Shown here: piece by piece, positions 1 through 64,000 of the stretch
Numbering within the stretch: position 1 is the first letter of the stretch
Layout of the letters: the number at the start of each line of letters is the position of its first letter
Assembly: GCF_003324485.1 (NCBI RefSeq)
Contig: NZ_QODK01000002.1
Span: forward strand, 372,001 to 436,000
Direction of reading: 5' to 3'
DNA: 64,000 bases
DNA from: Cohaesibacter intestini
Lineage (GTDB): Bacteria > Pseudomonadota > Alphaproteobacteria > Rhizobiales > Cohaesibacteraceae
Made by a program: the position numbers and the translations under genes
The notes under the pieces: generated by a model
What the model was told of the DNA's origin: nothing
What the model saw: only the letters and a program-made list of their open reading frames with translations
The model's database searches: none

Positions 1-369
1 AAGCCCTATGATGGGGATCTGGAGGATTATCGCCGCCTGCTGCTTGCCACCCGCAACAATCCCGACAGCACGGAAAAAGCCAAAAGCGCCAGTGGCGAGA
101 GCAATCAAGCCATCGAAAAACGCCGCTCTGCAGCAGAAAAGCGCAAGGAACAAGCCCCTCTGCGCCGCAAAATTCAGGCAGCCGAGCGCGACATGGACAA
201 GATCCGCGACCGCATGGCCAAGATCGACGACATGCTCGCCGACCCGGACCTGTTTGCCAAATTCCCCGAAAAAGGCGCGAAATTGTCAAAAGACCGCTCT
301 GATCTGTCAGACCTGCTCGAAAAGATCGAGGAGAAATGGCTGGAAATGAGCGAAGAAATCGAGGACTAG
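1..369 (+). CDS. ABC-F family ATPase, C-terminal fragment (cut by window edge)
   Basis: Frame 1 is open from the first base to the stop at 367-369, and the gene begins upstream of the window. The visible 122 residues start with the YDGDLEDYRRLLL stretch typical of the end of the second ATP-binding domain of ABC-F proteins. A charged linker and a predicted coiled coil follow (about residues 35-120, rich in Lys, Glu, Asp and Arg). Such C-terminal coiled coils occur in Uup/EttA-like translation factors, which act on the ribosome and are not transporters. The ATP-binding motifs lie outside the window, so the subfamily is open. The next gene starts 3 bases after the stop, which suggests co-transcription. 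Confidence 0.75.
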   Translation, partial: KPYDGDLEDYRRLLLATRNNPDSTEKAKSASGESNQAIEKRRSAAEKRKEQAPLRRKIQAAERDMDKIRDRMAKIDDMLADPDLFAKFPEKGAKLSKDRSDLSDLLEKIEEKWLEMSEEIED

Positions 370-372
370 ACC

Positions 373-786
373 ATGCCCCAGTCCATGTCGCTGGTCGCCA
401 TAGTTGTGCGCGATTATGACGAAGCCATTGGCTTTTATGTCAACACGCTGGGCTTTGAGCTGATCGAAGACACTTATCAGCCAGAGCAGGACAAACGCTG
501 GGTCACCGTCCGGCCCAAAGGCGGCGGGGATTTTGCTCTTTTGCTGGCCCGCGCCTCGAATGACCATCAAAGCCAGTATATTGGCGATCAGGCCGGCGGT
601 CGGGTGTTTCTGTTCCTTGAAACAGACGATTTCTGGCGCGATTACAAGCTCTATCAGGATCGCGGTGTCACTTTTGTCCGCGAGCCACTAAAGGCCGACT
701 ATGGCACGGTGGCGGTCTTTGAAGATCTCTATGGCAACCGGTGGGATCTGGTCCAGTATGACCAGTCCCCACTCAAACAGCTTTAG
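373..786 (+). CDS. VOC-family (glyoxalase/bleomycin-resistance fold) protein
   Basis: A 137-residue protein with one vicinal-oxygen-chelate unit pair: an N-terminal strand (SLVAIVVRDYDEAIGFYVNT) with the usual D-x-AIxFY helix, and a C-terminal strand YGTVAVFEDLYGNRWDL holding the expected metal-ligand Glu. The position where glyoxalase I has its first metal-binding His is Leu/Val here, so it may use a different ligand set and need not be a glyoxalase. Substrate is unknown. It follows the ABC-F gene by 3 bases and probably shares its transcript. Confidence 0.85.
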   Translation: MPQSMSLVAIVVRDYDEAIGFYVNTLGFELIEDTYQPEQDKRWVTVRPKGGGDFALLLARASNDHQSQYIGDQAGGRVFLFLETDDFWRDYKLYQDRGVTFVREPLKADYGTVAVFEDLYGNRWDLVQYDQSPLKQL

Positions 787-810
787 TCTACAAGGCAGAT
801 AGGCCCAGCA

Positions 811-1512
811 TTAGAAGGTGCGCGCCCACTGAAAACAGCTGGCGACGGTCCCCCCCTGGTAGCGTTCAATCCGAACCTTGTTGTTGTTGCTATATTTGCC
901 GCAAAAGATGCTGAACTTGCCGTTTTTCTGATAGCGAATATAGAAAGGGCCGTCCTTCATGTTGTTGCGCCAATAGCCGCGCAACAGATTGCCCTTGCTG
1001 TCGCGATAGCTGCCTTGCCCATTGCGCTTCCCATTGCGCCAATCCCCTACATAGGACGCGCCATTGGCATAAATCATCTTGCCTTCGCCATGCACCTTGC
1101 CCTTGAGCCACTGGCCGCGATAACGCCCGCCTTTGGCGAAGGTCATCGTGCCTTGTCCCTGCCTGACACTGCGCACCATGTTGCCTTCATAGACATTGCC
1201 ATTGGCATATTGGCAGACGCCGTAGCTGGAAATCTTGCCCTTGGAAAACTCACCGCGGCAGCGCGTGCCAGACTGGTAGGTATAGACGCCATGACCCGCC
1301 ATGCGCCCACGGGCGAAGGTGCCCTTGTAACTGGCTCCTGAATTGAAACGGAAAATTCCCTGTCCGTGCGGCTGCTTCTTGTTGTTTTTGCCTCTGATAT
1401 ACTGCCCCTCATAGACACCATCCTTATATTGAATGGTCACGGCAGTGGCTTCGAATGTCGTGAAAGCCAAAACCGACAATGCAAGCGCAGAAACGCGCAC
1501 CAATCCAGCCAT
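811..1512 (-). CDS. Secreted MORN-repeat protein
   Basis: The chosen start is the ATG at 1512, preceded by GGGGGA seven bases upstream; the longer open frame to 1554 lacks a ribosome site. The 233-residue product has a signal peptide (MAGLVRVSALALSVLAF, cleavage near ATA-VTI). About seven MORN units of the form YxGxxxxGxxxGxG cover residues ~25-190 (for example YEGQYIRGKNNKKQPHGQG, YKGTFARGRMAGHG, YVGDWRNGKRNGQG). MORN arrays form beta-hairpin ribbons and often act at membranes or as scaffolds, so the role in the periplasm is only a guess. The C-terminal ~50 residues carry two Cys and no MORN unit. It is convergent with the VOC gene, 24 bases apart, with no obvious terminator. Confidence 0.85.
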   Translation of the reverse strand: MAGLVRVSALALSVLAFTTFEATAVTIQYKDGVYEGQYIRGKNNKKQPHGQGIFRFNSGASYKGTFARGRMAGHGVYTYQSGTRCRGEFSKGKISSYGVCQYANGNVYEGNMVRSVRQGQGTMTFAKGGRYRGQWLKGKVHGEGKMIYANGASYVGDWRNGKRNGQGSYRDSKGNLLRGYWRNNMKDGPFYIRYQKNGKFSIFCGKYSNNNKVRIERYQGGTVASCFQWARTF

Positions 1513-1662
1513 AGTAAGTCCCCCGGAAATCTTGGATTCGGGGCAAGTCTGCACAATTCGTCACAGGTGGACAATTCGGCCAGATGTAGCAGTTTGAACA
1601 AAGAGATAGGATAGATTGTCGCAGGTCCGCAAACCGAAAAGCAGCATTGGCAAACTGAGTGG

Positions 1663-2130
1663 TCAGGCCTTTTTTTGCCAACCGCCGCGTTCGCTCTGCT
1701 GCCAATAGGTCACAGGGAAGCCCGCCTCCTTGAGCGCTCGCCAGCTTTGCCGCGCGGCTTGCAGAGCCTCCTGATCATTGCCGTCAAACATCAGAATTGC
1801 CCGTTCCAACCCCTCAAGCAGGGTCAGATCGCTTTCCGGCTTTGCCCCATCAACGAAAAACCGCACCGCCGCTCCATTTTCGGCATTGATCCCCTCAGAA
1901 GCGATCAGCACCGGCTGTCGACCGGCATGCGCCATGCTGGCCATGCCATGGGCAAGAAAACTGTCTTCCCGCCATGTCCAGAGATGATTGTCAAGCGCGG
2001 TGGCCCGCTCGTGCGAGCCGGTTTGAACGAAGGCGGACCACCCCTTCTCGACGCATTTCTCCAACAACAGGGGCAAGGTCCCTTCGAGCGGCTGCATTTG
2101 CAGATGATAGAAAAAAATGTCGGCGGGCAT
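1663..2130 (-). CDS. holC: DNA polymerase III chi subunit
   Basis: A 155-residue protein matching HolC along its length: the IFFYHLQMQPLEGTLPLLLEK start, the ERATALDNHLWTW segment, and the FLAHG...QPVLIAS core. Chi links the clamp loader to single-strand-binding protein at the replication fork. The start at 2130 has AGGGA six bases upstream; an ATG two codons earlier sits against that AGGGA and is less likely. It lies downstream of pepA on the same strand, a common pairing in alphaproteobacteria, but a terminator-like hairpin separates the two. Confidence 0.93.
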   Translation of the reverse strand: MPADIFFYHLQMQPLEGTLPLLLEKCVEKGWSAFVQTGSHERATALDNHLWTWREDSFLAHGMASMAHAGRQPVLIASEGINAENGAAVRFFVDGAKPESDLTLLEGLERAILMFDGNDQEALQAARQSWRALKEAGFPVTYWQQSERGGWQKKA

Positions 2131-2184
2131 GGTCATTCCCTGATTGGACGCAACAGACTGACTTGTAGCATGTCCCCGCAGCCA

Positions 2185-2213
2185 AACAAAAGGGGCGCAT
2201 TCTCAGCGCCCCT
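2185..2213 (-). terminator. Rho-independent terminator after pepA
   Basis: Perfect 8-bp stem AGGGGCGC / GCGCCCCT (2191-2198 and 2206-2213) with a 7-base loop. On the minus strand it is followed by TTTTGTTT. It lies 27 bases past the pepA stop and 55 bases before holC, so holC may depend on readthrough or its own start site. Confidence 0.7.
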
Positions 2214-2239
2214 CTGTCTTTCAACAAACAAGGCTGAAA

Positions 2240-3730
2240 TCAGCCTTCATAATTGTCTTTGACCAGACGGTCGAGCAACCGCACGCCAAAGCCCGATGCC
2301 CAGCTCTGGCTGATATCGGTTTTGGGCGAATCCATCGCGGTACCTGCAACGTCAATATGCACCCAGTCGGTGTCCCCGGCAAAGCGTTTGAGGAACTGCG
2401 CCGCCGTGATCGAACCGGCCCAGCGACCTCCGGTATTTTTCATGTCGGCAAACTTGCTGTCGATCATCTTGTCATATTCTTTGGCCAGCGGAAGACGCCA
2501 AACCGTTTCACCGGTCACTTCGCCCGCCTGACTCAATTGGGCGCACAATGCGTCGCTATCAGAAAAGATACCCGCATTCTGCGTCCCCAGCGCCACCAGA
2601 ACGGCCCCGGTCAGGGTCGCCAGATCGATCATGAAGCGCGGCTTGAACTCTTCCTTGGAATAATGCAACAGATCAGCCAGTACGAGGCGGCCTTCTGCGT
2701 CGGTATTGATGACCTCGATGGTCTGGCCAGACATGGAAGTGACAATGTCGCCCGGGCGCTGTGCCTTGCCATCTGGCATATTCTCGACAAGACCGATGAT
2801 GCCGATGGCATTGACCTTGGCCTTCCGGCCTGCAAGCGCGCACATCAGGCCAGTCACAGCAGCAGCCCCGCCCATGTCACCCTTCATGTCTTCCATGCCA
2901 CCAGCGGGCTTGATGGAAATGCCGCCAGTGTCAAACACCACACCCTTGCCGACAAACACCACGGGTGCTTCGCCCTCAGCACCACCGTTCCATTTCATGA
3001 TGGCAACCCGTGGCTTGCGCTCAGACCCCTGGGCCACACCCAGAAGCGCCCGCATACCAAGCTTTTCCAGATCCGGCTGTTTGAGGATTTCCACCTCCGC
3101 ACCAAGCGATTCGAGCGCCTTGGCACGTGCCGCAAATTCTTTCGGACCAAGCACGTTGGCTGGCTCATTGACCAGATCGCGGGCCAGAATTGCACCGTCA
3201 GACACCGCATCGTCTTTTTCCCATGCAGCAATCGCACCTTCGACATCGGCGCAAAGAATGGACACCTTAACCGCGTCTTTTTCTTCCTTCGGTTTGCCTT
3301 TTTCGGTCTTGTAGGTGTCAAACTCATAGGCCCGCAGCTTCAGCCCCATGGCGATCAGCGACGCAGAAGCAGCATCGAACTCGACCCCTTCGGCTTCCAG
3401 AACGACCGACCCCTTGGCTTTGCCTTTCAGCTCTGCCATGGCGATGCCACCAAGACGCAGGAAGTCCTTCTCACTGAGCGCTTCCTCACCGATCCCGACA
3501 AGAGTAATCCCATCCAGCTCAACACCGGACGGTGCAAGGATTGAGGCTTTCGATCCGAGTTCCCCTTTGAATTCAGCCACTTTCATTGCCCGACTGATGG
3601 CGCCAGCGCTGGCCTCATCGAGTTGTTTGGCCACTGGTCCCAACGCAAGAGACTTGCCAACCAACAAAATGGTGACGCCAGACTTGGGGGCAGTGACGGG
3701 ATGAAATTTGAGGTCCGGGAGTTTTGTCAT
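2240..3730 (-). CDS. pepA: Leucyl aminopeptidase (M17 family)
   Basis: A full-length 496-residue cytosolic metallo-aminopeptidase that removes N-terminal residues from peptides. The C-terminal catalytic half has the M17 signature NTDAEGRLVLADLL. It also has the metal/catalytic segments VGKGVVFDTGGISIKP and KGDMGGAAAV (dinuclear zinc site and catalytic Lys/Arg). The N-terminal third is the more variable Macro-like domain. PepA of Escherichia coli also binds DNA, but nothing here shows that role. It is divergent from lptF across 324 bases. Confidence 0.96.
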   Translation of the reverse strand: MTKLPDLKFHPVTAPKSGVTILLVGKSLALGPVAKQLDEASAGAISRAMKVAEFKGELGSKASILAPSGVELDGITLVGIGEEALSEKDFLRLGGIAMAELKGKAKGSVVLEAEGVEFDAASASLIAMGLKLRAYEFDTYKTEKGKPKEEKDAVKVSILCADVEGAIAAWEKDDAVSDGAILARDLVNEPANVLGPKEFAARAKALESLGAEVEILKQPDLEKLGMRALLGVAQGSERKPRVAIMKWNGGAEGEAPVVFVGKGVVFDTGGISIKPAGGMEDMKGDMGGAAAVTGLMCALAGRKAKVNAIGIIGLVENMPDGKAQRPGDIVTSMSGQTIEVINTDAEGRLVLADLLHYSKEEFKPRFMIDLATLTGAVLVALGTQNAGIFSDSDALCAQLSQAGEVTGETVWRLPLAKEYDKMIDSKFADMKNTGGRWAGSITAAQFLKRFAGDTDWVHIDVAGTAMDSPKTDISQSWASGFGVRLLDRLVKDNYEG

Positions 3731-4054
3731 AATGATCTTGTCTTCCTAGCTTGAAGAAAAATCCGGCACGCCCTGAAAAGAAGGATCAGCCGGATGCGAA
3801 AGAATGAAGTATGTTGTCTTATAACTTGGAACCATCGCGCAGCAAGTTCAAGTCGCAAAGCTGCGGATCAGCAAAAAGCCCCACTGCCGGACCATTCCTG
3901 TCCACCGAACAGCGCCCGAGGGATCAAACTCCTGTCAGAACCACCAAAAAGACTTGCCTTTCAAGAGGCTTCAAAGCCATATAACCAACACACTTCGGCC
4001 CTAACGCTGCCGAACAATGCAAGAAAACCAGACCAGCAGACGAACCGCGGCCAC
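3731..4054. other. Intergenic region between pepA and lptF
   Basis: 324 bases between divergent starts. It holds a plausible minus-strand promoter for pepA (separate entry). An in-frame extension of lptF is open from 3794, but it lacks conserved sequence and is treated as non-coding. A + strand TATAAC at 3820-3825 overlaps the pepA -10, so the two promoters could share bases. Confidence 0.5.
3818..3845 (-). promoter_or_regulatory. Possible pepA promoter
   Basis: On the minus strand TTGCTG (3845-3840) and TATAAG (3823-3818) are 16 bases apart, resembling a housekeeping sigma promoter about 90 bases upstream of the pepA start. It was found by eye only. Confidence 0.3.
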
Positions 4055-5290
4055 ATGAAGCTGATTGAACGCTATATCTTTTTCCGTGCAGCCACGGCTT
4101 TTCTAATGTCCGCTGCCGTATTGACCGCCATCATCTGGCTGTCGCAAGCCCTGCGTGACATGGATCTTGTCACCGCCAAGGGGCAGACTTTGCTAATCTT
4201 TTTTTCCATGACCTCGCTGGTTCTGCCAACGCTGGTGATGGTGATTGCCCCCTTTGCGGTGATGATTGCCGCGGCCTACACCCTCAACGGCCTGAATGCC
4301 GACAGTGAATTGGTTGTGATCAACGCCACCGGCGCTTCGCCATGGGTGGTGTTGAAACCGATTCTGGTGCTCGGCATCGTCGCAACCTTGATTGGTGGCG
4401 GGCTCAGCCTGTATGCGGCGCCTCACGCTCTGGGCACCCTGCGTGGTTATATCTCGCAGGTGCGTGCCGATCTGGTTGCGCGCATCGTCAAGGAAGGCAT
4501 CTTCACCGAAATTGAAGATGGCATGACCTTCCATATCCAGAAGCGCGAGCCCAATGGCATCATGCGCGGGCTGTTTCTGTCCGATGAACGAGACCCGGCC
4601 CGCCATGTGGTCTATTCATCGGAGTTTGCCCAGATCGTCGAAACAGGCGAAGGCACCTTCTTGAAAATGGATCGAGGCACCATCCAGCAGCAGAATCACA
4701 ATGTTGATGACAATGGTCAACGCATCGACAATCAGGAGGATTTCGGTTCGGTCAACATCATCGAATTTGACTCCTACGCTATCGATCTGTCCAAATTCAC
4801 CGGCGTCGGGGAAACCGCCAGCCGCTACTTCAAGCCGCGCGAACGCTCGACCGCATATCTGATCAGCCCTGACACCGACGATCCCATCTATCAGGCATTT
4901 GCCGACCGGTCCCGCGCCGAACTGCATGACCGCTTTGCCAACCCGCTCTATAATCTCGTCTTTGCCACCGTCATCACCGCTTTTCTGGCACAGGTCCGCA
5001 CCACGCGAGAGCGACGTGGCAGCGCCATTGTCATTGCTGTGATCATTGCCACCAGCCTGCGCATGATGGGCTTTGCCTGCATGAGCTTGGCGGTGCAGTC
5101 CGCCTGGGCGGTCCCCATCATGTATCTGGTGCCTGTTGTTTCAATTCTGCTCAGCCTTTGGGTCATTCTCACAGGCCGCCGGATCATCCTGTTCGATAAT
5201 TTGATCCGCTCCATCGAGTTGTTCAATGAACGCATTTCGAATAGGCTGAGCGCACTCACCGGCAAGCCCGACATTCAAGGCGCTCAGTAA
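4055..5290 (+). CDS. lptF: LPS export ABC transporter permease LptF
   Basis: The start is set at the ATG at 4055 (MKLIERYIFFRAATAFL), where the family begins; the open frame extends back to 3794 without conserved content. The 411-residue protein has the LptF/LptG plan: two TM segments near residues 15-80, one near 100-120, a periplasmic beta-jellyroll domain (~130-300) and three C-terminal TM segments. LptF pairs with LptG to form the inner-membrane core that, with LptB and LptC, pulls lipopolysaccharide out of the inner membrane. lptG follows after 15 bases. Confidence 0.94.
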   Translation: MKLIERYIFFRAATAFLMSAAVLTAIIWLSQALRDMDLVTAKGQTLLIFFSMTSLVLPTLVMVIAPFAVMIAAAYTLNGLNADSELVVINATGASPWVVLKPILVLGIVATLIGGGLSLYAAPHALGTLRGYISQVRADLVARIVKEGIFTEIEDGMTFHIQKREPNGIMRGLFLSDERDPARHVVYSSEFAQIVETGEGTFLKMDRGTIQQQNHNVDDNGQRIDNQEDFGSVNIIEFDSYAIDLSKFTGVGETASRYFKPRERSTAYLISPDTDDPIYQAFADRSRAELHDRFANPLYNLVFATVITAFLAQVRTTRERRGSAIVIAVIIATSLRMMGFACMSLAVQSAWAVPIMYLVPVVSILLSLWVILTGRRIILFDNLIRSIELFNERISNRLSALTGKPDIQGAQ

Positions 5291-5305
5291 GGTCAGGTCA
5301 CCACA

Positions 5306-6394
5306 TTGCCAAAGATTATCTCGAGATACATCGCCAGACAGTTTCTCTTCATGATTCTGGCCAGTTTCATCGGCTGTTTCCTGCTGATCCTGCTGATCGA
5401 CTTTGTCGAGTTGATCCGCCGGGGTGGTGACAAGGAGAATGCTGACCTCTGGTCCCTGTTCATGATGTCCCTGTTTCGGGTGCCTGTATTCACCGAACAG
5501 ATCATGCCCTTTGCCGTTCTGTTCGGCTCGATTGCGGCTTTCCTTAACCTCTCCCGCAAGCTTGAACTGGTCATCATGCGCGCGTCCGGCATGTCCGCCT
5601 GGCATTTCTTAAGCCCTGCCCTGTTTGTTGCGGTTGCTTTGGGGGTTCTGGCTTTCTCTGCCTACAATCCCGTTTCAGCCTATCTGATGGACAAGTCGCT
5701 TGAAATTGATGCGCGGATCTTCGGCGCAAGCTTTAGTCCCGCCGATCAGGCGTCCAGTCGGGACTGGGTGCGACAGCAGGGAGAAGACGGAGACTCGATC
5801 CTCAAGGCCATTTCCAGCCATGACAATGGCCGCCAACTGGCAGGCATAACGGTCTTCTCCTATGACAAGGAAGGCAACTTCCTCGAACGGGTCGATGCCA
5901 AGACAGGTCGCCTCGAAGAGGGCTATTGGCGGTTGAGTGACGTTCTGGTCACGTCAGCCTCTGCCGCACCGCGCCATTATGAGACATATCTGGTCAGCAC
6001 CCACCTGACCGCCGAAGAAGCCAGCGAGACCATGGCCAAGCCCAGTTCAGTGCCCTTCTGGGAGCTTGCCGCCGTCATCGATCGGGCCGCCCGATCCGGC
6101 CTGCCTGCACACCGATATCGCTTGCAATATCAAACACTCCTAGCCCGCCCTCTGCTCATGGCTGCAATGGTCCTGATCGCTGCAACCGTCTCCTTGGGTG
6201 TTTTTCGCTTTGGAAATGTGGGTAAGATGATTCTGGGTGGTGTTCTGGCCGGGTTCGTGCTTTATGTTGTGACCGAACTGGCAAAAAACTTCGGCAGTAC
6301 AGGACTGGTTAACCCAATTCTGTCAGCTTGGCTTCCAGCGATTGTTGCGTCCTTGATAGGGTTCTCGATTTTGTTATATCAGGAGGACGGATAA
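5306..6394 (+). CDS. lptG: LPS export ABC transporter permease LptG
   Basis: A 362-residue permease of the same family as LptF: N-terminal TM pairs (RQFLFMILASFIGCFLLILLIDF), a periplasmic domain (~140-260) and C-terminal TM segments ending VASLIGFSILLYQEDG. The start is a TTG at 5306 with AGGTCAGG upstream. No in-frame ATG occurs before the first TM segment, so the rare start looks genuine. It overlaps neither neighbour; lptD starts 2 bases after its stop, consistent with an lptF-lptG-lptD transcript. Confidence 0.94.
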   Translation: MPKIISRYIARQFLFMILASFIGCFLLILLIDFVELIRRGGDKENADLWSLFMMSLFRVPVFTEQIMPFAVLFGSIAAFLNLSRKLELVIMRASGMSAWHFLSPALFVAVALGVLAFSAYNPVSAYLMDKSLEIDARIFGASFSPADQASSRDWVRQQGEDGDSILKAISSHDNGRQLAGITVFSYDKEGNFLERVDAKTGRLEEGYWRLSDVLVTSASAAPRHYETYLVSTHLTAEEASETMAKPSSVPFWELAAVIDRAARSGLPAHRYRLQYQTLLARPLLMAAMVLIAATVSLGVFRFGNVGKMILGGVLAGFVLYVVTELAKNFGSTGLVNPILSAWLPAIVASLIGFSILLYQEDG

Positions 6395-6396
6395 GT

Positions 6397-8721
6397 ATGA
6401 TGAGTACCGTCCGTACCAACAGGCCCAAAACAGTGATTTCGCACCCTGAAAAACCATCAGGTTTGCGCGCCTGTTTGCTTGCCTCGGTTTTGCTCATTAC
6501 CCCCTTCGGTTTGGTCCCTGCTGACGCGCAAGGTCTATCCAATTCCCTCAATATCACGCGCCCGGATCAGAAGACCCGCATGCTGGTCGAAGCCGACCAG
6601 ATGGTCTATGACTATGACCGCGAGCGGGTGTCCGCTGTCGGCAATGTCCAGATCTATTACGGCGTCTATGCGCTTGAGGCAGACAAGGTCACCTATGACC
6701 AGAGTTCTGCGCGCCTGATTGCCGAGGGCAATGTTCGCCTGACCGAGCCGGATGGCAACATTGTCACCGCCAACTATATCGACATCACCGACGACTTCCG
6801 CACCGGCTTTGTCCGGTCCCTGCGCGTCCAGACGCCTGAAAAGGCGCGGTTTGCAGCTGAAAGTGCCGAACGGCCCGATGACGATATCACGATTTTCGAC
6901 AAGGGCGTTTACACCACTTGTGAGCCCTGCCGCGACAATCCGAAAAAGTCGCCTCTCTGGCAGATCAAGGCCTCCCGGATCATCTACAATTCCAAGGACA
7001 AGATGGTCTATTACCGGTCTGCCAAGTTCGAGTTCCTCGGTGTACCGCTGCTCTATACCCCTTACTTCGCCCATCCCGACCCGTCCCGACAACGCGCAAC
7101 AGGGTTCCTGTTGCCTTCCGTTGGCTATGACAGCAAGCTGGGCGTCCATGCCAGCGTTCCCTATTACTGGGCGTTGACCGACAATTATGACGTGACCTTC
7201 ACGCCAGCCTATTACTCCAAGCAAGGTCTTATGGCCTCGGCCACATGGCGGCATCATCTGGCAAAGGGCCAGTATGAAGTCACCGGGCATGGCATTCTGC
7301 AGCAAGATCCAAAGGAATTTTCCGGGACCAGCGGCAATCAGGATTTCCGGGGTGCGATTGAGTCCAAAGCAGAATTCAATCTGACCAAGCAATGGAAATT
7401 TGGCTGGGACGTTGCCCTTCTGTCGGACAAGCGCTTCCTGCGTGACTATAATCTGACCGACGCTGACGAAGACAAACGCTCGACATTGTTTCTGGTTGGT
7501 CAAGGCGAACGAAACCATTTCGACGCGCGCGCCAACTATTACAACATCATGACGGACAATCTGAGTCAGGGCCAGCAGGCCATCATTCATCCGTCCATTG
7601 ATTACAGCGCCTACGCCAAGCAGCCTCTGCTGGGGGGCGAAGCACGTCTCAAAGTCAATTCGACCACCCTGACCCGCAACGAAACCAACAGCGAAACCGT
7701 TGGTGGCATCACCCGTACCTACGGGCTGAATGGCAATTATAACCGCACCAGCGTCGAAGCCAGCTGGAAGCGCAAATTCATTGCGCCGGGCGGTCAGGTC
7801 ATCACCCCCTTCACCTCCCTGCGCGGCGACTTCTACTGGATGCCGAGCAAATCCGGTGCACCGGCAGCTCTGGTCGATGACGATTACGCCTTCCGCGGCA
7901 TGCCGACCGTCGGTGTCGACTACCGTTTGCCAATCCTTGCCGTCAACGGCACCACGTCGCATATCATCGAACCGATCGCTCAGGTCATTGTCAGCCCGAA
8001 TGAAGCCCATGTGGGCGCGGTGCCCAACGACGATGCCCACAGTCTGATTTTTGACGACAGCATCCTGTTCGACCCGAACAAATTCTCCGGTTACGATCGG
8101 GTTGAAGGCGGCACCCGTGCCAATGTGGGCTTCCAGTATCGCATGCAGTTGGCCTCCGGCTGGTCCTTTAACGCACTGGCAGGCCGGACCTATCATTTGG
8201 CAGGGACAAATTCCTTCTCGGAACAGGACCTGACAAGCACGGGTCTGGATAGCGGTCTTGACAAGAAGGCCTCGGACTATGTTGCCCGGGTCGGCATCAA
8301 TTCCAATGGCGCCTTCCAGGCAATTGCCCGTGGACGCTTCGATGCCAAATCAGCAGATCTGAAATATGCGGCCATCGAGGCCTCAGGATCCCACGGCCGA
8401 CTGTCAGGGACCCTTGGCTACAGTTACACCGACAAGCGCCCCTCCGCCGGTATCGCCACGGTACGACAGGAGCTTTCCACCAGTGCCGCTTACAAGCTGA
8501 GCGAATATTGGACAGCTGCAGGCGCGGCTCGGTTTGACATGGCGCAGAATGACTTTGTCGAGGGATCCCTCGGATTGAAATATGATGATGAGTGTTTTGC
8601 CATCAGCCTGAACTATTCCCATGAGCGGGATATCTATACAGACGAAACCAGTGAACAGAAAATTCAGTTCCGGCTGGACATCAAATCCATTGGTGGTGGC
8701 AACTTCAGCCACGGCTTCTAG
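6397..8721 (+). CDS. lptD: LPS-assembly outer-membrane protein LptD
   Basis: The start at 6397 (ATGATG) has AGGAGG at 6381-6386; the frame is open further upstream but overlaps lptG. The 774-residue protein has a signal segment (LRACLLASVLLITPFGLVPADAQ). An OstA/LptA-like jellyroll follows (about residues 45-170, with MLVEADQMVYDYDRERVSAVGNVQIYYG), then a long beta-barrel with repeated aromatic strands. LptD forms the outer-membrane gate that inserts lipopolysaccharide with LptE. Only three Cys occur, two of them in TCEPC, so the four-Cys disulfide scheme of E. coli is not present as such. Confidence 0.94.
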   Translation: MMSTVRTNRPKTVISHPEKPSGLRACLLASVLLITPFGLVPADAQGLSNSLNITRPDQKTRMLVEADQMVYDYDRERVSAVGNVQIYYGVYALEADKVTYDQSSARLIAEGNVRLTEPDGNIVTANYIDITDDFRTGFVRSLRVQTPEKARFAAESAERPDDDITIFDKGVYTTCEPCRDNPKKSPLWQIKASRIIYNSKDKMVYYRSAKFEFLGVPLLYTPYFAHPDPSRQRATGFLLPSVGYDSKLGVHASVPYYWALTDNYDVTFTPAYYSKQGLMASATWRHHLAKGQYEVTGHGILQQDPKEFSGTSGNQDFRGAIESKAEFNLTKQWKFGWDVALLSDKRFLRDYNLTDADEDKRSTLFLVGQGERNHFDARANYYNIMTDNLSQGQQAIIHPSIDYSAYAKQPLLGGEARLKVNSTTLTRNETNSETVGGITRTYGLNGNYNRTSVEASWKRKFIAPGGQVITPFTSLRGDFYWMPSKSGAPAALVDDDYAFRGMPTVGVDYRLPILAVNGTTSHIIEPIAQVIVSPNEAHVGAVPNDDAHSLIFDDSILFDPNKFSGYDRVEGGTRANVGFQYRMQLASGWSFNALAGRTYHLAGTNSFSEQDLTSTGLDSGLDKKASDYVARVGINSNGAFQAIARGRFDAKSADLKYAAIEASGSHGRLSGTLGYSYTDKRPSAGIATVRQELSTSAAYKLSEYWTAAGAARFDMAQNDFVEGSLGLKYDDECFAISLNYSHERDIYTDETSEQKIQFRLDIKSIGGGNFSHGF

Positions 8722-8872
8722 TAAGAACGTCTTTAGATTGCCGCAATTTTGCGATTTTGTCTGGCGAGGACTGGGCCGATGGCTGGTTCGGGTCCCAATT
8801 TTATAAAATCTGTTCGGACTGTACCGGGTGACGACAGCTGACAGCAACAAAACTGAAACAACGAGCGGATCC

Positions 8873-9805
8873 ATGACTGACATTCGATTGAAATCCTCTG
8901 CCCTGTTGCTTGCTCTGGCGATGACCATCCTGCTCGCGCCGACCCTTGCACCCAACGCCAAGGCCAGCGGAATTGTTGCTGTCGTCAATGGCGCTGCAAT
9001 CACTGATTTGGATATCACTCAACGCCAGAAGCTGGAACGCCTGCTGTCGGGTGGAAAACGCAGGCTGAGCAAATCAGCAGCACTGAATGCGATGATTGAT
9101 GACAAGTTGAAGCTCCTTGAAGCCCGCGACCGCAACCGAACCCCATCGGATTCCGATATTGAAAGCGCCCTTGGCAACATGGCGCGCAACGCCAAAATCT
9201 CAACGAAACGGATGATTGGCATTTTCCGTCAGGCAGGCGTCAACAAGGAAACACTCAAGGATTGGCTGAGGGCCCAATTGGCCTGGCGCAGCCTGATCCG
9301 AGCCCGCTTCAACGCTCAAATCCGCGTAGATGAGGCAGAGATTATGCAAGCCCTCAATGAAAAGGGTGAATCAAGGAACAGCGTGGAAAGCACGATCCAG
9401 TTCGATCTGACATCAGTGCTGTTTGTCGCTCGCGCCAAGAATCAGAATCTCCGCCTGCGTGAAGCCAAGCGTTTCAGGGACAGTTTTCAGTCCTGCGACA
9501 CGGACCTTGAGAAAGCAAGACGCCTGACCGATGTCGCAGTGACCCGAGTGGGACGTCGCGAATCCGGCGCCTTGCCGCCTGCCATCTCCAAAACCCTTCG
9601 TGATACGCCAGTGAATCGTTTGACACAGCCGCGGAAAACGGATACCGGATACGAGATGCTGGCTGTGTGTGGCAAGAAAGACCTCGGCAAAGAGGCCACC
9701 TTGCGCGACGAGATCGAGACAAAGCTTAAAGATGATAGAAGCAAAGCCTTGTCTCGCAAGTATCTCGCTGAATTGCGCGCACGTGCCGTCATCGAAAAGC
9801 GTTAG
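8873..9805 (+). CDS. surA: SurA-like periplasmic chaperone/peptidyl-prolyl isomerase
   Basis: The start ATG at 8873 is chosen because a signal peptide follows (LKSSALLLALAMTILLAPTLAPNAKA); a GTG at 8828 is possible. The 310-residue protein has the SurA N-domain opening GIVAVVNGAAITDLDITQRQKL and helices to about residue 190. One short parvulin-like region follows (QFDLTSVLFVA...SGALPPAISKTL...GYEMLAVCGKK). E. coli SurA has two parvulin domains in ~430 residues; here there is one weak copy, so chaperone action is more likely than isomerase action. Its place between lptD and pdxA is the usual one. Confidence 0.85.
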   Translation: MTDIRLKSSALLLALAMTILLAPTLAPNAKASGIVAVVNGAAITDLDITQRQKLERLLSGGKRRLSKSAALNAMIDDKLKLLEARDRNRTPSDSDIESALGNMARNAKISTKRMIGIFRQAGVNKETLKDWLRAQLAWRSLIRARFNAQIRVDEAEIMQALNEKGESRNSVESTIQFDLTSVLFVARAKNQNLRLREAKRFRDSFQSCDTDLEKARRLTDVAVTRVGRRESGALPPAISKTLRDTPVNRLTQPRKTDTGYEMLAVCGKKDLGKEATLRDEIETKLKDDRSKALSRKYLAELRARAVIEKR

Positions 9806-10024
9806 TATCATCGCAAAACAACAATCACTTTGATGACAGCACGCAAGATCAGACAGATGTCGGGGACCATCGCCTGAACGAATATTCTCTGATCCAAGTC
9901 GGCTTGGTCGCGTTTGCCTCGCAAATTGCAGGTTTCGTGGCCGGAACGCTTGTGCTGTCATAGAGCATCGTGGCTATTTGCAACGTTACATGCTCGTGCC
10001 AACCAGATTGATCAGGAAACAGTT

Positions 10025-11029
10025 ATGCCTACAAAACCCGATATTCTTGCCGTCTCAATGGGCGAACCCGCTGGCATTGGCCCGGAAATCGTTCTCAAAG
10101 CATGGCTTGCCAGTGAGAAGGAAGGCCTGTCACCTTTCGTCGTCTTTGGCGATCCGGAGTTGCTCGAAAGCCGGGCAAGAATGTTTGGCCTGTCGGTACC
10201 CATTCTCAAATGCGGTCTGGATGACGTTTTCGACGCCTTCCCTATGCATCTGCCGGTCATACCGCTCGAAAACAAGATGAACTGCAATCCCGGCGAGCTT
10301 GAAGTTTCCAATGCTCCAGCGGTCATCGAGGCCATCGAAAGAGCGACAGCCGCCGTACTCGACGGTAAGGCCAAAGCCCTTGTCACCTGCCCAATCCAGA
10401 AAAGCAATCTCTACAAAGCCGGATTCGAGCATCCCGGCCATACAGAGTTCCTTGGTGTGCTGGCTGAGCAGAAGACCGGAGAAAGCGCCACGCCAGTGAT
10501 GATGTTTGCCGGACCGGAGTTGCGTACAATTCCTGTGACCGCCCACATTGCGCTCAAGGACGTTCCCGAAGCTTTGACGCCTGAGCGGATCGAACTGGTC
10601 GCCCGGATCGTTGCCAATGACCTCAAAAAGGGCTTCGGCATCGTGTCTCCACGCATCGTGGTGTCAGGCCTCAATCCGCATGCCGGTGAAGAAGGCAAGA
10701 TGGGATCCGAAGACGATGCAATCATCGCTCCGGTCGTCAAGAAGCTGCAGGCCGAAGGGATTCGCATTTCCGGTCCATATCCCGGCGACACCCTGTTCCA
10801 CAAGCGCGCGCGCGAAACCTATGACGCCGCCATCGCCATGTATCATGATCAGGCACTGATCCCCGTCAAGACGATCGCCTTTGATGAAACAGCCAACGTC
10901 ACCCTCGGCTTGCCTTTCATCCGCACCTCGCCGGATCATGGCACCGCACTCGACATTGCTGAAAAAGGCATTGCCAATCCATCAAGCCTGATTGCCGCCA
11001 TTGAACTGGCCGGCAAGTTGAAAGCCTGA
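10025..11029 (+). CDS. pdxA: 4-hydroxythreonine-4-phosphate dehydrogenase
   Basis: A 334-residue NAD(P)-dependent enzyme of pyridoxal 5'-phosphate synthesis in the cytosol; it oxidises 4-phosphohydroxy-L-threonine. Family motifs are [16 protein letters not shown] at the N-terminus, [52 protein letters not shown] and the end [18 protein letters not shown]. The His and Asp metal ligands sit in these blocks. The start at 10025 has GGAAA upstream and matches the family; the open frame runs back to 9914. rsmA follows 41 bases later. Confidence 0.96.
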
Positions 11030-11070
11030 CCACACATCCCGGTCAGCATGCAGGAAAGCCCACAAGACCA

Positions 11071-11922
11071 ATGGCACAAATCGACAATCTACCGCCACTC
11101 CGTGAGGTCGTAGACAAGCATGACCTCAGAGCGAAAAAGAGCCTTGGTCAAAATTTCCTGTTCGATCTCAATCTCACCTGCCGCATTGCCCGTGCGGCAG
11201 GGGACCTTTCCAACCATACGATCATTGAGGTCGGTCCCGGCCCCGGCGGCTTGACCCGTGCTTTGCTGCATGAAGGTGCCAAGAAGGTCATCGCCATCGA
11301 GATGGACCCCCGCGCCATGAGTGCATTGGCCGAAATTTCCGATCATTACCCGGACCGTCTCGAAGTCATTCAGGGCGATGCCTTGAAGGTCGATATGCGA
11401 GAGCTGGTGCCCGAAGGCCCGGTCCGTATTGTTGCCAACCTGCCCTACAATGTCGGCACGCAGTTGCTGCTTCACTGGCTCGAGCAGGACCCTTGGCCGC
11501 CCTTCTATGACTCACTCACCTTGATGTTCCAAAAGGAAGTCGCCGAACGGATCATTGCGACCGAGCAAGACAAGGCCTATGGCCGCCTCGGCATCATTGC
11601 GGGATGGCGTTGTCATGCAGAGAAATTGTTCGATGTATCCCGTGAGGCCTTCAATCCACCGCCCAAGGTGACCTCTGCGATCGTGCACCTCACGCCCAAG
11701 GCCAATCCCCTGCCCTGCAAGCTCAAATATCTTGAACAGGTGACCGCCGCGGCGTTCGGGCAGCGCCGTAAAATGCTGCGTCAGAGCCTCAAGAGCCTCG
11801 GGGTGGACCAAATGGCCCTGATTGAGCAGGCAGGCCTTGAACCAACCCAGCGGGCCGAAACCGTATCCATCGAAGGCTTCGTTGATCTAGCCAATATCTT
11901 CGAGGCGATGAAACAAAGCTGA
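11071..11922 (+). CDS. rsmA: 16S rRNA (adenine1518-N6/adenine1519-N6)-dimethyltransferase
   Basis: A 283-residue SAM-dependent methyltransferase (KsgA) that dimethylates two adjacent adenines in the 3' hairpin of 16S rRNA late in 30S assembly. Motifs are [12 protein letters not shown] at ~22-33, the SAM-binding [15 protein letters not shown] at ~51-65, the acidic VIAIEMDP, and the catalytic NLPYN at ~123-127. The C-terminal helical domain carries [14 protein letters not shown]. It is convergent with gmk, and a shared terminator lies between. Confidence 0.97.
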
Positions 11923-11934
11923 TCCGAAACAAAA

Positions 11935-11968
11935 AAAGGGTGCCACAATCGACTGTGGCACCCTTTTT
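11935..11968. terminator. Bidirectional terminator between rsmA and gmk
   Basis: A 10-bp perfect stem GGGTGCCACA / TGTGGCACCC with a 6-base loop, flanked by an A-run on the left and TTTTT on the right. It can stop transcription from both convergent genes. Confidence 0.88.
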
Positions 11969-11986
11969 CATTGCTAAGCCAATGGA

Positions 11987-12625
11987 TCAGCTCTTGTTCA
12001 GCATATCGTCAACAAAGGTCCGCGCGCCAATGACCCGCTCGCGCCGATGCCGCTCTGCCTCGACGATGGAGGTTACTGCCTTGAAGGCCTTTTCCAGATC
12101 ATCATTGACGATCACATAATCATATTCGTCCCAGTGGCTGATCTCGATCTTGGCATTTTCCAGACGACGGGCAATGACATCCTCAGCATCTTCAGCCCGG
12201 CGCACCAGACGGCTTTTCAGCTCTGCCATGGAGGGCGGCAGGATGAAGATCGACACAACATCCTTGCGGGCCGCTTTCTTCAGCTGCAAGGTGCCCTGCC
12301 AGTCTATGTCAAACAGCACATCGCGCCCTTGCGACAAGGCTTCCTCGACCGGATCACGGGGCGTGCCGTAAAAGTTAGAATGAACCTCTGCCCATTCCAG
12401 CAAGTCACCCCGTTCACGCATGGCATGGAACTGCCGCTCGGAGGTGAAATGATAATGCACCCCGTCAATTTCACTGCCGCGTTTGGCCCGTGTGGTAGCG
12501 GAAACCGAAATGTGCAAATTGCGGTCGCTATCGAGCAAGTGACGACAAATGGTCGATTTACCTGCCCCTGACGGCGAAGACAGCACCAGCATCAGGCCGC
12601 GACGGATCATGGTTGGATTGGACAT
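11987..12625 (-). CDS. gmk: Guanylate kinase
   Basis: A 212-residue kinase that converts GMP to GDP with ATP. The P-loop SSPSGAGKST is near residues 16-25. The GMP-binding region HISVSATTRAKRGSEIDGVHYHF follows, with the family segment LLEWAEVHSNFYGTPRDPVEEAL. The lid and C-terminal helix end in RTFVDDMLNKS. It sits 6 bases after yicC on the same strand, a conserved pair. Confidence 0.96.
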   Translation of the reverse strand: MSNPTMIRRGLMLVLSSPSGAGKSTICRHLLDSDRNLHISVSATTRAKRGSEIDGVHYHFTSERQFHAMRERGDLLEWAEVHSNFYGTPRDPVEEALSQGRDVLFDIDWQGTLQLKKAARKDVVSIFILPPSMAELKSRLVRRAEDAEDVIARRLENAKIEISHWDEYDYVIVNDDLEKAFKAVTSIVEAERHRRERVIGARTFVDDMLNKS

Positions 12626-12631
12626 GCTTCT

Positions 12632-13519
12632 TCACTCCACATTCTGGATCTGCTCGCGCAGTTGCTCGATGGTGGCCTTCAGGTCAAGACCAATTGCCGT
12701 CAGACTGGTGTCGTTCGATTTGGAGCACAGCGTATTGGCCTCGCGGTTGAATTCCTGCGCCAGAAAATCGAGCTTGCGGCCCACCGGCTTGCCCTCGTCC
12801 AGCAAAGCCCGAGCTGCAGCGCAGTGCGCATACAGTCGGTCAAGCTCCTCGCGAATATCCGCCTTGCCAGCCAACAATACGGCTTCCTGATAGAGACGAT
12901 CCTCGTCAAAGCCCTTGTCGCTTTCAACAATCCGGTCGATCTGGGCGCGCAGTTTCACACGAATGGCGTCAGCAGTCCGGGCCGGACAGTCTTCGGCCTG
13001 TTTTGTCAGAGCCTCAATTTCATCCACCCGCTGGCGAACAATCTCATCAAGCATCGCCCCTTCGCTGCGGCGAGAGGCATCAAGATCCGCCACAGCGGCT
13101 TCGCAGCTTTCCAGTAAGGCGGCAACCAGAGCTGCACGCTCTTCTTCGCTCTCTTCCTTTTCAACCGGCTCAAGCACACCCCTGATCGCCAAAATGCCAT
13201 CAAGGCTCGGCTTTTTGACATCCAGCTTGCCTTCGACCAGCGCCATAGCGTCGAGCACAGCGTCCAGCACATTCTGATTGACCTGCAAAGTCTGACCGAC
13301 CGCATCGGTTTGCACGGTCAAGGTCACAAAGCAGGATCCACGCGCCAACCGTTGAGACACCAGATTACGAACCGGGCGGTCAAGATCGTCAAACCCGTTA
13401 GGCAAGCGCAGGCGCAAATCCAACCCCTTGCCATTCACCGTTTTGATTTCCCAGGTCCAGCTATAGCCTTCCACTGCACCACTGGCCCGTGTGAATCCGG
13501 TCATGCTTACAAGCGTCAT
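12632..13519 (-). CDS. yicC: YicC-family endoribonuclease-like protein
   Basis: The chosen start at 13519 (MTLVSMTGF) has AGGGA eight bases upstream; ATGs at 13525 and 13537 are alternatives, and the open frame runs to 13642. The 295-residue protein has the YicC_N block (SMTGFTRASG...WEIKTVNGKGLDLRLRLP) and the C-terminal DUF1732 block ending KLDFLAQEFNREANTLCSKS...LDLKATIEQLREQIQNVE. E. coli YicC is reported to be an RNase that acts on small RNAs; its activity here is inferred. It is the upstream partner of gmk. Confidence 0.93.
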   Translation of the reverse strand: MTLVSMTGFTRASGAVEGYSWTWEIKTVNGKGLDLRLRLPNGFDDLDRPVRNLVSQRLARGSCFVTLTVQTDAVGQTLQVNQNVLDAVLDAMALVEGKLDVKKPSLDGILAIRGVLEPVEKEESEEERAALVAALLESCEAAVADLDASRRSEGAMLDEIVRQRVDEIEALTKQAEDCPARTADAIRVKLRAQIDRIVESDKGFDEDRLYQEAVLLAGKADIREELDRLYAHCAAARALLDEGKPVGRKLDFLAQEFNREANTLCSKSNDTSLTAIGLDLKATIEQLREQIQNVE

Positions 13520-13684
13520 CGTCATTTTCCCTGACATGGCCCCAAGCGATGAACCGCACATGAGCCTTCTGAAATTTGCCCTACATTCTGACCCAGCCCC
13601 CACCATGTCAAGCGTCCGACAGGCAAAAGCGACGCGCAGCATCCACTTCTGCGAGGTATCAACAAGGTGAGCGACAAGCCCAAG

Positions 13685-13717
13685 AAAAAGGGCGCCTTAA
13701 ATGAGACGCCCCCTTTT
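13685..13717 (-). terminator. Terminator after mltG
   Basis: On the minus strand AAAAGGGGGCG pairs with CGCCCTTTTT around a short loop, ending in a T-run 26-58 bases past the mltG stop. It also insulates the yicC-gmk start region. Confidence 0.65.
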
Positions 13718-13742
13718 ATATCTGCTCGTCAGCAAAGGCAGA

Positions 13743-15218
13743 TCAGTTGGCCGAAGCGTCTGCTTCCCCGGCCTTTTTCTGTGCATCAATCCGCTGACTC
13801 TCCAACTGCCGCCACCGTTTGACGTTGCGATTATGCTCGGCCAGTGTTTCGGCAAAAGCATGACCGCCTGTGCCATCAGCCACAAAGAAGAGATCCTTGG
13901 TGCGGCTTGGATTGGCCACGGCCTCCAGAGCCGCACGCCCCGGATTGGCAATCGGCCCCGGTGGCAACCCCTCGATCTGATAGGTGTTGTAAGGCGTCTT
14001 CTTATCGAGATCGGAGCGGAAGATCGGGCGACCGGATGGCTTGCCCTTGCCGCCGAAAATGCCATAAATGACGGTCGGGTCCGTTTGCAGCTTCATGCCC
14101 TTGTTCAGGCGATTGACAAACACCCCGGCGACCCGCGTGCGCTCCCCGGCCATCCCCGTCTCTTTCTCGACGATCGAAGCCAGCGTCACCATTTCCTGCT
14201 TGTCCTTGAGCGGCAGATCAGAGGTCCGGCGGGCCCAGATTTCATCGACCGCCCTTGTATGGGCATCCATCATCCGCTTGAGCATGTCTGCGCGCGTCGT
14301 GCCACGTGAGAATTTGTAGGTTTCCGGCAGGATCGATCCTTCTGCAGGCACTTCACCGAGATCGCCGACAAGCACCGAATCCTTTTCCAGCAGAGCATGC
14401 ACCTGATAGGACGTATAGCCTTCAGGAATGGTAATCGAATGCAGGATCGATTTACCCGAGGTCAGAACATTCATCACCTGATGCATTGAAATGCCCGGAT
14501 TGAACAGATATTCCCCGGCCTTCAGATTCGCCTGCTGCTGGTATGCCTTGACGCCATATTCGAACACCGTCTTGTCACTGATGATATTTTCTTGCTCAAG
14601 AATGCTGGCAATGGTCGCAAGTCCCGTACCGCGGCTGACCAGAACCGTTTTCTCCTGAGTCAACGGCCCTTCTTCGATGAAGGTCTGCTTGCCATAGTAA
14701 AGCAGTCCCGCAACGGTCAGAACACCAAGCAGCACGACAGTAACGACAAAATTCAAAAACACCACGACCGGATGGCGCACAGCTTTTGACCGGGTCGGTG
14801 GTGGTGGCGGGGTTTCCGGCTCAATTGCCTGACGCGCACTGCGTGGCGCTTTCAGCTGCCCATCATCACTCGACGCAGGCTTGACTGGCTCGGGATCCAC
14901 CTTGCTGACAGGCTCAGACTTGGACTCAATCTTGGCCTCATTGTCAGACGTAGTCTTGGCCTCATTGTCAGACTTAGTCTGGGCCTCATCTGTTGACGCA
15001 GCCTCGTCGGCTTTCTCCTGCGCAGCATCAGCCTTTGCACTCACGCTTGCATCTGCATCTGTCTTTGATGGAGCATCACCGCCGGTTGTCTCGCCCTGAT
15101 CCTTGTCAGCCTTGCTTACCGCCTCAGGCTCATTGGCTTTTTGGCCATCTTCGATGTTCTCGGTTTTACCGGCACCATCCTTGGGCAGTTCGTCCTTGTC
15201 TTTGGTGTCTTCAACCAT
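13743..15218 (-). CDS. mltG: Endolytic murein transglycosylase MltG
   Basis: A 491-residue protein. Residues 1-~145 are an acidic, low-complexity cytoplasmic tail rich in Asp, Glu, Lys, Ala and Ser. One TM helix follows (VVVFLNFVVTVVLLGVLTVAGLLYY), then a LysM-like subdomain (PLTQEKTVLVSRGTGLATIASIL). The YceG catalytic domain holds SIVEKETGMAGERTRVAGVF with the catalytic Glu, and the ending LQTDPTVIYG...YNTYQIEGLPPGPIANPG. MltG cuts nascent peptidoglycan strands and sets their length. The cytoplasmic tail is much longer than in E. coli (which has only a few residues) and contains a short tandem repeat. Confidence 0.95.
   Translation of the reverse strand: MVEDTKDKDELPKDGAGKTENIEDGQKANEPEAVSKADKDQGETTGGDAPSKTDADASVSAKADAAQEKADEAASTDEAQTKSDNEAKTTSDNEAKIESKSEPVSKVDPEPVKPASSDDGQLKAPRSARQAIEPETPPPPPTRSKAVRHPVVVFLNFVVTVVLLGVLTVAGLLYYGKQTFIEEGPLTQEKTVLVSRGTGLATIASILEQENIISDKTVFEYGVKAYQQQANLKAGEYLFNPGISMHQVMNVLTSGKSILHSITIPEGYTSYQVHALLEKDSVLVGDLGEVPAEGSILPETYKFSRGTTRADMLKRMMDAHTRAVDEIWARRTSDLPLKDKQEMVTLASIVEKETGMAGERTRVAGVFVNRLNKGMKLQTDPTVIYGIFGGKGKPSGRPIFRSDLDKKTPYNTYQIEGLPPGPIANPGRAALEAVANPSRTKDLFFVADGTGGHAFAETLAEHNRNVKRWRQLESQRIDAQKKAGEADASAN
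14931..15002 (-). repeat. 24-bp tandem repeat inside mltG
   Basis: Two nearly identical 24-bp units (14931-14954 and 14955-14978; one mismatch) and a degenerate third encode SDNEAK-type octapeptides in the acidic tail of MltG. The reading frame is kept because 24 is a multiple of 3. Confidence 0.75.
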
Positions 15219-15364
15219 ATCAGCCTCAAGTCAATAAACTGTGCTTCGCCGGGCCAGCTGGCATTGGTCCAAGACCCGGCGTCGTACGGGGCACCTTGCC
15301 GTTTTGAAGTCTGGCATGCAACCAGTCTCCAGTCAGTCAGCAAGGCTCTAAGCAGTCTTCATGG

Positions 15365-15394
15365 CAAAAAAGAGACGGTCGATGACCGCCTCTC
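15365..15394 (-). terminator. Terminator after fabF
   Basis: Minus-strand hairpin GAGGCGGTC / GACCGTCTC with a 3-base loop, followed by TTTTTT, about 25 bases beyond the fabF stop. Confidence 0.7.
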
Positions 15395-15417
15395 GTCGCA
15401 GTGTCAGGCAATGAACC

Positions 15418-16680
15418 CTAGTCAGGCGCTTTCAGAATAAGCGAGGCATTGGTGCCCCCAAATCCGAAGGAGTTGGACAACGCCACCTTGATTTCCATCT
15501 TCTTGGCCTTGTGCGGCACAAGATCGATCTTCGTTTCAACCGACGGATTGTCAAGATTGAGCGTTGGCGGTGCAATCTGATCACGGATCGCCAGCGAGGT
15601 AAAGATCGCCTCCAGCGAGCCGGCAGCACCCAGAAGATGACCAACCGCCGATTTGGTCGAGGACATGGTCAACCCGTCAGCAGCATCACCGACCAGACGC
15701 TCAATCGCCCGCAATTCGATCTCGTCACCCAATGGTGTCGATGTGCCATGCGCGTTGACATAGTCGATCTGGTCCGCCGTTATGCCAGCCCGTTTCATCG
15801 CAGCACTCATGCAGCGATAAGCCCCGTCCCCATCCTCGGCGGGAGCCGTGATATGGTGGGCATCGCCAGACATGCCATAGCCAATCAGCTCGGCATAGAT
15901 TTTCGCACCGCGCGCCTTGGCATGTTCATACTCTTCAAGCACGACGACGCCAGCGCCTTCTCCCATGACGAATCCATCGCGATCCTTGTCATACGGACGG
16001 GAAGCTATCTCCGGCTGATCATTGAAGTGGGTCGACAAAGCCCGACAAGCAGCAAAGCCGGCCAAAGACAGACGGCCAATCGGGCTTTCAGTGCCACCAG
16101 CCACCATCACATCCGCGTCCCCAAGGGCAATCATACGACCAGCATCGCCGATGGCATGGGCCCCGGTCGAACAAGCCGTGACCACCGAGTGGTTCGGACC
16201 CTTCAGGCCGTTGCGGATGGAAACATAGCCAGAGGCCAGGTTGATCAGGCGACCGGGAATGAAGAACGGACTGATCCGGCGAGGCCCCTTCTCCTGCAGA
16301 TCGTAGGCAGCGGCTTCTATTCCCAACAGGCCGCCAATGCCGGACCCGATCACCACTCCGGTTGCGATCTGGTCTTCATAGCTTTCCGGCTTCCAATTGG
16401 CATCAGCCAACGCTTCTTCTGCTGCAGCAATTGCATAAACGATGAAAGGATCGACCTTGCGCTGTTCTTTCGGAGGCATGACAGTATCAGGATTGAAAGT
16501 GCCATTGGTACCATCCCCAAATGGCAGCTGGCAGGCAATTTGACAGGCCAGATCTTCGAACTCGAAGCCAGCAACGCGCTTTGCACCACTTTTCCCCGCC
16601 AGAATATTGGACCACGTCGTTTCCACATTGGCACCCAACGGGCTCACGGTTCCCAAACCGGTTACGACAACTCGTCTCAT
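15418..16680 (-). CDS. fabF: 3-oxoacyl-[acyl-carrier-protein] synthase II
   Basis: The start at 16680 (MRRVVVTGLGTVSPLG) is the family start; 13 extra codons are open upstream. The 420-residue enzyme elongates acyl-ACP by condensation with malonyl-ACP. The Cys-His-His triad is in TACSTGAHAIG, NAHGTSTPLGD and SAVGHLLGAAG. KASII is important for temperature control of membrane unsaturation in other bacteria. The next gene upstream is acpP, 376 bases away with a terminator between, so fabF has its own promoter region. Confidence 0.97.
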   Translation of the reverse strand: MRRVVVTGLGTVSPLGANVETTWSNILAGKSGAKRVAGFEFEDLACQIACQLPFGDGTNGTFNPDTVMPPKEQRKVDPFIVYAIAAAEEALADANWKPESYEDQIATGVVIGSGIGGLLGIEAAAYDLQEKGPRRISPFFIPGRLINLASGYVSIRNGLKGPNHSVVTACSTGAHAIGDAGRMIALGDADVMVAGGTESPIGRLSLAGFAACRALSTHFNDQPEIASRPYDKDRDGFVMGEGAGVVVLEEYEHAKARGAKIYAELIGYGMSGDAHHITAPAEDGDGAYRCMSAAMKRAGITADQIDYVNAHGTSTPLGDEIELRAIERLVGDAADGLTMSSTKSAVGHLLGAAGSLEAIFTSLAIRDQIAPPTLNLDNPSVETKIDLVPHKAKKMEIKVALSNSFGFGGTNASLILKAPD

Positions 16681-17056
16681 CCTTAGTCTCCGATCCTTTT
16701 GTTCGTGATCTCGCCTCATCGGGAACAGAACCGGTGGCGAGTGTTATTTCACAATCTATTAGCGCAAAAAAACGCAGAAGTAAGCCTTTTTCGACACTTA
16801 TTCCAGTTGGACACACACCCTTGAACGCCCTCAGCCCCCCTCCAGCAGGCAACACAATGCAGCAAGCACAGCTTTCTGCAACCCGGTTATACACTTCCCC
16901 CTACAGAAAATCACACAAGATCCCTTGAACCCTTTTAAAGCTGTAGGGCAACAAATCTGATTCCTCCCGATACAAAAAAACCGGAAGGAGCATGCGCACC
17001 TTCCGGTTTTCAATCCAATTGATCCCGATCTCAGCGATCAGGTCCAACCAAAGCCA
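16681..17056. other. Intergenic region between acpP and fabF
   Basis: 376 bases holding the acpP terminator (16974-17010) and, left of it, the presumed promoter region of fabF. I see no convincing ORF; the open frames in the stretch are antisense or unconserved. Confidence 0.5.
16974..17010 (-). terminator. Terminator after acpP
   Basis: 8-bp perfect stem CCGGAAGG / CCTTCCGG (16981-16988 and 16999-17006) with a 10-base loop; the minus strand runs into TTTTTTT. Confidence 0.85.
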
Positions 17057-17293
17057 TTAGCCAGCAGCTTTGGTCAGGAAGGAGACAGCGTCGCCAACGG
17101 TCTGGATGGTTTCAGCAGCATCGTCTGGAATTTCGGTGCCGAATTCTTCTTCGAAAGCCATAACCAGCTCAACGGTGTCCAGGCTGTCTGCACCCAGATC
17201 GTCGATGAAGCTTGCAGTGTCGGTCACTTTTTCAGCTTCTACACCGAGATGTTCGATCACGATTTTTTTTACGCGTTCAGCGATATCGCTCAT
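17057..17293 (-). CDS. acpP: Acyl carrier protein
   Basis: A 78-residue acidic carrier protein. The phosphopantetheine attachment Ser37 sits in [18 protein letters not shown]. It carries growing acyl chains for the Fab enzymes and feeds lipid A and phospholipid synthesis. GAGGAAG seven bases upstream of the ATG is a strong ribosome site, as expected for an abundant protein. It lies between fabG and fabF but is separated from both by long gaps and terminators, consistent with its own high-level transcript. Confidence 0.98.
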
Positions 17294-17820
17294 GTTTCTT
17301 CCTCAAATTTGTCAATCGATCTAAAGCTCCACCTGATCGCATTTCATGTTTTTTGCGTCAGGACAGCGCCTTGTTTCATTGGCTTATGGCTTCTCGACTG
17401 ACAAAAGTCTTGCGAGAGAGCCCCGGTGGGAAAAAAGTCCTGAGAGGCAAAACCTGACAAAACTTTCCCGATTGCGTACACCGCCAACTGGCCCACAGGA
17501 TCGAAAAGATCAATTGTCGCGAGCACCTGGCCGTCAAACCACTTCCAAATCGGCCAAAACCCTTGGCTTACCCCGGAATTCGCGCGGTTCGTAACACACT
17601 TTCTTGCGCTTGAGAAGCTCTGTATTTGCTCTAAGAGCCAAAAGTCCCGATCATCCCAAGTCTTTTTCAGGGCAGAAGGCTATCAAACAAGGGACAGATC
17701 AACCAATCCCCTTCTTCCCCGATGCATTCCGATTCCATGCCATACATGATGTGAACCGGGATGCAAAAATAGCAATAGAGAAGACCGATTCCTAAGCAAT
17801 TTGCCCGGACCGGTCTTCTT
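17294..17820. other. Intergenic region between fabG and acpP
   Basis: 527 bases. The part near 17300-17450 must hold the acpP promoter, but no clear -35/-10 pair stood out. The right end holds a weak hairpin after fabG. Short open frames (for example 17346-17594 and 17604-17795) have no ribosome site or recognisable motif and were not called. An undetected small RNA is possible. Confidence 0.4.
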
Positions 17821-17821
17821 T
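17780..17821 (-). terminator. Weak terminator-like hairpin after fabG
   Basis: GAAGACCG (17780-17787) pairs with CGGTCTTC (17811-17818) over a 23-base loop directly after the fabG stop. The T-rich tail on the minus strand is broken (TCTATTGCTATTTTT), so termination is probable rather than certain. Confidence 0.4.
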
Positions 17822-18561
17822 CAGATCATAGCCATGCCGCCATTGACATGCAGGGTCTGACCCGTGATGTAGGCCGCTTCTTCGCTGGCAAGATACACCG
17901 CCGCTGCAGCAATTTCTTCTGGCGTGCCCATCCGGGACGCCGGAATGGAAGCATTGATGGCTTCCTGCTGTTTCTCGTTCAGCTTATCGGTCATTGCCGT
18001 CTTGATGAAGCCCGGCGCAATGCAGTTGGCCGTGATGCCACGGTTGGCAACTTCCTGCGCCAAAGATTTGGTCATGCCGATCATGCCGGCCTTGGCAGCC
18101 GCATAATTGCCCTGACCCGCATTGCCAGTCACGCCAACAATCGAGGTGATACCGATGATGCGGCCATTGCGGCGCTTCATCATGCCGCGCAGCACCGCGC
18201 GTGACAGACGCATTGCAGAAGTCAGATTGACGTTGAGCACCTGCTCCCAGTCTTCGTCCTTCATACGCATGAACAAACCGTCACGGGTAATGCCAGCATT
18301 GTTGATCAGAATATCAATCTGGCCCATCGCGCCTTCAGCGTCTTTCACCAGTGAAGCAATCGAATCTGCATCAGACAAGTTGGCTGGCGTAACGAAAACC
18401 CGCTCTCCACCCAACTTCTCTGCAACAGATTGGAGCACTTCAACGCGCGTACCGGAAAGAGCAACTGTGGCACCCTGTGCATGCAATGCAGCAGCGATGG
18501 ATTCGCCAATGCCGCCACTTGCACCGGTCACAAGTGCACATTTCCCGCTCAAATCAAACAT
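17821..18561 (-). CDS. fabG: 3-oxoacyl-[acyl-carrier-protein] reductase
   Basis: A 246-residue short-chain dehydrogenase that reduces 3-ketoacyl-ACP with NADPH. It has the TGASGGIG cofactor loop at residues 12-19, NNAG, the catalytic SIVGVTGNAGQGNYAAAKAG (Ser-Tyr-Lys) and the C-terminal VNGGMAMI typical of FabG. The start at 18561 has GGAGGAAG upstream; the frame is open 15 codons further without a ribosome site. fabD lies upstream on the same strand, 202 bases away, with a perfect 13-bp inverted repeat between. Confidence 0.96.
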   Translation of the reverse strand: MFDLSGKCALVTGASGGIGESIAAALHAQGATVALSGTRVEVLQSVAEKLGGERVFVTPANLSDADSIASLVKDAEGAMGQIDILINNAGITRDGLFMRMKDEDWEQVLNVNLTSAMRLSRAVLRGMMKRRNGRIIGITSIVGVTGNAGQGNYAAAKAGMIGMTKSLAQEVANRGITANCIAPGFIKTAMTDKLNEKQQEAINASIPASRMGTPEEIAAAAVYLASEEAAYITGQTLHVNGGMAMI

Positions 18562-18635
18562 TCTCTTCTTCCTCCTGGATCGACCCGCTTGACACCAGAT
18601 CATCAAGAATACCAGCCAGAAACAACGACTTGAAA

Positions 18636-18669
18636 GGAGTTCAGAACCAACGCTGCGGTTCTGAACTCC
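18636..18669. repeat. Perfect 13-bp inverted repeat between fabD and fabG
   Basis: GGAGTTCAGAACC (18636-18648) and GGTTCTGAACTCC (18657-18669) flank an 8-base loop. Neither strand has a following T-run, so it is not a plain intrinsic terminator. It could be a processing or stabilising stem in a fabD-fabG transcript, or an operator. Confidence 0.7.
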
Positions 18670-18763
18670 CTGAGACTGGGTCGATCAATCCTGTCTTCCT
18701 CTTTTCAAAATGATCTCTCACGACAGGACATGTATGTTTGTTTTTATATGTTTCAAATGGCCT

Positions 18764-19708
18764 TTAGGCCAATTTCAGCATTGCTGCGTCAATATCAGTC
18801 AGTTCGCCAACATTGATGGTTTCAACGCCTCTCGCAATGCGCCGCGCCAGACCGGACAGCACCTTGCCAGCACCAACTTCATAAAGTGTGCTCACGCCGT
18901 TGGAAGCCAGCCAGGAGATGGATTCAGACCAGCGCACCATGCCAGTGACCTGCTCGACCAGATGGCGACGAATGGCTTCCGGATCGCTAACCGGACCAGC
19001 CAGAACGTTGGCAATCAGCGGAACAACCGGCTGGTTGATGGTCGCCTTGGCCAGAGCCTGAGACATCACGTCAGCAGCAGGGGCCATCAGGGCGCAGTGG
19101 AACGGAGCACTCACCGGCAGCAGCAAAGCGCGCTTGGCGCCTTTTTCCCGCGCCAGACGGGTCGCACGCTCAATCGCGGCCTTCACACCGGAGAGAACAA
19201 CCTGACCGGCGGAGTTGTCGTTGGCAACCTGACAGACTTCACCTTCGGAGGCAGAATCGGCAACTTCTTTGACATCGTCGATGTCCATGCCGATGATCGC
19301 AGCCATGGCGCCCTCACCGACAGGCACGGCCTGTTGCATTGCGTCACCACGGATGCGCAGCAAGCGAGCAGTATCGGACAGGCTCAACGCGCCAGAAGCA
19401 GCCAGCGCGGAATATTCACCCAGAGAGTGACCGGCAACATAGGAAACCTTGTCAGCCAGAACGAGACCACGTTCTTCAAGCACGCGAAATGCGGCGATGG
19501 ACGTGGCCATCAGAGCTGGCTGGGCATTGCGGGTCAGGGTCAGCGTCTCGGCCGGACCATTCCACATGATGTCGGACAGCTTTTCACCAAGCGCATCGTC
19601 GACTTCTTCAAAAACAGCGCGCGCAACAGAATATTCATCTGCCAGCGCCTTGCCCATGCCGACAGTCTGACTGCCCTGACCAGGGAATGTAAAAGCGATT
19701 TTCTTCAT
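18764..19708 (-). CDS. fabD: Malonyl-CoA:ACP transacylase
   Basis: A 314-residue enzyme that moves malonyl from CoA to ACP. It has FPGQGSQTVGMG near the start, the catalytic Ser in AGHSLGEYSALAA, and the catalytic His in SAPFHCALM. The start at 19708 (MKKIAFTFPGQG) matches the family; seven more codons are open upstream. It is the first gene of the fabD-fabG direction and is divergent from rpsF across 692 bases. Confidence 0.97.
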   Translation of the reverse strand: MKKIAFTFPGQGSQTVGMGKALADEYSVARAVFEEVDDALGEKLSDIMWNGPAETLTLTRNAQPALMATSIAAFRVLEERGLVLADKVSYVAGHSLGEYSALAASGALSLSDTARLLRIRGDAMQQAVPVGEGAMAAIIGMDIDDVKEVADSASEGEVCQVANDNSAGQVVLSGVKAAIERATRLAREKGAKRALLLPVSAPFHCALMAPAADVMSQALAKATINQPVVPLIANVLAGPVSDPEAIRRHLVEQVTGMVRWSESISWLASNGVSTLYEVGAGKVLSGLARRIARGVETINVGELTDIDAAMLKLA

Positions 19709-20016
19709 TGCGTTTCCAACCTCAAACACCTAAAGGACGCACATTCTTCAACGTACGTTTGTTTACTGACATCCGCCAGCCCTTTTTCATATTGGACAGG
19801 GCCGAGCAAGAGACGCTCACCGGATAGGCCTATCGGAATCCAATTGTTCCGCGCGCTTTTCCAGTCACTTTGACGCGTCTGTGACAACCTTCCACGCATT
19901 TGGCTTTATTAGACGAAAGAGTCAAGAGCACGCAGCGCGCGCAACGCAAAAACTTGCCAAATTAGACTTTATTCCGGGCTTCACAGCCCCCATCTTCAGT
20001 CAAAATTCCACATGAC

Positions 20017-20031
20017 ATTACGTAACGTAAT
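20017..20031. promoter_or_regulatory. Palindrome, possible operator
   Basis: ATTACGTAACGTAAT is a 7-1-7 perfect palindrome, 111 bases upstream of the rpsF -35 and about 310 bases upstream of the fabD start. The size and symmetry suit a dimeric repressor; the protein is unknown. Confidence 0.35.
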
Positions 20032-20141
20032 CAAATTCACCGCTTTTTACAACAAATGACAATTTACCTGACAAAAGCAGAAGCAACCAGATCAAGAGCG
20101 CAGCTTTTCCGAACAACGGGCAGAATCACCCCATTTTTGCC

Positions 20142-20169
20142 TTGCACATCCCAGATTTTCCGCTATAAA
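20142..20169 (+). promoter_or_regulatory. rpsF promoter
   Basis: TTGCAC (20142-20147), a 16-base spacer and TATAAA (20164-20169). A transcript from here would start near 20176 and carry a leader of about 225 bases before rpsF. Confidence 0.55.
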
Positions 20170-20176
20170 GCGCCAA

Positions 20177-20400
20177 TCAGCTTGGCGAGGCCGAGGGCTG
20201 AACGGAAGACTATTGCCTGAATTCCTTGCGGAATCGACCGCATTCAGAGTTTCTGGCTTTGGTAGGGAGCATGTTTCCCGCCTTCCGGTGTCTTCGCTCT
20301 ATAAAGCGGTTTATTCTCAAAAGAGCCTTGTCTGAGGCTTTTTGGAGGCTTTGCGCCAGCCAGACTGATGAACATTAACTTGATAGACAAGGCAGGAACA
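20177..20400 (+). promoter_or_regulatory. Structured leader of the rpsF-rpsR transcript
   Basis: The leader contains several short hairpins, including GGGA/TCCC near 20262-20278 followed by CCTTCCGG. It also has a terminator-like element at 20318-20345 (AAAGAGCCT / AGGCTTTTT). S6:S18 autoregulatory leaders are known in several bacterial groups; assignment here rests on position and shape only, not on a matched consensus. Confidence 0.35.
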
Positions 20401-20820
20401 ATGGCGCTGTACGAGCACGTTTTCCTTGCTCGCCAGGATATTTCTCAGCAGCAGGTTGAGTCTCTGGTAGAGCAATATAAAACCCTGATCACCGAAGCTG
20501 GCGGCACCGTCGGCAAGGTTGAATTCTGGGGTCTGCGGTCGATCGCATACCGCATCAACAAAAACCGCAAAGCACACTATGTTCTGATGAACATCGACGC
20601 ACAATCTGACACCGTTGCTGAAATGGAACGTCAGATGCGCCTCAACGAAGATGTCATGCGTTTCATGACCATTCGCGTTGAAGAACATGAAGAAGATCAG
20701 TCTGCAATGATGCAGAAGCGTGATCGTGATGACCGCCGTGGCGGTCCTCGTGGTGATCGCGGTGATCGTCCGGATCGTGGCCCACGTCGTCCACGTCGCG
20801 AAGAAGCAGCAGCTGAGTAA
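20401..20820 (+). CDS. rpsF: 30S ribosomal protein S6
   Basis: A 139-residue protein beginning [20 protein letters not shown], with the S6 core ([29 protein letters not shown]). A charged C-terminal tail ([19 protein letters not shown] region) extends it beyond E. coli S6 before processing. S6 binds S18 on the 30S platform. The start at 20401 has AGGCAGGA just upstream; an in-frame ATG at 20368 is less likely. rpsR follows 14 bases later. Confidence 0.97.
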
Positions 20821-20834
20821 GAGGAGCAAGAACC

Positions 20835-21068
20835 ATGTCTGGAGCACGTCGTCCATTTTTCCGTCGTCGCAAAACTTGCCCTTTCTCCGGCGATAATGCA
20901 CCGAAAATTGATTACAAGGATATCCGTCTTCTGCAGCGCTACATTTCCGAGCGCGGCAAGATTGTTCCTTCCCGTATCACGGCAGTTTCTGCCAAGAAAC
21001 AGCGTGAGCTGGCCCGTGCCATCAAACGCGCACGTTTCCTTGGCCTCCTGCCATATGTCATCAGCTAA
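20835..21068 (+). CDS. rpsR: 30S ribosomal protein S18
   Basis: A 77-residue basic protein: [25 protein letters not shown], then the S18 signature [43 protein letters not shown]. It forms a heterodimer with S6. A single Cys sits in KTCPF. AAGAGGAGCAAGAACC upstream supplies the ribosome site. Confidence 0.98.
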
Positions 21069-21216
21069 TCGCTGAGAGACAGACATTCGCGAAGGACGGA
21101 TAACCGCCCTTCGCATCTCTCCCTGAGAGAAACAACAATGTGATCGTTGGGGTATGGCATCGCGACCTGCCTCTAACCGCCACCAGAGACCGAACGGTCA
21201 GCGGGACAGCAAAAGA

Positions 21217-22197
21217 ATGAACCACTATCTTCCCATCGCCATTGTTGCAGGCTTCTGCACAACCCTTTTGAATATCTCCGGTTATGCCGGTGGTATTTTT
21301 GGTATTGGCTTTCTTCTGGTTCTTGCCGCTCCTCTACCGCTGATAATCGCCTCGCTTGGCTGGGGCAACTTTGCCGGTCTTATTGCCGCCCTCACCTCTG
21401 GCGTCACCACAGCTTTGATGATCAGCCCGCTGGCCGGTTTGCTGTTTGCGCTTCTGACCAGCCTGCCTGCCTGGTGGATCTGCCATCTTGCCAGCCTGAG
21501 CCGCGTCGATGAACACACTGGCGAGGTTTTCTTTTATCCGCTCTCTCGCCTGTTGATGTGGATCGCGGGATTCGCAGCCGTCGCGACGCTGGCCATGTTC
21601 GTGCCGTTTGGCTTTAGCCTCGACACCTACATGGATGCCATCTCCACGCTGGTTAAACAGATCTATGACGGCGGTCAGTTCGCCGATGCAGGGGTGGATC
21701 TCGACGGTCTGGTGCAGCTGGTTGGCCGCATGGCGCCCACGGCCTCAGCCCTGATGCTGGTCTTCAGCATGGCAGCCAATCTTTATATTGCTGGCAAGGT
21801 GGTGCACAAATCAGGTCGGCTTGCCCGCCCGTGGCCGGGCCTGCATTGGCTGACGCTCCCGCCGGTCGGGGCTTATATCTTCCTTGCCGCCCTCATTGGC
21901 CTCTTCGTGCTGCCGGACCTGTCAGGCGTCCTGGCGCAGATCGTCGCCTCCTGTTTCGGTGCAGTCCTGTTGCTGGTTGGCCTGTCTGTCATTCACAACA
22001 TGACGGTCGGAAATCCCTTCCGGGGCGGCGTTCTTTGGGTCACCTATATTCTGCTCATCATCCTTCAGTGGATCAGCTTTTTCGTGGTCATTTTGGGAAC
22101 CACCGAAGTTTTGCTGGATCTGCGTGCCAGAAGACTGTCCTCCCGATCCAATGATGGACCAGACGGACAGAATGACGATCAGAGCGAGCCGGATTGA
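21217..22197 (+). CDS. DUF2232 multi-pass membrane protein
   Basis: A 326-residue inner-membrane protein with about eight hydrophobic segments, opening MNHYLPIAIVAGFCTTLLNISGYAGGIFGIGF. It belongs to the DUF2232 (YybS-like) family, conserved between rpsR and rplI in alphaproteobacteria, with no established function. The start at 21217 avoids a basic, unconserved 21-residue extension that is open from 21154. The C-terminus after the last TM (RSNDGPDGQNDDQSEPD) is acidic and probably disordered. Confidence 0.85.
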   Translation: MNHYLPIAIVAGFCTTLLNISGYAGGIFGIGFLLVLAAPLPLIIASLGWGNFAGLIAALTSGVTTALMISPLAGLLFALLTSLPAWWICHLASLSRVDEHTGEVFFYPLSRLLMWIAGFAAVATLAMFVPFGFSLDTYMDAISTLVKQIYDGGQFADAGVDLDGLVQLVGRMAPTASALMLVFSMAANLYIAGKVVHKSGRLARPWPGLHWLTLPPVGAYIFLAALIGLFVLPDLSGVLAQIVASCFGAVLLLVGLSVIHNMTVGNPFRGGVLWVTYILLIILQWISFFVVILGTTEVLLDLRARRLSSRSNDGPDGQNDDQSEPD

Positions 22198-22333
22198 TCC
22201 AATCCGACGCCGCTCACGACAATGAACCGGACCCTCATTCTTATAGAGATTCAGGGATCCAACAAAGACAACAAATTGGGCCTTGCCCGACCACAACAAA
22301 GACCGGATCCAATTCCGGTGAATGGAGATCAAA

Positions 22334-22951
22334 ATGGAAGTCATTCTGCTTGAACGCGTTGCCAAGCTTGGCCAGATGGGCGAAATCGTGTCCGTACGTA
22401 CTGGTTATGCCCGCAACTTCCTGCTGCCTCAGGGCAAAGCCATCCGTGCAACTGACGCCAACAAAAAGCGTTTTGAAGCCGAACGCGCCCAGCTGGAAGC
22501 CCGCAACCTCGAAGCAAAATCCGAGGCAGAAGCCCTCAAAGAGCGCATTGGCGAGAAAACGGTCATCATCATCCGCGCCGCGTCCGAAACCGGCCAGATG
22601 TATGGCTCCGTTTCCCCACGCGATCTGGCAGATGCCCTGACCGAAGAAGGCGTTTCCATCAGCCGTACCCAGATTTCTCTGGAGCGTCCGATCAAATCCA
22701 TCGGCATGCACGCTGTCACCGTCATTCTGCATCCAGAAGTCGAGCTGACTGTTTCCGCCAACGTTGCCCGTTCCATGGACGAAGCAGAACGTCAGGCTGC
22801 TGGCGAAGATCTGTCCCGCACCGAGCGTGACGAAGACAACTTCGAGTTTGAAGAAGATCTGGAACTCGACGAAGAGCTGCTGGAAGAAATTGAAGGCGAA
22901 GAAGAAGCAGAAGAAGCTTCTGAAGAAGCCGCTGCAGAAGACGAAGAATAA
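22334..22951 (+). CDS. rplI: 50S ribosomal protein L9
   Basis: A 205-residue protein with the L9 N-domain ([36 protein letters not shown]), the long connecting helix and the rRNA-binding C-domain ([41 protein letters not shown]). About 50 extra C-terminal residues are almost all Glu and Asp ([10 protein letters not shown]... to EDEE). E. coli L9 has 149 residues, so the acidic tail is an addition. GGAG lies seven bases before the start at 22334. Confidence 0.96.
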
Positions 22952-23005
22952 GATCGCGTCCGACGCACTGCGATACGGATATCCCCGTATCGTCCACAAG
23001 CTATC

Positions 23006-23034
23006 AAGGCCCGGCCCACAAGCCGGGCCTTTTT
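23006..23034 (+). terminator. Terminator after rplI
   Basis: 10-bp stem AAGGCCCGGC / GCCGGGCCTT with a 6-base loop followed by TTTT, 55 bases after the rplI stop. dnaB therefore has its own promoter. Confidence 0.9.
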
Positions 23035-23106
23035 GCATGTTACGCTATCGGCAGGCCATCGGGAGGTAAATTCGCCCCGATCATACTGTCAATTCGGTCT
23101 AGAAAC

Positions 23107-23190
23107 GATTCTCTCTTACGTGAATCAAATCGAATCAGAGTCCAGCAAAAAAGGGCGGCGAAAAATTTCGTCTGTTGATTGCCGTGAATC
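23107..23190. promoter_or_regulatory. GANTC (CcrM-site) cluster upstream of dnaB
   Basis: Five GANTC sites begin at 23107, 23122, 23132, 23138 and 23186, that is five in 84 bases, against about one per 256 expected by chance. GANTC is the target of the cell-cycle methyltransferase CcrM in many alphaproteobacteria. The position 76-159 bases ahead of the replicative helicase gene suggests methylation-sensitive promoter control; this is inference. Confidence 0.55.
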
Positions 23191-23265
23191 ATCTATCAGA
23201 CGCTTCAATTTGCATCCGACCTGTGTCTAGTTAGATAACCACTTGAGCAATGAGGCACGAAAAAC

Positions 23266-24753
23266 ATGGAAATGGCCGCCAAGCGCGACGGCGATGAGCC
23301 GACCCTTGCCCGTCAGGCACCGCACAATCTGGAAGCTGAACAACAGCTGCTGGGGGCGATTCTGGTCAACAACCAGACCTATGACAGGGTAGAGTCCTTC
23401 CTCAAGCCGCACCATTTCTTTGACCCGAATCTGCGTGAAATCTATGAAAAGGCCTCGATGCTGATCCGGGCGGGCAAGATCGCCTCTCCAGTGACGCTCA
23501 AGACCTTTTTCCCCGCTGATCACATGGTCGCGGAAATGCCGGTTGATATTTATCTGCTGCGTCTTGCCTCTCAGGCCACCTCGATCATCAATGCCGAGGA
23601 TTTCGGTTTGCTGATCATGGATCTGGCGACCCGCCGCGATCTGATCGAGATCGGCACCGACGTGGTCAATGTCGCCTTTGATGCCCCGATTGACACCCCG
23701 CCCAAGCAACAGATCGAAGACGCCGAAAAGCGTCTGTTCGAGCTGGCAGAAACCGGTGGTGACAAGGGCGGGTTCGTTACCTTCGCCACCGCCGCGACCG
23801 AAGCCATCGAGATGGCCGAAGCCGCCTACAAGCGCGACGGCCAGTTGTCGGGCATTTCTACCGGCCTGAAGGATCTCGACCAGAAGATGGGCGGCTTGCA
23901 GCATTCGGATTTGATCATTCTTGCTGCCCGTCCCGCGATGGGCAAAACCTCGCTTGTGACCAACATCGCCTACAATGTCGCCAGCGCCTATCGCGCCGAA
24001 GAGCAAAAAGACGGCTCTTTGAAAACCATCAATGGCGGCGTCGTTGGCTTTTTCTCACTCGAGATGTCCGCCGAACAGCTCGCAACCCGTGTGATTGCCG
24101 AGCAGGCGATGGTCTCCTCTGAAAAGATCCGTCGTGGTAAAGTCGATCAGGACGAATTTGCCCGCATCGCCCACAAGGCGCAGGAAATGCAGATCACACC
24201 GTTGCATATTGACCAGACCGGTGGCATCTCCATCGCCCAGCTGGCCGCTCGCGCCCGGCGCCTCAAGCGCCAGAAGGGCCTCGACCTGCTGATCATCGAC
24301 TATTTGCAGCTGTTGAGCGGCTCCTCTTCCAAGGCGTCACAGGGCCGCGTGCAGGAGATCACCGAGATCACCACCGGCCTGAAAGCGCTCGCCAAGGAAC
24401 TGGCAGTGCCGGTCATTGCCCTCTCCCAGCTTTCCCGTCAGGTGGAAGCCCGTGACGACAAACGCCCGCAGCTTGCCGACTTGCGTGAATCCGGCTCCAT
24501 CGAACAGGACGCCGACGTCGTGATGTTCATCTATCGCGAGGAATATTATCTCGAGCGCATGGAGCCCAAACCCGGCACCGAGGAACATTTCACCTGGCAG
24601 GCCGAAATGGACCGCGCCATGGGCAAGGCAGAAATCCTGATCGCCAAGCAGCGCCACGGCCCAACCGGTAGCGTGCCAGTTGCCTTCCAGCGCGAGTTCA
24701 CCCGCTTCTCCGATTTGGCCCGCGAAGACTATCTGCCGGATACCTACGAATAG
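23266..24753 (+). CDS. dnaB: Replicative DNA helicase
   Basis: A 495-residue hexameric helicase of the replication fork. The N-terminal primase-interacting domain starts APHNLEAEQQLLGAILVNNQTYDRV. The RecA-like C-domain has Walker A ARPAMGKTSLVTN, the FFSLEMSAEQLATR block, the Walker B stretch DLLIIDYLQLL and the LSQLSRQVEARDDKRPQLADLRESGSIEQDADVV motif. The start ATG at 23266 has an alternative two codons on. No intein is present. Confidence 0.97.
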   Translation: MEMAAKRDGDEPTLARQAPHNLEAEQQLLGAILVNNQTYDRVESFLKPHHFFDPNLREIYEKASMLIRAGKIASPVTLKTFFPADHMVAEMPVDIYLLRLASQATSIINAEDFGLLIMDLATRRDLIEIGTDVVNVAFDAPIDTPPKQQIEDAEKRLFELAETGGDKGGFVTFATAATEAIEMAEAAYKRDGQLSGISTGLKDLDQKMGGLQHSDLIILAARPAMGKTSLVTNIAYNVASAYRAEEQKDGSLKTINGGVVGFFSLEMSAEQLATRVIAEQAMVSSEKIRRGKVDQDEFARIAHKAQEMQITPLHIDQTGGISIAQLAARARRLKRQKGLDLLIIDYLQLLSGSSSKASQGRVQEITEITTGLKALAKELAVPVIALSQLSRQVEARDDKRPQLADLRESGSIEQDADVVMFIYREEYYLERMEPKPGTEEHFTWQAEMDRAMGKAEILIAKQRHGPTGSVPVAFQREFTRFSDLAREDYLPDTYE

Positions 24754-25045
24754 GCCATCTCAGTCTGCTGACCGCAGCGAATCCCGCGCGGTCGGCACAG
24801 ACGTCAGAGACTGTCTGTCCGACGGTCTTGGCTGTCTCTGTGCCCGGACCAATTTGCCTCGGGTTTGGCAAGCGTCAAACATTGACAAAGGCAGCACAGA
24901 AACAAGGCGCGGCCTCTGCACCATGTGCAAAGCTCATTGGCAGATCGAACAAGCCCTTGCGTTGCAAGCGGCTTTTGCGCAAGCTACCGCATTCAGTCCC
25001 TGTTTTTCCGCCCGCTTTTCTAGCCGGTTTTGCAAAGACCCGACC

Positions 25046-26218
25046 ATGCCCCAAACGCCAATTCAGCCCTCGACCCACATAGCCTTCACCGCTGCGCCAA
25101 GCGAAGCCACCGCAGGCAGCCTGTTGACGATTGATCTTGCAGCCCTTGCGGCCAACTATCGCTTTCTCGCCAGCAAAAGCGATCAGGCAGCCTGTTCTGC
25201 TGTCATCAAGGCTGACGCCTATGGCACCGGTCTGGAACAGGCTGCCATTGCCTTGTCAGAGGCAGGCTGCCAGGTCTTTTTTGTCGCTCATCCGCGTGAA
25301 GGTGAACGCGTCCGCTCACAGCTGCCAGACGCCACCATCTATGTTCTGAATGGTTTGGTTGGTGATCATAGTGACGAAGCGCTTGGCTATATCTGTGCCC
25401 ACAGCCTGCGCCCCGTGCTTGGATCGTACGAGGAGATCGATCTTTGGCACGCCTATTGCGAAAGACTGGGGCTAACGATGCCATGTGCACTGCATTTCGA
25501 CACTGGCATGAACCGGATGGGGCTGAGCCTGAAGGCCGCCCACAGCTTGTCAGAACGCTGGGCAGCCACGCCGCCAAACTTCGAAGTAACCCTGATCATG
25601 AGCCATCTGGCCTGTGCCGATGAGCCAAGCCATCCCCTCAACAAAGACCAGCTTGAGCGCTTCCGCGCCATCCGCGCCTGTTTCCCGACCATTCCTGCAT
25701 CCCTTGCCAATTCAGCCGGGATTTTCCTTGGATCCGACTATCATTTCGATCTTCTGCGTCCCGGCATCGCGCTTTATGGCGGCCAGGCGGTCAATGAGGC
25801 ACCCAATCCTATGCAGGCGGTCGCCACCCTTGAAAGCCGCATCTTATCCACCCGCAAAGTACCTGAAGGCTGGTCCGTCAGCTATGGTGCTTGCGAGGTC
25901 ACCAAACGTGAAAGCCGCCTTGCCACCCTGTGTATCGGCTATGCGGACGGCTATTTGCGTGCCGCAGGCAGCTCGGACAAGGCGAAGGGCGCTTCAGTCT
26001 GGATTGCAGGCCACCGCGCCCCCATCATTGGCCGGGTGACGATGGATCTGACGATCATCGACATCACCGACATTCCCGAAGAGCTGACAGAGCCGGGAAC
26101 CTTGGTGGAAATGTTCGGATCAAACATCGCTGTTGACGAAGTGGCCGCCCATGCGGGAACGATCGGCTATGAAATCCTGACGAGCCTTGGCCTGCGCGCC
26201 TATCGTCGCTATCTCTAA
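25046..26218 (+). CDS. alr: Alanine racemase
   Basis: A 390-residue PLP enzyme making D-alanine for peptidoglycan. The PLP lysine is in SAVIKADAYGTG. The second catalytic base (Tyr) is in ALYGGQAV...VSYGACE, and the C-terminal beta-domain has GYADGYLRA and GRVTMDLTIIDIT. The start at 25046 is the nearest ATG to the conserved core, but its ribosome site is weak; an in-frame ATG at 24923 is possible. Placement between dnaB and radA is common in this order. Confidence 0.93.
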   Translation: MPQTPIQPSTHIAFTAAPSEATAGSLLTIDLAALAANYRFLASKSDQAACSAVIKADAYGTGLEQAAIALSEAGCQVFFVAHPREGERVRSQLPDATIYVLNGLVGDHSDEALGYICAHSLRPVLGSYEEIDLWHAYCERLGLTMPCALHFDTGMNRMGLSLKAAHSLSERWAATPPNFEVTLIMSHLACADEPSHPLNKDQLERFRAIRACFPTIPASLANSAGIFLGSDYHFDLLRPGIALYGGQAVNEAPNPMQAVATLESRILSTRKVPEGWSVSYGACEVTKRESRLATLCIGYADGYLRAAGSSDKAKGASVWIAGHRAPIIGRVTMDLTIIDITDIPEELTEPGTLVEMFGSNIAVDEVAAHAGTIGYEILTSLGLRAYRRYL

Positions 26219-26259
26219 GCCCCACCCGTCGCTTCGAATCAGCCTGCAAGGACTCCATC

Positions 26260-27657
26260 ATGGCCCGCAAGAAATCCACCTTCGTCTGCCAATCCTGCGG
26301 AGCGATCACCAACCGCTGGGCGGGAAAGTGCGAAAGCTGCGGCGAGTGGAACTCAATCATGGAGGAAGTTGAAGGCGCCGGCATTGGTGGCTCGCCACGC
26401 ACGGTGCGCGGAAAGTCAGGCCGGGTGGTGGAACTGGTTTCTCTGTCTGGACAGGAGCAGCCTGCCCCGCGCATCGAGACCGGCGTCAGCGAGCTGGACC
26501 GGGTGACAGGCGGCGGTTTTGTCAAAGGCTCCGTCCTGTTGCTGGGTGGCGATCCGGGCATCGGCAAGTCCACCCTGCTCATTCAGGCCTCCGCAGCCCT
26601 GACCCATCGCGGTCACCAAGTCGTCTATATTTCCGGAGAGGAAGCCATTGATCAGGTGCGCCTGCGGGCCTCGCGTCTCGGTCTCGCGCAGGCCAAAGTG
26701 CAGTTGGCAGCGGAAACCAGCGTGGAAGACATTCTCGCCACCCTCACCTCCGGCCCTGCACCGGACATGGTGGTGATCGATTCCATTCAGACCCTTTGGA
26801 CCGACAGCGCCGACAGTGCTCCGGGCACGGTCACACAGGTCCGCGCTTCCGCACAGGCCATGATTCGCTATGCCAAACAAACCGGCGCTGCTGTCATCCT
26901 CGTTGGCCATGTTACCAAGGATGGCCAGATTGCCGGACCGCGCGTTGTGGAACATATGGTCGACGGCGTGATGCATTTCGAGGGCGATTCCGGCCATCAA
27001 TTCCGCATTTTGCGGGCCATCAAGAACCGCTTCGGCCCGACCGACGAGATCGGTGTGTTCGAAATGACCGGGGGCGGCCTGTCACAAGTTGCCAACCCGT
27101 CCGCCATGTTCCTTGGTGAGCGCAACCTTTCGACACCGGGTGCAGCGGTCTTCGCCGGAATGGAAGGCTCGCGCCCGTTGCTGGTGGAAATTCAGGCCCT
27201 TGTCGCCCAATCCCCCCTTGGCACCCCGCGCCGGGCAGTGGTGGGGTGGGATTCCAGCCGTCTCGCCATGGTACTGGCCGTGCTCGACGCCCATTGTGGT
27301 GTCCGGCTGTCCAGTCACGACGTCTATCTCAATGTGGCAGGCGGCATGAAGATCACCGAACCGGCGGCCGACCTGGCAGTGGCCGCTGCGCTGGTTTCCT
27401 CGCTGGCAGGCGTGGCTTTGCCCTCCGAGGCGGTGTATTTTGGCGAGATCAGTCTGTCGGGAGCCATCCGCCCTGTCTCCCATTCCGCTGCCCGGATCAA
27501 GGAATCAGCCAAACTGGGTTTCTCCAGCGCCTCGGTCCCCGAAGCATCCCTCAAAGCCACCAAATCCACCGAATTGAGCCTGACCAGTCTTGAAACCCTC
27601 TCCGATCTGGTGGCCCGCATCGCCGTCGGCTCGAACCTGAGCGAGAGTGATGACTAG
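26260..27657 (+). CDS. radA: DNA repair protein RadA
   Basis: A 465-residue RecA-like protein that helps branch migration in recombination. The N-terminal zinc finger has Cys10, 13, 24 and 27 (CQSCG...CESCG). Walker A is GGDPGIGKSTLL, the RadA-specific KNRFGPTDEIGVF motif follows, and a Lon-like C-terminal domain carries LDAHCGVRLSSHDVYLNVAGGMKITEPAADLAVAAALVSS. The start has AAGGA 10 bases upstream. It is probably transcribed with alr, 41 bases away. Confidence 0.96.
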   Translation: MARKKSTFVCQSCGAITNRWAGKCESCGEWNSIMEEVEGAGIGGSPRTVRGKSGRVVELVSLSGQEQPAPRIETGVSELDRVTGGGFVKGSVLLLGGDPGIGKSTLLIQASAALTHRGHQVVYISGEEAIDQVRLRASRLGLAQAKVQLAAETSVEDILATLTSGPAPDMVVIDSIQTLWTDSADSAPGTVTQVRASAQAMIRYAKQTGAAVILVGHVTKDGQIAGPRVVEHMVDGVMHFEGDSGHQFRILRAIKNRFGPTDEIGVFEMTGGGLSQVANPSAMFLGERNLSTPGAAVFAGMEGSRPLLVEIQALVAQSPLGTPRRAVVGWDSSRLAMVLAVLDAHCGVRLSSHDVYLNVAGGMKITEPAADLAVAAALVSSLAGVALPSEAVYFGEISLSGAIRPVSHSAARIKESAKLGFSSASVPEASLKATKSTELSLTSLETLSDLVARIAVGSNLSESDD

Positions 27658-27766
27658 CCGGGGACGACAGATGCCAAATTGTTGCAGCTTGTTGCAGGGA
27701 GGACGCACAGCAAGGCCGATATTGGTCCTTGTTGCCCCAACAGGCGCATAAGTTGCGCAAAAGGCC

Positions 27767-27796
27767 TTGCTCTTGCCCCCTTCATGGCCCTATAGA
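27767..27796 (+). promoter_or_regulatory. Possible cvpA promoter
   Basis: TTGCTC (27767-27772), an 18-base spacer and TATAGA (27791-27796), about 80 bases upstream of the cvpA start in the 217-base gap after radA. Confidence 0.35.
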
Positions 27797-27874
27797 AACA
27801 AGCAAACGCGAAAGACGCCGGATCAGCCATCCATGCAGGATCCGTGCATGGCTCACTAACAGGATGGAATTCTG

Positions 27875-28480
27875 ATGCCCATCACACTCCTCGACGGGAT
27901 TTTTCTCATCGTCTTGTTGATTTCCGCATTCCTGGCCATGATCCGTGGCTTCGTGCGTGAGGTCCTATCCATTGGCGCCTGGGTTGCAGCTGCCTTTGCA
28001 ACCATCTATCTGTTTGATCAGGCCCTACCCCTCGTCAAGACCTATCTGCCGCAGCCTCTGGTCGCACAGGCAGCCACAGCCTTGGGTATTTTCCTGATCA
28101 CGCTGATCGTTGTCTCCTTCATCACCATTCAGATTTCCGACTTTGTTCTCGACAGCCGCATTGGTGCACTCGACCGGACCCTTGGTTTTGTCTTTGGCGC
28201 GGCACGTGGTGCCATCCTGATGGCGGTGGCAATGATCATGTTCAACTGGTTCCAGCCTGAAGACCGCCAGCCAAACTGGATTGCACAGGCCAAGGCCAAA
28301 CCTTTGCTCAACCAGATCGGCGACAAACTGATCGGCCTCTTGCCGGAGGACCCCGAAGAGCAGCTGCTTGAAAAGCTCAAGCAGCGCCGAGAGGGGCTGA
28401 TCGACAACGAGAATACCAGCTACAAATCCGGCGAAAGCAAAGAGCTGGATAATCTGATCAGTTCGAACAGCAAGAATTGA
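27875..28480 (+). CDS. cvpA: CvpA-family inner-membrane protein
   Basis: A 201-residue protein with four TM helices in the first ~125 residues (LLDGIFLIVLLISAFLAMIRGFVREVLSIGAWVAAA at the start, typical of CvpA) and a charged cytosolic tail. CvpA was named for colicin V production; the family affects envelope properties in other bacteria. Its biochemical role is not settled. The gene precedes purF, as in E. coli, which supports the assignment. Confidence 0.9.
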   Translation: MPITLLDGIFLIVLLISAFLAMIRGFVREVLSIGAWVAAAFATIYLFDQALPLVKTYLPQPLVAQAATALGIFLITLIVVSFITIQISDFVLDSRIGALDRTLGFVFGAARGAILMAVAMIMFNWFQPEDRQPNWIAQAKAKPLLNQIGDKLIGLLPEDPEEQLLEKLKQRREGLIDNENTSYKSGESKELDNLISSNSKN

Positions 28481-28562
28481 CGCTGTTGATGACCAAATGG
28501 TCGCGTATTTCAAGGCAAGGCTGACGAAAGCGTCTGTCTATGCTAAAGGAAGAAGACAGAAT

Positions 28563-28582
28563 TGGCGGGGCACACCCCGCCA
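28563..28582. repeat. Hairpin in the cvpA-purF gap
   Basis: TGGCGGGG pairs with CCCCGCCA over a 4-base loop. The following bases (TTCGTCGTTTTAC) are only partly T-rich, so this is a weak terminator or leader hairpin ahead of purF. Confidence 0.4.
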
Positions 28583-28742
28583 TTCGTCGTTTTACTGCTT
28601 GGTGCATCCCTTTTGTGCTCAAACCAGCTAGGGATGCTCTGAACATCAGAGCACCAGCCCACCAACGGCTTTGTGCTCGAAATCAAAAAACGGACATTCC
28701 CGCGCCTCAAATCCTAGCGCCCAGATTGAGAAGTACAATCCG

Positions 28743-30239
28743 ATGCAAAAAAACAACTCACAGATCGATCCTCAAAGCGTCTTGCGGGATCAGGATGAAG
28801 ATTGGAATCTGGAAGGGGATACACTGCACGAGGAATGCGGTGTGTTCGGTGTTTACAATGTAGAGGACGCTTCGGCCCTGACCGCTCTGGGGCTTCACGC
28901 CCTCCAGCATCGCGGTCAGGAAGCAGCAGGCATCGCAACCTATGACGGCCACCATTTCCATCTGGAACGCAGGTTCGGCCTTGTGGGCGACAATTTCTCC
29001 AACGCCTCGGTGATGGAGCGCCTGCCCGGCTCAGCCTCTATCGGCCATAACCGTTATTCCACCGCTGGTGGGGCAGCCCTGCGCAATGTTCAGCCACTCT
29101 TTGCCGAGCTGGAAGGGGGCGGCATTGCTGTGGCCCACAATGGCCAGTTCACCAATGCCATGACCCTGCGCAAGTCGTTGATCAAGCGCGGCGCGATTTT
29201 CCAGTCCAATTCCGATTCGGAAGTCGTCCTGCAGCTGATCGCCAAGAGCCGCGAAAACAATATCGTTGACCGTTTCATCGATGCCATCCGGCAGATGGAA
29301 GGTGGTTATGCTCTGGTCGCTCTGACCCGCAAGAAGTTGATCGGCGCCCGCGACCCTCATGGTATCCGTCCGTTGGTTCTGGGTGACCTCAATGGCTCAC
29401 CGGTTCTGGCATCGGAGACCTGTGCCCTCGACATGATTGGCGCCGACTTTGTTCGCGACGTCGAGAATGGTGAAGTCGTCGTCTGCACCGATGAAGGGAT
29501 CCAGTCCTATCACCCCTTCCCGGAGAAGCCGGCCCGTCTCGACATCTTCGAATATATCTATTTCTCCCGCCCCGATTCTGTGATTGGAGGGCGGTCGGTC
29601 TATGATGTGCGCAAGAATCTCGGTCGCGAGTTGGCCAAGGAACTGCCGCTCGACGTGGATGTGGTTGTTCCAGTCCCCGATTCCGGCGTCCCAGCGGCTC
29701 TTGGCTATGCGCAAGAGACCGGCATCCCGTTCGAACTTGGCATTGTCCGCAACCACTATGTCGGCCGGACCTTCATCGAACCTTCCCAGCATATCCGCGC
29801 CCTTGGCGTTCGCCTGAAGCACTCCGCCAACCGCTCGCAGGTCGAAGGCAAACGGATCGTGCTGGTCGATGACAGCCTCGTGCGTGGCACCACCTCGACC
29901 AAGATCGTGCAAATGATGCGCGACGCCGGTGCCAAGGAAGTGCATATGCTGCTGGCCAGCCCGCCCATCACCCATTCTGATTATTACGGCATCGACACCC
30001 CGGACCGGAAGAAGCTGTTGGCAGCGCAATATGACCTTGAAGGCATGCGTGACTATATCAGTGCCGATTCTCTGGGCTTCATTTCCATCGATGGCGTCTA
30101 TCGGGCCTGTGGCTTCAAGGGCCGCAACAACGAGGCTCCGCAATTCACCGACCATTGCTTTACCGGCGACTATCCTACCGAGCTGGTCGATGTGGACGGC
30201 TCGGAAAATCACCGCGGCGGCGGTCTGCTGAAAGACTGA
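28743..30239 (+). CDS. purF: Amidophosphoribosyltransferase
   Basis: A 498-residue enzyme for the first committed step of purine synthesis (PRPP + Gln to phosphoribosylamine). From the chosen ATG at 28743, the catalytic Cys32 lies in EECGVFGVYN, so a 31-residue propeptide would be cut off, as in the Bacillus subtilis type. The glutaminase domain is ~32-270. The PRPP motif RIVLVDDSLVRGTTSTKIV lies in the phosphoribosyltransferase domain. A TTG at 28671 extends the frame without conserved content. Confidence 0.95.
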   Translation: MQKNNSQIDPQSVLRDQDEDWNLEGDTLHEECGVFGVYNVEDASALTALGLHALQHRGQEAAGIATYDGHHFHLERRFGLVGDNFSNASVMERLPGSASIGHNRYSTAGGAALRNVQPLFAELEGGGIAVAHNGQFTNAMTLRKSLIKRGAIFQSNSDSEVVLQLIAKSRENNIVDRFIDAIRQMEGGYALVALTRKKLIGARDPHGIRPLVLGDLNGSPVLASETCALDMIGADFVRDVENGEVVVCTDEGIQSYHPFPEKPARLDIFEYIYFSRPDSVIGGRSVYDVRKNLGRELAKELPLDVDVVVPVPDSGVPAALGYAQETGIPFELGIVRNHYVGRTFIEPSQHIRALGVRLKHSANRSQVEGKRIVLVDDSLVRGTTSTKIVQMMRDAGAKEVHMLLASPPITHSDYYGIDTPDRKKLLAAQYDLEGMRDYISADSLGFISIDGVYRACGFKGRNNEAPQFTDHCFTGDYPTELVDVDGSENHRGGGLLKD

Positions 30240-30275
30240 CCCCGGACAGCCCTCTCTCCAAGGAAAGGCAACCTC

Positions 30276-31028
30276 ATGACTGAAAAACGCCTTGAAGGTC
30301 GCATCGCCGTCGTCACCGGCGCGTCCCGTGGCATCGGCTGGCAGGCCGCCCTCGCGCTCGCGCGCGAAGGAGCCCACATCATTGCCATCGCCAAAACCGT
30401 CGGCGCATTGGAAGAACTCGATGATGCGATTCAGGCCTTCAACGGGTCGACCACTTTGGTGCCGCTTGACCTGATGGATTATGACGGCATCGACCGTCTG
30501 GGCGCGGCCATCTATGAGCGCTGGGGCAAGCTCGACATTCTGCTGGGCAATGCCGGGCTGCTCGGGGCCATCACCCCCCTTGGCCACGCAAACCCGACCA
30601 AGGACTGGGACAAGGTGCTCGGCGTCAACCTGACCGCCAACTGGCGTCTGATCCGCTCAATCGACCCATTGCTGCGCCAGTCCGATGCGGGCCGTGCCCT
30701 GTTCATGAGTTCCAGCGCTGCCCACAAGTGCAAACCCTTTTGGGGCGTCTATAGCGTCTCCAAGGCTGGCCTCGAAGCCATGGTCCGCACCTATGCGGGC
30801 GAGATTGAACAAACCAATCTCAAGGTCAACAGCTTCAATCCCGGCGGCACCCGCACCGGCATGCGTGCCAAGGCAATCCCCGGCGAGGATCCGATGACCG
30901 TGCCACATCCAAGCGAAGTGGTACCTTTCATCGTTGATTGCCTGCTGCCTGACTGCGACAAGAATGGTCAGCTCTATGACTTCCCGACCCGATCTTGGAA
31001 GAGCTATGACCATCCGGTCCTTGGCTGA
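30276..31028 (+). CDS. Short-chain dehydrogenase/reductase
   Basis: A 250-residue Rossmann-fold oxidoreductase: cofactor loop VVTGASRGIG at ~12-21, LGNAG in place of NNAG, and the catalytic SSSAAHKCKPFWGVYSVSKAG (Ser-Tyr-Lys). Substrate is unknown. The C-terminal region (LPDCDKNGQLYDFPTRSWKSYDHPVLG) differs from FabG. It sits 36 bases after purF, an adjacency seen in other Hyphomicrobiales, and a terminator follows it. Confidence 0.88.
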   Translation: MTEKRLEGRIAVVTGASRGIGWQAALALAREGAHIIAIAKTVGALEELDDAIQAFNGSTTLVPLDLMDYDGIDRLGAAIYERWGKLDILLGNAGLLGAITPLGHANPTKDWDKVLGVNLTANWRLIRSIDPLLRQSDAGRALFMSSSAAHKCKPFWGVYSVSKAGLEAMVRTYAGEIEQTNLKVNSFNPGGTRTGMRAKAIPGEDPMTVPHPSEVVPFIVDCLLPDCDKNGQLYDFPTRSWKSYDHPVLG

Positions 31029-31044
31029 CCGAACAGACCAATAT

Positions 31045-31080
31045 AAAGCCCCGGACGGCGTCAGCCATCCGGGGCTTTTT
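31045..31080 (+). terminator. Terminator after the SDR gene
   Basis: 11-bp stem AAAGCCCCGGA / TCCGGGGCTTT with a 12-base loop, ending TTTTTT. It closes the purF-SDR transcript. Confidence 0.88.
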
Positions 31081-31112
31081 TGTTTGAAAACAGGAAACTA
31101 GCAGCAAAAGAA

Positions 31113-31274
31113 GAATCAGATCCTGAGTCTTTCCTCGCCCCCCTGACTCATTTTGTGAACGAGGTGATTCTATGTCTCAATTTGCAGATTCTCCGTCTGA
31201 ACTTGTTGAATCAATTCCTCAATTAGCCCAGAATCAAACTCTCAGCACCACCCCACAAGACTCTGAAAAGACTC
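31113..31274. repeat. Phased GANTC array (nine CcrM sites)
   Basis: Nine GANTC sites begin at 31113, 31125, 31145, 31166, 31187, 31208, 31231, 31259 and 31270. Chance predicts fewer than one in this length. Four consecutive steps are 20, 21, 21 and 21 bases, about two helical turns, so those sites face the same side of the DNA. The array lies between the purF-SDR terminator and the end of the Atm1 gene. Function is unknown. Confidence 0.8.
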
Positions 31275-31288
31275 ACGACAAGAAATAA
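31172..31288 (+). CDS. Candidate 38-residue small protein
   Basis: ATG at 31172 with GAGG seven bases upstream, 38 codons, stop at 31286-31288. The peptide is polar (MSQFADSPSELVES at the start, TTPQDSEKTHDKK at the end), with no motif, TM segment or Cys. The frame coincides with the GANTC array, so the open frame may be a by-product of the repeated DNA sites. I do not recognise it. Confidence 0.25.
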   Translation: MSQFADSPSELVESIPQLAQNQTLSTTPQDSEKTHDKK

Positions 31289-31298
31289 GTTCCATAAC

Positions 31299-33227
31299 TT
31301 ATTCCGCCAATTCCGTCTCTTTTTCCGGAAATGAGCCGTAGCCCTGCCGTTCGAGATCTTCCACCTTGCGCAGCTTCTCTTCGGCTTCGCTTGCTTCGCG
31401 CTGACGATCCCACATCGAGGCGTAAAGACCCTTCTTCTCGAGCAGCTCCCCATGGCGTCCGCGCTCGCGAATACGCCCTGCTTCGAGCACGATGATCTCA
31501 TCGGCATTGATCACCGTGGACAGGCGGTGGGCAATGACAAGGGTCGTGCGATTGTTCGAGACCTCATCAAGGGCCGACTGGATTTCCTGCTCGGTATGGC
31601 TGTCGAGTGCCGAAGTGGCTTCATCAAGCACGAGGATAGGCGGTGCTTTCAGGATGGTTCGAGCAATCGCCACGCGCTGCTTTTCACCGCCCGACAATTT
31701 CAGACCACGCTCGCCCACTTCTGTCTCGAAGCCTTTCGGCAGGCTGGCGATAAAGTCGGACACCTGCGCCATCCGCGCAGCGTCTTCAATCTCGGACCGG
31801 TCCGCATCCGGACGACCATAGCCGATATTGTAAAGAAGCGTTTCGTTGAACAGCACGGTATCCTGCGGCACCATGCCAATTTGGGCGCGGAGGCTATCCT
31901 GCTGCACGGCACGCAAGTCCTGCCCGTCGATGGCAATCGAACCATCGATCACATCATAGAAACGGAACAGCAACCGTGAGATGGTCGACTTGCCTGCCCC
32001 CGACGGCCCGACAATCGCCACCGTCTTGCCCGCAGGCACCTCAAAGCTGATGCCCTTGAGAATGGGTCGATCAGCATCATAATGGAAATGGACATTATCA
32101 AAGCGAATAGACCCGCCATCAACGGCCAAACGCTGCGCATCCGGTTTGTCCTGCACTTCTTCAGGTTGACGCATAAGCTCGAACATGGCTTCGAGATCCA
32201 CCAAGCCTTGCTTGATCTCTCGATGCATCGACCCAAAGAAGTTCAAGGGCGGTGCCAACTGCATCAGGAGCGCATTGATCAGGACAAAGTCGCCGACTGT
32301 ATTCTCACCTTTCATAACGCCCCAGGCCGACAGCCCCATGCACAGCGCCATGCAGGCAGAGAAGATCGCAGCCTGACCAAAATTGAGCCATGCCAGCGAC
32401 ACCCACGTTTTGATCGCCGCCACCTGATAGCCGGCCATTGACTTATCGAACCGGGCCGCTTCAAGCTTCTCGTTGCCGAAATACTTCACGGTCTCGAAAT
32501 TGAGCAGACTGTCGACAGCCTTCGAGGTTGCCTCATTGTCGGACTCGTTCATCTTGCGCCGAATATCGATCCGCCATGCTGTCACCTTGATGGTGAAACC
32601 AACATAGAGCGAGATCATCACAACCACGATGATCACATAGACAAAGTCGAACTCATAGGCGATGACGGCCGCCATCAAGACAAACTGCATCAATGTTGGA
32701 ATGGCATGCAGGATCGTGTGGCGGACCACCCCTTCGATGGCACGGGTGCCGCGTTCAATGATCCGCGACAAAGCCCCGGTCCGCCGCTGCAAATGAAAGC
32801 GCAGAGACAGGCGATGCATGTGCTGGAAGGTTTCATAGGACAGATTACGCACCGCATGTTGCCCCACCCTGGCAAACAGGGCATCGCGCGTCTGATCGAA
32901 GGCGACATTGACAATCCGCCCTGCCCCATAAGCAACAACCAGCAGGATCGGCACGGCAAGCCAAGCGGCCACCCCCACCCCATCAGGCGCGGAAGGATCC
33001 GCCAACTCATCGGTTGCCCATTTGAAGAAATACGGTGTCAAAACGTTGATCACCTTGCCGATCAACAAAGCGGTAATAGCCAGCGCCACGCGGCGTTTCA
33101 GATCAACCCGGTCAGACGGCCAGATATACGGCCAAAGGTTGCGCAGGGTCTGCATTGCGGAAGCCTCTGCATCGACACGGCCGATCTTCTCGGCTGTCGG
33201 GGCAGCGACATTGGGTGTTTGCACCAT
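31299..33227 (-). CDS. Atm1/ABCB7-type ABC exporter
   Basis: A 642-residue half-transporter with an N-terminal six-TM exporter domain (about residues 40-330). The ATPase domain has Walker A VGPSGAGKSTISRLLFRFYD, signature LSGGEKQRVAIARTIL, Walker B PILVLDEATSALD and the H-loop IAHRLSTV. The family exports glutathione-linked compounds from mitochondria or, in Novosphingobium Atm1, protects bacteria from heavy metals. The start at 33227 has AGGA upstream. An ArsR repressor gene lies 73 bases upstream on the same strand, which suggests metal-inducible expression here. Confidence 0.92.
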   Translation of the reverse strand: MVQTPNVAAPTAEKIGRVDAEASAMQTLRNLWPYIWPSDRVDLKRRVALAITALLIGKVINVLTPYFFKWATDELADPSAPDGVGVAAWLAVPILLVVAYGAGRIVNVAFDQTRDALFARVGQHAVRNLSYETFQHMHRLSLRFHLQRRTGALSRIIERGTRAIEGVVRHTILHAIPTLMQFVLMAAVIAYEFDFVYVIIVVVMISLYVGFTIKVTAWRIDIRRKMNESDNEATSKAVDSLLNFETVKYFGNEKLEAARFDKSMAGYQVAAIKTWVSLAWLNFGQAAIFSACMALCMGLSAWGVMKGENTVGDFVLINALLMQLAPPLNFFGSMHREIKQGLVDLEAMFELMRQPEEVQDKPDAQRLAVDGGSIRFDNVHFHYDADRPILKGISFEVPAGKTVAIVGPSGAGKSTISRLLFRFYDVIDGSIAIDGQDLRAVQQDSLRAQIGMVPQDTVLFNETLLYNIGYGRPDADRSEIEDAARMAQVSDFIASLPKGFETEVGERGLKLSGGEKQRVAIARTILKAPPILVLDEATSALDSHTEQEIQSALDEVSNNRTTLVIAHRLSTVINADEIIVLEAGRIRERGRHGELLEKKGLYASMWDRQREASEAEEKLRKVEDLERQGYGSFPEKETELAE

Positions 33228-33300
33228 GTTGTGGTCCTAAAGCGGTTCGGTCTTCGAGCCTGCGACCACCCCACAAAGGGCAGCCACCACACGAAAAGGG

Positions 33301-33666
33301 TCAGGAGACGTGTGACGCAGAATCGAGAGATTGGAAGAATTGCTCGCTCTGGCTTTTCAGCAAAGCGATGCCTTGTGCGTTGAGTTTGTAGTGGGAATGC
33401 TGACCGCAGGCCTTATGCTCGATAAAGCCTGCCTCGCGCAGCACTTTGAGATGTTGCGAAACGGTGGATTGCGCCAACGGCAACTCGGAGCAAATGTCAC
33501 CGCAACAGCGATGATGGTCGGCAGCCAACCGCGTCAGGATCATCAATCGAACCGGATGCGCCAAGGCTTTGTATAGTTGCACAAGCTCGCCATTCGGGTG
33601 GCAGCAACGATGCCCGGCCGCATCGACAGGCAACCCGGTCCGAGAGCAAATATCCTGATCTGTCAC
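33301..33666 (-). CDS. ArsR/SmtB-family metalloregulator
   Basis: A 121-residue winged-helix repressor. The start is a GTG at 33666 with AGGGG six bases upstream. The HTH is SELPLAQSTVSQHLKVLREAGFIEHKACG. Two Cys-rich places could bind metal: HRCCHPNGE near residues 19-27 and HHRCCGDICSEL in the alpha-3 position, where ArsR proteins bind arsenite or other soft metals. Two matching palindromes upstream are likely autoregulatory operators. The Atm1 exporter gene follows and is its probable target. Confidence 0.9.
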   Translation of the reverse strand: MTDQDICSRTGLPVDAAGHRCCHPNGELVQLYKALAHPVRLMILTRLAADHHRCCGDICSELPLAQSTVSQHLKVLREAGFIEHKACGQHSHYKLNAQGIALLKSQSEQFFQSLDSASHVS

Positions 33667-33701
33667 GCGCGTCCCCTTGAAGATCTGGCCACATGAGTCT
33701 T

Positions 33702-33717
33702 ATCGTTTTTTTTCGAT
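33702..33717. promoter_or_regulatory. ArsR operator 1
   Basis: ATCG-T8-CGAT, a dyad with an AT-only centre, 36 bases upstream of the ArsR GTG. It shares the ATCG-N8-CGAT layout with the second site, and the two starts are exactly 50 bases apart. Confidence 0.5.
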
Positions 33718-33751
33718 GAATAACAGAGTCTAGATCACCTCGCAAGGATCT

Positions 33752-33767
33752 ATCGTAAAAAAACGAT
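33752..33767. promoter_or_regulatory. ArsR operator 2
   Basis: ATCGTAAAAAAACGAT, flanked by T and A to give TATCG...CGATA. It has the same layout as the site at 33702-33717, 50 bases away (close to five helical turns). A pair of ArsR dimers could bind on one face. Confidence 0.5.
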
Positions 33768-33782
33768 AAAACGACAGTCAGC

Positions 33783-33808
33783 AAAAAGCCCGCCAGAAGG
33801 CGGGCTTA
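33783..33808 (-). terminator. Terminator after the LysM-protein gene
   Basis: 9-bp stem AAGCCCGCC / GGCGGGCTT with a 4-base loop; the minus strand continues TTTTTGC. It also shields the arsR promoter from upstream transcription. Confidence 0.85.
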
Positions 33809-33873
33809 ATGGAATTTGTTGAATCAAATCCTGAATCTCGAAAGACCAGAACTGACGAAAAAGAGATGCTCAA

Positions 33874-35580
33874 TCAGCCACCATTGGCAGGGCTATTCGC
33901 TGTGGCGTCAGCGCCATCCATTGCATCCGCGGCACCTTCGGGAGGCGCTTCGACCGCATCAAAATTGCGTTCCCATCCATCTTCACCTTCCGGCAGTTCA
34001 AACACCTGGCCCGGATAAATCAGATTCGGATTGCGGATCTGTTCGATATTGCCGTCATAAATGGTGGAATAGCGAATCCCTGCCCCATAGACGCGACGTG
34101 CGATCTCCCACAGATTGTCACCACGGCGAATGATCACCTTCTTGGTCTTAACAGGCTGAGATGCAGCCGGCGTTTCGCTGACTGGGGCTGGTGTATCGCT
34201 CGTCGCACCAGCAGGGTCGGCTTCGGCCACCACAGCAGGTTTGCTTTCACTCTCAACCGGTGCAGATGCCTTTTTGGTGAACACGACTTCGGCCCGTTTG
34301 GCGACAACGCCACGCTTGGTGTCGAGCAGATCGACGCGCGCACGATGCTCCCCGGCATTCAGTTTCAGCTTGCCATCAAACAAATAGCGCCCGGTCTCAC
34401 CACTGCGCTGATCGGACACCGCACGATTGTCAACATAAAGACGAACAATCGACCCGGCAGGCTCCGCAGCCCCGGCAATGAACAGAACATCGCCTTCAAT
34501 CTCGACCGCCTCGATCGAGACGAGTTGATTGGATGACGCTGCCTCTGGGTCCACCTCTTTCGGCTCCTCGGCAGGCTTTTCCTCTTGCTTGACCATCTCG
34601 GCGGCAGAGTCTTCTGACTTCACCTCAACGACAGGCTCGACAGGTGCCTTGGCTTCGTCCTTCGCCTCGCTCATCACAGCAGTCGGTTTCTCAACCTCTG
34701 GCTTGGTCTCTTCAACTGGCGCTTTGGCTTGCTCGACAGGAGCCGCAGGTGTGTCATCGTTTGCTGCCTCGACAGCAGGATCCGAGGCCTCGGAGGTCGC
34801 AGGGTCAGCTGCCTGAGCCGTCTTTTCTGGCTCAACCGCTGCCTCTGGTTGCGCAGGCGCGACCATTGGCTCGGTCTTCGGGGCTTCTGCCTTTGGTGCC
34901 GCAAGCTTTGCCAGCACCTTGGAAGCCTGACCTGGCGCTGTCTCAATAACCAGCAACTCACCGCTGCCATCTTCCGGCAGGGCTACCGTTACATTGCTGG
35001 TCGATGCTACCGTGTTGGCACCATCTTTCGAAGAAGCCATCAGCGACAAATCAGAAACGCCCTGCTCCAGCGCTTCAGCAAGAAGCATCACCCAGTCACC
35101 ATTGGCATCGGCAACTGCCTTGGCAAGCGTCTCTTCGCCATTTTTCAGCTCAACCAGCCAGCCCGGGCTGGCCTTGCCAGCAACAAGAGTCTCCCCATTG
35201 GGCTCGACACGAACCACATCGAAAGAAGGGGCCGGTGCCTCGGGTTTGGCCTCGGATGTGACGTCCGGTTCTGCCGCCTTTGCCGGCTCTGTGGCCGCTG
35301 GCTCGGCATCCGTCGGTTGATTATTCTCGGCAACCTCCTTGACCGGTGCGGGCTCAGGCTGTTTTGCCTCGGGCTGCACAGCTGGCTTTTCGTCGGTTTT
35401 CGGCTCGTCCACGTCTGGAGCCTTGGCCGCATTTTCTAACGGCATGGCAGTTTCGGTCACGGCGGGTTTTTCAGGCGTCGTCTTGTTTCCCAATCCCAAT
35501 TGATCGGCAAAGACAAACACACCGAGAGCAACGGCAATTACGCCACCACCAACGGCCATCAAAAGAGCAGCAGGCTTCAT
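33874..35580 (-). CDS. LysM-domain envelope protein with low-complexity region
   Basis: A 568-residue protein from the ATG at 35580 (MKPAALLMAVGGGVIAVALGVFVFADQ). It has an N-terminal TM anchor, a ~100-residue Pro/Ala/Glu/Lys stretch, an Ig-like unit (FDVVRVEPNGETLVAGKASPGWLVEL...), and a second low-complexity stretch. Another Ig-like unit (SIEAVEIEGDVLFIAGAAEPAGSIVRLYVDN) precedes the C-terminal LysM (IIRRGDNLWEIARRVYGAGIRYSTIYDGN...LIYPGQVFELPE). LysM binds peptidoglycan, so it probably spans the periplasm from the inner membrane to the wall. Similar proteins are common in Hyphomicrobiales; the role is not established. Confidence 0.85.
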   Translation of the reverse strand: MKPAALLMAVGGGVIAVALGVFVFADQLGLGNKTTPEKPAVTETAMPLENAAKAPDVDEPKTDEKPAVQPEAKQPEPAPVKEVAENNQPTDAEPAATEPAKAAEPDVTSEAKPEAPAPSFDVVRVEPNGETLVAGKASPGWLVELKNGEETLAKAVADANGDWVMLLAEALEQGVSDLSLMASSKDGANTVASTSNVTVALPEDGSGELLVIETAPGQASKVLAKLAAPKAEAPKTEPMVAPAQPEAAVEPEKTAQAADPATSEASDPAVEAANDDTPAAPVEQAKAPVEETKPEVEKPTAVMSEAKDEAKAPVEPVVEVKSEDSAAEMVKQEEKPAEEPKEVDPEAASSNQLVSIEAVEIEGDVLFIAGAAEPAGSIVRLYVDNRAVSDQRSGETGRYLFDGKLKLNAGEHRARVDLLDTKRGVVAKRAEVVFTKKASAPVESESKPAVVAEADPAGATSDTPAPVSETPAASQPVKTKKVIIRRGDNLWEIARRVYGAGIRYSTIYDGNIEQIRNPNLIYPGQVFELPEGEDGWERNFDAVEAPPEGAADAMDGADATANSPANGG

Positions 35581-35928
35581 AGTTCCATCACACTTGTTTG
35601 ACGCCACTTTTGGCGTCGGTCCATCCAGACTATCGTGTCACTTAAGAGATTGCACAGGGCTATTAGATACTACCGCCCATTATCATTTTTGTCGTTAGCA
35701 CAGAGCCTTGTTCAATCTGCTTAAAGAGCGCGAAAGCGGCGGATTCCTTTTATTTGCCAGTTTGGATTAACCTGTTTTTCCCTGTCGGGCAAGCAATTGC
35801 CCCTTGCAACTGGCCGGAATCTGGCGATTTGCGCCCAGAATGACACCGAAACCGCTCCAAATACCATTGCGTGGGGAAAGCGGCGCAACTTTCTTGACCC
35901 GGCCCCCATCCAATGCGACACAGATTTC
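35581..35928. other. Intergenic region between the LysM gene and the LOG-type gene
   Basis: 348 bases between divergent genes. An in-frame extension of the right-hand gene is open from 35797 but is unconserved. I see no clear promoter pair, hairpin or small ORF. Confidence 0.4.
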
Positions 35929-36540
35929 ATGGCAAAACTTGAAAAAATCTGCGTTTATTGTGGCTCTGGCCGTGGTAACGATCCGGCCTATGCTCAGGCC
36001 GCTGAAACCCTCGGCCAAAGCATGGCGAAAGCCGGTATTGAGCTGGTCTATGGCGGCGGCTCGGTTGGCTTGATGGGCATCACGGCCAAAAGTGTCCTCG
36101 ACCATGGCGGTCGGGTCACCGGCATCATTCCGGGCTTCCTGCAACAGCGCGAGGCAATGCTCGATGATGTGCAGGAGTTGATCATCACCGAGGACATGCA
36201 TGAGCGCAAACGCATGATGTTCAATCATGCTCAGGCCTTCGTCGCCCTGCCCGGCGGCATCGGCACTTTGGAAGAGCTGGTTGAAATGCTCACCTGGGCC
36301 CAGCTTGGGCGTCACAAGAAGCCCGTTCTGCTGGCCAACATCAACGGCTTCTGGGATCCCCTGACCGTGCTGCTCAATCATATGCGCAATGAGGAGTTCA
36401 TTCGCGACGGCATGGAAGTTGGTTTTCTGACTGCAAGCAGAGCCGAGGACATCGTCCCACGACTAATCGAAGCGGCTGCCGCAGTGCCGGACAGCGCCAT
36501 TGGCGTGGGTCATGACAGCGACGATTTGAAACGACTATGA
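35929..36540 (+). CDS. LOG-family nucleotide 5'-monophosphate phosphoribohydrolase
   Basis: A 203-residue Rossmann-fold protein starting MAKLEKICVYCGSGRGNDPAY. It has GGGSVGLMG and the family motif PGGIGTLEELVEMLTWAQLG, with Arg and Glu residues used for AMP cleavage. Homologues (LOG in plants, PpnN/TIGR00730 in bacteria) release adenine or cytokinin bases from nucleoside monophosphates. Bacterial members are often mislabelled lysine decarboxylases. The start at 35929 matches the family. Confidence 0.9.
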   Translation: MAKLEKICVYCGSGRGNDPAYAQAAETLGQSMAKAGIELVYGGGSVGLMGITAKSVLDHGGRVTGIIPGFLQQREAMLDDVQELIITEDMHERKRMMFNHAQAFVALPGGIGTLEELVEMLTWAQLGRHKKPVLLANINGFWDPLTVLLNHMRNEEFIRDGMEVGFLTASRAEDIVPRLIEAAAAVPDSAIGVGHDSDDLKRL

Positions 36541-36742
36541 TCGCGCTGTGATCCTTTGGACTAATTTTGCGATCCTATCCACCGCAAACGATGCCTTTTC
36601 TGCATCAAATTGATATGGCGCATTGGCCGCGCTGGTTTCGTGGTCTATGCCGAACCCGGGCACAATCGACCGATTGCTGCCGCCTTGAAGCAGCCCGCAA
36701 TGTCTGGCCGCGATCAAGCCCCCGAGACAGTCGAGAACGATC

Positions 36743-37204
36743 ATGAACCAGTTTGCCCTGATGGGCACCCTTTCGGCCCTCGCCGTTGGCATTTTTGTCG
36801 GTGTGCAGGGGATTTTTGCGGCACGTATGAGCATGGCAGACAATGCGATCAGCACCGGCCTTGTCATTCTGATTGCCGGCGGTTTGCTCGGCGCCTTTTT
36901 CCTCACCCTGCTCTATCCGACCGGTAATTTCACCGTCGCCCCGCTCGACATGTCCCGCATCGGCCTGTCACTGATTGGCGGTTTGGCAGGTGTGGTGATT
37001 GTCACGGGCTCAGCTTATGCCTTCGGCCATGTCAGCCCTGCTGCCGCCGTGCCATTGATCATCTTTGGCCAAATGGCCCTCGCTTTGCTGGCCGACAATT
37101 TCGGCTGGACCGGACAGGAGCCGCAGCCCATCGACATGCGCCGCATTGGCGGTCTGGTCATGCTGGCTGGTGCAATCTGGCTACTGCTGCCCAAAAACAA
37201 CTAG
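36743..37204 (+). CDS. YdcZ/DUF606-family DMT permease
   Basis: A 153-residue membrane protein with five hydrophobic segments (FALMGTLSALAVGIFVGVQG first, LVMLAGAIWLLLP last). It matches the half-size DMT proteins of the YdcZ/DUF606 family, which probably work as dimers. Substrate is unknown. It converges with rarD, and their stop codons overlap by 4 bases through a CTAG. Confidence 0.85.
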   Translation: MNQFALMGTLSALAVGIFVGVQGIFAARMSMADNAISTGLVILIAGGLLGAFFLTLLYPTGNFTVAPLDMSRIGLSLIGGLAGVVIVTGSAYAFGHVSPAAAVPLIIFGQMALALLADNFGWTGQEPQPIDMRRIGGLVMLAGAIWLLLPKNN

Positions 37205-38175
37205 ACTTGCAGAGGTGTCGGTTTCTTCTTCTGTCGGCGCGACGCCGTCAGGGCGTCATAGCAATAAATCAGCACCGACAACCAGATCAGAGCAAAGGTA
37301 ACGAGCTTGCTCGTCGAGACCGTCTCACCCAGCACGAACACCGCCACCAGAAACTGGATAGTCGGGTTCATATATTGCAGCACGCCAATGGTCGCCATCC
37401 TCAGGCGTTGCGCTGCAGACGAAAACCATAGCAGCGGCAGATAGGTCACAAGGCCCGTCAGCAGCAGAAACATGGTTGTCTTGGTGCCATAACCGATCAG
37501 ATGCCCCTCGCCCATGCCATGCACATAAATAAGAAAGCCGATGGCAAAGGGCGAAATCAGGATCAACTCGATCAGCAGACCGAGATTGGCCCCCACAGGC
37601 ACGATCTTGCGCAAATAGCCATAGATTCCGAAGGTCACGGCCACCGTCATCGAAACAATCGGCAAAGTGCCAAGCAAGGCGAGCTGCAAGCCGATGGCAA
37701 CCACCGCCAAGCCGATCGCCACGCCTTGCAAGCGAGACAACCGCTCGGACAGCATCACATATCCCATTGCCACATTGACCAGAGGCACGATGAAATAGCC
37801 AAGACTGGCTTCCGTTGCCTGTCCGTTGCTGACTGCCCAGATGTAAGTCAGCCAGTTGACCGAAATCAGCACGCTGGTCGCCAGCAGGATCAGCAAGGTT
37901 CGCGGGGTGCGAAAGATCTGCCAGACCTCACCCCAACGCTTGCGCCAGACAAAAAACAGCGACAGAACCAGCAGCGACCAGCCAACCCGATGTGATACCA
38001 CTTCCATCGGCGGCACATGGGACAGATGAGCATAAAAGAGGGTTAGAATCCCCCATGACCCATAGGCACCGATGGCCGCCAACAGACCCAGCCGCGTCTC
38101 CCGTTGGGACGCATCGTCACTCTGGACGCTGGCCATGGGCGATGGCCCGCCGCTATCTTTTGGCAGTTGAGACAC
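37201..38175 (-). CDS. rarD: RarD-type EamA permease
   Basis: A 324-residue protein with ten TM helices in two EamA repeats, opening RLGLLAAIGAYGSWGILTLFYAHLSHVPPMEVVSHR, the RarD hallmark. E. coli RarD was named for chloramphenicol sensitivity; transport substrates are uncertain. The start is GTG at 38175 with GAGG upstream; an ATG at 38133 is the alternative. It is 48 bases downstream of cimA on the same strand. Confidence 0.9.
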   Translation of the reverse strand: MSQLPKDSGGPSPMASVQSDDASQRETRLGLLAAIGAYGSWGILTLFYAHLSHVPPMEVVSHRVGWSLLVLSLFFVWRKRWGEVWQIFRTPRTLLILLATSVLISVNWLTYIWAVSNGQATEASLGYFIVPLVNVAMGYVMLSERLSRLQGVAIGLAVVAIGLQLALLGTLPIVSMTVAVTFGIYGYLRKIVPVGANLGLLIELILISPFAIGFLIYVHGMGEGHLIGYGTKTTMFLLLTGLVTYLPLLWFSSAAQRLRMATIGVLQYMNPTIQFLVAVFVLGETVSTSKLVTFALIWLSVLIYCYDALTASRRQKKKPTPLQV

Positions 38176-38223
38176 AGGGTCCTCACTTTATCCGAGCAGA
38201 CCGAACCCCGGCCCCTCACGCAG

Positions 38224-39810
38224 TCATGAATATTTGAAGAGCTTGTAGGTGACAGAATCCACCAAAGCTTGGAAAGAAGCATCGACAATATTCTCCGAAA
38301 CACCCACTGTAAACCAGCGATGTCCCTGCCCATCCCGGCTTTCGATCAACACGCGGGTGATAGCGCTGGTGCCACCATTCAGGATGCGCACCTTATAATC
38401 GACCAGCTCCAGATTTTCGATCTTGTCCTGCAAGGTGCCCAGATCCTTGCGAAGCGCGATATCAAGCGCGTTGACCGGACCTTGCCCTTCGGCCACCGAC
38501 ATGCGCGTCTCCCCATCAATCTCGACCTTAACGACCGCTTCGGACATGGTCACCAGATCGCCCATCGCATTGTAGCGGCGCTCGACGACGGTGCGGAAAC
38601 TTTCCACCCGGAAATAATCCGGCACACTGCCCAGATGCCGCCGCGCCAGCAATTCCAGCGACGCGCCCGCCCCCTCATAGGCATAGCCTTCCGCCTCGCG
38701 CTGCTTGACGATGGCCAACAGGTCCGGCAAACGCTTGTCTTTCTTGTCGACTTCGATCCCCATCCGGGCCAATTCATCGATCAGGTTCGACAGGCCTGCC
38801 TGATTGGAGACCAAAACCCGGCGGCTGTTACCCACCTGTTCCGGCGCCACATGTTCATAGGTATGCGGGTCTTTGAGGATAGCCGAGGCATGGATGCCGG
38901 CCTTGGTCGCAAAGGCACTTTCGCCCACATAAGGCTGATGCCGATCCGGCGCTTCATTGAGCAAATCATCAAACTGGCGCGAAATCATCGTCAGGCTTTT
39001 CAAGCCTGTGTCGTTAACGCCAACTTCGAAACGATCAGCAAATTCCGGCTTCAATTTCAAGGTCGGGATCAAGGTCACCAGATTGGCATTGCCGCAGCGC
39101 TCACCAATGCCATTCAGCGTGCCCTGAATCTGCCTCACCCCACCGCGCACCGCTGCCAACGAGTTGGCCACCGCCTGCTCGGTATCATTGTGGGCGTGAA
39201 TGCCAAGATGGGATCCCGGCACATGCTGCGTCACATCCTGCATGATTTCAAAGACTTCATGCGGCATGGTGCCGCCATTGGTATCACACAACACCACCCA
39301 GCGCGCGCCGGCCTCATAAGCGGTCTTGACGCAGGCCAGAGCATAGTCGCGATTGGCCTTGTAGCCATCAAAGAAATGCTCGCAATCGACCATCGCGACC
39401 TTGCCCGCCGCAATCGCCGCCTTCACCGAGTCGGTGATGCCTTCGAGATTTTCCTCATTGGTGCAGCCGAGCGCCACGTCAACATGATAGTCCCAGCTCT
39501 TTGCCACATAACAGATGGCATCGGCGGAAGAATTGATCAGAGCCTGCACGCCGGGGTCATTTTCCACCGACCGCCCGGCCCGCTTGGTCATGCCAAAGGC
39601 GGTGAAGGTTGCCTTCTCCGTCCGCTTCTCGGTGAAAAAAGCATCATCCGTCGGATTGGCACCGGGATAGCCCCCTTCCACATAATCCACCCCAAGCTCA
39701 TCAAGAATGCGGGCAATGACAATCTTGTTCTCAACGTTGAAATCAAGGCCGTTGGTCTGAGCACCATCGCGCAGCGTGGTATCGAACAGATAGAGACGTT
39801 CTTTGGTCAT
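38224..39810 (-). CDS. cimA: Citramalate synthase
   Basis: A 528-residue enzyme of the isopropylmalate/homocitrate synthase family, length typical of CimA. The N-terminal TIM barrel has DTTLRDGAQTNGLDF at ~10-24, EGGYPGANPTD and HAHNDTEQAVANSLAAV with the metal-binding His pair. A C-terminal regulatory (LeuA-type dimer) domain follows. It condenses pyruvate and acetyl-CoA to citramalate, a threonine-independent route to isoleucine. The start at 39810 (MTKERLYLFDTT) matches the family; the open frame runs to 39945. Confidence 0.92.
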   Translation of the reverse strand: MTKERLYLFDTTLRDGAQTNGLDFNVENKIVIARILDELGVDYVEGGYPGANPTDDAFFTEKRTEKATFTAFGMTKRAGRSVENDPGVQALINSSADAICYVAKSWDYHVDVALGCTNEENLEGITDSVKAAIAAGKVAMVDCEHFFDGYKANRDYALACVKTAYEAGARWVVLCDTNGGTMPHEVFEIMQDVTQHVPGSHLGIHAHNDTEQAVANSLAAVRGGVRQIQGTLNGIGERCGNANLVTLIPTLKLKPEFADRFEVGVNDTGLKSLTMISRQFDDLLNEAPDRHQPYVGESAFATKAGIHASAILKDPHTYEHVAPEQVGNSRRVLVSNQAGLSNLIDELARMGIEVDKKDKRLPDLLAIVKQREAEGYAYEGAGASLELLARRHLGSVPDYFRVESFRTVVERRYNAMGDLVTMSEAVVKVEIDGETRMSVAEGQGPVNALDIALRKDLGTLQDKIENLELVDYKVRILNGGTSAITRVLIESRDGQGHRWFTVGVSENIVDASFQALVDSVTYKLFKYS

Positions 39811-39926
39811 TGATTTGGGTCCTGAATTGCAGTCTGGTTGGTGTTTGCGATCGTCGTTTGGGCTTTTAGAGCCCGCAATTGCCACCCACCCCTTATTGTC
39901 TTTGTTTCCGGAAGGTGGGTAGAGAA

Positions 39927-39954
39927 GAACCCGCAATGACGCCATTGCGGGTTC
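39927..39954 (-). terminator. Terminator after cysS
   Basis: 12-bp stem GAACCCGCAATG / CATTGCGGGTTC with a 4-base loop, followed on the minus strand by TTCTCT. It separates cysS from cimA. Confidence 0.7.
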
Positions 39955-39961
39955 CTTACAT

Positions 39962-41362
39962 TCAGTCTTTCAGGGTCCAGCTTGTTTCAAACTGCCCCGT
40001 TTCTTTATTCTTGGAGTCTTTCAAGGCCACACCCATGGCGGCAAGCGTATCGCGCAGCTCATCAGACTTGGCAAAGTCCTTGTTGTTGCGGGCATCCAGC
40101 CGCTCATCCACCAGCGCCTGAATGGCTGTTTCATCCACCTTGGCGGCATCCGCCGGACGCCAGCTGGCCCAGTCCTTCGGATCTTGCGCCAACACACCGA
40201 TCAATTGCTGCAGGCTGGCCTTCAACCGTGCCGCTGCCTCGCGATCCCCGCCTTGCGCTTTGCTGCGCAAGCCATGCAGTTCGGCAATCGCCTTGGGCGT
40301 ATTGAGATCGTCGGCCAACGCGGCAATCACGGCTTCATCTGGTACGGATGCCTCGACATCAGCCGTCAGGGCATACCATTGATCAAGGATTTTCTTGGCT
40401 TCACGCACCCCGTCCGCCGTCCAGTTGAACGGCTTGGCATAATGGGTGGTCAGCAAGGCCAGCCGGATCGCTTCCCCCGGCCAATGATCGATCAGGTCAT
40501 GCACGGTGGTGAAATTGCCAAGCGATTTCGACATCTTCTCCCCTTCCACCTGAACAAAGCCATTATGCATCCAGACCCGAGCCATGGTGTGATTGCCATG
40601 GGCACAGCGAGACTGGGCGATCTCATTCTCATGATGCGGGAAGGTCAGATCGATCCCACCCCCATGAATGTCGAACTCTTCACCCAGATGCTTCTCGCTC
40701 ATGGCAGAACATTCGATATGCCAGCCCGGACGCCCCGCGCCCCACGGGCTCGGCCAGCTCGGCTCGCCCTCCTTGGAGGGCTTCCACAAAACGAAATCCA
40801 TCGGATTGCGCTTGTAAGGGGCCACTTCGACTCGCGCGCCAGCAATCATGTCGTCGATGGAGCGACCGGATAATTCGCCATAATCCTTCATCGTATCAAC
40901 CGCAAACAGCACATGGCCTTCGGCAGCATAGGCATGGCCTTTTTCGATCAGGGTGCCGATCATCGATAGCATTTCATCGATATGCTCGGTCGCCCGCGGT
41001 TCGATCGTCGGGCGCATGGCGCCCAATGCATCCATATCCGCATGATAGAGCGCCGTTGTTTCCTCGGTCAGCTCGCGAATGGAGATGCCGCGATCGGCCG
41101 CCCTGGCATTGATCTTGTCATCCACATCGGTGATGTTGCGCACATAGGTCACATGCTCGGCCCCATATGTATGGCGCAACAGACGAAACAGCATGTCAAA
41201 CACCACGACCGGACGGGCATTGCCAATATGGGCCGTGTCATAGACGGTGGGTCCACAGACATACATGCGAACATTGTTCGGATCGATCGGCTCGAAAGCC
41301 TCTTTGCGCTTTGTCAGGCTATTGTAAAGCGTCAGCTTTGCTTGTTCGGCATGTTTGGTCAT
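39962..41362 (-). CDS. cysS: Cysteinyl-tRNA synthetase
   Basis: A 466-residue class I synthetase charging tRNA-Cys. The HIGH-type motif is TAHIGNARP near residue 42, with CGPTVYD just before it supplying a zinc-ligand Cys. WHIECSAMS and FPHHENE carry the other ligands, and KMSKSLGN is the KMSKS motif. The start at 41362 overlaps the stop of a small upstream frame as ATGA, so its translation may be coupled. GGGAATGGGTC lies just upstream. Confidence 0.96.
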
Positions 41363-41484
41363 TGACCCATTCCCAATCTGTATCTGCAATTCGTGCAGAA
41401 AAAGTCTTCAATTTCAAACGCATCGTTACCTTGGCGCGGCCCGGAATGCAAAATACCGGACATGCCAGAACAACAACCGCACAT
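41359..41484 (-). CDS. Candidate 41-residue zinc-ribbon protein upstream of cysS
   Basis: The reading frame ends at 41359 with TGA overlapping the cysS ATG. From the ATG at 41484 it gives 41 residues with CxxC pairs at each end (MCGCCSGM and [14 protein letters not shown]) around an acidic FEIED segment, the plan of a small zinc ribbon. No good ribosome site precedes the ATG; the same frame is open back to 41688, so the true start may be earlier or the gene may be a remnant. Confidence 0.35.
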
Positions 41485-41930
41485 CGGGCGTTGGCCGGAA
41501 ATCGTTTCAAGATATTGTAGGGATGAGCGAAACGGCTCCAGCCAGCGATATGCTAGTGGATAATAATCGAACCAATAATGCAGCAGTTGGTAGGACGATC
41601 CGTTTTCATGGCCGCCACAATGGCCAAATTGTCGTGGCGCGTCAACCGTCCAAAGCCGCCAAACAGCAGAATAAAGCGCGCTATCCACGCATCAACCCGC
41701 AATATCTGCAAGATGCCGCGCAACTTTGGAACCGAAAACGGACGAGAAAGCGGTCAGAAAAAATGGTTTTACACATCCAAACCATCACCATTCATCAACA
41801 TGAACCGAAGATGAATGATCACCTCAGACTTCGTTCAGCCCGCATTTCGTATGGTGTTTTCATCAATCAGGATCACAATGGTTCGGCTTGATGAGACCTT
41901 CATTTTCGCCACTCACACTGGCAATCGAAT

Positions 41931-42026
41931 ACGGCAAAGAACCCATCCCATGGGCATTTATGCCCGAACCAGTCGCACCCACTCTTTGCCGCATGGAAGC
42001 TCCTGACTTCATTGTCAGGAGCTTTT
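41931..42026 (+). ncRNA. Candidate structured small RNA with terminator
   Basis: A closed stem CGGCAAAGA (41931-41939) / TCTTTGCCG (41982-41990) encloses a hairpin GGGCAT / ATGCCC (41951-41964). Seven bases later comes an 11-bp stem AAGCTCCTGAC / GTCAGGAGCTT (41997-42024) ending in TTTT, a standard terminator on the plus strand. No plus-strand gene precedes it. The order, domain then terminator, is that of an independent small RNA. I cannot match it to a known family. Confidence 0.4.
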
Positions 42027-42164
42027 CCATTTTCAGACAGGGTGATTCTGTTTATCATGAACAACCGGGTCACGTTCTTCACAGGCAATCAATTTCCTGC
42101 GCGATAAACTGAATAATCGTTTAAGCTTCCAACGTCCAATTGCTTAGTATTTGTAACTAGGGCT

Positions 42165-42179
42165 GTCCAAATTGTGGAC
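42165..42179. promoter_or_regulatory. Possible operator upstream of the ArsR-type regulator
   Basis: GTCCA-AATTG-TGGAC, a 5-5-5 dyad; a related half-site GTCCAATTG lies at 42134-42142, 31 bases to the left. The location, about 125-210 bases ahead of the regulator unit, would suit autoregulation. Confidence 0.25.
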
Positions 42180-42302
42180 CAATGACCACAAAAAATGACG
42201 GGAATCCGCGAAAACAGCTTCACTCGACTAAGCCATCGGTATAGTAATGTCCCAAGATGACCGGAGACCTATTGTCACACGACACCAAGGAGAAGGAGGG
42301 GT

Positions 42303-42380
42303 ATGGCGGACAAGCGGACTAAAAAACGTCCGAAAAATCAGTCTACCCAAGAGCTCCCGGAGCTAGAGACCCTGACATGA
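42303..42380 (+). CDS. 25-residue leader peptide coupled to the regulator gene
   Basis: ATG at 42303 with a very strong ribosome site (AGGAGAAGGAGG) upstream. After 25 codons its TGA overlaps the ATG of the next gene as ATGA. The peptide is basic at the front (MADKRTKKRPKNQ) and acidic at the back (ELPELETL). The regulator's own start has no comparable ribosome site, so this frame probably drives its translation. I do not recognise a family. Confidence 0.5.
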   Translation: MADKRTKKRPKNQSTQELPELETLT

Positions 42381-42679
42381 ATATGAACATTCAAGACCTG
42401 GAAAAAAATTCAGAAGAGGCGGCAGGATTTCTAAAACTCCTTGCATCCGGCCCTCGTCTCCTCATTCTGTGCCAACTTATTGATGGCGAACAGAATGTCG
42501 GCACCCTTGCCGAGAAAACCGGCCTGCGCATGACAACCGTGTCCCAGCACATGGCCCTGATGCGCGCCCAAAGCGTCGTCACGACCCGTCGTGAAGGCAC
42601 CACGATCTACTATTCCCTCGCCAGCCCGGTTGTCGAGGAAGTGCTTTCGGTCTTGCATAAGAGCTTCTGTCAGCCTTAG
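42377..42679 (+). CDS. ArsR-family regulator, persulfide-sensor type (SqrR/BigR-like)
   Basis: A 100-residue winged-helix repressor: RLLILCQLIDGEQNVGTLAEKTGLRMTTVSQHMALMRAQSVVTTRREGTTIYYSLAS. Cys32 and Cys98 are 66 residues apart, the same spacing as the redox pair of SqrR (Cys41/Cys107) and BigR (Cys42/Cys108), which form a polysulfide bridge when persulfides are present. No metal-binding alpha-3 CxC is present. Sulfide or redox sensing is therefore the likely role. No sulfur-oxidation gene lies next to it, so its targets are probably elsewhere. Confidence 0.85.
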   Translation: MNMNIQDLEKNSEEAAGFLKLLASGPRLLILCQLIDGEQNVGTLAEKTGLRMTTVSQHMALMRAQSVVTTRREGTTIYYSLASPVVEEVLSVLHKSFCQP

Positions 42680-42737
42680 GATCAGCCGCATCACATCCAC
42701 GCAAGAGCCGAAAGGTCTGATTTAGATCTTGAGGACA

Positions 42738-42775
42738 GCATCTGTCGAAATGGCCACAGGTCTGACGACAGATGC
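42738..42775. repeat. Perfect 10-bp inverted repeat ahead of pabB
   Basis: GCATCTGTCG (42738-42747) and CGACAGATGC (42766-42775) with 18 bases between, 22 bases before the pabB start. No T-run follows. It could be an operator or a leader stem overlapping the pabB initiation region. Confidence 0.55.
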
Positions 42776-42797
42776 CGACAAGGTTTGACCGAAGTCC

Positions 42798-44312
42798 ATG
42801 TTCAGCAACGATCTCGGGGCACGACCTTCCCCGTTTATCAAGGAAATTGCTCCGCCCTCTCTGGCCCGGTGCCTGACAGCCCTTGCCGACTTGCCCCATG
42901 TTGCTTTTCTCGACAGCGCTGCCCCGTCCGGCAAACTGGGACGCTACTCCTATTTGGCGGCAGATCCCTTCGGCATTCTTACCTCCCGTGATGACAAGGC
43001 CTTCTGGAACGGCGATATACTGCCGGATGCCCCGTTGATCGCACTGCAAAAGGCCCTCGACACGCATCAACTGACTTCGGTAGAGGCAGACATTCCGCCA
43101 TTTCAGGGCGGCGCCATCGGCTATTTCGCCTATGAAGCGGGCCGTTTGCTGGAGCATTTGCCAACCACCAGCCGAGATCAAGACCGACTGCCCGATCTGC
43201 ATTTGCCCTTTTATGATGTCATTCTAGCGGTCGACCATTTTGCCGATGGTCCGGATGCAGCACCGCGTGATCGAGCCTGGATCCTGTCGTCCGGCTATCC
43301 GGAGCGGGGAGAAGCCCGCGCCGCACGCGCCCGTTTGCGGCTAAAATGTTTTCGGGATCTGCTGCAAAACCCGAGCAACCCGTCAAACTCGAACGACACC
43401 CCACCCGCAATCACCGGCTGGCGCTCCAATTTCACCCGACAGGCTTTTGAAGCGGCTATTGAGAAGACCCGTACCCATATCCGCGATGGCGACATCTTTC
43501 AGGCCAACATCACCCAATGTTTCAGCGCTTGCTTGCCAGCAGGAGATGCCGCCTCCCCCCTTGCCTATTATCTCCAGCTGCGCAGGCAAAACGCTGCCCC
43601 CTTCGCCGCCTATCTGGACTGCGGCGATCATGTGATTGCCTCCAGCTCGCCGGAACGCTTTGTAACGCTGGATGCGAAAGGCTGTGTCGAGACACGACCG
43701 ATCAAGGGCACGGCCCCACGGGATTTGACCGACCCCGCCCGTGATGCTGACCATGCGGCGACATTGCAAGCCAGCGACAAGGACCGAGCCGAGAACATCA
43801 TGATCACCGACTTGATGCGCAACGACCTGTCACGGGTTTGCAAGGCCGGAACGATCAAGGTGCCGGACCTCTGCACCCTCGAAAGCTATGCTAGAGTGCA
43901 TCATCTGGTCTCCTCTGTCACAGGTGAGATGAAAGAGGGGCTGGGAGCCGTCTCCCTGCTGGGTGCAACCTTCCCCGGTGGGTCCATCACAGGCGCACCA
44001 AAAATTCGCGCCATGGAAATCATCACAGAATTGGAGGACCTGCCGCGTGGCGTCTATTGTGGTGCCATCGGCTATCTTGGCTTCAATGGCGCAATGGATA
44101 CCAACATAGCGATCCGCACCGTGACCTTCCGCGATGACAAGGTGCAGTTTCATACGGGTGGAGGCATCACGATCCTGTCTGATCCCTCTGCGGAATATGA
44201 GGAATGCCTACACAAAGCCGCTGCCCTTTTTCGCGGTTTGGGTACCTCGGTTGAAGCGGAACGAGACACGATTGAAGCCCGAAGCAAGCCTGTGGGTCGG
44301 GACGGTTCATGA
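42798..44312 (+). CDS. pabB: Aminodeoxychorismate synthase component I
   Basis: A 504-residue chorismate-utilising enzyme that aminates chorismate to aminodeoxychorismate for folate. Its C-terminal domain has VETRPIKGTAPRD, where PIKGT with Lys marks PabB rather than TrpE. DLMRNDLSRVCKAGTI, SVTGEMKEGLGA and FPGGSITGAPKIRAMEII are also present. The N-terminal domain (residues 1-~190) is the variable TrpE-like half. It overlaps pabA by the ATGA at 44309-44312, a sign of translational coupling. Confidence 0.94.
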   Translation: MFSNDLGARPSPFIKEIAPPSLARCLTALADLPHVAFLDSAAPSGKLGRYSYLAADPFGILTSRDDKAFWNGDILPDAPLIALQKALDTHQLTSVEADIPPFQGGAIGYFAYEAGRLLEHLPTTSRDQDRLPDLHLPFYDVILAVDHFADGPDAAPRDRAWILSSGYPERGEARAARARLRLKCFRDLLQNPSNPSNSNDTPPAITGWRSNFTRQAFEAAIEKTRTHIRDGDIFQANITQCFSACLPAGDAASPLAYYLQLRRQNAAPFAAYLDCGDHVIASSSPERFVTLDAKGCVETRPIKGTAPRDLTDPARDADHAATLQASDKDRAENIMITDLMRNDLSRVCKAGTIKVPDLCTLESYARVHHLVSSVTGEMKEGLGAVSLLGATFPGGSITGAPKIRAMEIITELEDLPRGVYCGAIGYLGFNGAMDTNIAIRTVTFRDDKVQFHTGGGITILSDPSAEYEECLHKAAALFRGLGTSVEAERDTIEARSKPVGRDGS

Positions 44313-44881
44313 TCCTCATTCTCGACAATTATGACAGCTTCGTCTTCAATCTGGCCCGCTATTGCGAAGAGCTGGGCGAGCAGGTCGCCATCTATCGCAA
44401 CGATGCCTTGAGCCTTCATGACATTGCTCGCCTTGACCCAGATGGCATCCTTTTGTCTCCGGGGCCGGGAAGACCGGAGGATGGCGGCATCATGATCGAC
44501 CTGATCAAGTCCTTTTCCGGTCGCATCCCGATCCTTGGCATCTGCCTTGGCCATCAAGCCATTGGCGCGGCCTTCGGTGGCACCATCACCCACGCAGCTG
44601 AACCAATGCACGGCCGATCCAGTCAGATTTCCCATGATGGCAACGGCCTGTTTGCAAACCTGCCCAATCCCTTGCGCGTTGGTCGCTATCACTCGCTGGT
44701 CGTTGCTCCGGACACGGTCCCTGATATGCTGCGCATCACCGCCCGCTCAAAAGCGGGAGAAATCATGGCGCTCTCCCACCGGACCCACCAGACCCATGGG
44801 CTGCAATTCCATCCGGAATCGATCCTGACCGATCATGGCCACGATTTGCTGAAGCATTTTCTGGAGGAGCTTGATGACTGA
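44309..44881 (+). CDS. pabA: Aminodeoxychorismate synthase component II (glutamine amidotransferase)
   Basis: A 190-residue class I glutamine amidotransferase giving ammonia to PabB. It opens MILILDNYDSFVFNLARYCEELG; the catalytic Cys79 is in GICLGHQAIG, and the His-Glu pair is in GLQFHPESILTDHG. It can also serve as TrpG in some bacteria; the tight pabB-pabA-pabC cluster favours folate. Its end overlaps pabC by 8 bases. Confidence 0.95.
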   Translation: MILILDNYDSFVFNLARYCEELGEQVAIYRNDALSLHDIARLDPDGILLSPGPGRPEDGGIMIDLIKSFSGRIPILGICLGHQAIGAAFGGTITHAAEPMHGRSSQISHDGNGLFANLPNPLRVGRYHSLVVAPDTVPDMLRITARSKAGEIMALSHRTHQTHGLQFHPESILTDHGHDLLKHFLEELDD

Positions 44882-45764
44882 CCCGCATTCCGGCTTTACA
44901 AAAGCCGTCTGGATCGATGATACCCTTCTGCGCGGCGAAGAGGCCACAGCAGCAAAGATCGCACTCGACAATCGCGGTCTGTTGCTCGGCGATGGAATCT
45001 TTGAGACCTTGCCAATCCTCAAAGGCGCACCAATTTGGTGGCCAGAACACCGCAACCGCCTGCTGACCAGCGCCCATCGTCTTGGCATCGCGCAGAAGGC
45101 GGCGGCGCTAGACGCCATCGTTCAGGAGCTGAGCCGTGTCAACGCGCAAACCAATGCCATCCTGCGATTGACCGTGATCCGCACACAGGGTGGGCGTGGT
45201 CTTGTGCCCGCAGAAGCAAGCCCCGGCTTCGCCTTTGCCAGCGTGGCCCCCTATCCCGACAGCATGGCCTTTGACTGCCTCAGCCTGATCACCAGCGCCA
45301 TCCGCAAGAATGAAGGCTCCCCCTCTGCCAGTCTCAAAAGCCTCAATTATCTCGATCACATATTGGCGGCAAAAGAGGCATCACAAGCAGGCGCAGGCGA
45401 CGCCCTGATGCTCAACAACAAGGACAAGGTTGCCTGCACCACCATCGGCAATGTCTTTGCCGTCTTTGGCAACAATCTCGTCACCCCGCCGCCCCAAGAT
45501 GGCCTACTATCAGGCATCCTGCGCAGCAAGGTCCTTGCTTATGCCGCGAATATTGGGTGCGAAGCGAAGGAGCAAAGCCTCACCCTCGACGACATGAAAA
45601 AGGCTGATGGTGTCTTTCTCACCAACAGCCTTCGTATCGTTCGCAGGGTCAACCAGCTGGATGACCATATTTATACTGCCTCAGACGAGGACATCATCGC
45701 GCAGCTGCAAGCCCTCTTTCGCCGCATCTTGACGGAAGCAGTCCACCCGCTCGAGGCACGCTAA
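44874..45764 (+). CDS. pabC: Aminodeoxychorismate lyase / class IV aminotransferase
   Basis: A 296-residue PLP enzyme of fold type IV. It has NRGLLLGDGIFETLPILKG near the start, the PLP Lys in SLKSLNYLDHILAAKEA, and the PLP-phosphate region TTIGNVFAV...GLLSGILRSKVL. With PabA and PabB upstream it should release pyruvate from aminodeoxychorismate to give p-aminobenzoate. A branched-chain aminotransferase-like activity cannot be excluded from sequence. ATG at 44874 has GGAGGAGC upstream. Confidence 0.9.
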   Translation: MTDPHSGFTKAVWIDDTLLRGEEATAAKIALDNRGLLLGDGIFETLPILKGAPIWWPEHRNRLLTSAHRLGIAQKAAALDAIVQELSRVNAQTNAILRLTVIRTQGGRGLVPAEASPGFAFASVAPYPDSMAFDCLSLITSAIRKNEGSPSASLKSLNYLDHILAAKEASQAGAGDALMLNNKDKVACTTIGNVFAVFGNNLVTPPPQDGLLSGILRSKVLAYAANIGCEAKEQSLTLDDMKKADGVFLTNSLRIVRRVNQLDDHIYTASDEDIIAQLQALFRRILTEAVHPLEAR

Positions 45765-45781
45765 AGGGTAGGCAACCAAAC

Positions 45782-46288
45782 CTATTTCAGCCAGTCACCA
45801 CAGCGCGACGCCTCATTGTTGCCCCAAGGCATGATCGGCACGGTGGAAGTGGAGTTTTTCGGGCTGCCTTCAATCAGCTTGTCCGAATAAATCAAGTAAA
45901 CCAGCACGTTGCGTTTGGAGTCACAACCGCGCACGATGCGGGTTTTCTTGAACAGAAGCGACCGACGCGTGCGGAACATTTCGTCCCCTTGCTCAAACTT
46001 CTCCTTGAAAGAAATGGGACCAACCTGACGACAGGCCAGCGACGCATCGGAGACTTCCTCAGCCACACCAAACATCCCTGAAATGCCACCTTTTTCCGGC
46101 ACGGTGAAGTGACAGGCAACCCCGTCAATCAGAGGGTCGTCAATGGCATAGGTTGCCAATTTGTGATCCGGGGTCAGGAACTTCCAGACCGTCGATTTCT
46201 TGAAAATCAAGTCCGGCCCGTCAGCAGCCATGGCTGACGTAACCCCAAGTGCCAGCGCAAGGCAGGCCCCCATCAATGAACGAAACAT
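45782..46288 (-). CDS. creA: CreA-family periplasmic protein
   Basis: A 168-residue protein with a signal peptide (MFRSLMGACLALALGVTSAMA) and the CreA core: DLIFKKSTVWKFLTPDHKLATYAIDDPLIDGVACHFTVPEKGG and the C-terminal FKKTRIVRGCDSKRNVLVYLIYSDKLIEGSPKNSTSTVPIMPW. The mature part has four Cys. The function of CreA is not known. It converges with pabC, 17 bases away, with no visible terminator. Confidence 0.92.
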   Translation of the reverse strand: MFRSLMGACLALALGVTSAMAADGPDLIFKKSTVWKFLTPDHKLATYAIDDPLIDGVACHFTVPEKGGISGMFGVAEEVSDASLACRQVGPISFKEKFEQGDEMFRTRRSLLFKKTRIVRGCDSKRNVLVYLIYSDKLIEGSPKNSTSTVPIMPWGNNEASRCGDWLK

Positions 46289-46632
46289 AGTCTAATCCTG
46301 TTTTGCTACTGGTTTGGCAGTATCGACTCGCATAATGCTTGCATCTGATAAACAGGCCGATATGGCCGGTTCGTCAATATTCGCACGCGAAAGCGAAGTC
46401 CCTTATTGGTTCAGATATAAGTCATGCAGATCAAATTGCGACCCTGAGATAGGCAAGACAAGAACAAACGCACAGCCATGAGGCAGTTTCATTGCAGCCA
46501 TGCATGAAATTCGGGCGTTCGCGGCCTTGCAATACACACATCAGTCCGTTAGAAGAATTCTAAATTAGTTGATTTACGTATTCGCCGACCACATTGCTCG
46601 GCTTGAATGCCATTTCCCGAACAGGAACCCTT
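46289..46632. other. Intergenic region between creA and the SulP gene
   Basis: 344 bases between divergent starts. An open TTG-started extension of the right-hand gene (from 46594) is not conserved. No clear promoter, operator or hairpin was found. Confidence 0.4.
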
Positions 46633-48231
46633 ATGACAATGGAAACCGCTACCCCGACGGGTATGAGCGCGCGCCTAGCCAATATGATGTCCCCAAAACA
46701 GCTCAAGACAGACACGCTGTCCGGTCTGACTGTGGCTTTGGCCCTCGTACCTGAAGCCGTTGCCTTTGCCTTTGTGGCGCAGGTCCATCCACTGGTCGGC
46801 CTCTATGCTGCCTTTATCGTCGGCCTGATTACCGCTTTGTTCGGCGGTCGTCCGGGCATGATTTCCGGTGCCACTGGCGCACTGGCCGTCGTGATGGTCT
46901 CGTTGGTCATCAATCATGGCGTGGAATATCTGTTCGCCACCGTCGTGCTGATGGGCTTGCTTCAGATCACCGCCGGCATCATGCGTTGGGGCAAATTCAT
47001 CCGCATGGTGCCCCATCCGGTGATGCTCGGCTTCGTCAATGGCCTTGCCATCGTCATCGGTCTGGCACAGCTGTCCCAGTTCAAGGTCAAGGATGCCGCT
47101 GGAGAGTTGGTCTGGATGACCGGCACCCCCCTTTACACCATGCTCGGCCTTGTGGTGCTGACCATGGTCATCATCTGGCTTGCGCCTAAGGTGACCAAAG
47201 CAATTCCCGCCCCTCTGTTGGCGATTGTAGGCGTCTCCATGCTGGTGATTGGCCTTGATCTCAATATTCCGCGTGTTGGCGATCTAGCCACCATCGCCGG
47301 CGGCCTGCCTGAATTCCACATTCCAATGGTTCCCTTCACCCTTGAGACCCTGAAGATCATCTTCCCTTATGCAGCCATTCTGGCGGCCATTGGCCTGATC
47401 GAAAGCCTGCTGACCCTTAATCTCGTGTCGGAAATGACTGACACCCATGGGGGAGCCTCCAAGGAAAGCATCGCACAGGGCGCAGCCAATGTCGTCACCG
47501 GCTTCTTTGGCGGCATGGGCGGCTGTGCCATGATCGGTCAGTCGATGATCAACGTGAAATCCGGCGGCCGCACCCGCTGGTCCGGCATTTCCGCAGCCCT
47601 GTTCCTGCTGTCCTTCATCCTCTTTGCCTCGGGCCTCATTGAACAGATCCCGCTCGCGGCTCTGGTCGGCGTGATGTTCATGGTTGTCATCGGCACCTTC
47701 GCGTGGCGCAGCCTCAAAATCATGCGCGGCATTCCCCGCCATGACGCCTTCGTCATCATTCTTGTGACCTGCGTCACCGTCTATTCCGACCTTGCTGTCG
47801 CCGTGGTCGTTGGTGTGATTGTTTCCGCTCTGGTCTTTGCCTGGGAAGCCGCCAAACGCATCGACGTCAAAGTCGGCGTCGAAGAGCATGGCTGGAAAGT
47901 GTATGAATTGCACGGCCCGCTCTTCTTTGGCTCTGTTGCCAGCTTTCAAGAGCTGTTCGACCCGAAAAGCGATCCCGAGGATGTGGTTATCGAGTTCAAA
48001 TCTGCCCGCGTCTGGGACCATTCCGCGCTTCAGGCCATAGACAGCCTTGCCACCAGATATGACGAACAAGGCAAAAAGCTGCATCTGCGCCACTTGTCAC
48101 CGGACTGCCGCGAGTTGCTGCAAAAAGCCGACAAGTTCATCGAAGTTTCGGTGATTGAAGATCCCAAATACCAAGTGGCCGTCGACTATTCCGAATTGTT
48201 CGGGAAAAAGCACGGTATCGCTGCCAACTAA
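46633..48231 (+). CDS. SulP-family anion transporter with STAS domain
   Basis: A 532-residue permease. The SLC26/SulP transporter domain covers ~25-420, with [31 protein letters not shown] and the family block [22 protein letters not shown] cytosolic STAS domain (~430-525, [21 protein letters not shown]...[17 protein letters not shown]) follows. Family members move sulfate, bicarbonate or dicarboxylates; substrate is not decidable here. The start at 46633 has AGGA upstream. Confidence 0.92.
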
Positions 48232-48257
48232 AACGCTGCTGTGTGGCAAAGCCAAAC

Positions 48258-48297
48258 AAAAAGCCTCTGTCGGATTGAGATCTGACAGAGGCTTTTT
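48258..48297. terminator. Bidirectional terminator between the SulP and flavin reductase genes
   Basis: At least 12 bp of perfect stem (AAAGCCTCTGTC / GACAGAGGCTTT) around a 12-base loop, with A-run and T-run flanks. It serves both convergent genes. Confidence 0.88.
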
Positions 48298-48317
48298 CGC
48301 AGGCTAAGAAATGGTCT

Positions 48318-48797
48318 TTAAAGAGCAGAGCCAAGGCTCTTGTAAGCGCCCTCATGATAGAGCAAAGGTGCGGCGTCCCGTTTTGTGACCGACAGCACCC
48401 GTCCGATCAAAATGATATGGTCACCCCCTTCGACAATCTGCTCGACCTTGCAGTCAAAGGTCGCAAGAGCCCCATCAAGCAACGGCGCACCGGTTCCCCC
48501 CGCCTGCCAGTTGATGCCATCAAAACGATCCTCGATCATCGCGGCAAAGCGATTGGAAATCTCCATCTGATCTTCGGCCAGAATACTGATGCCGTAAAAA
48601 CCGCTCTCCGCAAAAACATCAAGCTGATGGGACTGCTTATTGAGGGACCACAGAACCAACGGCGGATCCAGGGAGACGGAGTTGAAACTGTTCACGGTCA
48701 GGCCATGTGGCTGACCATCCTTGTCCAGGGTAGCGGCAACCGTGATGCCTGTGGCAAAGGTGCCAAGGGCCTGGCGAAATTCAACATCCGTGATCAT
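48318..48797 (-). CDS. Flavin reductase-like FMN-binding protein
   Basis: A 159-residue protein of the flavin-reductase (HpaC/RutF-like) fold: FRQALGTFATGITVAATLDKDGQPHGLTVNSFNSVSLDPPLVLWSLNK at the front, and DHIILIGRVLSV...PLLYHEGAYKSLG at the end. It would supply reduced FMN/FAD to an unlinked oxygenase. The start ATG at 48797 is preferred over a TTG one codon earlier. No partner oxygenase gene is adjacent. Confidence 0.88.
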   Translation of the reverse strand: MITDVEFRQALGTFATGITVAATLDKDGQPHGLTVNSFNSVSLDPPLVLWSLNKQSHQLDVFAESGFYGISILAEDQMEISNRFAAMIEDRFDGINWQAGGTGAPLLDGALATFDCKVEQIVEGGDHIILIGRVLSVTKRDAAPLLYHEGAYKSLGSAL

Positions 48798-49175
48798 CAA
48801 CTTTTCCGTTCGTCTTGGCGACTGGTCGTAGCCGCTTTGCTCCTCAGCCCATATTACGAACCAGAAGCGCCATTGGGATTTGTCGCTCTCTTAGCGCACT
48901 TTCCCCAAGGGGAAAAGGGGCATCAATAGAAAGACTGATGCCGGAGACAGAACGTCGCCCCCCACACTGCCTGTGAGTGTCTTGTCACTTTTGATCATGG
49001 CATTTGCATGTGAAACTGTTTGATGAAACAAAAGGACAATAATTTCGCCTCATTCTGGGGTGATTCTGGATTCAAATCAGCAAAAGGGTGCTGTCGCTCT
49101 CATTGCCTGAGCGCCCTTCCCTGCCCCAACCAGCAAGAGCCCTTACCTGCGGGCCAAAAGACGTCCTGAAAGCGG
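48798..49175. other. Intergenic region between the flavin reductase and DUF2865 genes
   Basis: 378 bases between divergent genes. Two GANTC sites lie seven bases apart at 49062 and 49069. No convincing ORF or hairpin. The ORF antisense to 48318-48797 that runs in to 48929 is a shadow. Confidence 0.4.
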
Positions 49176-50339
49176 ATGATGACCTTGACGCTGCGAACCA
49201 AGATTGCCGGATTGACCTTTGCGCTGATGACGATATCGGCGGGTGTGATGAATGCTCCGAATGCCAGCGCGCAGACCGTGTCACGGGTCACCATTGCCCA
49301 GCATTGCGCCCAACTGGAGGGCGAACTGGCCCGGATGCAACGCGCCAAACATTCCCGCTCCAACCGCAATTTCGAGAAATATGACGCCGCCGTCCACAAG
49401 CAGCTGGCACAGCTGGACAATGCCAACCGCTTGGCCAAACGGGACAGCTGCACCGGTCGGCGTGGTTTCCTGTTTCGCCGCTCGCCAAAGGCCAGTTGCC
49501 CGGCTTTGTTGAAGCGCATTGACAAGATGCAGCGCAATCTCGCCGCTCTGGAGCAAAAGCGCGCACGCTATGCGCCATCAGCCCCGCAAGACAATGGTCT
49601 GGAAAAAGCCCGCATCCTGCGTGAGCTGGGCAATGCGGGCTGTGGCCAGCAATATGACCGCTTTGCTCGCGCCGAACCAGTCCAAAAGCGCCGTGGCCTG
49701 TTTGGCTCGATTTTCCGCACCCGTGAGAGCAATCTCAGCAGACAATGGGGCTATGATGATCGGGACATCCCGGAAGTCGGCACCTATAAGACGGTCTGCG
49801 TTCGGGCCTGTGACGGCTATTTCTTCCCGGTCAGCTTCTCCACCACCCAAGGCAGCTTCGAGCGTGATGAAAATACCTGTCAGTCACGCTGCCCCGGCGC
49901 CGATGTTGAGCTGTATATCTATCAAAATCCCGGCGAGACGCCCGAGGACATGCGATCCCTGAGCGGACGCCCCTACAATTCGCTCGAAACAGCCTTCCTC
50001 TATCAGAAGGAATATGTTTCCAATTGCAGCTGTCAGGCCCCGCAAAGCCAACTGGCTTCGATCGCTGGCGACAGTGCCCCCTCGCTGCCGACAACACCGG
50101 CCAACCCGGCCATTCGGCCAGAGCCTGAAAATGCAGCCCCCACAGGTCCAATCGTGCCACTGCCAATGCCCAAACAGAGCATCATGGTTGACCCGGACAC
50201 CCGTGCCGCCCAGCGCTTGGGGGTTGCCTTTGCGCCTTACAAACCACCAGAGGTGCGCTCCGACAAAGGCGTCGTGCACACCGCTGATGGTCGCTCCATC
50301 AGGATAGTCGGTCCGAAGTTTTTTGGTACCCAAGAATAG
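49176..50339 (+). CDS. DUF2865 secreted protein
   Basis: A 387-residue protein with a signal peptide ([27 protein letters not shown]). A predicted coiled coil (~40-120) follows, then the DUF2865 core, marked by [45 protein letters not shown] and [10 protein letters not shown]. The core has seven Cys that may form disulfides. The family is typical of Hyphomicrobiales and has no known function. The last 41 bases overlap the end of gltX on the other strand. Confidence 0.88.
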
Positions 50340-51639
50340 GCAGAAAAGCCGCCAGTTCTGGTCCATGGGACCGTCCGGTCAGGGCCACCCGCAGCGGCAT
50401 GAACAGACCTTTGCCCTTGCGCCCGGTCTCGCTCTTCACCGCATTGGTCCAGGCCTTCCAGGTCGTACCATCCCATGGCTCATTGGGCAGCAATTCCAAG
50501 GCCTTGGCATAAAAATCTGAATCATCTTCTGATCTGGCAACCGCATCTTCGGGCAGGCCTTTGTCAACAATATCCCACCAGCCCTTGGCGTCGGGCAGCC
50601 GCTCGATATTGCCACGCACGGCGAGCCAGAATTCTTCGCCACCCGCAACGCCCAAAGCCGCCAGACGGTCGCTCACCTGTGCATAGCTCTTCTCATGCAG
50701 GATGCGCGCATTGAGGTGCCCAAGGTCGGCCATATCGAATTTCGATGCATTGCGCGACACCTTATCAAGGGCAAACAGATCAGCCAGCGCCTGCATATCA
50801 GCAAGCGGCTGCACCGGTTCGGAGGTTCCGATCAGAACCGCAAAAATCGCGACCGACAAAGGCTCGTAGCCCTCGTCTTTCATGGTGCGGATCGACAGGG
50901 ACCCAAGACGCTTCGACAGTCCTTCGCCGGTCGCACTGGTCAGCAAATTGTGATGGGCAAAGCCCGGAGCCTTGCCGCTAAGCAATTCAAACAGCTGGAT
51001 CTGCACCGCCGTGTTGGTCACATGGTCATCACCGCGGATCACCATGGTGACGCCCATATCAATATCGTCAATCACCGATGGGAGGGTATAAAGGTAAGTG
51101 CCATCTTCGCGGATCAGCACCGGATCGGACACGCTGTCGCATTCAATGCTTTGCTCACCGCGCACACCATCTTGCCAGGCGACGGTCTTGTGATCGAGCA
51201 GGAAGCGCCAATGGGGCCGACGGCCTTCGGCCTCAAAGCCGGCTTTTTGTTCCTCTGTCAGCTCCAAGGCGGCCCGATCATAAACCGGTGGCAAGCCACG
51301 GGCTCGCTGGCGCTTGCGCTTGCGGTCCAGCTCATCAGCTGTCTCATAACAGGGATAAAGCCGTCCCATAGCCTTCAGCTTCTCGGCCACTTCATCATAG
51401 GTCGCCATCCGGGCCGACTGTTTTTCCACCCGGTTAGGCTTGATCCCAAGCCAGTCGAGATCTGCTGCAATACCGTCGGCATATTCCTGCCTGGAGCGTT
51501 CCTGATCGGTGTCATCAAACCGCAGGATGAATTGCCCGCCGCTTTTGACAGCGGTCAGCCAATTGATCAGCGCCGTACGCGCATTGCCAATATGAATATT
51601 GCCCGTCGGAGACGGAGCGAAGCGAACGATTTCAGCCAT
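50299..51639 (-). CDS. gltX: Glutamyl-tRNA synthetase
   Basis: A 446-residue class I synthetase. HIGH-type motif [19 protein letters not shown] is at residues 6-23, and the KMSKS-type motif is [13 protein letters not shown]. The all-helical C-terminal anticodon domain ends [25 protein letters not shown]. Alphaproteobacteria often have two such genes, one charging tRNA-Gln for amidation; which one this is cannot be told. AGGAAG lies upstream of the ATG. nadE ends 39 bases upstream. Confidence 0.94.
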
Positions 51640-51678
51640 CAGGCGATCTTCCTTTAAAGTCTGGAAACGGTCGGAACG

Positions 51679-53337
51679 TCAGCTGCGGTCCCGGAAGCCG
51701 TTGGTAATGGGGTAGCGGCGGTCGCGCCCGAAATTCTTTTCCGACAATTTGACCCCCGGCGCCGACTGGCGGCGCTTATATTCAGCGATATAGAGCAGAT
51801 GCTCGATGCGATGGACCAGAGCCTTGTCATGACCCCGTTCGACAATCTCATCGACCGCCATTTCCCTCTCGACCAGACATTCAAGAATGTCATCGAGCAC
51901 CGGATATTCCGGCAAGCTGTCCTGATCTGTCTGGTTCTCGCGCAATTCTGCCGTTGGAGCCTTGGAAATGATGTTGGTCGGGATCACCTCACCACCCGGC
52001 CCCATCGTCCCGTCCGGCTTGTTGGCATTGCGCCAAGCAGACAGGTGATAGACCTGCATCTTATAAAGATCCTTGATCGGATTGTAGCCGCCATTCATGT
52101 CGCCATACAACGTCGCATAGCCAACCGACATTTCGGACTTGTTGCCGGTGGTCACGACCATATGGCCGAATTTGTTGGAGATCGCCATCAGGATGGTGCC
52201 ACGGGCGCGCGACTGGAGATTCTCCTCCGTCACCCCTTCCGTCGTGCCGTCAAACAGGCTTGAGAGGGCATGAGCAAAGCCATCCACCGGCTCGGCAATG
52301 TCGACAATGTCATAGCGCACGCCAAGGGCTTTGGCACAATCAGCCGCATCCTTGAGGCTTTCCTCCGAGGTATAGCGATAGGGCAGCATCACACAATGCA
52401 CCCGGTCCGCCCCCAAGGCATCCACGGCCAAAGCGGCGCATATGGCAGAATCAATCCCCCCCGACAGGCCCAGAACAACACCGGGAAAGCGGTTTTTGTT
52501 GACATAATCGCGCAAGCCCAACATGCAGGCAGACCATGCGCCGGCATCACGATCCATCACAGGAACGATCGGCCCTTCCAGCCGCCAACCCTGCTCCCCG
52601 CGCACAGCGGTTACCACCTGCTGATCCTCGGCAAAGCCAACCATTTGTGTCGCCAGCGAGCGGTCTGCATTCAAGGCAAAGGACGCGCCGTCAAACACCA
52701 ACTCATCCTGCCCGCCAACCTGATTGACATAGATGAGCGGCAATTCGGTCTCGACCACCCTCTGGACCGCCACTTGCTGGCGAATGTCCCATTTGTCGAG
52801 ATTGAACGGCGACCCATTTGGCACCACAAGGAGTTCAGCACCTGTCTCCATCAGGCATTCGCAAACATCGCTATCCCAGATATCCTCACAAATGGGCACA
52901 CCCACAGCCACGCCCCGAATGGACATCGGCCCCGGCATCGGCCCGGCAGAAAAAACCCGTTTCTCATCAAACACGCCATAATTGGGCAGATCGGCCTTGT
53001 AACGCACGGTCTGGACTTCGCCATTATCAAGCAGGCAAACCGCATTATAGAGCTTGCCATCATGCACCCACGGCGTGCCGATCAGGATCGCTGGTGCATC
53101 GCCTTCGGTAACCTCTGCAAGCTTTTCGACTTCCGCCCGACAGGCCACCTGAAAGGCTGGTTTCAACACCAGATCCTCTGGCGGATAGCCAGAAATGAAC
53201 AACTCGGTCAAGACGAGGCAATCGGCCCCCTGCTCTGACGCGACCGTATGGGCGGCCCGTGCTTTGGCAGCATTGCCAGAAAGGTCGCCCAAGATCGGAT
53301 TGAGTTGGGCAAGGCTGAATGTGAGCTTATCGGTCAC
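51679..53337 (-). CDS. nadE: Glutamine-dependent NAD+ synthetase
   Basis: A 552-residue two-domain enzyme. The N-terminal nitrilase-type glutaminase (~1-265) has LTELFISGYPPEDL with the catalytic Glu and VPICEDIWDSDVCE with the catalytic Cys. The C-terminal synthetase has the ATP loop GLSGGIDSAICAALAVDALG. It amidates NaAD to NAD+. The GTG at 53337 with AGGA upstream fits the family start; the frame is open 33 codons further. The gene lies between gltX and a DUF2834 gene on the same strand. Confidence 0.94.
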   Translation of the reverse strand: MTDKLTFSLAQLNPILGDLSGNAAKARAAHTVASEQGADCLVLTELFISGYPPEDLVLKPAFQVACRAEVEKLAEVTEGDAPAILIGTPWVHDGKLYNAVCLLDNGEVQTVRYKADLPNYGVFDEKRVFSAGPMPGPMSIRGVAVGVPICEDIWDSDVCECLMETGAELLVVPNGSPFNLDKWDIRQQVAVQRVVETELPLIYVNQVGGQDELVFDGASFALNADRSLATQMVGFAEDQQVVTAVRGEQGWRLEGPIVPVMDRDAGAWSACMLGLRDYVNKNRFPGVVLGLSGGIDSAICAALAVDALGADRVHCVMLPYRYTSEESLKDAADCAKALGVRYDIVDIAEPVDGFAHALSSLFDGTTEGVTEENLQSRARGTILMAISNKFGHMVVTTGNKSEMSVGYATLYGDMNGGYNPIKDLYKMQVYHLSAWRNANKPDGTMGPGGEVIPTNIISKAPTAELRENQTDQDSLPEYPVLDDILECLVEREMAVDEIVERGHDKALVHRIEHLLYIAEYKRRQSAPGVKLSEKNFGRDRRYPITNGFRDRS

Positions 53338-53456
53338 GCGCTTTATTCCTGTCTTGGAAGCAGCACCGGAACTTGCCTGCACGACAGGCATCCATTCCGA
53401 GCTGCAGACACACGACCCGGCAATTGCCGGGCACAATCATCTCAACAATGCAAGGC

Positions 53457-53768
53457 TTACGCCTTACTCTCTCTCAAGAAGAGATATAAAGGCAGCGCCA
53501 ACGAGAATCCAACGCAAAGTGTCGCAGGCAGAACCAACCACCAGTTTCTCACACTCAGTTGGCGCGCATCGACAAAGGACCAAACCCAGAAAACGAGGAT
53601 CGACAGACTGATATCCACGGTCAGTCCCTTGGCCACAGCAGTGGGGGCCATCTGAGCAAAGAACAACGCAAAGTCAGCGCCGTGAGAGGAAAAGAAATCA
53701 GCGAAATGGACCCACGGCCAAAGCGTACCAACCAAACACATCAACAGATAAAATCGAGCAAGGGTCAT
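53457..53768 (-). CDS. DUF2834 small membrane protein
   Basis: A 103-residue protein with three hydrophobic segments (LARFYLLMCLVGTLWPWVHF, TVDISLSILVFWVWSFVDA, WWLVLPATLCVGFSLALPLYLFL) matching DUF2834, a family of unknown function. The start at 53768 has GGAGAT upstream; the longer frame to 53822 adds a polar stretch. A terminator separates it from the upstream DAHP synthase gene. Confidence 0.82.
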   Translation of the reverse strand: MTLARFYLLMCLVGTLWPWVHFADFFSSHGADFALFFAQMAPTAVAKGLTVDISLSILVFWVWSFVDARQLSVRNWWLVLPATLCVGFSLALPLYLFLRESKA

Positions 53769-53842
53769 ATCAATCTCCAGATCTTTGTTGTCTTTTACTG
53801 CTTCCCGATCAGGCCCGTTCACCCAAAAGCAAAAGGCACAAC

Positions 53843-53875
53843 AAAAAAAGCCTGACCGTTAAGTCAGGCTTTTTG
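53843..53875 (-). terminator. Terminator after the DAHP synthase gene
   Basis: 11-bp stem AAAAGCCTGAC / GTCAGGCTTTT with a 6-base loop and long A/T flanks, 24 bases beyond the stop. Confidence 0.88.
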
Positions 53876-53898
53876 TATTATTAGCAGGATCAAATTGA

Positions 53899-55281
53899 TC
53901 ACGCGACGTTGGCAGCAGCCTGTTTGCGCTCTTCCCGGTCTTTCTTGATATTGTCGGCAATCAGGAAGGCCAGCTCAAGTGCCTGATCGGCATTGAGGCG
54001 TGGGTCACAAACGGTGTGGTAGCGATCGGTCAGATCATCTTCAGTGATCTCATGCGCGCCACCAGTGCATTCGGTGACATTCTTGCCGGTCATCTCCACA
54101 TGGATACCACCCGGATAGGTGCCTTCAGATCGGTGAACCGCAAAGAAGCTCTCGACTTCTTTCAGGATCCGCTCGAACGGACGGGTCTTGTAGCCATTGT
54201 TCGCCTTGACCACGTTGCCATGCATCGGATCACAGGACCAGACGACCTTTTTGCCTTCCCGTTTCACGGCCTTGACCAGAGCAGGCAGGTGATCAAAAAC
54301 CTTGTCTGCACCAAAGCGGGTGATCAGGGTCAGGCGGCCAGCCTCGTTGTCCGGGTTCAGCACGTCAATTAGACGCAGAAGATCGTCCGGATCAAGCGAC
54401 GGGCCACATTTCAGACCGATCGGATTTTCGATGCCACGGAAGAATTCCACATGGGCATGATCGATCTGGCGGGTGCGGTCCCCGATCCACAGCATGTGGC
54501 CGGAGGTGGCATAATAATCGCCAGACGTCGAATCAACCCGGGTGAAGGCCTCTTCATAGCCAAGCAGCAAGGCTTCGTGGCTGGTGAAGAAATCGGTCGA
54601 ACGCAGTGCTTCCGTCTGCGATGGCTCCACCCCACAGGCGCGCATGAAAGCCATAGCCTCGGTGATGCGATCTGCCAGTTCCTGATAGCGGTGGCCTTGT
54701 GGGCTGTCAGCAAGGAAGCCCATGGTCCATTGATGGACATGATCGAGATTGGCAAAGCCACCCTGCGCGAAAGCACGCAACAGGTTCAGCGTCGCCGCTG
54801 ACTGCCGGTAAGCCATCTCCATCTTGTGCGGATCAGGGATACGGGCGTCTTCGGTAAAATCGATGCCATTGATGATGTCGCCGCGATAGCTTGGCAGTTC
54901 CACACCGTCAACAGTCTCTGTCGGCGAGGAACGCGGCTTGGCGAACTGCCCTGCAATGCGGCCAACCTTGACCACGGGCGATGCGGCGGCAAAAGTCAGC
55001 ACCGCAGCCATTTGCAGGAATACGCGGAAGAAATCGCGAATGTTGTCAGGGTGATGCTCTGAAAAGGCTTCGGCGCAATCGCCACCTTGGAGCAGAAAAC
55101 CATCACCTTCAGCAACCCGGGCCAGCTGCTTGCGCAGTTTGCGGGCCTCGCCAGCAAAGACCAAAGGCGGATAGGTTGCAAGGCGACCTTCAACAGCGTC
55201 TACTGCCTCCTGGTCGGGATAGTCCGGAACTTGCAGGATCGGCATCGACCGCCAGCTGTCCGGGGTCCAAGTCTTGCTCAT
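53899..55281 (-). CDS. aroG: 3-deoxy-7-phosphoheptulonate synthase, class II
   Basis: A 460-residue DAHP synthase of the plant/Mycobacterium class II type: [14 protein letters not shown] near the start, metal-ligand Cys69 in [14 protein letters not shown], and [29 protein letters not shown] and [18 protein letters not shown] later. It condenses PEP and erythrose-4-phosphate, the entry to chorismate. The product also feeds PabABC encoded in this window. The start at 55281 has GAGGGTACT upstream. The leader has a terminator hairpin. Confidence 0.95.
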
Positions 55282-55326
55282 AGTACCCTCTTTTTCTTTA
55301 CTGAGTGCCAGGAAAACCTGGCGGAC

Positions 55327-55370
55327 AAAAAGACCGGCCCCAAGCATTCATCCGATATCAGGCCGGTCGA
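55327..55370 (-). terminator. Terminator or attenuator in the DAHP synthase leader
   Basis: On the minus strand GACCGGCC (55368-55361) pairs with GGCCGGTC (55339-55332) over a 21-base loop and is followed by TTTTTG, 46 bases before the aroG ATG. It may end the upstream transcript. But the space left for an aroG promoter is small, so it may be a conditional terminator in the aroG leader. Confidence 0.55.
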
Positions 55371-55475
55371 AACGTTGTTATACACATCTGAACTACACGT
55401 TTCCATAGATGTAAGCGCATAAACAGGAAAAGTCTGTGAGTCTTTTTGTTATAAAAGAACAGAAAGACAGCAGAT

Positions 55476-55964
55476 TCAGTCCATTATATTCCCGCGTTTA
55501 TCGGAAAAAGGCAGCTTGAAATTGCCAAACAACGAGCCGCCATCCGTCTGGGAGGACGCGAGACCATCTGGCGGGCTGCATGTGAAGGCGGCAATACGCT
55601 CTCCATCAACGACGGCGATCGGGCCCTCGTCACTCGCTGCATGCCAGCGCCAGTGATAGGCATCATCACTGATGCTCACCGGTTCACCCATTTCGAAATA
55701 GGCCTTTGCCAGATTGTCTCCTTGCGCAACTGAGCTGCAGACGCTGGCAGGCAAAGCCGCCCATTGACCACAGGTCCCGTTCAGGTAGCAATCGGCTTTC
55801 ACACACAGGCCGGGTTTGGCAACCCAGCGGCCACCATCAACAATTTGGCAAACCTGTTGCTGGGCAATCTGCCACGCACCGGGTGCCTTCAGAAGCGCCA
55901 GAGGCCAAAGCACGATCCCGCAGACAAGACCAACCACGAAAGCGGCAACAACAGACTGCTTCAC
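55476..55964 (-). CDS. Membrane-anchored or secreted Cys-rich protein, unrecognised
   Basis: A 162-residue protein from a GTG at 55964 with GGGAGG upstream. A hydrophobic N-terminal helix (VVAAFVVGLVCGIVLWPLALL) serves as anchor or signal. The rest has six further Cys (QQVCQ, GLCVKADC, GTCGQW, ASVCSS, FTCSPP) and reads like a small disulfide-bonded periplasmic domain. I do not recognise the family. It lies 26 bases after der on the same strand. Confidence 0.65.
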   Translation of the reverse strand: MKQSVVAAFVVGLVCGIVLWPLALLKAPGAWQIAQQQVCQIVDGGRWVAKPGLCVKADCYLNGTCGQWAALPASVCSSVAQGDNLAKAYFEMGEPVSISDDAYHWRWHAASDEGPIAVVDGERIAAFTCSPPDGLASSQTDGGSLFGNFKLPFSDKRGNIMD

Positions 55965-55990
55965 AACACTTGCGCCTCCCGACGCCTTTC

Positions 55991-57439
55991 TTACTGGATT
56001 TTCCGCTTTGCTGCCTTCGCGGCATAGGGGTTGTCCCCCTTGCGCATCAGCATCCGCACGGGCACAGCCGGAATATCAAAGCTTTCCCGCAAGTCGTTGA
56101 GCAAATAGCGGGTATAGCTATCCGGCAGGGCTTCAGGCCGCGAGCACATCACCACGAAAGTCGGCGGACGGGCTTTGATCTGGGTGGCATAGCGAATTTT
56201 GTTGCGCCGACCACCAGCAGCCGGAGGCGGGTGTGAGCCAACCGCATCATTCAGCCAGCGATTGAGCCGGGAGGTCGAAATCCGGCGATTCCAGATTTCA
56301 TAGATGTCGAGAACGGCCTGCATCAGACGGTCAAGATTCTTGCCCGTCAGACCGGAGATCGGCACCATCGGCACATCGCGCATCTGCGGCAGCAAGCGGG
56401 ACGCTTTCTCACGCAGATCAGCCATCACTTCCTGTGGATTCTCGATCAGATCCCACTTATTGAGAGCGATCACGATGGCCCGGCCTTCGCGCTGCACCAG
56501 ATCGGCAATCTGCAAATCCTGCTTTTCGAAGGGCTTGGTCACATCAAGCGTGACAACCACCACTTCGGCAAACTGGATCGAACGCAGAGCGTCGGACACT
56601 GACAATTTCTCAAGCTTTTCCTGCACCCGGGCTTTCTTGCGCATGCCAGCGGTATCAAACAGCTTGATCTTGCGGTCACGAAACTCCCAATTGACCGAAA
56701 TGGAATCGCGGGTAATGCCCGCTTCCGGCCCGGTCAACAGGCGGTCCTCACCAATCATGTGATTGATCAGCGTCGACTTTCCCGCATTGGGACGCCCGAC
56801 AATCGCCACGCGCAGCGGCTTGGTCGGATCATAAAGCGGAGCTTCGGATTCATCATCCTCGATAACGACATCAACCTGTGGCCCGTCTTCCTCGGCAAGC
56901 AAGCTGTCGAGCTGATCATTGAGCGGACCGGCAGCCGCCAGTTTTTCTTCCTCATATTTCAGCAATGCTTCATACAGATCGGAAATGCCGATGCCATGTT
57001 CGGCGGACAGAGGCACAGGATCGCCAAGTCCCAGCGCAAAGGCTTCATAAAAGCCCGCATCAGATGCCCGACCTTCGGACTTGTTGGCCAACAGGATCGT
57101 CGGCTTGCCTGCCTTGCGCACCATCTTGGCGAAATATTCATCCATCGGTGTGATGCCAGCCCGTGCATCCATCATGAACAGAACCACATCCGCCAAGGCA
57201 ATGGCTTCCTCGGTCTGCAGACGCATGCGGGTTTCAAGCGCATCTTCCTCGGCGACTTCAAGCCCGGCGGTATCAATGATGTTGATCGTCAGATCACCGA
57301 TCCGAGCTTCGCTCTCGCGGCGGTCACGGGTAACACCGGGCCGGTCATCAACCAGCGCAAGCTTCTTGCCAACCAGACGGTTGAACAAAGTGGATTTGCC
57401 GACATTGGGTCGGCCAACAATGGCCACATTCAGTTTCAT
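55991..57439 (-). CDS. der: Ribosome biogenesis GTPase Der (EngA)
   Basis: A 482-residue protein with two tandem GTPase domains and a C-terminal KH-like domain. The first P-loop is GRPNVGKST (residues 9-17), with DTAGLE and NKSEG. The second is GRPNAGKST, with [11 protein letters not shown] and NKWD. The end [49 protein letters not shown] is the KH domain. Der acts in late 50S assembly. The start at 57439 (MKLNVAIVG) matches the family; the frame is open to 57523. Confidence 0.97.
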
Positions 57440-57604
57440 AACGTTTCCAAAACGCTTTCCGTCCCGACCATCCGGCGCTGCTTGGCAACAGCCTGTCGGG
57501 AACGCCAACGGGGAAGACCGCAACCTTGCGCCGTCTCAGCCCGCTAGATAACACAAAACCCCGGACCGGACCCAGGGCACTTCTTATTCTTGTTCGAGCC
57601 TTGA

Positions 57605-57647
57605 AGGAAAGGCCCGCCCTCCCCGCATTTGGCGGGACGGGCGGACC
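57605..57647 (-). terminator. GC-rich terminator after bamB
   Basis: On the minus strand GGTCCGCCCGTCCCGC pairs imperfectly with GCGGGGAGGGCGGGCC over five bases, followed by TTTCC. It lies 45 bases past the bamB stop. Confidence 0.6.
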
Positions 57648-57691
57648 TGATCAATCAAGACAATGATGACTGTCCGTCAGACAAGTCCGGA

Positions 57692-59059
57692 TCAGTTATA
57701 GCCGGACAAACGCCCCGATCCACTAAGGGTGATCAGACGACCACCCACCGCAATCGGCGCAATGAAGACAGGATCCTTGGTATTTTTGTTCAGCTTAACC
57801 TGCCCGGTTTGCGGGCTGACGGCTGCCAGCTGTCCTTCACTAGACGCAGCCCAAAGGCTACCACCGGCAAGTACTGGACCGGCCCAAGTCGACCGCTTTT
57901 TCTTCTCTCTAATGGACGGCAACTGGTTTGACCAGCGAATTTTGCCTGTCTTGCGATTGAGCGCAAAGATCCGGTCATCCAGATCAAGCACAAAGACACT
58001 GTTGCCGTTGACGACTGGCGCGTGGCTCGAACCGATATTGCGTTCCCAAAGCCGCTCACCATCACGCAGACGGAAAGCCACCATGTTGCCACTGACCGAC
58101 GCCACATAAGCAACCCCATCAGCAATCACAGGACCACCCGCAACCGCAGAGATGCCAGACACGGCAAAGCGGCGGCTCCCAAGCACCATGGTGTCGGTCC
58201 AACGCATTTCGCCGGTTTTGATATCAAGAGCGGCCAGTTCACCGGAAGTGCCAGCAAACAAAACAGTGTTGCCACTGATCGCCGGAGCCGCAGCGCCAAT
58301 CAGGCCCGCCCCTTCGGGAATGCCGTTGAAAGACCAAAGCTCGGTGCCATCAGACACATTGACCGCATAGATCGAATTGGTTGCTGTCACCGCCAGCACG
58401 ACATTGCCCTGCACCGCAGGCGCGCCGCGGGCCGGCGCATCCAGAGCAAAGGACCACAGACGGCGGCCAGAACCGCCTTCCAGCGCAACCAGCTCGCTAA
58501 AGCCTGACGCCGCATAGACACGGTTGGCATCCATTGCCACGGCACCGCCCGTGGCAATGCCTTTTTCATTTTCCGGCCGAATGGATGTCGACCAGATCCG
58601 GCTGCCATTGGCGGCAGAATGAACAGACACCTTGCCATCCGGCCCGTAGACAGCAACACGCCCGCCATAAGAGACCGGACGCGCACCGGCACGTGGATCG
58701 CTCTCGCCGCCGCGAATGGTCGCACTGACGCTCCAAATCCGATTGCCCTGACCGCTATAAGACGCATGTGGCGGATTGTTCGTAGCCGGACCACCAGCCT
58801 GCCCCCAGCTATTGAAGGCAACGGCACCGGAAAGAGAAACCGGGCTGCTGTCTTCGGACTTGATTTCAGCCGCGGTTTCAAACAACGACGTCCGGGTGCC
58901 GGGCAAAGGCACTTCCTTCTTTGAGAAAGGATTGATGTCACTGGCCAGATCCGCAACGCTGGTGCAGCCAGTCACCAATCCCACCAATAGCATCGACGCC
59001 AAAACGCAAACCCGTCGTGACTTCAGACTTTTGCCGTGGTTCAGCTCAGCTGGTTTCAT
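57692..59059 (-). CDS. bamB: Outer-membrane assembly lipoprotein BamB
   Basis: A 455-residue lipoprotein with lipobox LVTGC (Cys32) and eight PQQ-like beta-propeller blades (for example GKVSVHSAANGSRIWSTSIRP, GGSGRRLWSFALDAPARGAPAVQGNVVLAV, DGTELWSFNG, DGERLWERNIGSSHAPVVNGNSVFV). BamB is a scaffold of the BAM complex that inserts beta-barrels such as LptD. The gene overlaps the upstream YfgM-like gene by ATGA and precedes der, the conserved yfgM-bamB-der order. Confidence 0.94.
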   Translation of the reverse strand: MKPAELNHGKSLKSRRVCVLASMLLVGLVTGCTSVADLASDINPFSKKEVPLPGTRTSLFETAAEIKSEDSSPVSLSGAVAFNSWGQAGGPATNNPPHASYSGQGNRIWSVSATIRGGESDPRAGARPVSYGGRVAVYGPDGKVSVHSAANGSRIWSTSIRPENEKGIATGGAVAMDANRVYAASGFSELVALEGGSGRRLWSFALDAPARGAPAVQGNVVLAVTATNSIYAVNVSDGTELWSFNGIPEGAGLIGAAAPAISGNTVLFAGTSGELAALDIKTGEMRWTDTMVLGSRRFAVSGISAVAGGPVIADGVAYVASVSGNMVAFRLRDGERLWERNIGSSHAPVVNGNSVFVLDLDDRIFALNRKTGKIRWSNQLPSIREKKKRSTWAGPVLAGGSLWAASSEGQLAAVSPQTGQVKLNKNTKDPVFIAPIAVGGRLITLSGSGRLSGYN

Positions 59060-59733
59060 GAGGATTTTCCTTCGCTTGGCGCGAATTTCGAGCGCAGGAA
59101 GTTGGCATAGACCTCGGCCCGCTGACGCATCTGCGAGGGCGTTTCCGCATCAGCCACCATACGCTCGGCAATGGGCAGAGCCTTGTCATATTCGGACTTT
59201 TCGATATGGGCCAGCAAGACCATCTCACGCGCACTGTGACGGAAGCCATTGTCATCCATCATGCCAGACAATTGCAAAATAACGTCATCCGCCTTGCCCT
59301 GATCCAGCATCAGAATGTTGGCCCGCACCCGCGCCAGATCCTGAATGACCGCGTCATGGGATGGATTGGCAGCAATCGCTTCAAATCCGGCAATTGCGCC
59401 ATCAACATCACCTGAAGTGGCTTTCTCGGCAGCAATCCGCATTTCAGCCAGCAACGGGTAGCCACCAGACCCTTCGGCCTTCAGGCTTTCCAAGGCAGCG
59501 ATGGCTTCGCTCGACTGGTTGTTGTCGGACAGGGTCAGCGCTGCAAGGAAAGCATCACCAGACTGTTGCGCCTGTGTTTCCTTCCAGTAGTCATAGCCCT
59601 TGTTGGCAGCGGTTCCCAACACGATCAGCAGGGCGAAGCCGATAACGAAAGGCCCGAAACGGTCCCAAAGATTGCGGATTTCCTCTTGGCGCAGCTCTTC
59701 GTCTACTTCGCGGATAAAATCGGTGTCCGACAT
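59056..59733 (-). CDS. YfgM-like TPR membrane protein
   Basis: A 225-residue protein with a cytosolic N-terminus (SDTDFIREVDEELRQEEIRNLWDRFG), one TM helix (~27-44, PFVIGFALLIVLGTAANKGY) and a periplasmic helical region of TPR-like repeats (SEAIAALESLKAEG, GDVDGAIAGFEAIAANP). E. coli YfgM/AncA works with PpiD at the Sec translocon; the role here is inferred. Overlap with bamB suggests coupled synthesis. Confidence 0.9.
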   Translation of the reverse strand: MSDTDFIREVDEELRQEEIRNLWDRFGPFVIGFALLIVLGTAANKGYDYWKETQAQQSGDAFLAALTLSDNNQSSEAIAALESLKAEGSGGYPLLAEMRIAAEKATSGDVDGAIAGFEAIAANPSHDAVIQDLARVRANILMLDQGKADDVILQLSGMMDDNGFRHSAREMVLLAHIEKSEYDKALPIAERMVADAETPSQMRQRAEVYANFLRSKFAPSEGKSS

Positions 59734-60117
59734 GATCTAATGCATCCATCCTTCGACTGAAACGATCAGCAGGTCAAAGCCCGCATCCGATCGCTTCACA
59801 TACCGGCCATCACCGGCAAAACTCATCCATGCAGGTGAAAAGACCTGCACGTCACTTAATATCTTTTGCCGGACATTAGCGAGTCACACGACAACACGCA
59901 ATCACTGCAATGCCGTTAGACCCTGAATTGACGGAGAAAACCCCATGCTTGGCCACACCAAGCAGCAAGTACGGGGATCGATCCGGTATTTTTCCAGCCG
60001 ACATTGCTTCCACAGGCAATGTGGCAGCAATGGGGTCGCACGGCACTTTCCTGCAACCAACTGCCGGACCAAACAGAAGACGGGCCTGTTATTCAGACCT
60101 TTTTCGCGAAAACACAC
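59734..60117. other. Intergenic region between the yfgM-like and nnrU genes
   Basis: 384 bases on the minus strand between nnrU (upstream) and the yfgM-like gene. A small dyad TGCAGGT / ACCTGCA (59830-59849) lies about 100 bases upstream of the yfgM-like start. Short plus-strand frames (59902-60387 region) have no ribosome site or motif. Confidence 0.4.
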
Positions 60118-60687
60118 TCAGCCGAGTGGTGCCACATCAAAGGCCCATTCATGCAGCCAAAGCACCATCACCGCATAGAAGCCCAAGCCAAGAACGACCG
60201 CATAGACATCATTAAGCCAGCGCCCCTCAGGCACGACCACAAGCCCGGCCTGAATGCGTTTTTTGAGCGAAATACGATAGGTGACCGCATAAAACAGGAA
60301 AAAGCCAAACAGGATGACATCAGCCAGCGTGCCATTGGCCATCAGATGCGCAAGCGCCCAGACCTTGATGGCAACGGACAAAGGTGAGGTAAGCTTTTCT
60401 TTGATCTTGCCCTTGAACGGCGCTGCAAACAGCAGAATGGAGGCAAACAACATCAAGGTTGCTGCCAAATGGCGGGTCCAAACCGGTGGATACCACAGCA
60501 CCACATCATACCGGGCCACGAAATACCCCCCGAATATCAGCGCTACGGCAGCAAGAGCGACAATCCCATGCAGGGCACGATAGCCCATCATGCCAATACG
60601 CTCCACGAGTGCATTTTTAAGGGTTTGGCGCTGCGGCACCAGATGAATAGCAAAAAACAGGATGATTCCGGCAATCAGGGCGAGCAT
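60118..60687 (-). CDS. NnrU-family membrane protein
   Basis: A 189-residue protein with five to six TM helices, opening MLALIAGIILFFAIHLVPQRQTLKNALVERIGMMGYRALHGIVALAAVALIFGGY. It matches NnrU, a family first linked to nitrite/nitric-oxide reduction in rhizobia and related to the isoprenoid-modifying methyltransferase fold. No denitrification gene is near, so its role is open. Confidence 0.87.
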   Translation of the reverse strand: MLALIAGIILFFAIHLVPQRQTLKNALVERIGMMGYRALHGIVALAAVALIFGGYFVARYDVVLWYPPVWTRHLAATLMLFASILLFAAPFKGKIKEKLTSPLSVAIKVWALAHLMANGTLADVILFGFFLFYAVTYRISLKKRIQAGLVVVPEGRWLNDVYAVVLGLGFYAVMVLWLHEWAFDVAPLG

Positions 60688-61221
60688 GTGTATGTCCAGT
60701 TCAGTCAGGTCTGCGGGCTAGGTATCGAATGTTGCGGTGACTGTCAATTCTTGAGATCACAACTCAACTATATTTGACAAACGTCCTCCTCACCCTACCC
60801 TAACGGCAACCAACACCGCATCCCGTGCGGTAACCGACGCAATTGACCAGAAACCCGCCATTTTCATCCATTGGTCTAGACGCATGCGATAAGATGTCCG
60901 CACGCACCAAAAAGCCATTGACCTTCTCTGCCACTTGCACCACGCTACCTGACATAGGAACTCTACGGACAAGTAGAGCAATCGGGTATGAACTTGTCAG
61001 ATGCCCTTTCGTTAAGCATGCAACATGAGGGAAACGCTCTTCTCCCCAAGGCCGTCCCAAGCTGGTATATGGGCTGGGTCAGTGGGGTGAGCCATTCGGC
61101 AAGCGCTAAGTGCCAAGTGCGTAGCAACCATCAACAGGCCTACACGGGCGCCCGCCCGGATCGCGGGACAGTGCCTCAGGGCCGCTAGGCTGGCGACCAG
61201 AACCGCCATTCGGGAGGTGCC
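60688..61221. other. Intergenic region between nnrU and the DksA/TraR gene
   Basis: 534 bases between divergent genes. A minus-strand frame at 60800-61060 encodes a peptide (LVRRVPMSGSVVQVAEKVNGF in part) that resembles protein sequence but has no family match or ribosome site; it may be a gene remnant. The right end supplies GGGAGG for the next gene. Confidence 0.4.
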
Positions 61222-61578
61222 ATGTCTATCTCGCCCAAAGCTGCCCTGAAAATGCTCGAAGGAAAGCGCATCGAGATTTCAGATCTGAGTGATATGTCAA
61301 AGGAAGCGCGTGACATTGTTTCCCTGGACCAGCAAAGCGTCGGCCGCCTGTCGCGCATGGACGCCCTGCAGGGGCAGGCGATGGCAAAGGAAGCCCAGCG
61401 CCGCCGCGATGTCGAATTACAGCGGATCGAGCAGGCCTTTCAACGTCTGGAAGATGGCGACTTTGGCTATTGTGTCGAGTGCGACTCCAAAATCCCCCTG
61501 AAGCGCCTCGAAATCGACCCCGCCGCAACCCACTGCGTGCAATGCGCTTCCCTGCTGGAAAAGCTGAAAAAGAACTGA
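61222..61578 (+). CDS. DksA/TraR-type C4 zinc-finger protein
   Basis: A 118-residue protein: a helical N-terminal part (~25-75, KEARDIVSLDQQSVGRLSRMDALQGQAMAKEAQRRRDVELQRIEQ), then a four-Cys zinc finger with Cys84, 87, 105 and 108 (GYCVECDSKIP...THCVQCASLLE). The DGDFGYC lead-in is typical of the family, which enters the RNA polymerase secondary channel. It is shorter than E. coli DksA (151 residues) and lacks the DxxDxA coiled-coil tip in that form, so it may be a TraR-like variant. GGGAGG precedes the ATG. Confidence 0.88.
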   Translation: MSISPKAALKMLEGKRIEISDLSDMSKEARDIVSLDQQSVGRLSRMDALQGQAMAKEAQRRRDVELQRIEQAFQRLEDGDFGYCVECDSKIPLKRLEIDPAATHCVQCASLLEKLKKN

Positions 61579-61861
61579 CGGTCTTAAGGTTAAGGCAAAA
61601 TGAAGGCAATTGCAGTTTGCAATGGCTCTAAAAGCAGGTTTTGATAGAGGTATCATCTGCACGGAAATCTGTGCGAAGTCGTGAACAGCCTTGCAAACCT
61701 GACGGTTCAAGAGACAGAGTTACGAAGCGAACAGCACAAAAGACCACAGGCGCACCAAGCCATGCCCTGATAATGTTCCTTCGATTGGCTCTCCGGTTTG
61801 CTCGCCCGGCTGTTTCCGACCTCAGAAGATCGGGGAACAGACTGCAAGGGGAGCAGACACC

Positions 61862-62374
61862 ATGACCGACCGCAATCAAAAATCTCTCTACCATTGCGTC
61901 TTGTCCATTGCAGACCAAACCGTAAGGCATGGTGCTCTCAAATGGACAATGATGGCATGCCTTGCCCTTGCCTTGGCACTCACCTTCCAGCCACGTTCGG
62001 CTGAGGCGAAAAGCCGGGGCGTTCATGTCACGATTGATATTTCCAGTCAGAAGATGTTTGTCACAGTCAATGGCAAGCGGCGTCACACCTGGACTGTCTC
62101 GACGGCGCGCCGAGGCTATCGCACACCGATTGGCAAATTCCGTCCAACCCGCATGCATCGTCGTTATTATTCCAAACGATATCGCGGTGCACCGATGCCC
62201 CACTCCATTTTCTTTTATCGAGGCTACGCCATCCACGGCACCAATGCCATCAAGCGTTTGGGGCGCCCTGCCTCTCATGGCTGCATTCGCCTGCATCCCG
62301 ACAATGCCAGAACCCTGTTTGATCTGGTCCGCCGCAATGGTCCTCGCAACACCCGCATCGCCATTCGCCGCTAA
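61862..62374 (+). CDS. L,D-transpeptidase (YkuD family)
   Basis: A 170-residue secreted enzyme with a long signal region (hydrophobic part MMACLALALALTFQP, cleavage near SAEA-KS) and one YkuD domain. The catalytic motif is AIHGT (His125)...SHGCIRLHPDNA with Cys141. Such enzymes make 3-3 cross-links in peptidoglycan or attach proteins to it. GGGAG lies upstream of the ATG. The N-terminal 28 residues before the hydrophobic stretch are unusual in length. Confidence 0.92.
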   Translation: MTDRNQKSLYHCVLSIADQTVRHGALKWTMMACLALALALTFQPRSAEAKSRGVHVTIDISSQKMFVTVNGKRRHTWTVSTARRGYRTPIGKFRPTRMHRRYYSKRYRGAPMPHSIFFYRGYAIHGTNAIKRLGRPASHGCIRLHPDNARTLFDLVRRNGPRNTRIAIRR

Positions 62375-62414
62375 AACAAGCAGCGAACCACACGTAAAAG
62401 GACGCCGAAAGGGC

Positions 62415-62765
62415 CTACTCCTTGTCTTTCGGTGGCAGGTCACCAACGAATCGCATCGTCAATGCGATCCAGCCAATCAACTCATCCTGCGAGCAATCAT
62501 CCGCATCCACCCGGACAAATCCGGTCATCGGACGCGACCCGCTAATCAGGGTGGATGCCCCGGGCCTTGCCAAGGCTTCCATCATGTTTTTCTTGCCGAC
62601 TCGGAACATAAAAACCCGAGTGCCCGATTTATCAATATGCGTGCCGCCAATCATATTGCCAGCGGTGAGAAAGCAAAGTCCTCCCATCATCTTCACCTCC
62701 GTCACATCGGGCAACTCAGCCACGACATCACGGAGGCGATGCGCATCAACTTCATCAAAAGCCAT
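62415..62765 (-). CDS. TfoX N-terminal domain protein
   Basis: A 116-residue protein from the ATG at 62765 (MAFDEVDAHRLRDVVAELPDVTEVKMMGGLCFLTAGNMIGG). It matches the stand-alone TfoX_N domain: the MMGGLCF block, RVGKKNMMEAL and the SGSRPMTGFVRVDAD segment. TfoX proteins regulate competence in gammaproteobacteria; the isolated N-domain has no defined role. It is convergent with the L,D-transpeptidase gene. Confidence 0.88.
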   Translation of the reverse strand: MAFDEVDAHRLRDVVAELPDVTEVKMMGGLCFLTAGNMIGGTHIDKSGTRVFMFRVGKKNMMEALARPGASTLISGSRPMTGFVRVDADDCSQDELIGWIALTMRFVGDLPPKDKE

Positions 62766-62841
62766 AATAAACCCCACAGATCGCAATACTTTTTTAAAGG
62801 GCCATTGTAGCAATTAAGTATATTAGTGCAAACTCATATAA

Positions 62842-62869
62842 AAAAAGGCACCCCGAAAGGTGCCTTTTT
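62842..62869 (-). terminator. Terminator after guaA
   Basis: 11-bp stem AAAAAGGCACC / GGTGCCTTTTT with a 6-base loop, 31 bases beyond the guaA stop. Confidence 0.88.
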
Positions 62870-62899
62870 GGAAAATAGTTTTTGAGCAAAAATGAGAAA

Positions 62900-64000
62900 T
62901 TATTCCCACTCGATCGTCCCGGGTGGCTTCGATGTGACGTCATAGACGACACGGTTGATGCCTTTGACTTCGTTGATGATACGAGTCGCCGCTTTCGACA
63001 GGAAGTTCATGTCGAAATGATAAAAATCGGCGGTCATGCCATCAACAGAGGTCACCGCACGCAGGGCACACACAAACTCGTAAGTCCGGCCATCCCCCAT
63101 TACACCGACGGTTTGCACCGGCAAAAGCACGGCAAAAGCCTGCCAGATGGCATCGTAAAGACCAGCCTTGCGGATCTCATCAAGATAGATCGCATCAGCC
63201 TGACGCAGAATGTCGAGTTTCTCGCGGGAGATCCCACCCGGGCAACGGATCGCCAGACCCGGACCCGGGAAAGGATGCCGACCAACAAAGTCACTTGGCA
63301 ACCCAAGCTCGCGACCCAACGCGCGGACTTCGTCCTTGAACAATTCGCGCAGTGGCTCGACCAGCTCCATATTCATCCGTTCAGGCAGACCGCCCACATT
63401 GTGGTGCGATTTGATGGTCACGGACGGACCGCCGGTGAAGGAGACGGATTCGATCACATCTGGATAGAGCGTCCCCTGAGCGAGGAAATCCGCGCCACCG
63501 ATCCGTTCGGCTTCATCTTCGAACACATCAATGAACAGGCCACCGATGATCTTGCGCTTGCGCTCCGGATCGGTTTGGCCTTCCAAAGCGGAAATGAAAA
63601 TTTCCGACGCGTCCACATGCACCAGCGGGATATTATAATGCTCGCGGAACAGGGAAACCACCTGCTCGCTCTCATTCATCCGCATCAAGCCGGAATCGAC
63701 ATAGATACAAGTCAGCTGGTCGCCGATCGCTTCATGGATCAACACAGCCGTCACGGACGAGTCGACGCCGCCAGACAGGCCACAAATGACCTTTTTGTCG
63801 CCGACCTGCGCCCGAATGCGTGCAATGGCTTCGGCACGGAAATGCGCCATCGTCCAGTCTTTGGAGCAACCGCAGATGTGATGCACGAAATTTGAAAGCA
63901 GTTTGCCACCGTCCGGCGTATGCACCACTTCAGGATGGAACATCACGCCATAATGCTTTTTCTCTTCGTTGGCATAAGCCGCATAAGGGGCATTTTCCGA
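62900..64000 (-). CDS. guaA: GMP synthase, 3' part (cut by window edge)
   Basis: The last 366 codons of GuaA; the coding frame continues through 64000, so the ATG is outside. It starts in the glutaminase domain end ([15 protein letters not shown], with the catalytic His-Glu pair). The synthetase domain has the ATP P-loop [43 protein letters not shown] and the dimer domain ending [16 protein letters not shown]. It aminates XMP to GMP with glutamine. Confidence 0.97.

What the first reader, a model, noticed from the sequence alone, without database searches (positions are those of the whole stretch)
31113..31274. Phased array of nine GANTC sites in a non-coding segment
Seen: nine GANTC sites in 162 bases, with four consecutive steps of 20, 21, 21 and 21 bases. 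Known: GANTC is methylated by CcrM in many alphaproteobacteria, and hemimethylation marks replication progress. Inference: same-face spacing at two helical turns suggests a protein that binds several sites cooperatively, or a methylation-sensitive timing element, like paired GATC sites for SeqA in E. coli. It is not in an obvious promoter: it sits between a terminator and the 3' end of the Atm1 gene.
Basis: partly seen in the sequence, partly recalled or inferred. Interest (0 to 1): 0.75.

Follow-up and report, generated by a model that had tools for sequence, protein, structure and literature searches.

The report
Terminus-half GANTC arrays with fixed polarity
The nine evenly spaced methylation sites are real and largely kept in the nearest relative, and they are one of several similar arrays which, in the chromosomes checked, lie mostly in the half far from the replication origin and point the same way round the circle, suggesting an undescribed chromosome-marking element.

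Summary
Confirmed: nine GANTC sites at 31113-31274, steps 12,20,21,21,21,23,28,11, in a Cohaesibacter genome whose window is GANTC-poor; the only place with six or more in 170 bp in 856 kb. The sites share one helical face. The sister species keeps 8 of 9 and the phasing; 16 other genus members keep the flanking genes but only 0-5 sites and no 21-bp run here. The repeat is a polar 21-bp unit, TGANTCA-N3-TCTCA-N7. A profile of it finds arrays elsewhere in 18 of 18 genus genomes and in 113 of 347 genomes of the order. On 19 chromosomes, 65 of 71 array loci lie in the terminus half and 70 of 71 share one strand within their chromosome. In six genomes where the KOPS motif reverses at the terminus, 25 array loci on both sides do not. 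Array strand is opposite to ori-proximal mnmG in 21 of 22 chromosomes. It is not a conserved ORF or known RNA. Best reading: binding arrays for an unidentified protein that marks or organises the terminus half; fixed polarity plus CcrM sites could let hemimethylation distinguish sister chromosomes. Protein, methylation and function are untested.

The parts
31113..31274 (+). Whole GANTC array, nine sites; + is the GAATCA...TCTCA orientation
   Evidence: model hits G000:C2:403144-403191 and 403196-403222, both +
31145..31212 (+). Core of four GANTC at exact 21-bp steps (31145, 31166, 31187, 31208)
   Evidence: kept in the sister L003 with steps 21, 21, 21
31175..31179 (+). Mid-unit element TCTCA of the unit beginning at 31166
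   Evidence: in alignment A3 its final A is invariant in 36 of 36 rows although rows were not chosen by it
31196..31200 (+). Mid-unit element TCTGA of the unit beginning at 31187
31217..31221 (+). Mid-unit element CCTCA of the unit beginning at 31208
31231..31244 (+). GAATCAAACTCTCA, the 14-mer used as first probe
30276..31028 (+). Flanking SDR-family oxidoreductase gene (best model YciK, below its cut-off), ends before the array
31048..31081 (+). Terminator-like hairpin and T run after the SDR gene
   Evidence: sequence read by eye
31299..33227 (-). Flanking ABC half-transporter ('Atm1' in the finding; the 25 models shown are ABC exporters or ATPases, each below its cut-off), converging on the array

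Best explanation
The array is one of a small set of polar protein-binding sites (2 to 6 loci detected per chromosome at E<=0.05) that mark or organise the terminus-proximal half of the chromosome in many Hyphomicrobiales. Each unit is a 21-bp direct repeat, TGANTCA-N3-TCTCA-N7, so that units stack on one helical face and an as yet unknown protein can load cooperatively. Shown: the repeat, its conservation, its recurrence mostly beside different genes, its terminus-half location and its single orientation through the terminus in the chromosomes checked. Inferred: a dedicated binding protein; sensitivity to CcrM methylation, because GANTC is the kept core and the two halves of each unit differ; and a role in terminus positioning, segregation or sensing of replication completion rather than in regulating the neighbouring genes.
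For: Phasing. Sister conservation of GA.TC letters 34 of 36 against 81 of 117 others in the array. Over seven sets of orthologous loci in the genus, counted pairwise, 1752 of 1996 GA.TC letters kept against 10743 of 18877 others. Arrays in 18 of 18 genus genomes, best E 2.5e-4 or lower in each, and in 113 of 347 order genomes at E<=0.003. 71 loci at E<=0.05 on 19 chromosomes: 65 in the terminus half, 70 on the majority strand; outside the genus 34 of 34 and 33 of 34. KOPS reverses at the terminus in six of six genomes sampled, while 25 array loci, 10 on one side and 15 on the other, do not. Of 30 loci from other genera, 25 share no flanking protein with 36 Cohaesibacter loci.
Against: No binding protein was identified and no methylation data were read. 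234 of 347 order genomes gave no match at the threshold used. At this very junction the 21-bp run is limited to the window's species and its sister. Most loci sit at 0.5-0.9 of the ori-ter distance rather than at the terminus itself, unlike matS as I recall it. In the genus 6 of 37 loci fall just outside the terminus half (0.37-0.49), three of them in G006.
Confidence: 0.5

Rival explanations
1. A MatP- or ZapT-like terminus organiser that ignores methylation: a protein bridges arrays to each other or to the divisome, and parallel orientation is only inherited.
For: Terminus-half location on both arms. ZapT, annotated as MerR-family, binds about ten mostly terminus-proximal sites in Caulobacter with no consensus found (PMC7188993, passages). 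One ortholog group keeps its array and strand across several families, so some inheritance is certain.
Against: ZapT sites lie mostly inside genes (same passages). Inherited orientation alone is strained, because 25 of 30 loci of other genera share no flanking protein with the Cohaesibacter loci and yet arrays are parallel. GA.TC letters are kept more than N (88% against 78%).
Confidence: 0.25
2. Polar roadblock or loading site for a fork or translocase (Tus/Ter-, KOPS- or AIMS-like).
For: Polar, terminus-enriched, mostly not tied to particular genes.
Against: KOPS, AIMS and Ter sites reverse between replichores (AIMS: PMC5993296, abstract and passages; Ter: recalled); these arrays do not in six genomes. 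A one-way fork block would stop one replichore only.
Confidence: 0.1
3. Local transcriptional control by GcrA, MucR or another regulator acting on GANTC sites.
For: CcrM/GcrA action and MucR occlusion of GANTC are reported in Alphaproteobacteria (PMC5172544, abstract and passages; PMC3667746, start of abstract in listing). One conserved array lies between divergent genes (L129).
Against: Four own-genome array loci sit between converging frames (window, C2:692.8 kb, C2:696.2 kb, L196); one ortholog group lies inside a coding end. Gene regulation does not predict one strand per chromosome.
Confidence: 0.07
4. Neutral tandem repeat made by slippage.
For: Site number differs between species at the same junction, from 0 to 9.
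Against: Orthologous arrays keep GA.TC above their surroundings; loci without shared flanking genes share unit, phase and strand.
Confidence: 0.03
5. Coding: a 38-aa ORF at 31172-31288 whose Asp/Glu-Ser pairs make GANTC by chance.
For: Open frame with a plausible ribosome-binding site by eye.
Against: The sister lacks the start and the alignment shows a one-base gap inside the array, while GANTC positions are kept.
Confidence: 0.02

Closest known systems
MatP/matS terminus macrodomain of enterobacteria
   Same: Sites confined to the terminus part of the chromosome and spread over both arms (recalled for matS)
   Different: matS is a short near-palindromic site without polarity (recalled); this is a polar phased array with methylation sites. 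MatP is said to occur only in enteric bacteria (PMC7188993, start of abstract in listing)
KOPS / AIMS
   Same: Polar chromosomal motifs, enriched toward the terminus
   Different: They follow the leading strand and reverse at the terminus; the arrays do not, in the same six genomes
SeqA-bound GATC clusters
   Same: Clustered adenine-methylation sites phased on the helix (recalled for SeqA)
   Different: Different methylase motif, asymmetric unit with a second half, terminus half instead of origin; no SeqA-like reader was sought
ZapT terminus sites of Caulobacter
   Same: About ten mostly terminus-proximal binding sites in an alphaproteobacterium (passages)
   Different: No consensus motif reported there, and mostly within open reading frames
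RctB iterons of Vibrio chromosome 2
   Same: Helically phased direct repeats carrying an adenine-methylation site (recalled)
   Different: Here on a main chromosome, away from the origin, at several scattered loci

Membership tests
KOPS / AIMS-type motif | Orientation follows the leading strand, so it reverses at the terminus | tested here: not met
   six genomes, 25 loci at E<=0.05, no reversal; KOPS reverses in the same six
KOPS / AIMS-type motif | Abundance rises toward the terminus | tested here: met
   65 of 71 loci in the terminus half, though not peaking at the terminus itself
matS-like terminus site | Sites restricted to the terminus region on both sides | tested here: met
   65 of 71 loci, both arms; both sides of the KOPS switch in six genomes (with 50 and 67)
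matS-like terminus site | Bound by a MatP protein | not tested
   no MatP search was made; MatP said to be enteric only (PMC7188993, listing)
CcrM/GcrA promoter element | GANTC in a promoter of the regulated gene | tested here: not met
   at this locus both flanking genes end at the array; no promoter scan was run
SeqA-type hemimethylation element | Binding depends on hemimethylation | not testable with these tools
   no methylation or binding data
Known RNA family | Match above an Rfam gathering score | tested here: not met
   13 matches up to E=1 in 30900-31500, none over its gathering score
Protein-coding gene (38-aa ORF) | Reading frame conserved in the nearest relative | tested here: not met

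The most novel reading that the evidence does not exclude
The arrays are a strand-identity code. Because each polar unit carries CcrM sites and the arrays of a chromosome lie on the same absolute strand through the terminus, replication leaves one sister with every array methylated on the 'top' strand of the motif and the other sister with every array methylated on the 'bottom' strand. A reader protein could then treat the two sister termini differently (old-Watson against old-Crick) until CcrM acts late in the cycle, which would suit bacteria that divide asymmetrically. Fixed absolute polarity is what such a code needs; leading-strand polarity would not give it.
Probability: 0.15. Interest if true: 0.97.

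Novelty: categorically new. Interest (0 to 1): 0.86.

Why it matters
I know of no chromosomal motif with one absolute strand orientation running through the replication terminus on both arms; the polar motifs I know follow the replichore. If it holds, these Alphaproteobacteria have a terminus-half marking system built on CcrM sites, which would bear on how the terminus is placed without MatP, why CcrM matters for genome maintenance, and whether the two sister chromosomes can be told apart. Array positions are predictable from sequence, so published methylomes and binding data can be tested against them.

Tried and rejected
Small ORF 31172-31288: rejected, frame and start not kept in the sister. 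Heptad-repeat (coiled-coil) coding of the 21-bp unit on either strand: looked at by eye in the sequences; in this array the frames meet stops, so not pursued. Known RNA: nothing over gathering score. oriC or parS cluster: rejected, the loci counted lie at 0.37 or more of the ori-ter distance from parS (with 31, 48, 51). A few weak model matches within 4 kb of parS (for example G003:2554684, E 0.22) were above my threshold and not followed. Replication-strand polarity like KOPS: expected at first, then rejected. Composition: the motif has more C than G, which would favour opposite strands on the two arms; not seen. A reversed-sequence control of the 856 kb gave 0 units at score >=16 against 12 in the real sequence. 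Papers: 8 searches showed no description of such arrays in the titles and abstract starts listed or the passages read; two of them returned no paper. Subscription papers are not held. One paper on GANTC density along alphaproteobacterial chromosomes reports a strong increase around ori in four orders including Rhizobiales (PMC9836097, passages); it counts single sites, not arrays, but shows that plain GANTC density does not follow the terminus pattern seen here.

Rows dropped before the 71-locus count: E-values above 0.05; chromosomes in several contigs or of contig length then unknown (G000, G002, G005, G007-G010, G015-G017, G031, G107, G174, G207, G279, G311, G349, G364, G365, G368 and others); G084 and G196 with a single hit. 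Hits of one locus were merged. Positions were copied by hand; seven of the 19 lengths were the tool's rounded values. G013, G076, G367 and G369 are the main contig of assemblies with more than one contig or replicon. The mnmG count of 22 is those 19 plus G107, G279 and G349. In one search, pairs of loci less than 45% identical outside the sites, or with sites spread over more than 400 bp, were skipped.

Full report
OBSERVATION. Nine GANTC sites lie at 31113-31274 with steps 12, 20, 21, 21, 21, 23, 28, 11. GANTC is otherwise depleted in the window: 123 sites against 297 in shuffles. In 856 kb of the contig no place outside this cluster has more than five sites in 170 bp, and two other places reach five. 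Low GC does not explain it. The sites share one helical face: Rayleigh R is 0.84 at 10.5 bp, and 0.87 in the sister species. The 856 kb hold 10 GANTC pairs at 21 bp against about 2.2 under a uniform model (other 5-mers also run somewhat high at multiples of three). Of these ten, three belong to this array, five to two neighbouring arrays at C2:692.8 and 696.2 kb, and two lie elsewhere.

PLACE. The genus is Cohaesibacter: a same-genus genome (G015) has the contig length and locus of C. celericrescens H1304. The array lies between a converging SDR-family gene, followed by a terminator-like hairpin, and an ABC half-transporter gene. No Rfam family reaches its gathering score there.

CONSERVATION AT THIS JUNCTION. 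The nearest relative (G012) keeps 8 of the 9 sites, one with a changed N, and the 21-bp phase; GA.TC letters match at 34 of 36 against 81 of 117 other letters, and at 32 of 32 against 84 of 121 taking the sister as reference. The other 16 genus members keep the flanking genes but have 0 to 5 GANTC here, without a 21-bp run; three of them gave weak model matches here (E 0.098 to 0.26). So at this place the long array is confined to two species.

THE UNIT. The 21-bp unit is TGANTCA-N3-TCTCA-N7. In the 36-row alignment the GA.TC letters are invariant because I chose rows by them, but the A thirteen bases after G is also invariant in both units and was not chosen. Across seven sets of orthologous loci in the genus (two of them parts of one group), counted pairwise and therefore not independent, GA.TC letters match at 88%, N at 78% and the rest at 57%. 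The alignments are partly anchored by the sites, which favours this contrast.

RECURRENCE. A 14-mer from the array, allowing one mismatch, gave 39 matches in 17 of 21 genomes, against 3 for the reversed control. In 15 loci fetched around such matches, 21 bp is the commonest neighbour spacing (17 of 48 neighbour pairs within 60 bp), although spacing was not used in that search. Profile R1 (12 rows) and then R2 (36 rows) found matches in 18 of 18 genus genomes; for R2 the best E was 2.5e-4 or lower in each. At E<=0.003, R2 matched 113 of 347 genomes of the order (43 of 126 genera), 14 of the 113 being of this genus. E-values from these models are rough; at face value chance would give about one genome. 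Six other genera supplied rows for R2, so they match by construction. A locus in another family (G033) has eight GANTC at exact 21-bp steps. Named hosts of matches include Shinella sp. H4-D48 (G367), Rhizobium sp. RCAM05350 (G369), Sinorhizobium meliloti 4H41 (G368) and Pannonibacter (G364, G365).

STRAND. A scan of both strands of the 856 kb with a weight matrix gave 11 units on + and 1 on - at score >=16; three of the 11 were in the training rows, leaving 8 to 1. On 19 chromosomes held in one contig, at E<=0.05, 70 of 71 loci lie on the majority strand of their chromosome. The exception (G018) is a place that matches on both strands. Eight of the 19 chromosomes have - as the common strand and eleven have +, so a one-strand search artefact is unlikely.

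POSITION. Origins were placed by parS. 65 of 71 loci lie in the half away from the origin; outside the genus 34 of 34, between 0.52 and 0.89 of the way. One of those 34 loci had supplied a row for R2 (G018). The terminus was located independently by the strand switch of KOPS (GGGNAGGG, recalled) in 20-kb samples of six genomes: G367 between the samples at 1.80 and 1.97 Mb, G003 0.10 and 0.37, G369 0.45 and 0.60, G349 2.00 and 2.10, G038 1.50 and 1.60, G362 0.75 and 0.85. Single samples run against the trend (for example 3 to 0 at 3.02 Mb in G367). In each of the six, arrays on both sides of the terminus have the same strand: 10 loci on one side and 15 on the other at E<=0.05. GC skew in G003 roughly agrees.

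HANDEDNESS. The majority array strand is opposite to that of mnmG, which sits by parS, in 21 of 22 chromosomes with at least two loci at E<=0.05. The exception, G006, has all its arrays parallel; an inversion around its origin would explain it (inference). Of 30 loci from other genera, 18 shared no flanking protein with any other locus compared, 7 only with each other, and 5 with Cohaesibacter loci (loci of 2-4 kb, blastp over 110 bits and 38% identity). One of the five is near the window's ABC gene: in G038 the array lies about 1 kb from it. So the parallel orientation is not simply one inherited set of places, though some loci are inherited.

MECHANISM. Helical phasing, polarity and conservation imply a protein that binds units side by side. 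Spread over mostly unrelated neighbours and the terminus-half location imply a chromosome-level role. Absolute polarity through the terminus separates this from KOPS, AIMS and Ter. Hemimethylation of a polar unit is the simplest use I can see for absolute polarity, because it distinguishes sisters rather than replichores; that step is inference, as is CcrM activity here (CcrM is said to be conserved in most Alphaproteobacteria, PMC11514494, start of abstract in listing; its gene was not sought in this genome). E. coli MukBEF is a precedent for nonrandom sister segregation (PMC8379921, title and start of abstract in listing).

LIMITS. No reader protein, methylation data or phenotype. Pooled loci include orthologs within the genus, so the outside-genus figures are the safer ones. 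Whether other orders have such arrays was not searched.

Noticed in passing
window 23107-23190: Five GANTC in 84 bp, steps 15, 10, 6, 48: one of the two other places in 856 kb with five in 170 bp; not 21-bp phased.
   Followed up: no
window 50518-50538 (+), from C2:422518: An isolated single unit (matrix score 16.6) in the same orientation as the array.
   Followed up: no
G000:C2:692833-692900 and 696204-696330 (outside the window): Two further arrays in the own genome; the second is split around a terminator-like hairpin next to the 3' end of what looks like thrS (gene name from recall).
   Followed up: partly
L195, L196, L194, L123, L188 near the arrays: A recurring CACTTTAA / TTAAAGTG word beside several arrays (by eye).
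   Followed up: no
window about 31290-31299 and orthologs: GTTCCATAA just after the ABC gene's stop is kept in several genus members that have few GANTC sites here.
   Followed up: no
L222 about 1377-1490 and L183, L184, L258, L268: In one ortholog group the array lies inside the coding end of a gene (read as Glu-Ser pairs in L222), and the group spans several families.
   Followed up: partly
G006 chromosome: The only chromosome of 22 whose arrays share the strand of mnmG; its array positions are shifted as if a segment around the origin had been inverted.
   Followed up: no
G003 chromosome samples L197-L216: GC skew is unequal on the two arms (about -0.06 against about +0.01).
   Followed up: no
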